Both the position numbers and the translations under genes were made by a program. Below are positions 1 to 36,988 of a stretch of DNA of 36,988 nt, piece after piece. How positions within the stretch are numbered: the stretch's first letter is position 1; every line of letters begins with the position of its first letter. A model generated the notes under the pieces. That model ran no database searches, was not told where the DNA came from, and worked only from the letters and a program-made list of their open reading frames with translations. Source of the stretch: Streptobacillus ratti (GTDB lineage: Bacteria; Fusobacteriota; Fusobacteriia; Fusobacteriales; Leptotrichiaceae); NCBI RefSeq assembly GCF_001891165.1, contig NZ_LKKW01000011.1, forward strand, positions 1 to 36,988. Direction: 5' to 3'.

Positions 1-1183
1 CCTTATTATTTACTGTATCGCTTCCTATTAATCTTAAAGTGTCATTATTTCCATTACTAGTTATATTACCAGTTACATTGTCTATAGATTTTATCGTAAC
101 AATAGTTTCAGACATTCCATCTTTTTCTAATGTTAAATTACCCTCTAATGTACCGTTTTGTAAATCTACTCTTAATAAATGAAATTTTTTGGTTTTTTTT
201 ATCGGATGTTCATCATCATAATGAACAATATTTATATTACCTTTAATTCTACCATTATTTTCTATTTTCCCCTTTACAGTATAAAGATTAAATTTCCCAC
301 TATTTTCTATATTACCAAAATTTTGAAAATTTAATTCTTCAGAAGAAACAAATATGTCTTGTGTTTTAATCTTACCAGTTTTTGTGTTTATAAAATCAAT
401 TCCAATTTCTAAATCTATCTCTCCAGTCATTTCATTTTCAATTATATTAGACTCTATTTCACCAGAATTTACAAATGAATATTTTGACATAGTTCTAGTA
501 AAAATTCTTTCTACTTTAATTTTTCCCTCATTCTTAAAATCTAAACTACCCTCATGGGCTAAAACATATAACCTACCAGTTAATAATCCTGTCTTTCTAT
601 TTATTAAACTTACTTTATTAAGTCCATGTACTGAAGTATGTCCCTCTATTGTTCCAGCATTATCTAAAACTGTTAATTCTTCAGAAAAAAAGTTATTATC
701 CCTATAGTTATCACCTATTGAATTTTTTAATATTGCATCTTTTGAATTTTTAAAATATATATATTTTGACCTTAAATTTATTCCTTCTTTATTAGTATCA
801 ATTTTTTTATTATTTAAAATATATATTAAATTTGAATACCCCTCTTCACCTATTTTATCAAATCTAACAAATTTAGTATCTTTTTCAATTAAAATGTTTG
901 TATTATTTACAATTTTTAAACTATCTGGTATTTCATTAGTCTCTGAATATATGTTATTCTCTCCAGAAGTTGTATAATCTTTATTAAGTTCAATATTTAC
1001 TTTTTCTTTATCACCTATGTGAACTTTATCTTTTGGATCTTTAATAGTTTTATCATACTTAATTTCTTTTTCAATATCATGTATTTTTTTGATATCTTCA
1101 TTTATTCTATCATCAATTGTTTCAGCATTAGCCAAAATCGACATAAAAAAAATGATACTCCTAACATACCAATTTTTACTCAC
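1..1183 (-). CDS. Autotransporter-like secreted surface protein, N-terminal part (runs off window)
   Basis: This open frame has no stop from position 1183 to the window edge, giving 394 codons. It starts at GTG (1183), with AGGAG six bases upstream. Residues 1-20 form a signal peptide (basic start, hydrophobic core IIFFMSILANA, predicted cleavage after ANA before Glu21). After a charged stretch the protein is built of short, irregular Asn/Gly/Ile-rich units of the form 'N-x-G-x-I' (for example NAGTIEGH, NEGKIKV, NSGEIES, NFGNIENSGK, NNGRIKGN). This pattern is typical of beta-helical passenger domains of type V autotransporters. The C-terminal beta-barrel would lie outside the window, so the class is inferred. 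The protein is probably exported to the cell surface and may act in adhesion or immune interaction. Its promoter carries a homopolymeric tract, which suggests on/off or graded expression. Confidence 0.75.
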   Translation of the reverse strand, partial: MSKNWYVRSIIFFMSILANAETIDDRINEDIKKIHDIEKEIKYDKTIKDPKDKVHIGDKEKVNIELNKDYTTSGENNIYSETNEIPDSLKIVNNTNILIEKDTKFVRFDKIGEEGYSNLIYILNNKKIDTNKEGINLRSKYIYFKNSKDAILKNSIGDNYRDNNFFSEELTVLDNAGTIEGHTSVHGLNKVSLINRKTGLLTGRLYVLAHEGSLDFKNEGKIKVERIFTRTMSKYSFVNSGEIESNIIENEMTGEIDLEIGIDFINTKTGKIKTQDIFVSSEELNFQNFGNIENSGKFNLYTVKGKIENNGRIKGNINIVHYDDEHPIKKTKKFHLLRVDLQNGTLEGNLTLEKDGMSETIVTIKSIDNVTGNITSNGNNDTLRLIGSDTVNNK

Positions 1184-1221
1184 AACTTTCTCCTTTTTTT
1201 CCTTTTTTAATAACTCTAAAC

Positions 1222-1250
1222 ATTATACCCCCCCCCCGATATTTTGTCAA
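1222..1250 (-). promoter_or_regulatory. Sigma-70 promoter with G10 tract in its spacer (phase-variable type)
   Basis: On the minus strand the consensus -35 TTGACA (1250-1245) and consensus -10 TATAAT (1227-1222) are separated by exactly 17 bp. Seven of those bases are AAATATC and ten are consecutive G. Transcription would start near 1215, about 30 nt before the GTG start of the autotransporter-like gene. Gain or loss of a single G would change the spacer from its optimum, as known for Neisseria porA/opc and Haemophilus hif promoters. Confidence 0.85.
1228..1237. repeat. Homopolymeric C10/G10 tract
   Basis: Ten consecutive C on the plus strand (G10 on minus). It is conspicuous because the flanking DNA is almost pure A/T. 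It lies wholly inside the promoter spacer and is a likely slipped-strand mispairing site. Confidence 0.95.
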
Positions 1251-1381
1251 TAGCTTTATGTGAAATTTTTATGCAATCTTTTAATCCACTTCAATATATA
1301 TTTCATAAATCTTTACATAAATATAATATAATTGATTTTTTTCCATTAATATTGTATTATAATATTTATTTGGAGGTATTT

Positions 1382-2560
1382 ATGAAATATATAATTGAAT
1401 TTGATATGATACAAACTATCGGTATTGCTGTAATATTTTTAATTTTAGGTATAAAATTAAAAAAGAGAACACCATTATTACAAAAATACTGTATTCCTAA
1501 TCCAGTTATTGGTGGAATAATTTTTTCAATAATAACATTAATATTAAGATATTTAAAAATAGTTGAATTTAATTTTGATACTACATTACAAAACTTTTTT
1601 ATGATAATGTTCTTTACTAGTATTGGATTTAATGCTAGTTTCAAGTTAATTAAAAAAGGTGGAATTAAACTTATACACTTCTTATTTGTTGCAGTTTTAT
1701 TGATATTTTTTCAAAACGGAATAGCATTAATAGTTGGAAAAATTTTAAATATTAACCCTTTAATGGCATTAATGACTGGTTCAACTCCTATGACAGGGGG
1801 ACATGGAACTTCTATAGCAATATCTGAAAATATACAAATAGACGGATTAAAAACTATAGCAATTGCTGCTGCAACTTTTGGTACTGTTATAGGTTCATTA
1901 ATAGGACCACCACTTGGGAAAAAGTTGATACAGAAATATAAGCTTAAATCTAATGACCAAGTAGATGATATAATAAAAGAAGATGATAAAATACATGAAC
2001 TTGATGAGGAAAGATTTGCAAAAGCATTTTTCATTTTACTTTTATCTATGAGTAGTGGGACAATATTAAATATTTGGTTTAAAAAGATAGGATTACAATT
2101 GCCTGTATATATAGGCCCTATGTTTATAGCAGCAATAATTAGAAATTTATTTGATGTATTGTATAAGGAAATTCCTATGAAAGAGATACAAATATTAGAA
2201 AGTATATCACTTAGCTTATTCTTGTCTGTCGCTCTAATTTCATTAAAATTATGGCAATTATTTGACCTTGCTGGACCACTTGCTATACTTCTATTAGCTC
2301 AAGTTATTACTATATATGTGTTTATAAGATACATTACATTCAATATTATGGGCAGAAACTTTGATGCAGCAGTTATTTCAGCAGGACATATGGGATTTGG
2401 TATGGGAGCTACACCTAATGCTTTAGCAAATATGAAATCAATAAATGAAGAATTTGGTTATTCAAAACTTGCATTCTTAGTTGTTCCTATAGTAGGAGCA
2501 TTATTTATAGATTTTTTCAATATTACTATTATTACCTTTTTCATACAATATTTTAGTTAA
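1382..2560 (+). CDS. gltS: Sodium/glutamate symporter GltS
   Basis: A 392-residue inner-membrane protein of the ESS (glutamate:Na+ symporter) family, close to the usual length of about 400. It imports glutamate with sodium. Hydrophobic segments fill the protein except for a charged central loop (DQVDDIIKEDDKIHELDEE). The family's two pseudo-symmetric signature loops are present: TPMTGGHGTSIA in the first half and GHMGFGMGATPNALANM in the second. The start is the ATG at 1382, preceded by GGAGG. The frame is open further upstream to 1244, but those codons cover the promoter region and encode no family sequence. The gene diverges from the autotransporter-like gene, stands alone and ends at a bidirectional terminator. 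A TATAAT at 1358-1363 may be its -10, but no good -35 is visible. Confidence 0.93.
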   Translation: MKYIIEFDMIQTIGIAVIFLILGIKLKKRTPLLQKYCIPNPVIGGIIFSIITLILRYLKIVEFNFDTTLQNFFMIMFFTSIGFNASFKLIKKGGIKLIHFLFVAVLLIFFQNGIALIVGKILNINPLMALMTGSTPMTGGHGTSIAISENIQIDGLKTIAIAAATFGTVIGSLIGPPLGKKLIQKYKLKSNDQVDDIIKEDDKIHELDEERFAKAFFILLLSMSSGTILNIWFKKIGLQLPVYIGPMFIAAIIRNLFDVLYKEIPMKEIQILESISLSLFLSVALISLKLWQLFDLAGPLAILLLAQVITIYVFIRYITFNIMGRNFDAAVISAGHMGFGMGATPNALANMKSINEEFGYSKLAFLVVPIVGALFIDFFNITIITFFIQYFS

Positions 2561-2562
2561 TT

Positions 2563-2627
2563 AAAAAAGCCTGTTTTTATGTAATCTATCCAATTATTGG
2601 ATATTAATACATTAATCAGGCTTTTTT
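2563..2627. terminator. Bidirectional terminator between gltS and addA
   Basis: A perfect 11-bp inverted repeat, AAAAAAGCCTG (2563-2573) and CAGGCTTTTTT (2617-2627), gives a T-run on either strand. Between the arms is a second small hairpin (ATCCAA/TTGGAT). It sits between the convergent ends of gltS and addA. Confidence 0.85.
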
Positions 2628-2628
2628 A

Positions 2629-5574
2629 TTATTCATCAAGAGGAAGTATTTCTATAAATATTTCATAATCAATAATTTCATTTTTCAAAATTCTTTTATA
2701 TCCCTCTAATTGCTTAATATATTTAGGATTATTAACAACATTATGACCTATTTTAAAATCATAAATATATGCCTTTTTTTTCTCTTTATCTATTAATAAT
2801 AAATCTATAATATACATTTTATCATTATCTTCTTTATCAAAAATTTTAAATTCTGAATACTTTATATTCTTACTTTCTAATATATGTTTATATCTTTTTA
2901 TGTTTTTTTCTATCAAATCAAGTACTCTATTAAAACTTAAATCAGATAATAAATTACCATATTTCTTTTTAACTATATCTATTGCAATATCTACATTCCC
3001 ATTATACACTTCAAAAAAGTAATGTATTGCACTACCCTCTTTTTGTCTTTCTATTCTTTCCACAGTATATTTTTCATCATTAACATTAATATAATTACTT
3101 TGAGTAAAATAATTAGAATATTTTGAGTAATCTAAAATATCCTTTTCCTTAATTTCAACATCAGATATATCTCTATTTCCTACACTTTTTTCTTCCTTAA
3201 TTAAAGGTCCTTGAATTCCATAGAAGATATAGCAATTCTCTTTTGCTCTAGTATATGCTACATAGTTAAGATTTAAATAAGCATCTGAATTACCTTTATT
3301 TATAGTAGTGTATTCATTATATGCGTTCTCAAATTGTTTTAAATTATCCATTAAATCAGCTTTTTCAATTTCATTTAATGTATCATCATCATTTATTTCT
3401 TTAATCATTTTATTTAAAATATTATAATCACACATTCTAAATCCACTTATATTATACTCATCATCATAGGATACATATTTTTTTAATCCTATTTTCACAT
3501 CATTAAAGCTATCATCATAAGTATATACATTTTTGTATTCAAGTCCCTTAGAAGCATGAATAGTACTTAATATTATTCCCTCTTTTTCAATAATAGATTT
3601 CTTAAATACTTTATTTTTTTCAATATTCTCATAAAAATCATATATATTTGAAAATTCTTTCATTTTCTCAAAATAAAAATTCAAGTTTAATATATCATTA
3701 GAATCATCGTTTAAACTATATCCAAATCTTTCTATATATTCCTTACCAAAATCAAAATTATTTGAATTAAAAGAATTATGTTTATCAAAATTATCTTTGA
3801 AATATTCAATATCTTCATCTATTTCACCTTGAATAACATCATTTATTTCATTTAAACTATATTTTTTAATATCACTTCTTAAAAATTCATATTTATTCAT
3901 CTCATTTCTAGTAACTAAATATTTAACTAATTTATGTGCAGTTTTTACAGAATTAACATCTAATATATTTGATTTAGTCATTAAAGAATATCTAATATTT
4001 TCCTCATCTAAATATTTAGCAATTTTCTCTAATTTATTATTATCTCTCAATAATACAGCTGTATTTGTAAAATCTTTATTTTCCTTAATTTTTTCAACTA
4101 TTTTCTTTATTATACTATCTTCATCTTTATTATTCTTTTCTACTAAAATTGTTTCAACATACCCAGCATTTTTTTCTTCTTTACTTGATTTAACTTCATC
4201 ATATCTATAACTTGGAATCCTTGTAAATATATCATTTACAAAAGAAATAATATTCTTTTCAGATCTATAGCAGGTATCTAAAGTTTTTATTATAGTATCT
4301 TCACCTAATGACTTATCTAAATCTTCAAATAATTTCTTATATCCTCCACGCCATTCATATATACTCTGTTTTTCATCTCCTACACAAGTAACAATCTTTG
4401 CACCGTCCATTATTAATTTAATAAACTTAAACTGAAGTACACTTGTATCTTGAAACTCATCTACCATTAAAGCTTCTATTTTACCGTCCATTAATTCATA
4501 AAAATATTCTGTAACTTTTCCATTTTTTACTAACCCTAACTTTTCATCAAACATATATTTAAAGGTATAGTATGTTATATCATTAAAGTCTAGTAACTTA
4601 TTTTCTTTTTTTAATCTAAAATCTTCATCAAAAACTATCTTATGATTTTTTAATAACTCATTTGTTTTCTTAGTACTTTCATAACTATATCTAATTAATT
4701 GAAAATCTTGTATTTTTTTACTTAATTCATAATTTTTTTCAAATAGATATTTTACTACATCCTTTTTTTTCTCTTTAGTATTAAATACATTTTTCATTGT
4801 ATTTATTTTATTAAATAATGACCTTAGATTTTTATATTCCATTTCCATATTACTTGAATTAATTTTTTCTAAAGCATTTAATATCCTAATAGTATCGGCT
4901 TTCATTTTAGCTTCTTCACCATTATATTCTATTTTTAAATCATTAAAGAATAAATTTTTAGCTTTATTTATAACATCATTTAAAGTATATTTTTCTTCAA
5001 GTTTTTCTATACTTAGTAATTCATTTTTGTTATATAAAAAGTTTGTTTTAATCTCTTTTATTATATCCTTTATATTTCTACTACTAAACTTAAAATCAAA
5101 TTCTTTATTATTTAATAAATTCATTACAAAGTCTGTATACAATGTTTTATCAGTATCTGTATCTTCTGTTAATATGTTATAGTTATACATTTCTAATATA
5201 GGTTCAGCAATACAAGTATTAAATACCTTAGAAGTAAATCCATCTATAGTATCTATTCTAACCCTATTCTTATTAATCAACATATCCTTATATATATCAG
5301 TTAATTTTTCTATATCACCATCTTTAAACTTATACTCAAAATTATTTTCTATATTCTTCATTAACTCTTCATAATTTTTACCCTTAGAAATTATTGTCAA
5401 AAGAAATTCAAAAATTCTATTCTTTATTTCAGCCGTAGCCTTTTTTGTAAAAGTCATTACTAAAATATTTCTAAAATCTATATCAAGCAAAAGAAAATAT
5501 ATATACTCTAAAGATAATCTATATGTTTTACCAGTACCAGCACTAGCTTTTACTACTGTTTTAATTTTTTTCAT
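2629..5574 (-). CDS. addA: AddA/RecB-like UvrD-family helicase-nuclease
   Basis: A 981-residue ATP-dependent helicase with a C-terminal nuclease, probably the motor subunit of an AddAB-type enzyme that processes double-strand breaks for recombination. Superfamily 1A motifs in order: Walker A ASAGTGKT (10-17), TFTKKATAEI (about 41-50), Walker B VDEFQDTS (371-378), VGDEKQSIYEWRGG (398-411), motif V TIHASKGLEY (671-680) and motif VI YVAYTRAKE (771-779). The RecB-type nuclease domain follows with His851, Asp924 (IIDLLLID), Asp939-x-Lys941 (YDFKIG) and Gln955. It is shorter than Bacillus AddA (about 1230 residues). The ATG at 5574 lies inside the 3' end of the upstream addB-like gene (14-bp overlap), so the two are probably translationally coupled. 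I assign the AddA role from architecture and neighbour. Confidence 0.88.
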   Translation of the reverse strand: MKKIKTVVKASAGTGKTYRLSLEYIYFLLLDIDFRNILVMTFTKKATAEIKNRIFEFLLTIISKGKNYEELMKNIENNFEYKFKDGDIEKLTDIYKDMLINKNRVRIDTIDGFTSKVFNTCIAEPILEMYNYNILTEDTDTDKTLYTDFVMNLLNNKEFDFKFSSRNIKDIIKEIKTNFLYNKNELLSIEKLEEKYTLNDVINKAKNLFFNDLKIEYNGEEAKMKADTIRILNALEKINSSNMEMEYKNLRSLFNKINTMKNVFNTKEKKKDVVKYLFEKNYELSKKIQDFQLIRYSYESTKKTNELLKNHKIVFDEDFRLKKENKLLDFNDITYYTFKYMFDEKLGLVKNGKVTEYFYELMDGKIEALMVDEFQDTSVLQFKFIKLIMDGAKIVTCVGDEKQSIYEWRGGYKKLFEDLDKSLGEDTIIKTLDTCYRSEKNIISFVNDIFTRIPSYRYDEVKSSKEEKNAGYVETILVEKNNKDEDSIIKKIVEKIKENKDFTNTAVLLRDNNKLEKIAKYLDEENIRYSLMTKSNILDVNSVKTAHKLVKYLVTRNEMNKYEFLRSDIKKYSLNEINDVIQGEIDEDIEYFKDNFDKHNSFNSNNFDFGKEYIERFGYSLNDDSNDILNLNFYFEKMKEFSNIYDFYENIEKNKVFKKSIIEKEGIILSTIHASKGLEYKNVYTYDDSFNDVKIGLKKYVSYDDEYNISGFRMCDYNILNKMIKEINDDDTLNEIEKADLMDNLKQFENAYNEYTTINKGNSDAYLNLNYVAYTRAKENCYIFYGIQGPLIKEEKSVGNRDISDVEIKEKDILDYSKYSNYFTQSNYINVNDEKYTVERIERQKEGSAIHYFFEVYNGNVDIAIDIVKKKYGNLLSDLSFNRVLDLIEKNIKRYKHILESKNIKYSEFKIFDKEDNDKMYIIDLLLIDKEKKKAYIYDFKIGHNVVNNPKYIKQLEGYKRILKNEIIDYEIFIEILPLDE

Positions 5575-8056
5575 ACTTAATTACCTCCTTAAAATTAGAA
5601 TATTTATTTTCCTCACCAAATTCAAAAATATCTCCAGTTATAAATTGAGTTAGAGCATCTTTTATTTTTTCTTTATCTACATCTGCCTTTTCAACATTTA
5701 TTTCTTCTAAAGTGTCAAATGTTTGAATAAAACTAATATATCCTATTTTTTCCTTATCTTCAAATTCATTCATATAAGAATATATAGTTACTTGATTTGC
5801 ATAAACTTTTATTTTTTCTTTTTTAAATTTACCTGTCTTAAAGTCAATTATTATATATTTATTTTCTGTTTCTATAACTAAATCTGTTTTACCTATAACT
5901 TTAATTGTTCTATCTAATATTTCTAAATCAAAACTAACTTCTTTTTCACTATAAATATTTAATACATTTTCATTTGATAATATATTTTTTAATTTATCAA
6001 AAAAATCTAATATTGTTTTAGGTAAATCATTTAAATATGTGATATAAAAATACTTTTTATATTTTTCTAAAATATTATTTTCTTTTTGATTAATTACAGT
6101 ATTTATAGCTTCTGTTATATATTGTAATAATATTTCATCTTTAATGTATTTTATATTTTTATCTACTTTATTTATTATTAATTCCATAATACTATGTGTA
6201 ATATTTCCTACTTCAATACTTTCTATATCCTCATTATATATATCACTTTTTTCTATTTTATCTGAAAGGTAATATTCTATTTCTGAATTAATAAGATTAA
6301 GCAATTTAGTAACAGATATTTTATTAAAATCAGAAATTAAATCTTTCTTATACATAACATCATTACATGTTAAATAAACATCACTATCAACTTTTTTTAT
6401 ACCACTTTTATTTAATAATTGATTCAATATTTCAGCTTTTTCACTCATTGTAATTTCTTTTTTTTCAGCCTTTAATCCATGATTAAACATTAATTCAGTT
6501 AAAAATGGCATTTCAGAAATATTTTCATCTTCATTTTTTATATAACTTATATATATATTATTTGATATAGCTATATTTCTATATACATTATACAAATTCT
6601 CATATATTAAATTATCAGATACAGGTAATCCTAATTCACTACTTTGTACCTTAGAAAATATATTTCTATCTTTAACAAAAACATTACCTTGAACATTAAT
6701 TAAAGCTAAATTTTCTTTAGCTCCTGTACTTAATTTTTTAATATCTAATATCTTACTATTATTATCAGATAAATTTATATGTAAAGTTTTTCTATCTAAA
6801 TATTTTGTAAATAATATTAAATATTCACTTGAAAAATTAGTCAAAAAAGAAAAATCTAACACATTTACTTCACTTAGTGCTTCAAAATATGTAAAACTTG
6901 TATTAAACATGTATTCTTTATCTGATTTAATATTTCCAATCTTTGTTAATTTATCTAAATACTCTTCCTTACTCTTATATTCTTTCATTTCATCTAATAA
7001 GCTTAGACTTTTTAATTTATTACTATCAATATATATATTTCCATACTTTGATTCTCTAAATAAAGTATCTATATCATTTTCTGATATATTAAACTCTTTT
7101 CTAAATTCTTTTATAGCGTACAATTTATATATATCTAATATTAAATATCTACCATTAATTTCATTATTAATAGCTGTATATATCTTAGTTATTATATTAT
7201 ATGCTACAGTTTTATTAAATGAAAAATCAAAAGTATTAGCAATCTCATTTTGATTTATATATACATTTTCTGATTTAATTTCATCTATTTTCTTTTCTTC
7301 CATATCATAAAAAGTATTAAATTCTATATTATCAATAATACTTAAAGTTTGACTATATTTATCACTACATTCTACTATCTTAATTTTCTTATCTTTTAAA
7401 TTAGGCATAGTTATATTTTTTAATATATTTTTCTCTTCATCATAATCATTTTTATCAATAAAAAGATATATAGATAAATTATCTATATCTTCAAGTATTT
7501 TCTTTTCAAGTAGATTATATGAAAACTTGTTAATAAAAACTATATTCTTAAAAGATTTAAAATAATCAATATTAATATATGAATATATTGGTAATAAATA
7601 TCTAGGAATTTTATCTTCTGTTCTTGATTTTTCTAACATTATATCATTAATAGTTAAATATATATTAATTATGTTTTTTTGCCAACCATGTATTTCTATT
7701 TTATCTAAATCTATTCCATATTCTATATATTCTTTCATAAAAGAATAATATCTATATGCAATATCAATACAATCAAAATAGTTATTAATTTGTAATTTCT
7801 TTTTAAGTTCATCATTTAAACTATTAAAAAAATATACAACTTCTTTTTCTTCTTTAAGTAATATCTTTTTAGTAAGAAGTATTTTTTCCCAAAATTCAGT
7901 TTCAGTTATATATTTTTTGGTTGTAAATATATCTTTATCATTATTTTCTATTTCAATTTTATCATTAAAATTTGAGAATACATATAAAGTGTTATCTACA
8001 GTATTTTTATTTAAATCAAAATCTATTCCCTTATATTCAAATTTCAAAGCCATCAT
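5561..8056 (-). CDS. addB: AddB-like PD-(D/E)XK nuclease subunit
   Basis: An 831-residue protein encoded directly upstream of, and overlapping, the addA-like gene. Residues 1 to about 570 have low-complexity Lys/Asn/Ile composition and no Walker A motif, as expected for the inactivated helicase half of AddB. The C-terminal third is a RecB-family nuclease: His621 (GNITHSIMEL), Asp725 (GKTDLV), Asp738-x-Lys740 (IIDFKTGK) and YANQVTIYSYM. In classical AddB four cysteines around this domain hold an iron-sulfur cluster. Here no cysteine lies between about residue 565 and the end, and the final triad has become Asn817-x2-Ser820-x5-Ile826. Two adjacent ATGs (8056, 8053) follow AAAGGTGG, and the second has the more usual spacing. 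Usual AddB is longer (about 1150 residues). Confidence 0.75.
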   Translation of the reverse strand: MMALKFEYKGIDFDLNKNTVDNTLYVFSNFNDKIEIENNDKDIFTTKKYITETEFWEKILLTKKILLKEEKEVVYFFNSLNDELKKKLQINNYFDCIDIAYRYYSFMKEYIEYGIDLDKIEIHGWQKNIINIYLTINDIMLEKSRTEDKIPRYLLPIYSYINIDYFKSFKNIVFINKFSYNLLEKKILEDIDNLSIYLFIDKNDYDEEKNILKNITMPNLKDKKIKIVECSDKYSQTLSIIDNIEFNTFYDMEEKKIDEIKSENVYINQNEIANTFDFSFNKTVAYNIITKIYTAINNEINGRYLILDIYKLYAIKEFRKEFNISENDIDTLFRESKYGNIYIDSNKLKSLSLLDEMKEYKSKEEYLDKLTKIGNIKSDKEYMFNTSFTYFEALSEVNVLDFSFLTNFSSEYLILFTKYLDRKTLHINLSDNNSKILDIKKLSTGAKENLALINVQGNVFVKDRNIFSKVQSSELGLPVSDNLIYENLYNVYRNIAISNNIYISYIKNEDENISEMPFLTELMFNHGLKAEKKEITMSEKAEILNQLLNKSGIKKVDSDVYLTCNDVMYKKDLISDFNKISVTKLLNLINSEIEYYLSDKIEKSDIYNEDIESIEVGNITHSIMELIINKVDKNIKYIKDEILLQYITEAINTVINQKENNILEKYKKYFYITYLNDLPKTILDFFDKLKNILSNENVLNIYSEKEVSFDLEILDRTIKVIGKTDLVIETENKYIIIDFKTGKFKKEKIKVYANQVTIYSYMNEFEDKEKIGYISFIQTFDTLEEINVEKADVDKEKIKDALTQFITGDIFEFGEENKYSNFKEVIKYEKN

Positions 8057-8078
8057 ACACCACCTTTATTTTTAATAT

Positions 8079-8087
8079 ATTATATCA
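8079..8087 (-). promoter_or_regulatory. Extended -10 promoter for addBA
   Basis: The minus strand reads TGATATAAT (TG-n-TATAAT), 23 bp upstream of the addB ATG pair and just after the rplT terminator. No convincing -35 is visible. It allows addBA to be expressed independently of the infC operon. Confidence 0.5.
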
Positions 8088-8090
8088 TTT

Positions 8091-8126
8091 TTAATAAAAA
8101 AACTGAATTATATATATAATTCAGTT
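8091..8126 (-). terminator. Rho-independent terminator after rplT
   Basis: A perfect 26-bp palindrome (8101-8126, half-site AACTGAATTATAT) is followed on the minus strand by a T-rich run (8100-8091). It lies directly downstream of the rplT stop. Confidence 0.8.
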
Positions 8127-8133
8127 GTATGTA

Positions 8134-8484
8134 TTATAAAGCTTTTACTTTTTCTACTAAAGCTTTAAATTCTGAAGAATTGTTTAAAGCAAGTTCTGCT
8201 AAAACTTTTCTATCTAATTCTATATTTAATTTCTTTAATCCATTCATAAATCTTGAATATGATAATCCCTCAGCACGAGTTGCTGCATTAATTCTGATTA
8301 TCCATAATTCTCTCATTGTTCTTTTCTTTAATTTTCTATGTTCTGTTGCATAAGCCATAGCTTTTTTAACAGCTTCATTAGCCTTTTTATAATTAGTTTT
8401 TGTAGCTCCTCTATATCCTTTTGCTTCACTTAATACTTTTTTATGTTTTTTTCTTCTTACTATTCCTGTTTTTACTCTTGGCAT
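8134..8484 (-). CDS. rplT: 50S ribosomal protein bL20
   Basis: A 116-residue basic protein starting [18 protein letters not shown] and containing [19 protein letters not shown] and [15 protein letters not shown], the conserved core of bL20. The length is normal. bL20 binds 23S rRNA early in large-subunit assembly and in many bacteria represses its own operon through a leader. It is the last gene of infC-rpmI-rplT, ending at a strong terminator. The start ATG is preceded by AAGGAGG-type sequence. Confidence 0.97.
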
Positions 8485-8506
8485 TTTCTTTCCTCCTTAT
8501 AAGTTA

Positions 8507-8713
8507 TTATCTTCCTGCTTGTCCTGCTAATAATCTTGATGCTTTTTTAGCCATTCCACCATCTAATACTTGGTCTTTTCCTAATCTTTTCTTTCTCTTA
8601 TGAGTTTTCTTAGTTAATATATGACTTTTTCCTGAATGTTTAACTACGAATTTACCTGTTCCTGTTACTTTAATTCTTTTTTTAGCTCCTTTGTGTGTTT
8701 TCATCTTTGGCAT
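8507..8713 (-). CDS. rpmI: 50S ribosomal protein bL35
   Basis: A 68-residue, very basic protein beginning [20 protein letters not shown], with the family core [20 protein letters not shown]. The family is usually about 65 residues. It is the middle gene of the conserved infC-rpmI-rplT operon, with gaps of about 20 bp on both sides and a GAGGA ribosome binding site. Confidence 0.97.
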
Positions 8714-8731
8714 ATTTTTTCCTCCTCTTGT

Positions 8732-9256
8732 CTATTTTTTAGGTGAAAGCATAATAAATTTTTGAACTTGCTCTCTACCATATTTTTTTTCAACTATAGC
8801 TTTATCTTCAAAGACATTTGCAAATTCATCAAGAACTTTTATAGCAGTTTCTGAGTGCATTTTCTCTCTTCCTGATAATCTTAAACTGATTTTTACTTTA
8901 TTTTCTTTTTCTAAAAATTTATCAATTTGATTAATTTTAGTTTCCATGTCATGTGTATCAATATGAGGTTTAACTCTTATCTCTTTAATTACAGTATTTT
9001 TTTGTCTTTTTTTATTTTCTTTATCTTTTTTTATTTTTTCATAACGATATTTCCCATAATCCATTATTTTACATACTGATACTCCATTATTTGAAGACAT
9101 TTCTACTAAATCAAGATTTTTTTCTTGAGCTATGTTATAAGCATCATGGAAAGACATTACACCTAATTGTCCACCTTCCTCTGAAATTAATCTTATTTCT
9201 TTAGCTCTAATTTCATCATTGATCCTAGACCCATCAGTTTTTCCAGTTCCCTTAAT
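8732..9256 (-). CDS. infC: Translation initiation factor IF-3 (AUU start)
   Basis: A 174-residue IF-3, which binds the 30S subunit, polices start-codon selection and prevents premature 50S joining. The N-domain runs from SRINDEIRAKEIRLI to the linker KIMDYGKYRYEKIKKDKENKK. The C-domain has IKEIRVKPHIDTHDMETK and KVKISLRLSGREKMH. I set the start at ATT (9256-9254): AGGAGG lies eight bases upstream, and the resulting N-terminus (I/M)KGTGKTDGSRIND matches the family. An in-frame GTG at 9265 falls inside the Shine-Dalgarno sequence and cannot be the start. AUU starts in infC are a known autoregulatory device, because IF-3 discriminates against them. A 205-nt leader with an attenuator precedes the gene. 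Confidence 0.95.
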   Translation of the reverse strand: MKGTGKTDGSRINDEIRAKEIRLISEEGGQLGVMSFHDAYNIAQEKNLDLVEMSSNNGVSVCKIMDYGKYRYEKIKKDKENKKRQKNTVIKEIRVKPHIDTHDMETKINQIDKFLEKENKVKISLRLSGREKMHSETAIKVLDEFANVFEDKAIVEKKYGREQVQKFIMLSPKK

Positions 9257-9461
9257 AAAGAACACCTCCTATATTTTTGTAATAAAAAAACAAGATAAAA
9301 TCTTGTTCTCAATCATCAATAAAAATTTATTAGACATAATCTAACATAAATTAATTAACAATAACCTAACTCATATTAAGCATATGCACACTAAACGCTA
9401 TGGAAAGGTGAGAATCAAAATTCTACTTTTTTAATATCAAAATATTGATATTTTCTTTTAC
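9257..9461 (-). promoter_or_regulatory. infC-rpmI-rplT leader RNA (L20-leader-type candidate)
   Basis: About 205 nt of untranslated leader lie between the promoter and the AUU start. In order it contains a hairpin AATATCAA/TTGATATT, a segment with CTCACCTTTCC and GCATATGC, a TTAGA/TCTAA stem, a perfect terminator hairpin ending 14 nt before the Shine-Dalgarno sequence, and then AGGAGGTG. CACCT in the leader is complementary to AGGTG of the ribosome binding site. The position matches the L20 leader known in Bacillota, but I could not match a covariance model by eye. Confidence 0.6.
9284..9307 (-). terminator. Attenuator hairpin in the infC leader
   Basis: On the minus strand AACAAGAT, loop TTT and ATCTTGTT form a perfect 8-bp stem followed by seven T. 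It lies upstream of infC rather than behind a gene, so it is best read as a regulated terminator. Confidence 0.75.
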
Positions 9462-9467
9462 TACAAA

Positions 9468-9496
9468 ATAATAACATATTTTATAATATTTGTCAA
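9468..9496 (-). promoter_or_regulatory. Promoter of the infC operon
   Basis: Minus strand: TTGACA (9496-9491), 17-bp spacer, TATTAT (9473-9468). The predicted transcription start is near 9461. Confidence 0.75.
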
Positions 9497-9510
9497 TTCT
9501 TTTGTATTTA

Positions 9511-9535
9511 GAAACAAGAGTGATTAAATCACTCT
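9511..9535 (-). terminator. Terminator overlapping the rpoD stop codon
   Basis: AGAGTGAT (9535-9528), loop TTA, ATCACTCT (9524-9517), then TGTTTCT. The 8-bp stem begins within the rpoD TAG. The T-run is interrupted, so efficiency may be partial. Confidence 0.6.
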
Positions 9536-10673
9536 AATTTCTAAAATCTTCTAATCCTTTTTTCTTTTTAATATTTTTCAATTTATTTATAGCCTTAACT
9601 TCTATTTGACGTATTCTTTCTCTTGTTACATCAAATATTTTTCCAACTTCTTCTAAAGTTTTAGGAGCACCATCATCAAGCCCATATCTTAATCTTAATA
9701 CTTGTTCTTCTCTTTCATTAAGTTCTTTTCTAAGTATATCATTTAATTTTTCTTTTAATACAGATCTTACTGTAGCTTCATGAGGATTTAAGAATTTATC
9801 ATCTTCAACAAAATCTCCTAATTCTGAATCATCTTCACTTCCTACTGGAGTTTCTAATGATATTGGATCTTGATTCATTTCTAAAATATTTTTAACTTTT
9901 TCTACTGGCATTTCAACTATTTCAGCTAAATAATCATCAGTAGGTTCTTTCCCTGTTTCTTGTAAATGTATTCTCGATGCTTTCTTTATCTTATTTATAG
10001 TTTCTATCATATGTACAGGTATTCTTATAGTTCTACCTTGATCAGCTATAGCTCTTGTTATAGCTTGTCTTATCCACCATGTAGCATATGTTGAAAACTT
10101 AAACCCTTTATCCGATTCAAATTTTTCAACTGCTTTCATTAATCCTATATTACCCTCTTGGATTAAATCAAGTAATTTTAAACCTCTATTTGTATGTTTT
10201 TTAGCAATACTTACAACTAATCTTAAATTTGATTCCATTAATTGTTGTTTGGCTCTTTCATCACCTTCACCTATACGTTTTGCTAATTCAAACTCTTCCT
10301 CACTTTTAAGTAAAGGTATTTGACCTATTTCTCTTAAATACATTTTAATTGGTTCATCAACATCTGATGATTCACTAACAGTTGTTAAATCTTCGTTTAA
10401 TAGGGCTTCGACTTCTTTTTCATCGATATTTATTTCTGGCTCTTCTCTTTTTATTTTTTCTACTTCTTTTTTCGATTTATTTTTGTCGGCTATTTTATTT
10501 ACAATTTCTACATTTAATTCTTGCAACTTAAAAAATGTAGCTTCTATTTTATCTTGAGAGAAATTATTTTTCATTAATTTATTAATTTCTTCTCTACTAA
10601 TAATTTTCTCTTCTTTCGCTATTTTGATTAAATTAGATAAACTTTCCTTTAAATCTATATTTTTAGCCGCCAT
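9534..10673 (-). CDS. rpoD: Primary RNA polymerase sigma factor (sigma-70/SigA)
   Basis: A 379-residue housekeeping sigma factor, close to Bacillus SigA in length. A short region 1.1 (1 to about 100) is followed by region 1.2 ([17 protein letters not shown]), region 2 with the core-binding and -10-recognition helices ([46 protein letters not shown]), region 3 ([17 protein letters not shown]) and region 4 with the -35-binding helix-turn-helix ([20 protein letters not shown]). It follows dnaG with a 1-bp gap, the classical macromolecular-synthesis arrangement, and shares the dnaG promoter. The near-consensus TTGACA/TATAAT promoters in this window fit recognition by this factor. Confidence 0.97.
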
Positions 10674-10674
10674 T

Positions 10675-12453
10675 TCAATCTCCCTTTAAAACTATTATTT
10701 CTTTATAACATTTCTCCAAAGTATTAATATTCACAATATTTCTAAGTTTATTTAATAATTTACCTATATATATCTTTTTATCAATTTTTTCATTAATAGG
10801 TAATATATCAATTGAATCTTCATATTTTTTTATCAGTAATTCTAACCAAGTTTTAATTATTCTAATATAGTCTTCATCTGTATAGTTATTTTTAAATCCA
10901 CATGTTGTTTCTATCATAAATTCCTCTTCATCTTTAGTTAAAATAAGAGAGGAAGCTTTATACATTTTATAATCTACAGATAAAAGCTTTTTATGTAGTT
11001 CTATATATTTATTACTTTGAAATTGAAAAGATTTAAGCATATTATACAATATTTGATCTACTTCTTTTCCTAGTAACAAAAAAACTATACTTAATTTTTC
11101 TAATTCTTCTTGTTTATTTATCTTTTCATTAGAACTATCTTCAACAAATTTTTTAACAATATTTGTATTTTTATTAGTGTTTCTCATATACTTTGATAAA
11201 ATATATTTAGTTTCTACATCTATTAATTTTGAAAATTTTTCTATTTCAACACTATATACTATATCATTAGTTATGTTTTCAAAATATGATTTCATCAATT
11301 CTATTGCTTCTCTTTTTGAAGTAGTTTGAGTAAAATCAAAATCTTTTAAATTCATTTCAAATACATAATCTAATGCTCCTACAGATTTACCTAATATCTT
11401 AAAAAAATCATCTTTGCCATATTTTTTAAAATATTCATCAGGATCTTTTACATCATCAGGTAAACTAGCACATTTAATATTAAACTCTAATTTGTTTAAT
11501 ATATTTATTACTGATCTAGTTGCTTTTTGACCAGCTTCATCTTTATCATACATTATAATTATATTATCTGTATATTTCTTTAATAGTTTTGCTTGTTTTT
11601 CAGTAAAGGCTGTTCCTAAAGAGGCAACTGCACTATTAAAAGTATTAATATGTGAACTAAGCACATCTAAAAAACCTTCCATTAATATAGCATATTTTTT
11701 CTCTTTTATCTCTATACCTTTATTAAATAATCCATATAATTCACCACTTTTATCAAAGACATAGCTTTCAGTAGAATTTATATATTTAGGTATATTTATA
11801 TTATCACCTATATATCTTCCACCAAAACCAACTATTTGTTGATGACTATTAAATATTGGAAATATTATTCTTTCTCTAAACACATCATAAATATTATCAT
11901 TATCTGTACTACTTACCATAACTAAACCTAATTTAATTAATTCTTCGACTTCATACTTTTCTTTTAAATAATAATAAAGTGAATGCCAATCACTAGTAGC
12001 ATATCCTATATCATATCTATTTAAATCATTTAAATTAAATCCTCTATTAATTAAATATTCTTTAGCTTCTGGTGATTTTTCAAAATTTAATTTAAAAAAT
12101 TCTAGTGCATCTTTTAAAATTTTATGTCCAATATTATCTTTAATAATATATTTTGAATTACTTTTTTTTATACTAATACCATATTTTTGGGCAAGCTCAT
12201 GTAATGCTTCATAATAAGAAATATTTTTTATATATGAATAAAACTTTATTACATTTCCAGCTTTTCCTGAACTAAAATCCTTAAAAATTTTTTTTGTCGG
12301 ATGTACAGAAAATGATGGAGTATTTTCGCTTTTAAAAGGAGAATATCCCTTGTAACTTGCTCCTGCCTTATTTAAATCAACATATTGCCCTATTAGGTCA
12401 ACTATATCAACGTTATTAATTATTTTTTCTTCATCTTCAGACAGTTTATACAT
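10675..12453 (-). CDS. dnaG: DNA primase DnaG with degenerate zinc-ribbon domain
   Basis: A 592-residue primase that makes RNA primers at the replication fork. The TOPRIM catalytic core is intact: Glu259 (MEGFLDV), GTAFTEKQ (280-287), and Asp303 and Asp305 (MYDKDEAGQ). The N-terminal domain aligns without gaps to the CHC2 zinc ribbon ([15 protein letters not shown] then [10 protein letters not shown]), but the four ligands are Ser38, Lys41, Asp59 and Ser62 in place of Cys, His, Cys, Cys. Metal binding is therefore unlikely, although the fold may persist. The C-terminal DnaB-binding region (from about 430) is divergent. The start is ATG at 12453 with GGAGGAG upstream. The gene has its own promoter over the rpoZ 3' end and is followed immediately by rpoD. 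Confidence 0.95.
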
Positions 12454-12471
12454 ACACTCCTCCGTAATATA

Positions 12472-12499
12472 AGTATAGTGCGATATTTAAAATTGTCAA
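12472..12499 (-). promoter_or_regulatory. Promoter of dnaG-rpoD
   Basis: Minus strand: TTGACA (12499-12494), 16-bp spacer, TATACT (12477-12472), then GGAGG just before the dnaG ATG. It lies in the short gap after rpoZ. Confidence 0.7.
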
Positions 12500-12508
12500 G
12501 ACAATATG

Positions 12509-12694
12509 TTAATCATTTTCAATAATTTTAACTTTTTCCTCTAATATATCTTCAAATACATTATCTATAATTTTAAATTTTTCTACACCCTCTATAAATT
12601 CTTTCCTAGCTGCTTTACCAGCTAAGATAGCTAATTCATATTTATTAGGTACTTTTTTCAATAATTCATCTACTGAAATTTTTTCCTTTTTCAT
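12509..12694 (-). CDS. rpoZ: RNA polymerase omega subunit
   Basis: A 61-residue protein with the omega signature PNKYELAILAGKAARKEF (about 16-33), preceded by ISVDELLKKV. Omega assists folding and assembly of beta-prime. The ATG overlaps the gmk stop in an ATGA, indicating translational coupling, and the gmk-rpoZ pairing is widely conserved. It is somewhat shorter than E. coli omega (91 residues), lacking the dispensable C-terminal tail. Confidence 0.93.
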   Translation of the reverse strand: MKKEKISVDELLKKVPNKYELAILAGKAARKEFIEGVEKFKIIDNVFEDILEEKVKIIEND

Positions 12695-13248
12695 AGTATT
12701 TCTCCTTTAGCTATGATATCAATAAGTTGCTTACAAGAATCTTCAATACTATGATTAATTATTGTATAATCATAATCTTTTTCATATTCAAGTTCTTTAA
12801 TAGCATTTTCCAATCTTTTTTGTATTACTTTATCACTATCTGTATTTCTGCCTCTTAATCTTTTTTCTAATTCTTCAAGATTAGGAGCTTTAAAAAATAT
12901 CAAAATAGAGTCATTTCTTTTACTTTTAGCTATAACTCCCCCTTGAACATCTATTTCAAGAATAACATTTTGACCATTTTCTAAATGTTTTTCAATTTCT
13001 GAATTTAATGTACCATAATAATTACCATGAACATTTGCATATTCAAATAATCCATTTTCATTAATTTTCTTTTCAAATTCTTCCTTAGTTATAAAGTAAT
13101 AATCCTTACAATCAACTTCTCCAGTTCTCATTTGACGAGTAGTTACAGAAATTGCTAAAGGTATATTTAACATATCTCTTACTAGTTTTGTAACAGTTGA
13201 TTTCCCAGAACCTGATGGTCCTGAAACTATGAATAATTTCCCTTTCAT
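12691..13248 (-). CDS. gmk: Guanylate kinase
   Basis: A 185-residue kinase that converts GMP and ATP to GDP and ADP. The P-loop is GPSGSGKS (10-17). The GMP-binding segment SVTTRQMRTGEVDCKDYYF and the lid region FEYANVHGNYYGT, followed by EIDVQGG, are characteristic of Gmk. The length is normal. It lies between rpoC and rpoZ, starts at ATG 13248 with GGAGAG upstream, and overlaps rpoZ by 4 bp. Confidence 0.96.
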   Translation of the reverse strand: MKGKLFIVSGPSGSGKSTVTKLVRDMLNIPLAISVTTRQMRTGEVDCKDYYFITKEEFEKKINENGLFEYANVHGNYYGTLNSEIEKHLENGQNVILEIDVQGGVIAKSKRNDSILIFFKAPNLEELEKRLRGRNTDSDKVIQKRLENAIKELEYEKDYDYTIINHSIEDSCKQLIDIIAKGEIL

Positions 13249-13272
13249 CTTTACTCTCCTAATTAATATACA

Positions 13273-13288
13273 AGGGGATATCTCCCCT
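13273..13288 (-). terminator. GC-rich intercistronic hairpin between rpoC and gmk
   Basis: AGGGGA, loop GATA, TCCCCT: a perfect 6-bp stem that stands out in AT-rich DNA, 7 bp after the rpoC stop. No T-run follows, so it is more likely an mRNA-processing, stability or weak-attenuation element than a full terminator. Confidence 0.45.
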
Positions 13289-13294
13289 CATATA

Positions 13295-16200
13295 TTATAT
13301 TTCATCTATTATTTTCTCGTCAACTTCACCTAAAAATAGATTTAAGTCCTTATAATTTTTAAATCCTGTTCCTCCAGGTATTTTCTTACCTATAGTTACA
13401 TTTTCTTTAAGTCCTTCAAGTCTATCTACTTTTCCTTCAACTGCTGCATTTGCCAATACTTTAGTTGTTTCTTGGAATGAAGATGCTGATATAAAGCTTT
13501 CTGTATTTACAGCTGCTTTTGTTATACCTTGAATAACTGGTTCAAAAATTGCAGGTCTTTTACCTTTAGAAACTAATATCTTGTTTTCTCTTTCAATTAC
13601 TTTCTTATCTACTAATTCATCTTCTAAGAATAATGAATCTCCTGATTCTTTAATTCTAATTTTTTGGAACATTTGTTTAACTATTATTTCTATATGTTTA
13701 TCATTAACAGTAACACCTTGGCTTCTATATACTTCTTGTACTGATTCAAGTATAAATTGTTGTGCTTCAACTGCTCCTTTAATTCTTAAGATGTCATGTG
13801 GTGATATAGGCCCCTCTGTTAATTTATCTCCAGCATTTATTATCATTTCATTTGAAACTACTAAATGCTCTCCAGCAGGTATTGAATATTCTTCTATTAC
13901 AGTATCTTTATCTATATCATGAATTTCAACAACTCTCATACCTTTTTTAGTTTTATCTGAGAATTTAATTCTACCACCAACATTAGCAAGTATAGCTTTG
14001 CCTTTTAAGTTTCTAGCTTCAAATAATTCTTGAACTCTTGGAAGACCTCCAGTAATATCTTTATTTCCTCCACCTGTTTTAGGTAATTTAGAAATTATAT
14101 CTCCTGGTTTAATCATTTCTCCCTCTTTAAATAATAGATAAGAACCGTAATTTATATGATATTCTTTAATTTTCTTACCTTTATCATCATATACTATTAC
14201 TCTTGGTTTAACTTGAGTACTTTCTATAGGTTTAATAGCTAATCTTTCAATAACATCATATTTAACATCTATATTTTCTTTAATATAGATATCTCTAAAT
14301 TCTATACGACCAGCTACTGTTGAAATAGTTGGAGTTTGGAAAGGATCAAATTCTATTAAAATTTGCCCCTTTGTTACCTTTTCATTATTTTTAACTCTTA
14401 GCACTGATCCTGATGGTACTTCATAACGATATTTACCTAAAATTACTTTACCTATTGATGAAACAACTATTTCTCTTCCATCTGGATAAGTAAATGTTTC
14501 AATATTTTCAAATTTAATTTTTCCATCTTCATCTGCTCTATAATCAGATTGAACTTCAGAACCCGTTGCAACCCCTCCTGTATGGAAAGTACGCATTGTA
14601 AGCTGAGTTCCTGGTTCTCCTATTGATTGAGCTGCAATAACTCCTACCGCTTCTCCAAGTAATACTTCTTTATGATTAGATAAATCAACTCCATAACATT
14701 TTTTACATACACCTTTATCAAGTTTACATGTTAAAGGAGATCTCATCTTAACGCTAGTTATATTTCTCTTAACTATTTCAGCTAATAAATTCTTAGTAAT
14801 TAAAGTATTTGCTTTAGCTATTACTTTTCCATTATCTACTAAATTTTCAGCTAAAAATCTTCCATATATTCTTTCTTCTAATTTTTCTATAACTTTACCT
14901 TCATAAGTTAAATCACTTACTTCTATTCCATGATTTCCACAACCACAGTCATCTTTATTAACTATTAATTCATGAGAAACATCTACAAGTCTTCTTGTTA
15001 AATATCCTGAATCGGCAGTTCTTAAAGCTGTATCTGCTAGTCCTTTTCTCGCACCATGTGATGACATAAAGAACTCTAATACGTTTAATCCCTCTCTAAA
15101 GTTGGCTTTAATTGGTATTTCAATAATTTCCCCTTTAGTATTTGACATCATTCCACGCATTCCTCCTAATTGACGAATTTGTGCAATAGATCCTCTAGCT
15201 CCAGAGTTTGCCATCATATATACAGGATTAAATTGATCTAGGCTGTCCATCATGGCTTTAGTTACATCATTAGTAGCCTTATTCCACACTTGAACTGTTC
15301 TTCTATATCTTTCATCATTAATAATTTCCCCTGCTTTATAAGCATTTTCAATATCTACAACATCTTGATCTGCTTTAGCAAGTATAGCTTTTTTCTCAGC
15401 TGGAATTTGTAAATCTTCTATACCTACACTTACTCCAGCAAATGTAGCAAAGTGATATCCAAATTCTTTAATTTTATCTATTAATTCACAAGTTTTTTCA
15501 AATCCATATTGTTCATATAATCCTGCAATTAATTTACCTAATTCAACTTTACCAAAAGTAACTTCATAATTTCTAATTTCTTCTGGTAATAATTGGTTAA
15601 ATATTATTCTACCAGGTGTAGTTTTAATAATTTCACCATTTATTCTTACATTTACTAAAGCATGGACACCAACTTTTTCATTTTGGTATGCTGTAGTTAA
15701 TTGTTCTATACTAGAAAAATATTTATTTTCTCCTATTTCTCCTAGTCTTTCTTTAGTCATGTAATAACATCCCATAACCATATCTTGAGATGGAACTGCT
15801 ATAGGTTTACCACTTGATGGTGCAATAATATTATTAGTAGCAAGCATTAATAACTTAGCTTCAAGTTGTGCCTCTGGTGATAAAACTAAATGAACTGCCA
15901 TTTGGTCTCCATCAAAATCGGCATTAAATGCAGAACATACTAATGGGTGAAGTCTAATAGCTTTCCCCTCAATTAATGTTGGTTCAAATGCTTGTATTGA
16001 TAGTCTATGTAAAGTTGGGGCACGGTTTAATAACACTGGGTGGTTTTTAATAATTTCTTCTATTAATTCCCAAACTGCTTCGTTTTCTTCTTCAACCATT
16101 TTTTTAGCAGTTTTAACATTGCTAGATATACCCCTTTTAACTAATTCTCTCATTAAAAATGGTTTATATAATTCTAATGCCATTTTCTTAGGTAATCCAC

Positions 16201-17266
16201 ATTGATGAATTTTTAGATTTGGACCTACAACTATAACTGAACGTCCTGAATAATCCACACGTTTCCCAAGTAAGTTTTGTCTAAATCTTCCTTGTTTACC
16301 TTTTAACATATTTGATAATGATTTAAGTTCTCTATTAGATTGAGTAACAACTGGCTTCCCACGTCTACCATTATCTATTAGAGCATCTACTGCTTCTTGT
16401 AGCATTCTTTTTTCATTTCTTATCATAATTTCTGGAGCATTAGAATCTATTAATTTTTGTAATCTAATATTTCTATTTATTACTCTTCTATATAAATCAT
16501 TTAAATCACTTGTTGCAAATCTTCCACCATCAAGTTGTACTAGTGGTCTTAAATCTGCTGGTATAACTGGTAATATAGTTAAAATTAACCATTCAGGTTT
16601 ATTTCCTGAACTAATAAAATCTCTAACTATTTTTAATCTTTTTACCATTTTCTTTCTTTTTTGACTTGAATTTTCTCTATCAATTTCTTCTTCTAATTCT
16701 TTTTCTAAAACTGGTAATTCTAATTCTTGTAACAATTCTAAAATACCCTCAGCTCCCATTTTAGCACGGAATGAACCACGATCATTGCTTTCTGTGCATA
16801 ATCTGTACTGTTGTTCTCTAATAATTTGATTTTTATTAAATTCAGTATTTCCTCCATCTATAACTATATATCTTGAGAAATATAGAACAGCTTCAAGTTC
16901 TTTAGTACTTATACCTAAAAGTAAACTCATTTTATTTGGAGTTCCTTTAGAATACCAAATATGAGCTATAGGAGTTGCAAGTTTAATGTGTCCCATTCTT
17001 TCTCTTCTAACTTTAGAAGTTGTAATAGTAACTTTACATTTTTCACATACAGTTCCTTTATCTTTCATTTTTTTGTGTTTACCACATGTACATTCATAAT
17101 CTTTTGTTGGTCCAAATATTTTCTCACAAAAAAGACCATCTGGTTCTGGTTTTAATGTTCTATAGTTTATAGTTTCTGATTTAGTTACTTCTCCATAAGA
17201 CCATTCCAATATCTTTTCAGGTGAAGCAAGTTTAATTTGAATACTATCAAAATCTCTTATACTCAT
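13295..17266 (-). CDS. rpoC: RNA polymerase beta-prime subunit
   Basis: 1323 residues. The catalytic Mg-binding motif NADFDGDQMA is at 448-457. The N-terminal zinc ribbon is intact (Cys59, Cys61, Cys74, Cys77), as is the second zinc site (CGCGNHG and CKLDKGVCKKC). The rudder/lid region (RQNLLGKRVDYSGRSVIVVGP), bridge helix and trigger-loop region (SHGARKGLADTALRTADSGYLTRRLVDV, quoted in part; TQLTMRTFHTGG) are all recognisable. It lacks the long insertions of the proteobacterial protein. It follows rpoB by 29 bp with GGAGG before the ATG and is probably co-transcribed with rplJL-rpoB. Confidence 0.98.
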   Translation of the reverse strand: MSIRDFDSIQIKLASPEKILEWSYGEVTKSETINYRTLKPEPDGLFCEKIFGPTKDYECTCGKHKKMKDKGTVCEKCKVTITTSKVRRERMGHIKLATPIAHIWYSKGTPNKMSLLLGISTKELEAVLYFSRYIVIDGGNTEFNKNQIIREQQYRLCTESNDRGSFRAKMGAEGILELLQELELPVLEKELEEEIDRENSSQKRKKMVKRLKIVRDFISSGNKPEWLILTILPVIPADLRPLVQLDGGRFATSDLNDLYRRVINRNIRLQKLIDSNAPEIMIRNEKRMLQEAVDALIDNGRRGKPVVTQSNRELKSLSNMLKGKQGRFRQNLLGKRVDYSGRSVIVVGPNLKIHQCGLPKKMALELYKPFLMRELVKRGISSNVKTAKKMVEEENEAVWELIEEIIKNHPVLLNRAPTLHRLSIQAFEPTLIEGKAIRLHPLVCSAFNADFDGDQMAVHLVLSPEAQLEAKLLMLATNNIIAPSSGKPIAVPSQDMVMGCYYMTKERLGEIGENKYFSSIEQLTTAYQNEKVGVHALVNVRINGEIIKTTPGRIIFNQLLPEEIRNYEVTFGKVELGKLIAGLYEQYGFEKTCELIDKIKEFGYHFATFAGVSVGIEDLQIPAEKKAILAKADQDVVDIENAYKAGEIINDERYRRTVQVWNKATNDVTKAMMDSLDQFNPVYMMANSGARGSIAQIRQLGGMRGMMSNTKGEIIEIPIKANFREGLNVLEFFMSSHGARKGLADTALRTADSGYLTRRLVDVSHELIVNKDDCGCGNHGIEVSDLTYEGKVIEKLEERIYGRFLAENLVDNGKVIAKANTLITKNLLAEIVKRNITSVKMRSPLTCKLDKGVCKKCYGVDLSNHKEVLLGEAVGVIAAQSIGEPGTQLTMRTFHTGGVATGSEVQSDYRADEDGKIKFENIETFTYPDGREIVVSSIGKVILGKYRYEVPSGSVLRVKNNEKVTKGQILIEFDPFQTPTISTVAGRIEFRDIYIKENIDVKYDVIERLAIKPIESTQVKPRVIVYDDKGKKIKEYHINYGSYLLFKEGEMIKPGDIISKLPKTGGGNKDITGGLPRVQELFEARNLKGKAILANVGGRIKFSDKTKKGMRVVEIHDIDKDTVIEEYSIPAGEHLVVSNEMIINAGDKLTEGPISPHDILRIKGAVEAQQFILESVQEVYRSQGVTVNDKHIEIIVKQMFQKIRIKESGDSLFLEDELVDKKVIERENKILVSKGKRPAIFEPVIQGITKAAVNTESFISASSFQETTKVLANAAVEGKVDRLEGLKENVTIGKKIPGGTGFKNYKDLNLFLGEVDEKIIDEI

Positions 17267-17295
17267 CGAATATGAGCCTCCTTATTCTAGTTTTT

Positions 17296-20200
17296 TTATC
17301 CCTCAAAATTATTATCTAATTCTATTCTTTCTCCCTCTTTATTATATAGATTTACATCTAATCCTAAAGATTGGAATTCTTTAATAAGTACTTTAAATGA
17401 TTCAGGAGCATCTGCTTCTGGCATTGATTGTCCTTTAATTATCGATTCATAAGTCTTAGTTCTACCATTAATATCATCAGATTTAACAGTCAACATTTCT
17501 TGAAGGATATTTGAAGCTCCATATGCCTCAAGAGCCCAAACTTCCATTTCTCCTAATCTTTGTCCACCAAATTGAGCTTTACCTCCAAGTGGTTGTTGAG
17601 TAACTAGTGAATATGGTCCTATTGCTCTAGCGTGCATTTTATCTTCAACTAAATGGTGTAATTTTAACATGTACATTCTTCCTACTGTTACTGGATTATC
17701 AAAATATTCTCCAGTTCTACCGTCAATTAGCTTAACTTTTCCTGTTCTAGGATATCCAGCTTCTTCTAAGTAATTTTTAACATCTTCTTCAGTTGCACCA
17801 TCAAATACTGGTGTTGCAATATGTTTATTCATATCCCCTATAGCAAGTCCCAAATGAACCTCTAATACTTGACCTATATTCATACGAGATGGAACTCCTA
17901 ATGGATTTAAACAAACATCAACTGGAGTACCATCTTCTAAATGTGGCATATCTTCAACTGGTAATACACGAGATATAACCCCTTTATTACCATGTCTTCC
18001 TGACATTTTATCTCCAACCATTATTTTTCTTTTTTCTGCAACATAAACTCTTACTACCTTATTTACACCTGCTTTTAAATCATCTTTATTTTCTTTAGAT
18101 AATACTAATACATCTACTACTGTACCTTTAACTCCATGTGGTAATCTTAGCGATGTATCTCTTACATCTTTAGCTTTTTCTCCAAAAATTGCTCTTAATA
18201 ATCTTTCTTCAGCAGGTGGTTCACTCTCACCTTTAGGAGTTACCTTACCAACTAAGATATCATCAGGTTCAACATAGGCTCCTATTCTTACAATACCGTC
18301 TTTATCTAAGTTACGTAAAGCCTCTTCAGATACATTAGGTATTTCTCTTGTAATTTCTTCTTCTCCAAGTTTTGTAGTTCTTGCTTCTATATCAAATTCT
18401 TCTATATGTAATGATGTAAATACATCATCTTTTCTTAATCTTTCTGATATTAAAATTCCATCCTCGAAATTGTATCCTTCCCAAGGCATGAATGCAAGTA
18501 ATATATTTTTACCTAAAGATAAATCTCCACCTGATGTAGATGGTCCATCTGCTAATATATCTCCTTTGTTTACTTTAGCACCTAAATCTATTATTGGTTT
18601 TTGATGTAAACACATACTTTGATTAGATTTTTCAAAATTTAATAATCTATGTAAATGTTCATCTCCTTTTTTATCTGTAACTATAATTTTACTTGCATCA
18701 ACATAAGTAACTTCTCCTTTTACTTTTGATACAAGCACTGCTCCAGAATCTATAGCAACCTTTCTTTCAAGACCTGTTCCTACATAAGGAGCTTCTGTTT
18801 TAAGTAATGGTACTGCTTGTCTTTGCATGTTTGATCCCATTAATGCACGGTTAGCATCATCGTGTTCTAAGAATGGAATTAACCCTGCTGATACTGAAAC
18901 TATTTGCTTAGGAGAAACGTCCATTAAATCAACTTGTTCTTTTTTAACATGAACTATTTCATCACCATATCTACATGTGATATCGTTATCAAGTAATCTT
19001 CCTTTTTCATCTATATTAGTATCTGCTTGAGCTATAAATAATCCCTCTTCTTCATCAGCAGCAAGATAACTAATATCATTAAAATCAGCTACTCCATCTT
19101 TAACTTTTACAAATGGAGTTTCAATAAATCCATATTTATTTACTTTACCATAAGTTGAAAGTGAAGCTATTAACCCTATATTTGGTCCCTCTGGAGTTTC
19201 TATAGGACAAACTCTTCCATAATGTGAGTTATGAACGTCTCTAACCTCAAATCCTGCTCTATCTCTTGAAAGTCCTCCAGGTCCTAATGCTGATATTCTT
19301 CTCTTATGAGTAAGTTCAGCAAGTGGATTTGATTGATCCATAAATTGAGATAATTGTCCACTACCAAAAAATTCTAATATTAAAGCATTTAATGGTTTAG
19401 TGTTTAATAAACTTTGAGGTGTTAAAGTATTAATGTCTTGAGTTTGCATTTTTTCTTTAACCATTTTAGACATCTTAGCTACTCCACCTTTAATTTGGAT
19501 AGATAATAGCTCTCCAACTCCTCTTACTCTTCTATTTGATAAATTATCTATATCATCAGTACTTCCACCACCGTTATATAGTACTTTTAAGTAGTTTATA
19601 GTTGCTATTACATCTTTTTTTGTTAAAACTATATCTTGTTCGTTAATTTCTCCTTCAAGTTTTAATCTCTTATTAATTTTGTATCTTCCAACAGGTGCAA
19701 AATCATATCTTTGAGGATTAAAGAACATAGGTATAATTAAGTTATAGGCACTCTCTACAGTAACTATATCTCCAGGCTTTATTTTTTTAAACACTTCTAC
19801 TACAGCCTCATCAGATGATTTAGTATGATCATCTTTAATTGATTTAGCTATCATTCTATCTTCTGGTTTTACTTCCCATATAGTAATTTCTGAAATGTTA
19901 TATTCAATTAATTTATCTACAGTAATTTCATCTATAAAGCTTTCTGATTCTATTACTATTTCTCCTGTTTTCTCATTAACTATATCTTCATTAACAAATG
20001 AACCCTCTATTTCTGTTCTAATAACACTTTTTGCATCTTCTATATTCTTATACTTTTTGTATATAGGTGCAAGTTGTATAGTTTTAATTTCAAAGAATTC
20101 ATCCATTATTTCAGAATTAGATTCAAAAAATTTAACTGCTTTTAAAAATACAGATGCTAATACTTTTTTCTTTCTATCAATTTTCACATTTAAAACATCA

Positions 20201-20754
20201 TTTTTATCTGTTTCAAATTCAAGCCAAGTTCCTTTATATGGAATAATTTTACCGATAAACATATCTTTACCAGTTTGCATATTTAATTCTTTATTAAAAG
20301 TGATACCAGGTGATCTATGCAATTGAGAAACAACTACTCTTTCTGCTCCATTTATTATGAAAGTAGCTTTATCAGTCATCAAAGGTATATCTCCAAAATG
20401 TACCAATGTTTCCTTAATTTCTCCAGTTTTATTGTTTGTTAATCTTAATTTAACTTTTAATTGACCTGAAAATGTTTTCCCTCTTTTTTTACATTCTAAC
20501 TCGTCATTTAATGGTGCTTCACTATCATGTATTTCATACCCAAAATACTCCAGCTTTAAAGTACCATTAGCAGATTCTATTGGGAATGTTTCTTGGAATA
20601 TTGCCTCAAGTCCTTTTAATTCTCTTGAATCGTAAGATCTTTTTGTTTGTAAAAAATCTTCATAAGAATCTAATTGGAATTCTAAAAAATTAGGCATTTC
20701 TCCCCTATCTTTAATTTTCCCAAAACTATATCTTTTAATTAGTTTGTTATTCAT
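17296..20754 (-). CDS. rpoB: RNA polymerase beta subunit
   Basis: 1152 residues. The rifampicin-pocket region is conserved ([38 protein letters not shown]), followed by the signature [16 protein letters not shown]. Further on are [31 protein letters not shown] and the C-terminal [21 protein letters not shown] clamp segment (given in part as known core). The rifampicin-pocket positions look wild type (Gln, Asp, His and Ser in the expected places), suggesting a susceptible allele, though this is inference. The gene lies 166 bp downstream of rplL, beyond a hairpin, with GGAGG before the ATG. Confidence 0.98.
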
Positions 20755-20864
20755 TTTTTAAGTTTCCTCCTATGAAAAATATACCTTGATACACCGAAAA
20801 TAATGTGTTAAATATAAAAATGATCAAAGTAAAAAGATTTGAAATTTGAATGGTGTTATAAATG

Positions 20865-20895
20865 AGGAAAAGACATCACGTACTTTCGGATGTCT
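20865..20895 (-). terminator. Attenuator-like hairpin between rplL and rpoB
   Basis: Minus strand: AGACATC (20895-20889), a loop of 11, GATGTCT (20877-20871), then TTTTCC. The 7-bp stem has a weak T-run. Partial terminators at this site tune the ratio of L12 to RNA polymerase in other bacteria. Confidence 0.5.
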
Positions 20896-20920
20896 ATTCC
20901 CCTATTTTAATATGTTGTTA

Positions 20921-21286
20921 TTATTTTAATTCTACAGATGCTCCAGCAGCTTCTAATTTACCTTTAATTTCTTCTGCTTCTTCTTTTGAAGCTCCTTCTT
21001 TAACTGCTCCACCGTTATCTACTAAGTCTTTAGCTTCTTTTAAACCTAATCCTGTAATAGCTCTTACTTCTTTAATAACTGCTATTTTGTTAGCTCCTGC
21101 TCCTGTTAATACTACATCGAAGTTTGTTTTTTCTTCAACTGCTTCTGCAGCTACTGCTCCACCTGCAACTGCAACTGGTTGTGCTGATACTCCAAAAGTT
21201 TCTTCTATAGCTTCTACTACTTCTTTTAATTCTAATACTGTCATTACTTTTAAATCTTCAATAAATTGTTCTTTATTAAATGCCAT
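20921..21286 (-). CDS. rplL: 50S ribosomal protein bL12 (L7/L12)
   Basis: A 121-residue acidic stalk protein. The N-terminal dimerisation helices ([20 protein letters not shown]) and the Ala/Val/Glu-rich hinge (about 38-53) are followed by the C-terminal GTPase-factor-binding domain ([32 protein letters not shown]). It forms the stalk with L10. It is encoded 31 bp after rplJ with AGGAGG before the ATG. Confidence 0.98.
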
Positions 21287-21317
21287 TTTAATTCCTCCTG
21301 TTTTTTAATATATATTA

Positions 21318-21812
21318 TTAAGCTTCTTTTTGTTCTGCTACGTTAGATAATCCAACTGCTAACATTCTTACTGGTGATAATAATCCGTATGCTATCATAC
21401 CTAGTAATTCTGGTCTTGATGGTAACTTAGCTAATGCTTCTATTGTACTTTTATCAGCTACTTTTCCATCAACAATTCCACCTTTGATTTTTAATTTTTC
21501 ACCTTTAAATTGTTGTGCAAAATCATAAATTAATTTTGATGGTGCAACTCCATCTTCAAATCCTAAAGCAAAAGATGTTGCTCCCTCAGCCAATTCATTT
21601 AACTCAAGATCTAAACCAACATTTTTTAAAGCTATTTGTACTAATCTATTTTTAGCAACAAAATATTCTACGTTAGCTTTTCTTGCTTCACTTCTTAATT
21701 TTGTATCTTCATTAACTGTAATCCCTTTATAATCAACAAAAATCACTGCTTTTGCTTCTTTTAATTTTTCAGTCAACATTTCTACTGCTGCAATATTAGC
21801 TTTTGATGCCAT
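21318..21812 (-). CDS. rplJ: 50S ribosomal protein uL10
   Basis: A 164-residue stalk-base protein. The rRNA-binding N-domain shows AKAVIFVDYKGITVNEDTKL and the typical FVAKNRL motif; LPSRPELLGMIAYGLLSPV leads into the C-terminal helix that binds L12 dimers. L10 (with L12) usually represses its own operon by binding the leader, and a matching L10 leader with terminator lies immediately upstream. AAGGAGGTG precedes the ATG. Confidence 0.97.
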   Translation of the reverse strand: MASKANIAAVEMLTEKLKEAKAVIFVDYKGITVNEDTKLRSEARKANVEYFVAKNRLVQIALKNVGLDLELNELAEGATSFALGFEDGVAPSKLIYDFAQQFKGEKLKIKGGIVDGKVADKSTIEALAKLPSRPELLGMIAYGLLSPVRMLAVGLSNVAEQKEA

Positions 21813-21833
21813 ATTGTTTCACCTCCTTGTAAA

Positions 21834-21940
21834 TAAAAAAACCACTATATTTTAGTGGGCGAGGTTAAAAGTATATACCTTATATATGTACTATACTCAG
21901 AACTCACCTCGGTAGGATTTACTTTATACCTACTGTCTTT
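21834..21940 (-). promoter_or_regulatory. Ribosomal L10 leader with intrinsic terminator
   Basis: The minus strand reads AGACAGTAGGT, then CCTACCGAGGTGAG, then ACCTCG, the arrangement of the L10 leader (Rfam RF00557 type). A terminator follows: CCACTA, loop AAATA, TAGTGG and eight T (21858-21834), 22 bp before the rplJ ATG. Binding of L10(L12)4 is expected to favour termination. Confidence 0.85.
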
Positions 21941-21974
21941 AGTTTGTTCAAATGATTATTCATTTTAACAAAAA

Positions 21975-22058
21975 TGGTGCGCAAGGTGGGACTCGAACCC
22001 ACACGCCGAAGCACTAGATCCTAAGTCTAGCGTGTATGCCAATTTCACCACTCGCGCA
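21975..22058 (-). tRNA. tRNA-Leu (anticodon UAG)
   Basis: An 84-nt type II tRNA with acceptor TGCGCGA/TTGCGCA, anticodon stem CTAGA/TCTAG around loop CTTAGGA, a long variable arm TGCTTCGGCGTG, T-arm GGGTTCGAGTCCC and an encoded CCA. It is the last of four tandem tRNAs before the L10 leader. Confidence 0.95.
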
Positions 22059-22062
22059 TGTA

Positions 22063-22139
22063 TGGGGTGACCGACGGGACTTGAACCCGCGACAACCAGT
22101 GCCACAAACTGGCGCTCTACCAACTGAACTACGGCCACC
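22063..22139 (-). tRNA. tRNA-His (anticodon GUG)
   Basis: Acceptor GTGGCCG/CGGTCAC, anticodon stem CCAGT/ACTGG around loop TTGTGGC, and T-loop GTTCAAG. The template G at position -1 faces C73, the histidine identity pair. CCA is encoded. Confidence 0.95.
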
Positions 22140-22150
22140 ATAAATAAAAA

Positions 22151-22226
22151 TGGAGCGGGAGACGAGGGTCGAACTCGCGACATTCAGCTTGGAAGGCTGA
22201 CACTCTACCAACTGAGTTACTCCCGC
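22151..22226 (-). tRNA. tRNA-Gly (anticodon UCC)
   Basis: Acceptor GCGGGAG/CTCCCGC, anticodon stem TCAGC/GCTGA around loop CTTCCAA, T-loop GTTCGAC, encoded CCA. Confidence 0.95.
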
Positions 22227-22233
22227 ATAATAA

Positions 22234-22310
22234 TGGTCGGTGTAACAGGATTTGAACCTGTGACCCCTTGCTCCCAAGGCAAGTGCGCTACCGAGCTGCG
22301 CTATACACCG
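22234..22310 (-). tRNA. tRNA-Pro (anticodon UGG)
   Basis: Acceptor CGGTGTA/TACACCG, anticodon stem CTTGC/GCAAG around loop CTTGGGA, T-loop GTTCAAA, encoded CCA. It is first in the tRNA cluster, just downstream of a strong promoter. Confidence 0.95.
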
Positions 22311-22338
22311 TTATTATATTGTCCTATCGACAAGAATT

Positions 22339-22367
22339 ATATTACCATATTTAAAATGCTTTGTCAA
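22339..22367 (-). promoter_or_regulatory. Promoter of the tRNA (and probably rplJL-rpoBC) operon
   Basis: Minus strand: consensus TTGACA (22367-22362), 17-bp spacer, TAATAT (22344-22339). Transcription would start about 20 bp before tRNA-Pro. A small TTGTC/GACAA hairpin lies in the short leader. No separate promoter consistent with the L10 leader is visible between tRNA-Leu and rplJ. Confidence 0.8.
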
Positions 22368-22413
22368 CACTTTTTATATTTTTTTGAAAGTTTTTTATAT
22401 CACATATATTTTA

Positions 22414-22446
22414 AATAAGTGTAGAGATAATTCCACTACACTTATT
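22414..22446 (-). terminator. Terminator after thiZ
   Basis: AATAAGTGTAG and CTACACTTATT form a perfect 11-bp stem around an 11-nt loop, 4 bp past the thiZ stop. The following minus-strand sequence is A/T-rich but lacks a clean T-run. Confidence 0.6.
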
Positions 22447-22449
22447 ATA

Positions 22450-23187
22450 CTATTTTTTATTTAATTCTTCTAATATTTTTTTCTTAAATTCTATAAACTC
22501 TATCGTAGTATTGTCTCTTTTTTCTAAATCAATATGTATTTCTTTAGAAATCTTCCCTACACCATTTTCTATTTTTAATATATATATTCTATTAGATAAT
22601 AATATTGCTTCATCTATATCATGGGTTATTAATAAAGTTGTAAGATTTAATTTTTTTCTAATCTCCATATACCATTTATGTATATTTGACTTTGTTATTA
22701 AATCTAATGCTGAAAATGGTTCATCAAGTAAATTCATATCATCAGAAAACATATATGTTCTTAAAAATGCTACTCTTTGTCTTTGTCCTCCTGATAACTC
22801 TCTAGGATACTTATATTCAAGACCTGAAAGACCAAAATTTTCAAGATTATTACTTACTTTTTCAAATGCTTTTTTCTTATCTATGCCTTTAATTATTAAA
22901 GGAAGAGAAATATTTTCTATTACATTTTTAAATGGCAGTAATAAATCTTTTTGTAACATATAGCTCATTTTACCATTTTTACCTGTAACATCTATATTAT
23001 TTAATAAAACTTTACCTGTATTTGCAGGTATAATCCCAGCAACAGCATTAAAAATTGTAGTTTTCCCACTTCCAGACGGACCTATAACACTTACAAGTTC
23101 ACCATTATTAACATGAAAATTAATATCTTCTACTATATTTTTTCCATTTAAAACAACACTTAAATTCTTTACTTCTAATTTTATCAT
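22450..23187 (-). CDS. ThiZ-type ABC transporter ATPase (thiamine precursor uptake)
   Basis: A 245-residue ABC ATPase of the NitT/TauT branch. Walker A GPSGSGKT (36-43), ABC signature LSGGQRQ (131-137), Walker B MNLLDEP (151-157) and the H-loop in LLITHDIDEA are all complete. It energises the permease and binding protein encoded upstream in the same operon. The TPP riboswitch at the head of the operon assigns the substrate to a thiamine precursor such as hydroxymethylpyrimidine or a related compound; by sequence alone a taurine- or nitrate-type role could not be excluded. The ribosome binding site (GGAGA) lies in the thiY stop region at unusually long spacing (about 15 nt). Confidence 0.85.
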   Translation of the reverse strand: MIKLEVKNLSVVLNGKNIVEDINFHVNNGELVSVIGPSGSGKTTIFNAVAGIIPANTGKVLLNNIDVTGKNGKMSYMLQKDLLLPFKNVIENISLPLIIKGIDKKKAFEKVSNNLENFGLSGLEYKYPRELSGGQRQRVAFLRTYMFSDDMNLLDEPFSALDLITKSNIHKWYMEIRKKLNLTTLLITHDIDEAILLSNRIYILKIENGVGKISKEIHIDLEKRDNTTIEFIEFKKKILEELNKK

Positions 23188-23198
23188 AAAAATATATA

Positions 23199-24182
23199 TT
23201 ATTCTCCTAAATACTTATTTGTAAACCCAAAATCTTTTTCTATTGGATTTTCAAGTAATCCATTATTAAATAACCATGTATAGAATGTATTCCATCTTCC
23301 TGAATCTATATGCCCCCATTTAACTCCTTTATCTACATAGTAATCATTTAACCATTTTTGTGATTCTAATACTAAGTTTCTATCAAGTTCTGGTGCTTCT
23401 TTTAATAAAATATCAACAGATTCTTCAACATTTTCTATAGCATACATATATCCTTTTTCTATAGCCTTTAGTAAATTTGTAACATTTTCTTCATTATTTG
23501 ATAAAAAATAGTTATTTGCTATTATAACAGGTGTGTAATAATCAAGTTCTGGTGCTACTTTAACATCTAAGAAATTAAATTCAAATCCTGCATTTTTTAA
23601 TGCAATTCCATCCCAACCATAAAATATCCATGTTGCATCTGTATCTGTTTTCAATGCCTTTAATACATCCCATGAATAAGGTATTACATTAACTTTTTCA
23701 AAATTTGCACCTTCATCTTTCATTAGTTTTTTAATTACAGCTTGTTCTATAGGATCTTCCCATGTACCATAAGTTTTACCTTCTAAATCTTTAAATGAAG
23801 TAATATTTTTATTTTTTAAAGATACAAGACCTGATGTATTATGTTGAAGTATAGTTGCAATAGCAGTAACAGGTAATTTTTCCTTAGCAGCAAAATATTT
23901 AGCTAATGTATCTTGGAAACTTATTCCTAATTGTGCCTTACCTGTACCTATTAATTGAGCACTACTACCTTCTGGTGGTTGAACTATTTCTACATCTAAA
24001 CCATATTCATCAAAATATCCTTTTTCTTTAGCAACAAAAAGCCCTGTATGATTAGTATTAGGAACCCAATCAAGAACAATAGTTATCCTCTCTTTTATTT
24101 TTTGACCATTTGTCTCAGCTTTTTTCATTCCACAACTTACCATTAAAACCATTGTGAAAAAGATAGTTAATATTTTTTTCAT
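23199..24182 (-). CDS. ThiY-type lipoprotein, NMT1/THI5-like substrate-binding protein
   Basis: A 327-residue extracytoplasmic binding protein. It has a lipoprotein signal peptide with Cys17 as the lipidated residue (LMVSC-G). The mature protein carries the NMT1/THI5 family opening LDWVPNTNHTGLFVAKEKGY, and then PPEGSSAQLIGTGKAQLGIS. These features bind pyrimidine-type thiamine precursors in characterised ThiY proteins. The start is ATG 24182, which overlaps the thiX stop as ATGA and has GGGAGG upstream. An ATG at 24194 precedes that Shine-Dalgarno sequence and is rejected. It is the middle gene of thiX-thiY-thiZ. Confidence 0.87.
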   Translation of the reverse strand: MKKILTIFFTMVLMVSCGMKKAETNGQKIKERITIVLDWVPNTNHTGLFVAKEKGYFDEYGLDVEIVQPPEGSSAQLIGTGKAQLGISFQDTLAKYFAAKEKLPVTAIATILQHNTSGLVSLKNKNITSFKDLEGKTYGTWEDPIEQAVIKKLMKDEGANFEKVNVIPYSWDVLKALKTDTDATWIFYGWDGIALKNAGFEFNFLDVKVAPELDYYTPVIIANNYFLSNNEENVTNLLKAIEKGYMYAIENVEESVDILLKEAPELDRNLVLESQKWLNDYYVDKGVKWGHIDSGRWNTFYTWLFNNGLLENPIEKDFGFTNKYLGE

Positions 24183-24928
24183 TTTTCCTCCCATTTAATT
24201 ATATATTTTTCCATTTTAGAAACTAATGTCATAAGAAATAGACTTAATGCTGATATAAAAAAGATAATTGCAAACATTTTATCAAAAGAATATGATTTTC
24301 TAACACGAGTCATATATACACCTAGACCATAAAATCCTCCTAGCCATTCTGCTACTACTGCACCTATTAAAGAATATGATACAGAAATTCTAAATCCTGC
24401 AAAGAAATAATTTAAAGAACTAGGTAATTTAACATGTATATATTCTTGAACCTTATTAGCTCCCATAGATTTTAAAAGTATTAAACTTTCTTTATCAACT
24501 GACTTATAACCATCAAGCAAAGCAACAGTTATAGGAAAAAAAGTTGTAAGCATAACTAAAAGTATTTTAGAACTCATACCATATCCAAGCCACAACACAA
24601 GTAAAGGAGCTATAGCTACAGTAGGTATAGTTTGAGTTATAATAAGCATAGGCATGGTTGTTTTATACATGAATTCAAATCTATCCATAATTATTGATAA
24701 TATAAAGGCAAAAAATGTTCCAAGCAAAAGACCACTAAATGCTTCTGTAATAGTATATCTTGTATGTTTCATTATTAAAGGAAAATCTTTAATAAAAGCT
24801 TCTATTACATCAATAGGTGATGGTAATAAGAATTTAGGAACTATTTTAAATCCAGATAATAATTGCCATATTATAAGTAAAAAAAATATTAAATAATAGC
24901 TAATTAATTTATCTATAATTTTTTTCAT
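24179..24928 (-). CDS. ThiX-type ABC transporter permease
   Basis: A 249-residue inner-membrane permease of the BPD_transp_1/TauC family, with about six hydrophobic segments and the EAA-type coupling loop (LLKSMGANKVQEYIHVKLPSS, central part MGANKVQEYIHVKLP). LLPSPIDVIEAF near the N-terminus is typical of this branch. The ATG at 24928 follows AGAAAGGAAG at 8-nt spacing, and that site is the strand sequestered by the riboswitch platform. An upstream in-frame ATG at 24949 would sit inside the regulatory hairpin. It is the first gene of the TPP-regulated operon. Confidence 0.86.
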   Translation of the reverse strand: MKKIIDKLISYYLIFFLLIIWQLLSGFKIVPKFLLPSPIDVIEAFIKDFPLIMKHTRYTITEAFSGLLLGTFFAFILSIIMDRFEFMYKTTMPMLIITQTIPTVAIAPLLVLWLGYGMSSKILLVMLTTFFPITVALLDGYKSVDKESLILLKSMGANKVQEYIHVKLPSSLNYFFAGFRISVSYSLIGAVVAEWLGGFYGLGVYMTRVRKSYSFDKMFAIIFFISALSLFLMTLVSKMEKYIIKWEEK

Positions 24929-24934
24929 AAAAAA

Positions 24935-25053
24935 ACTTCCTTTCTGCAAACAAAGGAAGTAAATATTTTAAATTAAAAAATACTTCCCTACGCCAGCATT
25001 ATCTGTATCAGGTTTATGGGTATAATCTCAGCCTTTTAAAGCACCCCAAGATT
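24935..25053 (-). promoter_or_regulatory. TPP riboswitch (THI element) with ribosome-binding-site sequestering platform
   Basis: The aptamer (25053 to about 24979) reads CTTGGGGTGC, GGCTGAGATTATACCC, ACCTGATACAG, ATAATGCTGGCGTAGGG, which are the conserved TPP-binding boxes. P1 can form from AATCTT and AAGTATT. Downstream, TACTTCCTTT (24961-24952) can pair with AAAGGAAGT (24943-24935), hiding the thiX ribosome binding site. Alternatively TACTTCC pairs with GGAAGTA, the 3' side of P1. TPP binding would stabilise P1, release the first pairing and switch translation off. Confidence 0.93.
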
Positions 25054-25054
25054 T

Positions 25055-25978
25055 TTATTTTTTCTTAATTATACTATCTGTTTCAAATTTTATATTATAT
25101 TGTTTAAAAAATTCAATAAAATTTGCTATCCATTTCTTATTTTCATTTTCTTTTAAATATACTAATTGGAATTTATCCTCAAGTTTATCAAATTCATGAA
25201 CTAAATTCATTTTCTTTTCTTTGATTTCTTCATAAACACAATAATACGGTAGAACACTAATTCCCATACCATTCATTACAAGATTTTTAATAGTTTCGTT
25301 ACTACCATTAACACTTATTTTTCTTTCAAAAGTATGGTTTATTATTTCTTCAAAATTTTCTATATATTTAGATGCAAGTTGAGTATCTTTTTTTAACATA
25401 CTCATTTCTTTAATATCTTCTATTTTATTAATATATGGTGGTGCAATAACTACAAATGGATAATTATCAGTTTGTACAAATTTAAGATCTTTTTCATCTA
25501 CAATTTCTTCTTCCATCATAGCTATATCTATTATTCCATCTTTAATATGATTAATAAGTGAAGCACTATTTTTAATATATAAGTCAAATTCAATCTCTTT
25601 ATATTTTTTACTATAATCTGTGATAATTTTAGGTAAAAGAGGTTCTCCTATATTATGTGTAGCTCCAACTACAATTTTAGCTTTGTGATCTGAAACTATT
25701 CTTTTCATTTGATTTTCCAAACGAGATATTTTATTAAATATATCTTGCGACATTTTATATAATTCATTCCCTGCGAATGTAAGTTTAAAACTTTTAGAAT
25801 TTCTTTCTATTAATTGTGTAGACATAGAAAGTTCAAATTTTTTAAGTTGTATAGAAACTGCTGATTGGCTTATAAACAGCTTTTTAGCAGCTTTTGTAAA
25901 ACTTTTTTCATTACAAGTTTCATAAAAAATTTTTAAATGATGTATATCCAAACTTGTCATTCCCTTCTTTACATTCAT
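25055..25978 (-). CDS. LysR-family transcriptional regulator
   Basis: A 307-residue LysR regulator. The N-terminal winged helix-turn-helix is typical: DIHHLKIFYETCNEKSFTKA, AAKKLFISQSAVSIQLKKFE, then TFAGNEL. A substrate-binding-type effector domain spans about 95-300 (VVGATHNIGEPLLPKII, MNGMGISVLPYYCVYEE). The effector cannot be told from sequence. The start is uncertain: ATG 25978 has no ribosome binding site, ATG 25960 overlaps GAAGGGA, and TTG 25951 (giving MDIHHLKIF, the usual LysR start) lies about 10 nt after GAAGGG. The gene ends 2 bp before the TPP aptamer, so the aptamer transcript may begin from read-through or from a promoter inside the 3' end of this gene. Confidence 0.88.
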   Translation of the reverse strand: MNVKKGMTSLDIHHLKIFYETCNEKSFTKAAKKLFISQSAVSIQLKKFELSMSTQLIERNSKSFKLTFAGNELYKMSQDIFNKISRLENQMKRIVSDHKAKIVVGATHNIGEPLLPKIITDYSKKYKEIEFDLYIKNSASLINHIKDGIIDIAMMEEEIVDEKDLKFVQTDNYPFVVIAPPYINKIEDIKEMSMLKKDTQLASKYIENFEEIINHTFERKISVNGSNETIKNLVMNGMGISVLPYYCVYEEIKEKKMNLVHEFDKLEDKFQLVYLKENENKKWIANFIEFFKQYNIKFETDSIIKKK

Positions 25979-26014
25979 TAATCAAATGTATAATTTATAT
26001 GCTATTTATTTAAT

Positions 26015-26043
26015 ATTATATATTATTTGTTTTAAATTTTCAA
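26015..26043 (-). promoter_or_regulatory. Promoter of the lysR gene
   Basis: Minus strand: TTGAAA (26043-26038), 17-bp spacer, TATAAT (26020-26015). It is divergent from the purine permease promoter and starts transcription about 30 nt before the annotated ATG. Confidence 0.65.
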
Positions 26044-26059
26044 GAAAATTTATCAGCTA

Positions 26060-26088
26060 TTTACTTTTTTAATTTTTTATGATAATAT
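26060..26088 (+). promoter_or_regulatory. Promoter of the riboswitch-purine permease unit
   Basis: TTTACT (26060-26065), 17-bp spacer, TAATAT (26083-26088). The predicted start, about 26095, falls just before the aptamer. Confidence 0.55.
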
Positions 26089-26101
26089 GTTTATGTAAAA
26101 A

Positions 26102-26236
26102 TCGTATATCTCCTTATAAATGGCAAGGAAGTTTCTACCCTAGAGCCTTAATCTAGGACTACGAAAATTATATATTTTAGTGTTGGACTTTCTTTTCTAT
26201 TTTTAATGAGAACGATTTAAAAATACAGAAGGGAGT
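26102..26236 (+). promoter_or_regulatory. Guanine-class purine riboswitch with translational platform
   Basis: Aptamer (26102-26164): P1 TCGTA/TACGA, P2 TCCTT/AAGGA, P3 CCTAG/CTAGG, core GTTTCTACC and loop AGCCTTAAT, all matching the purine riboswitch consensus. The specificity base in GGACTACG is C (26159), predicting guanine/hypoxanthine rather than adenine. Downstream, ACTTTCTTTT (26187-26196) can pair with AGAAGGGAGT (26227-26236), hiding the ribosome binding site. No GC-rich terminator is present. Confidence 0.9.
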
Positions 26237-26242
26237 TTTTTT

Positions 26243-27577
26243 GTGAATAAATTTTTTAAATTTTACACTTATGAAACTAATTTTAAAACAGAGGTAATAG
26301 CTGGAATTACAACATTTCTAACTATGGCGTACATTTTAGGAGTTAATGTAGGTATACTATCTACAGCAGGTTTGCCAGCAAATGCAGTTTTCTTAGCAAC
26401 TGCCGTAGCAGCAGCTGTGGCTTGTATATTTATGGGGCTTTATTCTAATTCACCTGTTGCACTAGCACCTGGTATGGGACTTAATGCTTTCTTTACATAT
26501 ACAGTTGTGCTTGAATATGGTTATACATGGCAAGAAGCTTTAGCAATGGTATTTTTATCAGGAGTGATATTCTTAATCATTTCATTACTAGGGTTAAGAA
26601 AATTAATCATAGAGTCTATACCTGCAAGTTTGAAACAATCTATAGGAGCTGGAATAGGATTCTTTATAGCATTTATTGGGCTTGTTAAAATGGGAGTAAT
26701 AGTGGCTAGTCCTGCTACATTAGTTACACTAGGAAACTTTAAAAATCCTACTGTATTACTTGCTTTATTTGGATTATTTATTACAATTATTTTAATGAGC
26801 TTAGAATTTAAATCAGGAATTTTTATAGGATTATTTATTACTGCTGTAGTTGGTATCATTTTAAATAAAATAGGAATTTCTGGAATGCCTACAACACCAA
26901 CACAAGTAGTAAGTGTACAATTTGACACTTCAGTAATTGGAGCATTTGTAGGTGGTCTAAAATCAATAATAACTAAACCTCAAACAATAATAGTTGTATT
27001 TACAATGTTATTTGTTGATTTCTTTGATACAGCTGGTACATTGATTGCAGTTACAAATAAGATTAATAATAATGGAAAAAAAGATTATGACATGGATAAA
27101 ATGTTCTATTCAGATGCAATAGGTACTATAGTAGGGTCAGCTTTTGGAACTTCAAATGTTACAAGTTATATTGAATCTACTAGTGGTGTTGCAGTTGGTG
27201 GTAGAACTGGATTAACTTCAATAGTAGTTGGATTATTATTCCTATTATCTACTCTATTTTCTCCACTATTAACTGTAATATCTGGTATAGAAGTAAGTGG
27301 AGTATTCTTAGAACCTGTAGTTGCACCATCACTTGTAGTAGTTGGTATTTTAATGGCAACTCAACTTTCTAATGTTGATTGGCATGATTTCTCGACTGCA
27401 TCATCTGGATTTATAACTATAGTAGTAATGATATTATCATATTCTATAGCAGATGGTATAGCAGCTGGATTTATTGTATATGTATTAAGTAAATTATTTA
27501 CAAATAAGAATAAAGAAATTGGAAAAGTAGTTTGGTTCTTATTCACAGTATTCTTATTATATTTCATATCAAGATAA
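26243..27577 (+). CDS. Guanine/hypoxanthine permease (AzgA/PbuG family)
   Basis: A 444-residue integral membrane protein of the nucleobase NCS2/AzgA branch, with about 12-14 hydrophobic segments. Family hallmarks are FKTEVIAGITTFLTMAYI at the N-terminus, VALAPGMGLNAFFTYTVV in segment 3, LFVDFFDTAGTLIAV, and DAIGTIVGSAFGTSNVTSYI followed by ESTSGVAVGGRTGLTS. It is likely a proton-coupled importer of guanine and hypoxanthine, in agreement with the guanine-class riboswitch in its leader. The start is GTG 26243, seven bases after GGGAG; that Shine-Dalgarno sequence is the strand sequestered by the riboswitch. It is monocistronic, ending at a shared bidirectional terminator. Confidence 0.92.
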   Translation: MNKFFKFYTYETNFKTEVIAGITTFLTMAYILGVNVGILSTAGLPANAVFLATAVAAAVACIFMGLYSNSPVALAPGMGLNAFFTYTVVLEYGYTWQEALAMVFLSGVIFLIISLLGLRKLIIESIPASLKQSIGAGIGFFIAFIGLVKMGVIVASPATLVTLGNFKNPTVLLALFGLFITIILMSLEFKSGIFIGLFITAVVGIILNKIGISGMPTTPTQVVSVQFDTSVIGAFVGGLKSIITKPQTIIVVFTMLFVDFFDTAGTLIAVTNKINNNGKKDYDMDKMFYSDAIGTIVGSAFGTSNVTSYIESTSGVAVGGRTGLTSIVVGLLFLLSTLFSPLLTVISGIEVSGVFLEPVVAPSLVVVGILMATQLSNVDWHDFSTASSGFITIVVMILSYSIADGIAAGFIVYVLSKLFTNKNKEIGKVVWFLFTVFLLYFISR

Positions 27578-27604
27578 TAACAAACTTCCCATAACTTATA
27601 TAAT

Positions 27605-27635
27605 AAAAAATGGTAGATTCCTCTACCATTTTTTT
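27605..27635. terminator. Bidirectional terminator between purine permease and tpx
   Basis: AAAAAATGGTAGA, loop TTCC, TCTACCATTTTTTT: a stem of 9 bp extended by A/T pairs, with T-runs on both strands. It overlaps the tpx stop codon. Confidence 0.9.
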
Positions 27636-28128
27636 ATATGTTACTTAATACTTTTAATGCTTCTTCATAATTTGGTTCACTTTTAATTTCTTGACAAACT
27701 TCTACATGAGCTAATTTACCTTCTTTATCAATTACAAATACAGCCCTTGCAAGCAACCTTAACTCTTCTATTAACATTCCATATTTCATCCCAAAATCAA
27801 CATCTTTATGATCTGAAATAGTAATTGCATTATTAATTCCATTAGCACCACAGTATCTATTTAATGCAAAAGGTAAATCATTTGAAATAGTTATAAGTAC
27901 TGCATCATCAAATTTACTTATTTCTTGATTAAATTTAGTTGCCTGTATAGCACATATACCTGTATCTATAGATGGAAAAGAAGTTAATACTATCTTTTTA
28001 CCTAAATAATCAGTTAATTTAAACTCACTTAAATCTCCTTTCAATGCTTTGAAATCAGGTGCCATTTCTCCTAATTTTACTTGATTTCCAATTAAAGTAA
28101 TTGGATTTCCTCCCATAGTTATTTTCAT
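27634..28128 (-). CDS. tpx: Thiol peroxidase Tpx
   Basis: A 164-residue atypical 2-Cys peroxiredoxin that reduces hydrogen and alkyl hydroperoxides at the expense of thioredoxin. The peroxidatic cysteine is Cys59 in PSIDTGIC, and the resolving cysteine is Cys93 in LNRYCGANGI, the normal Tpx spacing. Other family markers are GEMAPDF and TISDHKD followed by FGMKYGMLIEELRLLARAVF. It is monocistronic, with a ribosome binding site AAGGAA rather distant from the ATG. A 37-bp imperfect inverted repeat just upstream may be an operator or the terminator of the preceding gene. Confidence 0.95.
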   Translation of the reverse strand: MKITMGGNPITLIGNQVKLGEMAPDFKALKGDLSEFKLTDYLGKKIVLTSFPSIDTGICAIQATKFNQEISKFDDAVLITISNDLPFALNRYCGANGINNAITISDHKDVDFGMKYGMLIEELRLLARAVFVIDKEGKLAHVEVCQEIKSEPNYEEALKVLSNI

Positions 28129-28162
28129 AATGTTTCATTTCCTTTCTTTTATATTTATCAAA

Positions 28163-28199
28163 TCATCTTAAACTATAGTTTTTACTATAATTTAGATGA
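28163..28199. repeat. Imperfect inverted repeat upstream of tpx
   Basis: TCATCT-T-AAACTATAGT, loop TTTT, ACTATAATTT-AGATGA. The arms pair over 16 positions with one mismatch and one bulge. It covers the stop codon of the upstream small gene and the tpx promoter region. There is no T-run, so an operator is as likely as a terminator. Confidence 0.5.
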
Positions 28200-28538
28200 C
28201 TTATTTTTTTTAATTTCTACAATAAATAATAATTCATTATTTTCATAATATATTCTTACATTATCTGCAAGTAAAAATAATAATTTCAATTCATCTTCCT
28301 CAAAAGGTTCTCCCATTAATTCCCAATAAAAATTGTATTCTCTATTTTTATGACTTGCAAGTTTTGAATTTATAAATTCTAATTCATCATCTGACATATC
28401 TATATTAGAGCTAGATATTATTTGAAATATATTCTCTTTTTCTTCTATTTCTACTTTAATTTTTTTCCCATTCTTAGATAAAAAATATTTAACAAGTTCA
28501 TCCATCATTTTAATTATTATTTTTTCTTGTTCTAACAA
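28185..28538 (-). CDS. Small conserved-looking protein coupled to the DUF1576-like gene
   Basis: I do not recognise this 117-residue protein. It is acidic/basic mixed, with no signal peptide or membrane segment. It has a helical N-terminus (EQEKIIIKMMDELVKYFLSK), a central region with IDMSDDELEFINSKLASHKN, then YWELMGEPFEEDELKLLFLL and a C-terminal beta-like stretch (VRIYYENNELLFIVEIKKNK). The start is TTG (28538), nine bases after AAAGGAG. That places 29 bp of the gene inside the 3' end of the upstream membrane-protein gene, so translational coupling is likely. A cytoplasmic partner or regulator of that membrane protein is a reasonable guess only. Confidence 0.75.
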   Translation of the reverse strand: MLEQEKIIIKMMDELVKYFLSKNGKKIKVEIEEKENIFQIISSSNIDMSDDELEFINSKLASHKNREYNFYWELMGEPFEEDELKLLFLLADNVRIYYENNELLFIVEIKKNKSSKL

Positions 28539-29739
28539 TATTTATCACTCCTTTAATTTCTTCTATTATTGGAACATAAATTGATGCTACTATTCCTGCT
28601 GCAAGTCCATTATTATACAAATTCATTCCTCCGTGCACACTACCTATTTGTGTAGCCACTGAAAAATGAAGCATTCCAGCAATTATTCCTAAATACCAAC
28701 CATATTTCCCTGCTATAGGGGCAAGAGTTGTTGAAAAAAATACTGTCATCAATAATACAGTTTCATCTACACTACTACTTGTAAGATAGTACATAATAAT
28801 AACACCAAACATTATAGGTAAAATATTTTTTAAATGCTTTCCAAAACCACCAAAAGAAACTACCGTAAGTATTGCACAAATTACAGTTCCATTAAACACC
28901 TTAAAATATACTGGAAATATTAAACATACAAGTCCAATCATACCCATATTTAAAAATGTTGCATAAAAACCCTCTTCATGAACAAAGTCTGTTACTAATC
29001 TTCCTGTATGTTTATGTATACTTCTCATATTCTCAAATATATTTTTATCATTTATATACCCTATTATCATCATTAAAGAAAATAGTATTAAGAAAAATAT
29101 AAATGGTGAAGTATAGAAAATATTATTGTAGTTTCTATTTACATCAAATTTAATTCCAAATGATAGAATAATTGAATATAATATGATACCAAATAAGCCT
29201 CCAGCAAATCCTGTATTATATAGATTATATCCACCATGATATAAAAGAGTATGTTTAGTAATTATAGGCATAATAAATCCTATGAAAATTCCTAATATAA
29301 TCCCTAGTATTCCTAAAGAAAATACTATAGGTGCAAGTGTTGTACTCATCATAGCAATAGGAATTACTGTCTTAAATTCTATACCAACAAACTTAATATA
29401 AATATATGTACCTATATAAAATGGTATAATATTATATATATTTTTACCCATAAAACCAAAAGATAAATTAATTAATACAGAAACAATTAATAATCCATTT
29501 AATTTTAAATCAAAAACATATATTAAATACATATTAAATAAACAAATTATTCCAGCATTAAAAAAAGTTGCTCCTAAATTTGAAATATAAAAATAGTCTG
29601 ATATTAATATATCATTAGTATTTAATATCTTATATATACCCTCAAATATTTCTTTTGGACTATTTAAAACAAAAGCATAAAGTAATATTAATAAAGGTAT
29701 CATTAAAAAATAAATGTATTCCTTTGTTTTCTCTTTCAA
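28510..29739 (-). CDS. DUF1576-like polytopic membrane protein with internal duplication
   Basis: A 409-residue inner-membrane protein with about ten or more hydrophobic segments. It is an internal tandem repeat: STTLAP (132-137) and HGGYNLYNTGFAGG (168-181) recur as STTLAP (336-341) and HGGMNLYNNGLAAG (369-382), about 202 residues apart. The halves are joined by a polar linker (about 230-256, ENMRSIHKHTGRLVTDFVHE). This agrees with my memory of the DUF1576 family, whose function is unknown; a transporter with two pseudo-symmetric halves is an inference from the architecture. The start is TTG (29739), six bases after GGAGG. It overlaps the next small gene by 29 bp and diverges from cutC. Confidence 0.82.
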   Translation of the reverse strand: MKEKTKEYIYFLMIPLLILLYAFVLNSPKEIFEGIYKILNTNDILISDYFYISNLGATFFNAGIICLFNMYLIYVFDLKLNGLLIVSVLINLSFGFMGKNIYNIIPFYIGTYIYIKFVGIEFKTVIPIAMMSTTLAPIVFSLGILGIILGIFIGFIMPIITKHTLLYHGGYNLYNTGFAGGLFGIILYSIILSFGIKFDVNRNYNNIFYTSPFIFFLILFSLMMIIGYINDKNIFENMRSIHKHTGRLVTDFVHEEGFYATFLNMGMIGLVCLIFPVYFKVFNGTVICAILTVVSFGGFGKHLKNILPIMFGVIIMYYLTSSSVDETVLLMTVFFSTTLAPIAGKYGWYLGIIAGMLHFSVATQIGSVHGGMNLYNNGLAAGIVASIYVPIIEEIKGVINIVRTRKNNN

Positions 29740-29765
29740 ATTTTACCTCCTAATATATATTTTAA

Positions 29766-29794
29766 ATTATACCCTTAATAAATACATATTGCAA
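29766..29794 (-). promoter_or_regulatory. Promoter of the DUF1576-like operon
   Basis: Minus strand: TTGCAA (29794-29789), 17-bp spacer, TATAAT (29771-29766). The extended element GGGTATAAT is mirrored on the plus strand at 29823-29831 before cutC, giving a 10-bp inverted repeat (ATTATACCCT at 29766-29775, AGGGTATAAT at 29822-29831). Confidence 0.6.
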
Positions 29795-29825
29795 TTTAAA
29801 TATTTTTTTATCATAGTATTTAGGG

Positions 29826-29831
29826 TATAAT
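29826..29831 (+). promoter_or_regulatory. Possible -10 element for cutC
   Basis: TATAAT sits 17 bp before the cutC ATG, in the context AGGGTATAATATG. No -35 better than a T-run (29803-29808) is visible. The start would lie very close to the Shine-Dalgarno sequence (GGAGG, 29838-29842), giving an extremely short leader. Confidence 0.4.
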
Positions 29832-29848
29832 ATGCTTGGAGGTATAAA

Positions 29849-30538
29849 ATGAATATAGAAATCTGTGCAGGTAATATAGAAGATATAATAATAGCAGAAA
29901 AATTAAATATTTCAAGAATAGAACTTAATCAAGGATTAAGTGTCGGAGGATTAACTCCATCATATGCGTTAGTAAAACAAGCCTTAAAAATTTCAACTAA
30001 AGATATAGTTGTTATGATAAGACCTAGAGAGGGTAATTTTACATATACAGAAAATGAATATATGATAATGAAAGAAGATGCAAAATATCTATTAGAATTA
30101 CCTATAAAAGGTATTGTTTTTGGATTTTTAAATCATGATAATAGTATAGATATACAAAGAAGTCAGGAGTTTATAACTCTAGCTAAAGAATATGGTAAAG
30201 AATCAATATTTCATAGAGCAATAGATGTAAGTGATGATTATATTAACAACTTAATACTATTAAAAAAATTAGGTATAACTAGAATACTAACATCAGGTCA
30301 TGAAAAAAATGCAGAACTAGGTATAGAAAATATTAAAATAGCTATAAAAGAAAACTTACCCATTATAATTGGGTGTGGAATAAATATTAATAACATTCAT
30401 AAATTTAAAGAATTAGGTATAAAGGATATACATGGTTCATTTTCTAAAAAAATAATGAATGATTATGAAATAGATTTTGGAAATTATACAATCTTAGACC
30501 AAAGTGTCGAAAAATATATTGACTTTAAATCTTTTTAG
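29849..30538 (+). CDS. cutC: CutC family TIM-barrel protein
   Basis: A 229-residue protein of the CutC family. Conserved segments in order: IEICAGNIEDIIIAE, RIELNQGLSVGGLTPS (24-38), VVMIRPREGNFTY (54-66), KGIVFGFLNHD, IFHRAIDVSDD, RILTSGHEKNAELG and IIIGCGININN, matching the (beta/alpha)8 scaffold. The family was linked to copper homeostasis in E. coli, but the biochemical role remains unclear, so I name the family only. The usual 'ELC' near residue 27 is ELN here. It starts at ATG 29849 with GGAGG and is followed 29 bp later by a TetR gene on the same strand, possibly in one operon. Confidence 0.9.
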   Translation: MNIEICAGNIEDIIIAEKLNISRIELNQGLSVGGLTPSYALVKQALKISTKDIVVMIRPREGNFTYTENEYMIMKEDAKYLLELPIKGIVFGFLNHDNSIDIQRSQEFITLAKEYGKESIFHRAIDVSDDYINNLILLKKLGITRILTSGHEKNAELGIENIKIAIKENLPIIIGCGININNIHKFKELGIKDIHGSFSKKIMNDYEIDFGNYTILDQSVEKYIDFKSF

Positions 30539-30567
30539 TATTAAACTGTAATTAAGAGGTGAAATAC

Positions 30568-31242
30568 ATGGAAAAAAAGAAATTATTACAAGAAAAAAAA
30601 CAAAATGTAATAGTTCAAAGTGCAAATCTTTTCTTTAGAAATGGATATGTTAATACTGGTGTTCAAGATATATTAGATATATGCCATATCCCAAAAGGCT
30701 CTTTTTATTATTACTTTAAAAGTAAAGATGATTTACTATTACAAGTAATAGATTATCATAGAGAAAATATTTTAAAATTATTTGAGGAAAATGTAGATGA
30801 TTTATCTATATACAAACTTAAATCCTTTTTTTCTATTTTTCTAAATAATTTTGCAATCATAGAAATAGAGGATAATGACAGTGTAGATAAAAATAAGGAA
30901 AATGATTTATTATTCGGCATACTTAATAATAATACTAAAAAATTTTATGGTGGATCCCCTTTAGGTAATTTAAATTCAGAACTTTCTAATTTAAGTGATG
31001 AAATTAATGCAAAACTAGTTGACGCATATTCTCAAATAGAAAATAGAATATATTTTTTCTTAGAAACATTAAGCATAGTTCATAATAAATATAAATCAGA
31101 ATTTATAGATTATTATACTTATTTACTTATAAACAATCTTGAGGGAACTTGTCTTAAATTAAAAAGAATGAAAAATAAAGAACCAATAGAAGAATTTTTA
31201 AAATTCTTTGATATATTAATAGATAAAATGATAAATGATTAA
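30568..31242 (+). CDS. TetR-family transcriptional regulator
   Basis: A 224-residue one-component regulator. The N-terminal DNA-binding domain spans about 14-58: SANLFFRNGYVNTGVQDILD, then IPKGSFYYYFKSKDDLL, the classical TetR helix-turn-helix with the FYYYF signature. The C-terminal ligand/dimerisation domain is all-helical, with an unusual acidic Asn/Asp-rich insert (EIEDNDSVDKNKEND). The start is ATG 30568 behind AAGAGGTG; the frame also opens at a GTG nine bases earlier, which is part of that Shine-Dalgarno sequence. Targets cannot be told; adjacent cutC or the convergent liv operon are candidates by position only. Confidence 0.88.
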   Translation: MEKKKLLQEKKQNVIVQSANLFFRNGYVNTGVQDILDICHIPKGSFYYYFKSKDDLLLQVIDYHRENILKLFEENVDDLSIYKLKSFFSIFLNNFAIIEIEDNDSVDKNKENDLLFGILNNNTKKFYGGSPLGNLNSELSNLSDEINAKLVDAYSQIENRIYFFLETLSIVHNKYKSEFIDYYTYLLINNLEGTCLKLKRMKNKEPIEEFLKFFDILIDKMIND

Positions 31243-31244
31243 TA

Positions 31245-31279
31245 AAAATAGTACTACCAATTTGTGATAGTACTATTTT
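31245..31279. terminator. Bidirectional terminator between tetR and livF
   Basis: AAAATAGTACTA (31245-31256) and TAGTACTATTTT (31268-31279) form a perfect 12-bp inverted repeat around an 11-nt loop. T-runs occur on both sides. Confidence 0.8.
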
Positions 31280-31282
31280 AAA

Positions 31283-31993
31283 TTAACCCCCTAAATAAGC
31301 TTTCTTAATAACTGGATTATCTATTAAATCTAGTCCTTTACCCTCAAGTATTATTTCTCCTGTTTCAATAACATATGCCCTATCAGATATTTCAAGCGAC
31401 ATCTTAGCATTCTGTTCAACAAGTAATATAGTTACATTTTCTTCTTTATTAATTCTTTTAATAATTTCAAATATCTCTTTAACTAATAATGGTGCAAGTC
31501 CCATAGATGGCTCATCTAATAAAAGTAGTTTAGGTTTAGACATTAATGCTCTTGCCATAGCTAACATTTGTTGTTCTCCCCCACTCATAGTTCCAGATAA
31601 TTGATTTTTTCTTTCTCTAAGTCTTGGAAAAAGTTTAAACATCTTTTCTAAACTTTCCTTTATTTCCGATTTTGGTCTTGTAAAAGCACCCATCATTAAA
31701 TTTTCTAATACAGTTAATTCCGTAAAAATTCTTCTACCCTCAGGTACATGTGCCATACCTTTTGAAACTAATTTATGAGCTTTAACATTTGATATATTTT
31801 CTCCAAATAATGCTATTTCTCCTGACTTAATCTTTAAAAGGTTAGAAATTACATTTAAAGTTGTACTTTTACCTGCACCATTAGCACCAATAAAAGATAC
31901 AATTTCTCCTTTATTTATATAAAAAGAAACATCTTTAATTGCATGTATTTTATCGTAAAATACATTAATATTGTTCACTTCTAGTACTTTCAT
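31283..31993 (-). CDS. livF: Branched-chain amino acid ABC transporter ATPase LivF
   Basis: A 236-residue ATPase. Walker A GANGAGKS (36-43), the LivF marker VPEGRRIFTELTVLENLMMG (83-102), signature MSGGEQQ (136-142), Walker B LLLLDEP (156-162) and LLVEQNAKMSLEISDRAYV identify this subunit rather than LivG. It pairs with LivG as the nucleotide-binding heterodimer. It is the last gene of livKHMGF, 1 bp after livG. Confidence 0.95.
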   Translation of the reverse strand: MKVLEVNNINVFYDKIHAIKDVSFYINKGEIVSFIGANGAGKSTTLNVISNLLKIKSGEIALFGENISNVKAHKLVSKGMAHVPEGRRIFTELTVLENLMMGAFTRPKSEIKESLEKMFKLFPRLRERKNQLSGTMSGGEQQMLAMARALMSKPKLLLLDEPSMGLAPLLVKEIFEIIKRINKEENVTILLVEQNAKMSLEISDRAYVIETGEIILEGKGLDLIDNPVIKKAYLGG

Positions 31994-31994
31994 C

Positions 31995-32753
31995 TTAATC
32001 TCCTAAATATGCTTTAATAACTTCTTTATTATTCTGTATTTCACTTGGTTTTCCACTTGCAATTACTTCTCCGAAATTTAATACATATATTCTCTCACAA
32101 ATACCCATTACTAAATCCATATCATGTTCAATCAGTAATATAGATATATTAAATTCATTTTTTATCTTTTCTATTATTTTCATTAACTCATAAGTTTCAT
32201 TAGGATTCATTCCTGCTGCTGGTTCATCAAGCAATAACAATTTAGGCGAACAAGCAAGTGCCCTAGCTATTTCAAGTTTTCTTTGATTACCATAAGATAG
32301 TGAATCTGCCCTATGTTCTGCTATTTCATCTAAATCAAATATTTTTAAAATTGATTTAGCTTTTTCTATACTTTCATATTCATACTCTCTAAATTTCCTA
32401 GTTCTAAACATTGCATCTAGTGTTGAATAATCTTTCTTTTGGTCTAAAGAAATTCTAATATTATCTAGTACTGTTAATTGCTTAAATAATCTAATATTTT
32501 GAAAAGTTCTTGACATTCCAAGAGCAACTATTTTATGAGTTTTCATATGAGAAATATCCACATCATTTAAAAATATTTCTCCCTCACTTGGCTGATACAC
32601 TCCTGTTAATAGATTAAAAAATGAAGTCTTACCAGCACCATTAGGACCTATTAATCCAACTAATTCTTTTTTATTAATTTCTACATTAACATCTTTAACA
32701 GCAGTTAATCCACCAAATTTTAATGTTAAATTTTTAGTTTCTAATAGTTTCAT
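31995..32753 (-). CDS. livG: Branched-chain amino acid ABC transporter ATPase LivG
   Basis: A 252-residue ATPase. Walker A GPNGAGKT (36-43), the LivG-specific GMSRTFQNIRLFKQLTVLDN, signature LSYGNQRKLEIARAL, Walker B KLLLLDEP and switch EHDMDLVMGICERIYVLN. It partners LivF. Its ATG overlaps the livM stop by 4 bp, a sign of coupled translation. Confidence 0.95.
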   Translation of the reverse strand: MKLLETKNLTLKFGGLTAVKDVNVEINKKELVGLIGPNGAGKTSFFNLLTGVYQPSEGEIFLNDVDISHMKTHKIVALGMSRTFQNIRLFKQLTVLDNIRISLDQKKDYSTLDAMFRTRKFREYEYESIEKAKSILKIFDLDEIAEHRADSLSYGNQRKLEIARALACSPKLLLLDEPAAGMNPNETYELMKIIEKIKNEFNISILLIEHDMDLVMGICERIYVLNFGEVIASGKPSEIQNNKEVIKAYLGD

Positions 32754-33745
32754 TTTATCACCTTCTGTTTAATATCTTTTAGGTATTTTAAGAAAGTTGG
32801 TATAGTAAATTCATTAGTTCCTAATATACCATCTTTTTTAAATATCATTAAACTAATTAATATAAGTGAATAAATTAAAAATCTATATTCTGATACTTGT
32901 CTTAATACCTCATTTAATAATGTTAAGAAAGTTGCAGATACAACTGCTCCTGTTATACTTCCAAGACCACCTAAAACTACCATTACTAATATTTCAATAG
33001 AAAATACAAAATTAAATTTATCTGGCGTTAAACTTCCAAGATTATGTGCAAACAATGCTCCACCTATACCAGCAAAGAAAGCAGAAAGAGTGAATCCATA
33101 AATTTTAGCTTTATTAATATTAACTCCCATATTTTCAGCAGCTATTTCATTTTCTCTTATTGATAAAAGTTGTCTTCCTTTTTTAGATATTAATATCATT
33201 ATCATTAATATTGAAGAGATAACAACTATCAAGAACACATAACTAAAATTAACTATATCAGGTATTCCATTTAAACCTGCAGCTCCCCCTAAAAAATCAA
33301 TATTTTGTATTATATACTTTACTATTTCTCCAAATGCAAGTGTTATTATTGCTAAATAATCTCCTCTTAATCTAAGAGTTGTCATAGAAACTAAAGTTCC
33401 AAAAAGTGATGCAATTATTGCTCCAAAAATACAAACTATAACTAAATGTAGAAATGAATGTAAATTAAAACTATATAAACATTTAGAAAAAACAGCTGAT
33501 GAATATGCTCCTATAGATATAAACCCTGCATGTCCTAAATTAAGTTCACCCATAACTCCTGTTGTAATATTTATACTTAAAGCAAATAAAATATATATTA
33601 AAATATTTATGTAAATACTCGCCTTATAACTAAATATACCATCTCCTATGATAGAATATTGTAATATCAAATATATAACTAATATCATTAAAAATGATAC
33701 GATATAGTTAGTTTTATTTAATTTTAAAATATTTTTCTTTTCCAT
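32750..33745 (-). CDS. livM: Branched-chain amino acid ABC transporter permease LivM
   Basis: A 331-residue permease with about nine or ten hydrophobic segments. Family markers are GELNLGHAGFISIGAY in the first third and RENEIAAENMGVNINKAKIY, the coupling helix that contacts the ATPases, followed by FAGIGGALFAHNLGSLTPD and GGLGSITGAVVSA. It forms the transmembrane channel with LivH. It lies 2 bp after livH and overlaps livG by 4 bp. Confidence 0.94.
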   Translation of the reverse strand: MEKKNILKLNKTNYIVSFLMILVIYLILQYSIIGDGIFSYKASIYINILIYILFALSINITTGVMGELNLGHAGFISIGAYSSAVFSKCLYSFNLHSFLHLVIVCIFGAIIASLFGTLVSMTTLRLRGDYLAIITLAFGEIVKYIIQNIDFLGGAAGLNGIPDIVNFSYVFLIVVISSILMIMILISKKGRQLLSIRENEIAAENMGVNINKAKIYGFTLSAFFAGIGGALFAHNLGSLTPDKFNFVFSIEILVMVVLGGLGSITGAVVSATFLTLLNEVLRQVSEYRFLIYSLILISLMIFKKDGILGTNEFTIPTFLKYLKDIKQKVIK

Positions 33746-33747
33746 AT

Positions 33748-34644
33748 TTAAACCTTTTCCTTTCTATTCTTACCAAATAATCCATTAGGTTTAAATAATA
33801 GAATGATGATTAATAAAATAAATACTATAGGATTTGCCCAAGTAGATGAAATATATCCCTTAACATATGTTTCAAGAAGTCCCATCACATATCCACCTAC
33901 CATAGCTCCCGGTATATTACCTATTCCTCCAAAAACTGCAGCAATAAATGCTTTAAGTCCTGGAAGTAATCCCATATATGGGTCTATTCTTGGATAAGTA
34001 AGTGCATACATTACTCCACCTAAAGAACCTAATGCTGAACCTATAGCAAATGTTAAAGATATAGTAAAATCTGTATTTATTCCCATAAGTTTTGCTGCTG
34101 ATATATCTTGTGAAACTGCCCTTGTAGCCTTTCCCAAGTTAGTGTATTTAATAAATATATGTAATAATAACATACAAAATAGAGTAGCTATGATTATAAA
34201 AAAGCTTAAATTACTAACTCTTATACCAAATATACTAATGTATTCTGAACTTGATAAATATCTTGGTATAAATTCAGATTTAATAATTTTCGGAGATGCT
34301 CCAAAATATATTAAAGCTAAACTTTCAAGTAAAAAACTTAACCCTATTGCAGTAATTAATACATTCATACGTGATGAATCTCTTAATGGTCTATATGCTA
34401 ATCTTTCAATAACTATACCTAAAACAGAACAAAATATTATGGATAATATTAAAGCTGTAGTTAATCCAAATCCTCTGTTTACCGCTACAAAACTAATATA
34501 TGCTCCTATCATTAATATATCTCCATGGGCAAAGTTAATTAATTTAACTATTCCATAAACCATAGTATATCCTAAAGCTATAAGTGCATATATACTACCT
34601 GTCTGTAATCCATTTATCGTTTGATCTATAAAATTTTTAAACAT
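33748..34644 (-). CDS. livH: Branched-chain amino acid ABC transporter permease LivH
   Basis: A 298-residue permease with about eight hydrophobic segments. It starts FIDQTINGLQTGSIYALIAL, then GYTMVYGIVKLINFAHGDIL, both typical of LivH. The coupling region is RAVSQDISAAKLMGINTD, and GLKAFIAAVFGGIGNIPGAM is the conserved C-terminal motif. It starts at ATG 34644 with GAGGAG upstream, immediately after the livK terminator. Confidence 0.94.
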   Translation of the reverse strand: MFKNFIDQTINGLQTGSIYALIALGYTMVYGIVKLINFAHGDILMIGAYISFVAVNRGFGLTTALILSIIFCSVLGIVIERLAYRPLRDSSRMNVLITAIGLSFLLESLALIYFGASPKIIKSEFIPRYLSSSEYISIFGIRVSNLSFFIIIATLFCMLLLHIFIKYTNLGKATRAVSQDISAAKLMGINTDFTISLTFAIGSALGSLGGVMYALTYPRIDPYMGLLPGLKAFIAAVFGGIGNIPGAMVGGYVMGLLETYVKGYISSTWANPIVFILLIIILLFKPNGLFGKNRKEKV

Positions 34645-34655
34645 CTTTTCTCCTC

Positions 34656-34682
34656 AAAAAATTGTGCTCATTAAGAGCACAA
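34656..34682 (-). terminator. Intercistronic terminator between livK and livH
   Basis: TTGTGCTC, loop TTAAT, GAGCACAA: a perfect 8-bp stem followed by six T on the minus strand, 2 bp after the livK stop. Read-through is needed to express livHMGF, so this probably sets the excess of binding protein over membrane complex. Confidence 0.85.
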
Positions 34683-34684
34683 CT

Positions 34685-35812
34685 TTAGAATTTTTCTTTT
34701 AATACTAATTTCCCGTTTTCTATTGTTAAGAAAGAAACTACTTTCTTAGGGTTTCTATTTTCATCAAATTCTAATTTTCCTGTAACTAATTCTAAGTTCA
34801 CTTTATTTAATGCTTCTTTAACTGCCAAGCTATCTGATGTATTTTCTACTGATTTTAAAGCCTCTACAAGAATAGTAGCTGCATCATATCCTAGTGCTGT
34901 AAATAAGTTAGGTTCTTTAGAATATTTTTCTTTAAATTTAGAAATAAAGTCCATACTTAATTCTGATGTATCATTTATATCAAATTGAGTTGTAAATATA
35001 GCTCCCTCAGCTACATCAACAAAGTCTGTTTGTATTCCATCCCAACCATCTGCACCAAAGAATTTAACATTAAGTTCCAACTCTTTTGCTTGAGATAAAA
35101 TTAATCCAACTGTGTTATAATAATCAGGAACTAAAACTGAATCAAACCCAGAATTTTTTATATTTGTCAACAATGATTTAAAATCTTTATCTTCTTTAGT
35201 ATATTTTTGTTCAGAAAATTTTAAATCAATTTGTTCTGCAACCTCTTTAAAACTATTAGTTATTCCAACTGAATAATCACTTGAAGTATTTGTTAAAATT
35301 GCTACATTTGAATATCCTAATTGCTTAATATATTTAGCTAATACCTCTCCTTGGAATGGGTCTGTAAATGTAGCTCTAAATACAAAGTCCTTATTTTCTG
35401 TAATATCAAACCTTGTACCTGCTGGTGTTATCATAGGAATTTTAGCCTTTTGTGCAAGCTCTGCAATTGCAAATGAATTTGCTGAAATTGCCTCACCTAA
35501 TATTGCATCAACTTTATCAACAGATATCATTTTTTTCATTATATTTACTGCTTCTTGTAAATCACCTTTAGTATCTTCAACTATTAATTCTATCTTTTTA
35601 CCATTAATTCCACCCTCATTATTTATTTGAGAAATTTTAAATTCTATTCCCTCTTTTATTGCAACTCCATATTGAGATAAATCTCCAGTTAAAGGTTCAG
35701 GAACACCAATTTTAATAATAGACTCAGTTCCTCCTTTTACATCAACTTCTGCTTTATTACCACAGCTAAACATTATAAAAAGTGTTAAAACTGATAATAT
35801 TATTTTTTTCAT
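34685..35812 (-). CDS. livK: Branched-chain amino acid binding lipoprotein LivK/LivJ
   Basis: A 375-residue periplasmic-binding-protein of the Peripla_BP_6 family. A lipoprotein signal (LTLFIMFSC-G, Cys17) replaces the cleaved signal of E. coli LivJ/K, implying membrane anchoring. The mature protein has KIGVPEPLTGDLSQYGVAI, EGIEFKISQINNEGGINGKK, VDAILGEAISANSFAIAELA and VFRATFTDPFQGEVLAKYI, the usual ligand-binding lobe landmarks. It delivers leucine, isoleucine, valine or related amino acids to LivHM; exact specificity cannot be read from sequence. It starts at ATG 35812 behind GGAGGA and is the first gene of the operon. Confidence 0.93.
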   Translation of the reverse strand: MKKIILSVLTLFIMFSCGNKAEVDVKGGTESIIKIGVPEPLTGDLSQYGVAIKEGIEFKISQINNEGGINGKKIELIVEDTKGDLQEAVNIMKKMISVDKVDAILGEAISANSFAIAELAQKAKIPMITPAGTRFDITENKDFVFRATFTDPFQGEVLAKYIKQLGYSNVAILTNTSSDYSVGITNSFKEVAEQIDLKFSEQKYTKEDKDFKSLLTNIKNSGFDSVLVPDYYNTVGLILSQAKELELNVKFFGADGWDGIQTDFVDVAEGAIFTTQFDINDTSELSMDFISKFKEKYSKEPNLFTALGYDAATILVEALKSVENTSDSLAVKEALNKVNLELVTGKLEFDENRNPKKVVSFLTIENGKLVLKEKF

Positions 35813-35844
35813 TACTGATTCCTCCTTTATTTTTCGATAATATG

Positions 35845-35853
35845 ATTATATCA
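35845..35853 (-). promoter_or_regulatory. Extended -10 promoter of the liv operon
   Basis: The minus strand reads TGATATAAT (TG-n-TATAAT), about 33 bp upstream of the livK ATG. A second reading, TTGATA-16 bp-TATTAT, overlaps it. The same nine-base element precedes addB. Confidence 0.55.
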
Positions 35854-35885
35854 CAATATATCAAATATATAAAATATATATATTA

Positions 35886-35898
35886 AATGATTATCATT
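35886..35898. promoter_or_regulatory. Fur-box-like inverted repeat upstream of livK
   Basis: AATGAT-T-ATCATT, a perfect 6-1-6 inverted repeat. It equals the central 13 bases of the Fur consensus but lacks the outer GAT/ATC. It lies about 33 bp upstream of the liv -10. Confidence 0.3.
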
Positions 35899-35915
35899 AA
35901 TAATATGAATATATA

Positions 35916-35965
35916 AAAAGATGATTCTAAATCCTAAATAAATTAAGAACCTTGAATCATCTTTT
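35916..35965. terminator. Terminator after the S41 peptidase remnant
   Basis: AAAAGATGATTC (35916-35927) and GAATCATCTTTT (35954-35965) form a perfect 12-bp inverted repeat with a 26-nt loop, 6 bp after the S41 stop. T-rich sequence follows on the minus strand. Confidence 0.7.
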
Positions 35966-35971
35966 CTTTTA

Positions 35972-36673
35972 TCATCCTATTTTCTTTATTAATTCTTTAA
36001 CCACATTTTCTATATCTTTACCATCTTTAATCCAAATATCTGGATAAAATCCTATTCCCTCACCACGGTATTCTTTAGGAACATAATTACCAAATTCTGG
36101 TATTTTTAATACTAGGTTAGAATTTTTTAGAATGTAATTACTCCCAGCATTTGTTATAAAAGTACCACTAGAATTTGAACCTAAAACATACACATTTTTA
36201 TAATCCAGTATCTTTAACATAGAAATTGTAACTTCACTAGAAGAGGCACTTTTATCATTAACAATTATGAAAATTTTGGCTTTTCCTCTTTTTTTAGCAA
36301 CTTTTTCTACTCCTTTTTTATAGTTATCATAACTATATTCTAAATATCTAATAACCTTATTAGATGTATTACCAATTAGATTAGTAAAATCAAATGGTAA
36401 ATCGTAATATTTTCTTAAAAGATATTCTATAGAATTTGGATAACCTCCTAGATTTCCTCTTAAATCTATTATTAAATTCTTATCTTCAATTTTTTCATCT
36501 TTTAATTTATCAAATAAATATTCTTCTAAAGTTTTACCATTTAAATCAATATTTAAAAAAGTTGGTAAACTTAAGTAAATATAATCTTTTTCAATTTTTA
36601 ACTGAAAGTTATTTAAACTTTTAGTAAAAATTTTATTAAATTCTATTTCTTCATAGCTATTCCTAAATTCCAA
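35972..36673 (-). pseudogene. 5'-truncated S41 (C-terminal-processing-like) peptidase gene
   Basis: A 233-residue frame covering only the catalytic half of an S41 peptidase. It has YIYLSLPTFLNID, the core strand NLIIDLRGNLGG, and the nucleophile region VNDKSASSSEVTISMLK, where the central Ser aligns with the catalytic serine. The C-terminal motif is GIGFYPDIWI. Complete relatives carry a signal peptide and roughly 150-250 extra residues before this point; here the only start is TTG 36673, with no ribosome binding site. The frame continues upstream without a break to the TAA of the adjacent IS30-family transposase (36697-36695), so the 5' part was probably lost when the element inserted. It could still be an independently expressed domain, but I think that unlikely. 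Confidence 0.7.
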
Positions 36674-36694
36674 AAGTAAATGTCCAAAAACAAC
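36660..36694. mobile_element. Probable terminal region (right end) of the IS30-family element
   Basis: The bases between the transposase stop and the S41 frame hold two imperfect copies of a unit like TTTTTGGA and CTTTTGGAA, in TTTTTGGACATTTACTTTTG. This is a typical place for the terminal inverted repeat. The left end is outside the window, so the exact boundary and target duplication cannot be seen. Confidence 0.45.
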
Positions 36695-36988
36695 TTAAAC
36701 AAGATTTAAAAGACATTCATAAACTTCATAAGATGTTGAAGAATTGAAAATTTTTCTAGGATAATTATTCATAAAATTTTCAATAAATTTAACATCTTTT
36801 TTTCTTAATTTATTCATAGACCTACCCTTAGGAATAAATCTCCTAATCATCTTATTATTATTTTCATTACTACCCCTCTCATTAGAACAATAAGGGTGAG
36901 CAAAATACCACTTAATACCTAAATCAGTAATATACTTAACATTAGAAAACTCAGAACCATTATCAGAAGTAATAGAATGAATTAAATA
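36695..36988 (-). CDS. IS30-family transposase, C-terminal part (runs off window)
   Basis: The frame is open from the window edge to TAA (36697-36695), giving 97 residues. It contains the C-terminal half of the DDE integrase core of IS30 transposases: TSDNGSEF (catalytic Asp, fragment residue 9), KWYFAHPYCSNERGSNENNK with the catalytic Glu at fragment residue 42, then MIRRFIPKG. The Asp-Glu spacing suits the family's DD(33)E pattern. The remaining 5' part lies outside the window. The element sits directly against the truncated S41 gene. Confidence 0.9.
   Translation of the reverse strand, partial: YLIHSITSDNGSEFSNVKYITDLGIKWYFAHPYCSNERGSNENNNKMIRRFIPKGRSMNKLRKKDVKFIENFMNNYPRKIFNSSTSYEVYECLLNLV

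Follow-up and report, generated by a model that had tools for sequence, protein, structure and literature searches.

The DNA primase (DnaG) of Streptobacillus ratti encoded in the 36,988-nucleotide stretch of DNA analysed here (the window) is most probably an ordinary replicative primase whose CHC2 ribbon has been metal-free since the ancestor of its family and has been kept so by selection. The loss of the zinc ligands goes back to the ancestor of the entire family and is under strong constraint; nor is it a single case, since it recurs among phage primases and in other lineages of bacteria. As read from the sequences, the case consists of the loss of all four ligands, the lack of any substitute cysteine or histidine, fixation in the family, vertical descent of the gene, and recurrence with the same core of residues. 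The features of the gene and of its ribbon are listed in Table 1.

The protein scores above the curated cut-off of TIGR01391 (364.1 bits against 283.6), its ribbon matches PF01807 over residues 9–98 (92.3 bits, cut-off 24.9), and the acidic TOPRIM residues E259, D303, D305 and D337 are all kept. The neighbourhood is normal (gmk, an omega-like ORF, dnaG and rpoD, the last being the usual neighbour of dnaG), and the nearest named relative is Streptobacillus notomytis, with 84% identity. The genome, which is 99.98% complete, was checked for a second dnaG with an intact ribbon; none was found, and PF01807 has a single match in it. The DnaG of the window is the cell's ordinary replicative primase, at full length. 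The gene looks functional, as an earlier note on this DNA had held from the TOPRIM residues and the usual neighbours; primer synthesis is predicted.

Table 1. Position of dnaG, its domains, its neighbours and the replaced ligand positions in the S. ratti window.
Feature	Position	Strand	Remarks
dnaG, DNA primase, 592 aa	10675..12453	-	TIGR01391 364 bits; PF01807, DNAG_N and Toprim domains
N-terminal CHC2-type ribbon domain without zinc ligands, residues 9-98	12160..12429	-	PF01807 profile match
DNAG_N, N-terminal part of primase catalytic core, residues 120-243	11725..12096	-	profile match
TOPRIM domain, residues 256-341, acidic residues kept	11431..11688	-	profile match
rpoD, primary sigma factor, directly downstream of dnaG	9534..10673	-	named by eye from translation
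Omega (RpoZ)-like ORF, 61 aa, between gmk and dnaG	12509..12694	-	named by eye
Ser38, first ligand position (Cys)	12340..12342	-	S in 32/32 family members
Lys41, second ligand position (His)	12331..12333	-	K 31/32, R 1/32 in family
Phe57, aromatic accompanying ligand loss	12283..12285	-	F in 32/32 of family
Asp59, third ligand position (Cys)	12277..12279	-	D in 32/32 of family
Ser61, small residue accompanying ligand loss	12271..12273	-	S in 32/32 of family
Ser62, fourth ligand position (Cys)	12268..12270	-	T 19/32, S 13/32 in family

The ribbon aligns without gaps to that of Aquifex aeolicus DnaG (2AU3), and all four ligand positions are replaced. That the ligands had given way to Ser38, Lys41, Asp59 and Ser62 within otherwise kept surroundings had been proposed from the letters of the window, and the alignment bears it out, both the NTPSFSV motif and the GN after the last ligand position being present. 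The domain thus matches the PF01807 profile and lacks the Cys-His-Cys-Cys ligand set; judged from its sequence, it is a ribbon homologue and not a zinc ribbon. Domain order, flanking motifs, neighbourhood and, as predicted, the fold are shared with the DnaG proteins that carry a CHC2 zinc ribbon (1D0Q, the domain of Geobacillus stearothermophilus, and 2AU3, ribbon and core of A. aeolicus), the difference being that all four zinc ligands are replaced in the window DnaG, with no substitutes. Replacement ligands elsewhere were ruled out: the only cysteines of the protein are at positions 328, 518 and 582, none before residue 328, and a check of residues 1–110 across the family gave no conserved cysteine or histidine, the commonest being His110 (7/32) and His51 (3/32).

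Residues 1–365 were modelled with AlphaFold2 from an input of 57 rows which included zinc-type rows. The model (mean pLDDT 93.2) has the expected ribbon strands, with a pLDDT of 96–98 over residues 31–60. In a Foldseek search with the predicted DnaG of the window, 2au3 ranks first, and the match to 1d0q has a TM score of 0.81 by target length (2.2 Å over 92 columns). The domain is thus confidently predicted to have the ribbon fold, matching the solved zinc domain of DnaG. Since no metal was modelled, the fold of the family is already known to AlphaFold2 and zinc-type rows were part of the input, the model supports the fold rather than stability without zinc, for which its confidence is weak evidence.

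PF01807 was used to search 98 Fusobacteriota genomes, 96 of which matched, and the DnaG proteins were fetched and aligned. The family of the window (f1), which would correspond to the Leptotrichiaceae (Streptobacillus/Leptotrichia group), has a match in 32 of its 33 genomes, G067 being the one without, and all 32 readable family proteins read S-K-D-S, S-K-D-T or, once, S-R-D-T at the ligand positions (these counts omit L002, which is from the same species as G096). The other Fusobacteriota have C-H-C-C in 64/64 readable rows, from 63 genomes. L003, a second copy in G025, is within these 64 rows, and the ligand counts omit L097, from G028, the in-frame stops of which are aligned as gaps and the ribbon of which reads C-H-C by DNA-pattern search; the conservation count, of 63 rows, uses neither L003 nor L097. 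Taking a fixed difference as a residue present in at least 90% of each group, the family differs from those 63 rows at only positions 38, 41, 43, 59, 75 and 202 of 592. Within the family, positions 38, 41 and 59 are encoded by differing synonymous codons; together with the agreement of 32/32 members, this rules out an error or decay confined to a single genome.

Residues 75 and 202 lie outside the ribbon core, with Ile75 and Asn202 in the family and Tyr75 and Ser202 in the other Fusobacteriota; these changes are possibly compensating. The ribbon region of dnaG in G028 (L097, G028:C1:2970742-2971002) has a TAG and a TAA in frame in a genome that is 99% complete, which points either to an error of sequencing or to an essential gene that is broken. 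G067 (86% complete) and, outside the family, G013 (94% complete) have no PF01807 match, probably due to absent contigs. The genome G091 has, besides dnaG, two weak CHC2-type matches (G091:C3:7186-7332 and G091:C1:4162720-4162929), which are probably mobile-element primases.

Other zinc sites were compared in ten family genomes and five outgroups. The earlier note had argued from the zinc cysteines of RpoC, present in the window when the translation is read by eye, that the loss does not reach zinc sites at large. This part stands, since the zinc cysteines of DnaX and PriA are intact in 10/10 family genomes and those of bL36 in 9/9 found (G083 has no match), and a general loss of zinc is ruled out by these four proteins. 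It does not extend to bL31, which is zinc-free throughout the family: the cysteine-free form, found in 10/10 family genomes (L228, L230-L238) against 1/5 outgroups (G038), is the only bL31 type in the ten family genomes, while most of the Fusobacteriota outgroups have the zinc type (that of G063 was judged by score only). Some sparing of zinc therefore exists in the family, without a general loss of zinc sites. It is possible, though rather unlikely, that the primase ligands were lost for the sake of zinc economy, or for protection from oxidants, in a host mucosa that withholds zinc and makes oxidants, which would be compatible with a metal-free ribbon kept by selection. While bL31 speaks for such a cause, the intact sites of DnaX, PriA, bL36 and RpoC do not, and uS14 lacks the cysteines both in the family and in the three outgroups of Fusobacteriaceae type (it is of the cysteine type in G063 and G001), although the Fusobacteriaceae keep a zinc DnaG. 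The same loss is moreover found in phages and in small-genome bacteria, for which see below.

The earlier note had also suggested that a ribbon without zinc may change how primers are started. The ribbon domain of primases recognises the template: its deletion in Bacillus subtilis is described as abolishing stable DNA binding (PMC5429622), and the ribbon of the phage T4 primase as stacking on template bases (PMC10359460). In the Clostridioides difficile DnaG, according to PMC5204125, the trinucleotide preference is set by a lysine beside the ribbon, so that single residues adjacent to the ribbon are able to do so. The basic position preceding ligand 3 holds a lysine in 29/32 family rows and in 59/63 zinc-type relatives. 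The preference-setting lysine of C. difficile presumably corresponds to Lys58 of the window DnaG. While the example of C. difficile makes it possible that the zinc-free ribbon alters start-site choice or primer initiation, we consider this unlikely, the lysine being mostly shared with zinc-type relatives and the adjacent surface hence largely alike. Binding of the template is expected to persist without the metal because the site has kept its surrounding residues.

The ligands have also been lost elsewhere. A scan of viral_contigs with the family ribbon alignment gave 80 loci, a biased sample in that the search words favour SPFK or TPSFxV[SH]PxK; within it, 44 primases have C-H-C-C and 36 have lost ligands, the first ligand included. 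The loss types are S-K-D-S (12), S-T-C-S (6), S-S-C-S (3), S-S-D-T (3), S-K-C-T, S-V-C-S and S-K-D-A (2 each), and six others found once each. Lys41 occurs together with Asp59 in 15/36 loss rows, and Asp at position 59 is missing in 14/36. A Phe or Trp at position 57 is present in 35/36 loss rows against 9/44 C-H-C-C rows, and a Ser or Ala at position 61 in 36/36 against 11/44. These phage and prophage primases share with the family the ribbon, Ser38, Ser/Thr62 and often Lys41/Asp59; they differ in being mobile-element enzymes of independent origins on the tree, several of which retain the third cysteine. Searches of phages and plasmids by tblastn gave named relatives as well.

Other bacterial phyla were read by DNA pattern, with the ligand positions left free, and the first ligand is lost in 4/194 primases read (G293, G296, G230 and G284). 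The 194 genomes comprise 69 listed (one loss, G293), 80 more (one loss, G296) and a last batch of 45 (two losses, G230 and G284), these 45 being primase-like matches by eye among 80 searched; 24 matched and 38 unmatched genomes stand outside the count. The ribbon of G293 reads S-R-D-S. In its phylum (120 genomes, 63 matched), its family f181 (L180) has S-R-D with Trp57 in 8/8 genomes, of about 0.8–1.0 Mb, against C-H-C in the other 55 matched genomes, and on these residues f181 is a second clade-wide case of ligand loss. The DnaG of G296 (L181, a genome of 0.6 Mb) reads S-T-C-T and lies between rpoC-like and rpoD-like frames, and that of G230 (L182), also S-T-C-T, is followed by an rpoD-like frame (both by eye). 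In G284 (L183, G284:C2), one long protein carries an S-H-D-N ribbon followed by the core of a primase and by a helicase-like region (by eye); it is probably the replication protein of an accessory element. A DnaG with lost ligands may also exist in the Flavobacteriia. The phage contigs, G293, G296, G230, G284 and f181 rule out that the loss is unique.

The DnaGs of G296 and G230 are of chromosomal type, with three ligands gone and the third cysteine retained, and the S-T-C type is also common in phage contigs. Such S-T-C-T ribbons possibly represent an intermediate state.

In a tree from which residues 38–62 were omitted (86 rows: 24 from the family, 19 Fusobacteriota, 40 phage and 3 other), the state of the first ligand changes 11 times, at least 6 of which are forced by well-supported branches; the direction is not fixed for each of these changes, and some may be regains. 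All loss rows in this set have Ser38 (44/44) and Ser or Thr62 (44/44). Phe/Trp57 is found in 43/44 loss rows against 7/42 zinc-type rows, and Ser/Ala61 in 43/44 against 9/42. When independent pairs are compared, Ser/Ala61 is tied to ligand loss (6 pairs, median p 0.03), and Phe/Trp57 shows no significant link (median p 0.5). What the losses have in common, and converge on, is a core of Ser38, Phe/Trp57, Ser/Ala61 and Ser/Thr62, with the Lys-Asp pair as one optional version. A Lys41–Asp59 salt bridge is ruled out as the general mechanism by the presence of the pair in only 15 of the 36 phage loss rows.

With the ligands gone, no substitute cysteine or histidine and a predicted ribbon fold, the metal-free fold that the earlier note had put forward is the best reading. 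We propose that zinc and its four ligands would have been replaced as a set by Ser38, Lys41, Asp59 and Ser/Thr62, with Phe57 and Ser61, and that this set has been held by selection since the family ancestor. The two knuckles would be joined by a serine/threonine hydrogen-bond pair, the aromatic residue at position 57 would fill the emptied zinc space, and a Lys41–Asp59 salt bridge may be the version used in this Streptobacillus/Leptotrichia family. The metal-free ribbon would still bind the template and help the TOPRIM core to start primers. It is very improbable that the site still holds zinc or a harder ion (such as Mg, Mn) by way of Asp59, of the Ser38 and Ser/Thr62 hydroxyls, or of other residues: Asp59 is invariant in the family and could join a weak site, whereas the Lys or Arg at position 41, present in 32/32 family rows, stands where a ligand would be and its charge works against a cation, residues 1–110 hold no conserved cysteine or histidine, and the 14 phage loss rows without the aspartate point the same way.

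The ribbon could also be a decaying relic that is no longer needed and from which the ligands drifted away. A precedent is the animal Twinkle, a T7 gp4-like helicase which, like the window DnaG, is a primase relative with a changed primase-domain sequence, and which is described in PMC3610141 as having lost primase activity and the function of the domain altogether; the window DnaG, in contrast, keeps its TOPRIM residues. We find such decay scarcely credible for the family, in which the replacements are fixed over diverse members and the motifs flanking the site are invariant. Residues 1–100 are as conserved as in the zinc-type Fusobacteriota (mean entropy of 0.94 against 1.05 bits), and the same residues recur independently. 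The family ribbon has the marks of a maintained replacement and not of decay; because the replacements hardly vary while their codons change synonymously, and because inheritance of the gene is vertical, the domain has probably been kept working.

Vertical descent was examined with a tree of 111 proteins covering ribbon and core, which took 22 of the 63 rows from Fusobacteriota outside the family, together with 55 of the 80 phage loci (60 covered the core sufficiently, and five near-duplicates were removed); L064, whose locus has an open frame of 252 aa, was not used for the trees. The family forms one clade (SH-aLRT 99) inside the Fusobacteriota (99) and away from the phage primases, and groups in the same way without residues 38–62 (support 87). 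The ligand loss therefore dates to the ancestor of the whole family, which is the date that the alignment had been expected to supply. A phage origin of the whole dnaG is not supported by this placement. That dnaG or its N-terminal domain was taken from a phage already carrying a zinc-free ribbon is extremely improbable: although S-K-D-S primases do occur on phage contigs, the family nests in the Fusobacteriota by ribbon and core, dnaG keeps its cellular neighbours, and the grouping holds without residues 38–62, even if such trees are blind to a transfer of about 25 residues.

A metal-free ribbon kept by selection has parallels among ribosomal proteins, for which cysteine-free (C-) forms such as bL31/RpmE2 are described in PMC5912738 and PMC13343924 as zinc-independent paralogues. 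These too are zinc ribbons with lost ligands, working without metal, which for DnaG is predicted as to both the fold and the absence of metal. The C- ribosomal proteins are often zinc-regulated spare copies, whereas the window DnaG is the sole primase of its genome, with a change that has become fixed. Loss of ligands in ribosomal zinc ribbons is reportedly recurrent in bacteria (Makarova, Ponomarev and Koonin, 2001). No paper on ligand loss in DnaG was found among the openly licensed literature, and the strongest novelty of the loss is its convergence.

Zinc in DnaG appears to be replaceable, because the replacement is fixed family-wide and similar changes arose independently in phages and in a few other bacteria. 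The metal-dropping primases of several lineages provide matched pairs with which the structural role of zinc may be separated from its role in recognition, and the convergent replacements supply a sequence rule for turning a zinc ribbon metal-free. A real, if tentative, possibility is that zinc only holds the primase ribbon together and is not needed for reading the template or for initiation, and that a stereotyped metal-free ribbon (Ser38, Phe/Trp57, Ser/Ala61, Ser/Thr62, with an optional Lys/Arg41–Asp59 pair) has replaced it many times and become fixed in whole bacterial families and in phages, where it may make replication resistant to zinc starvation and to oxidants.
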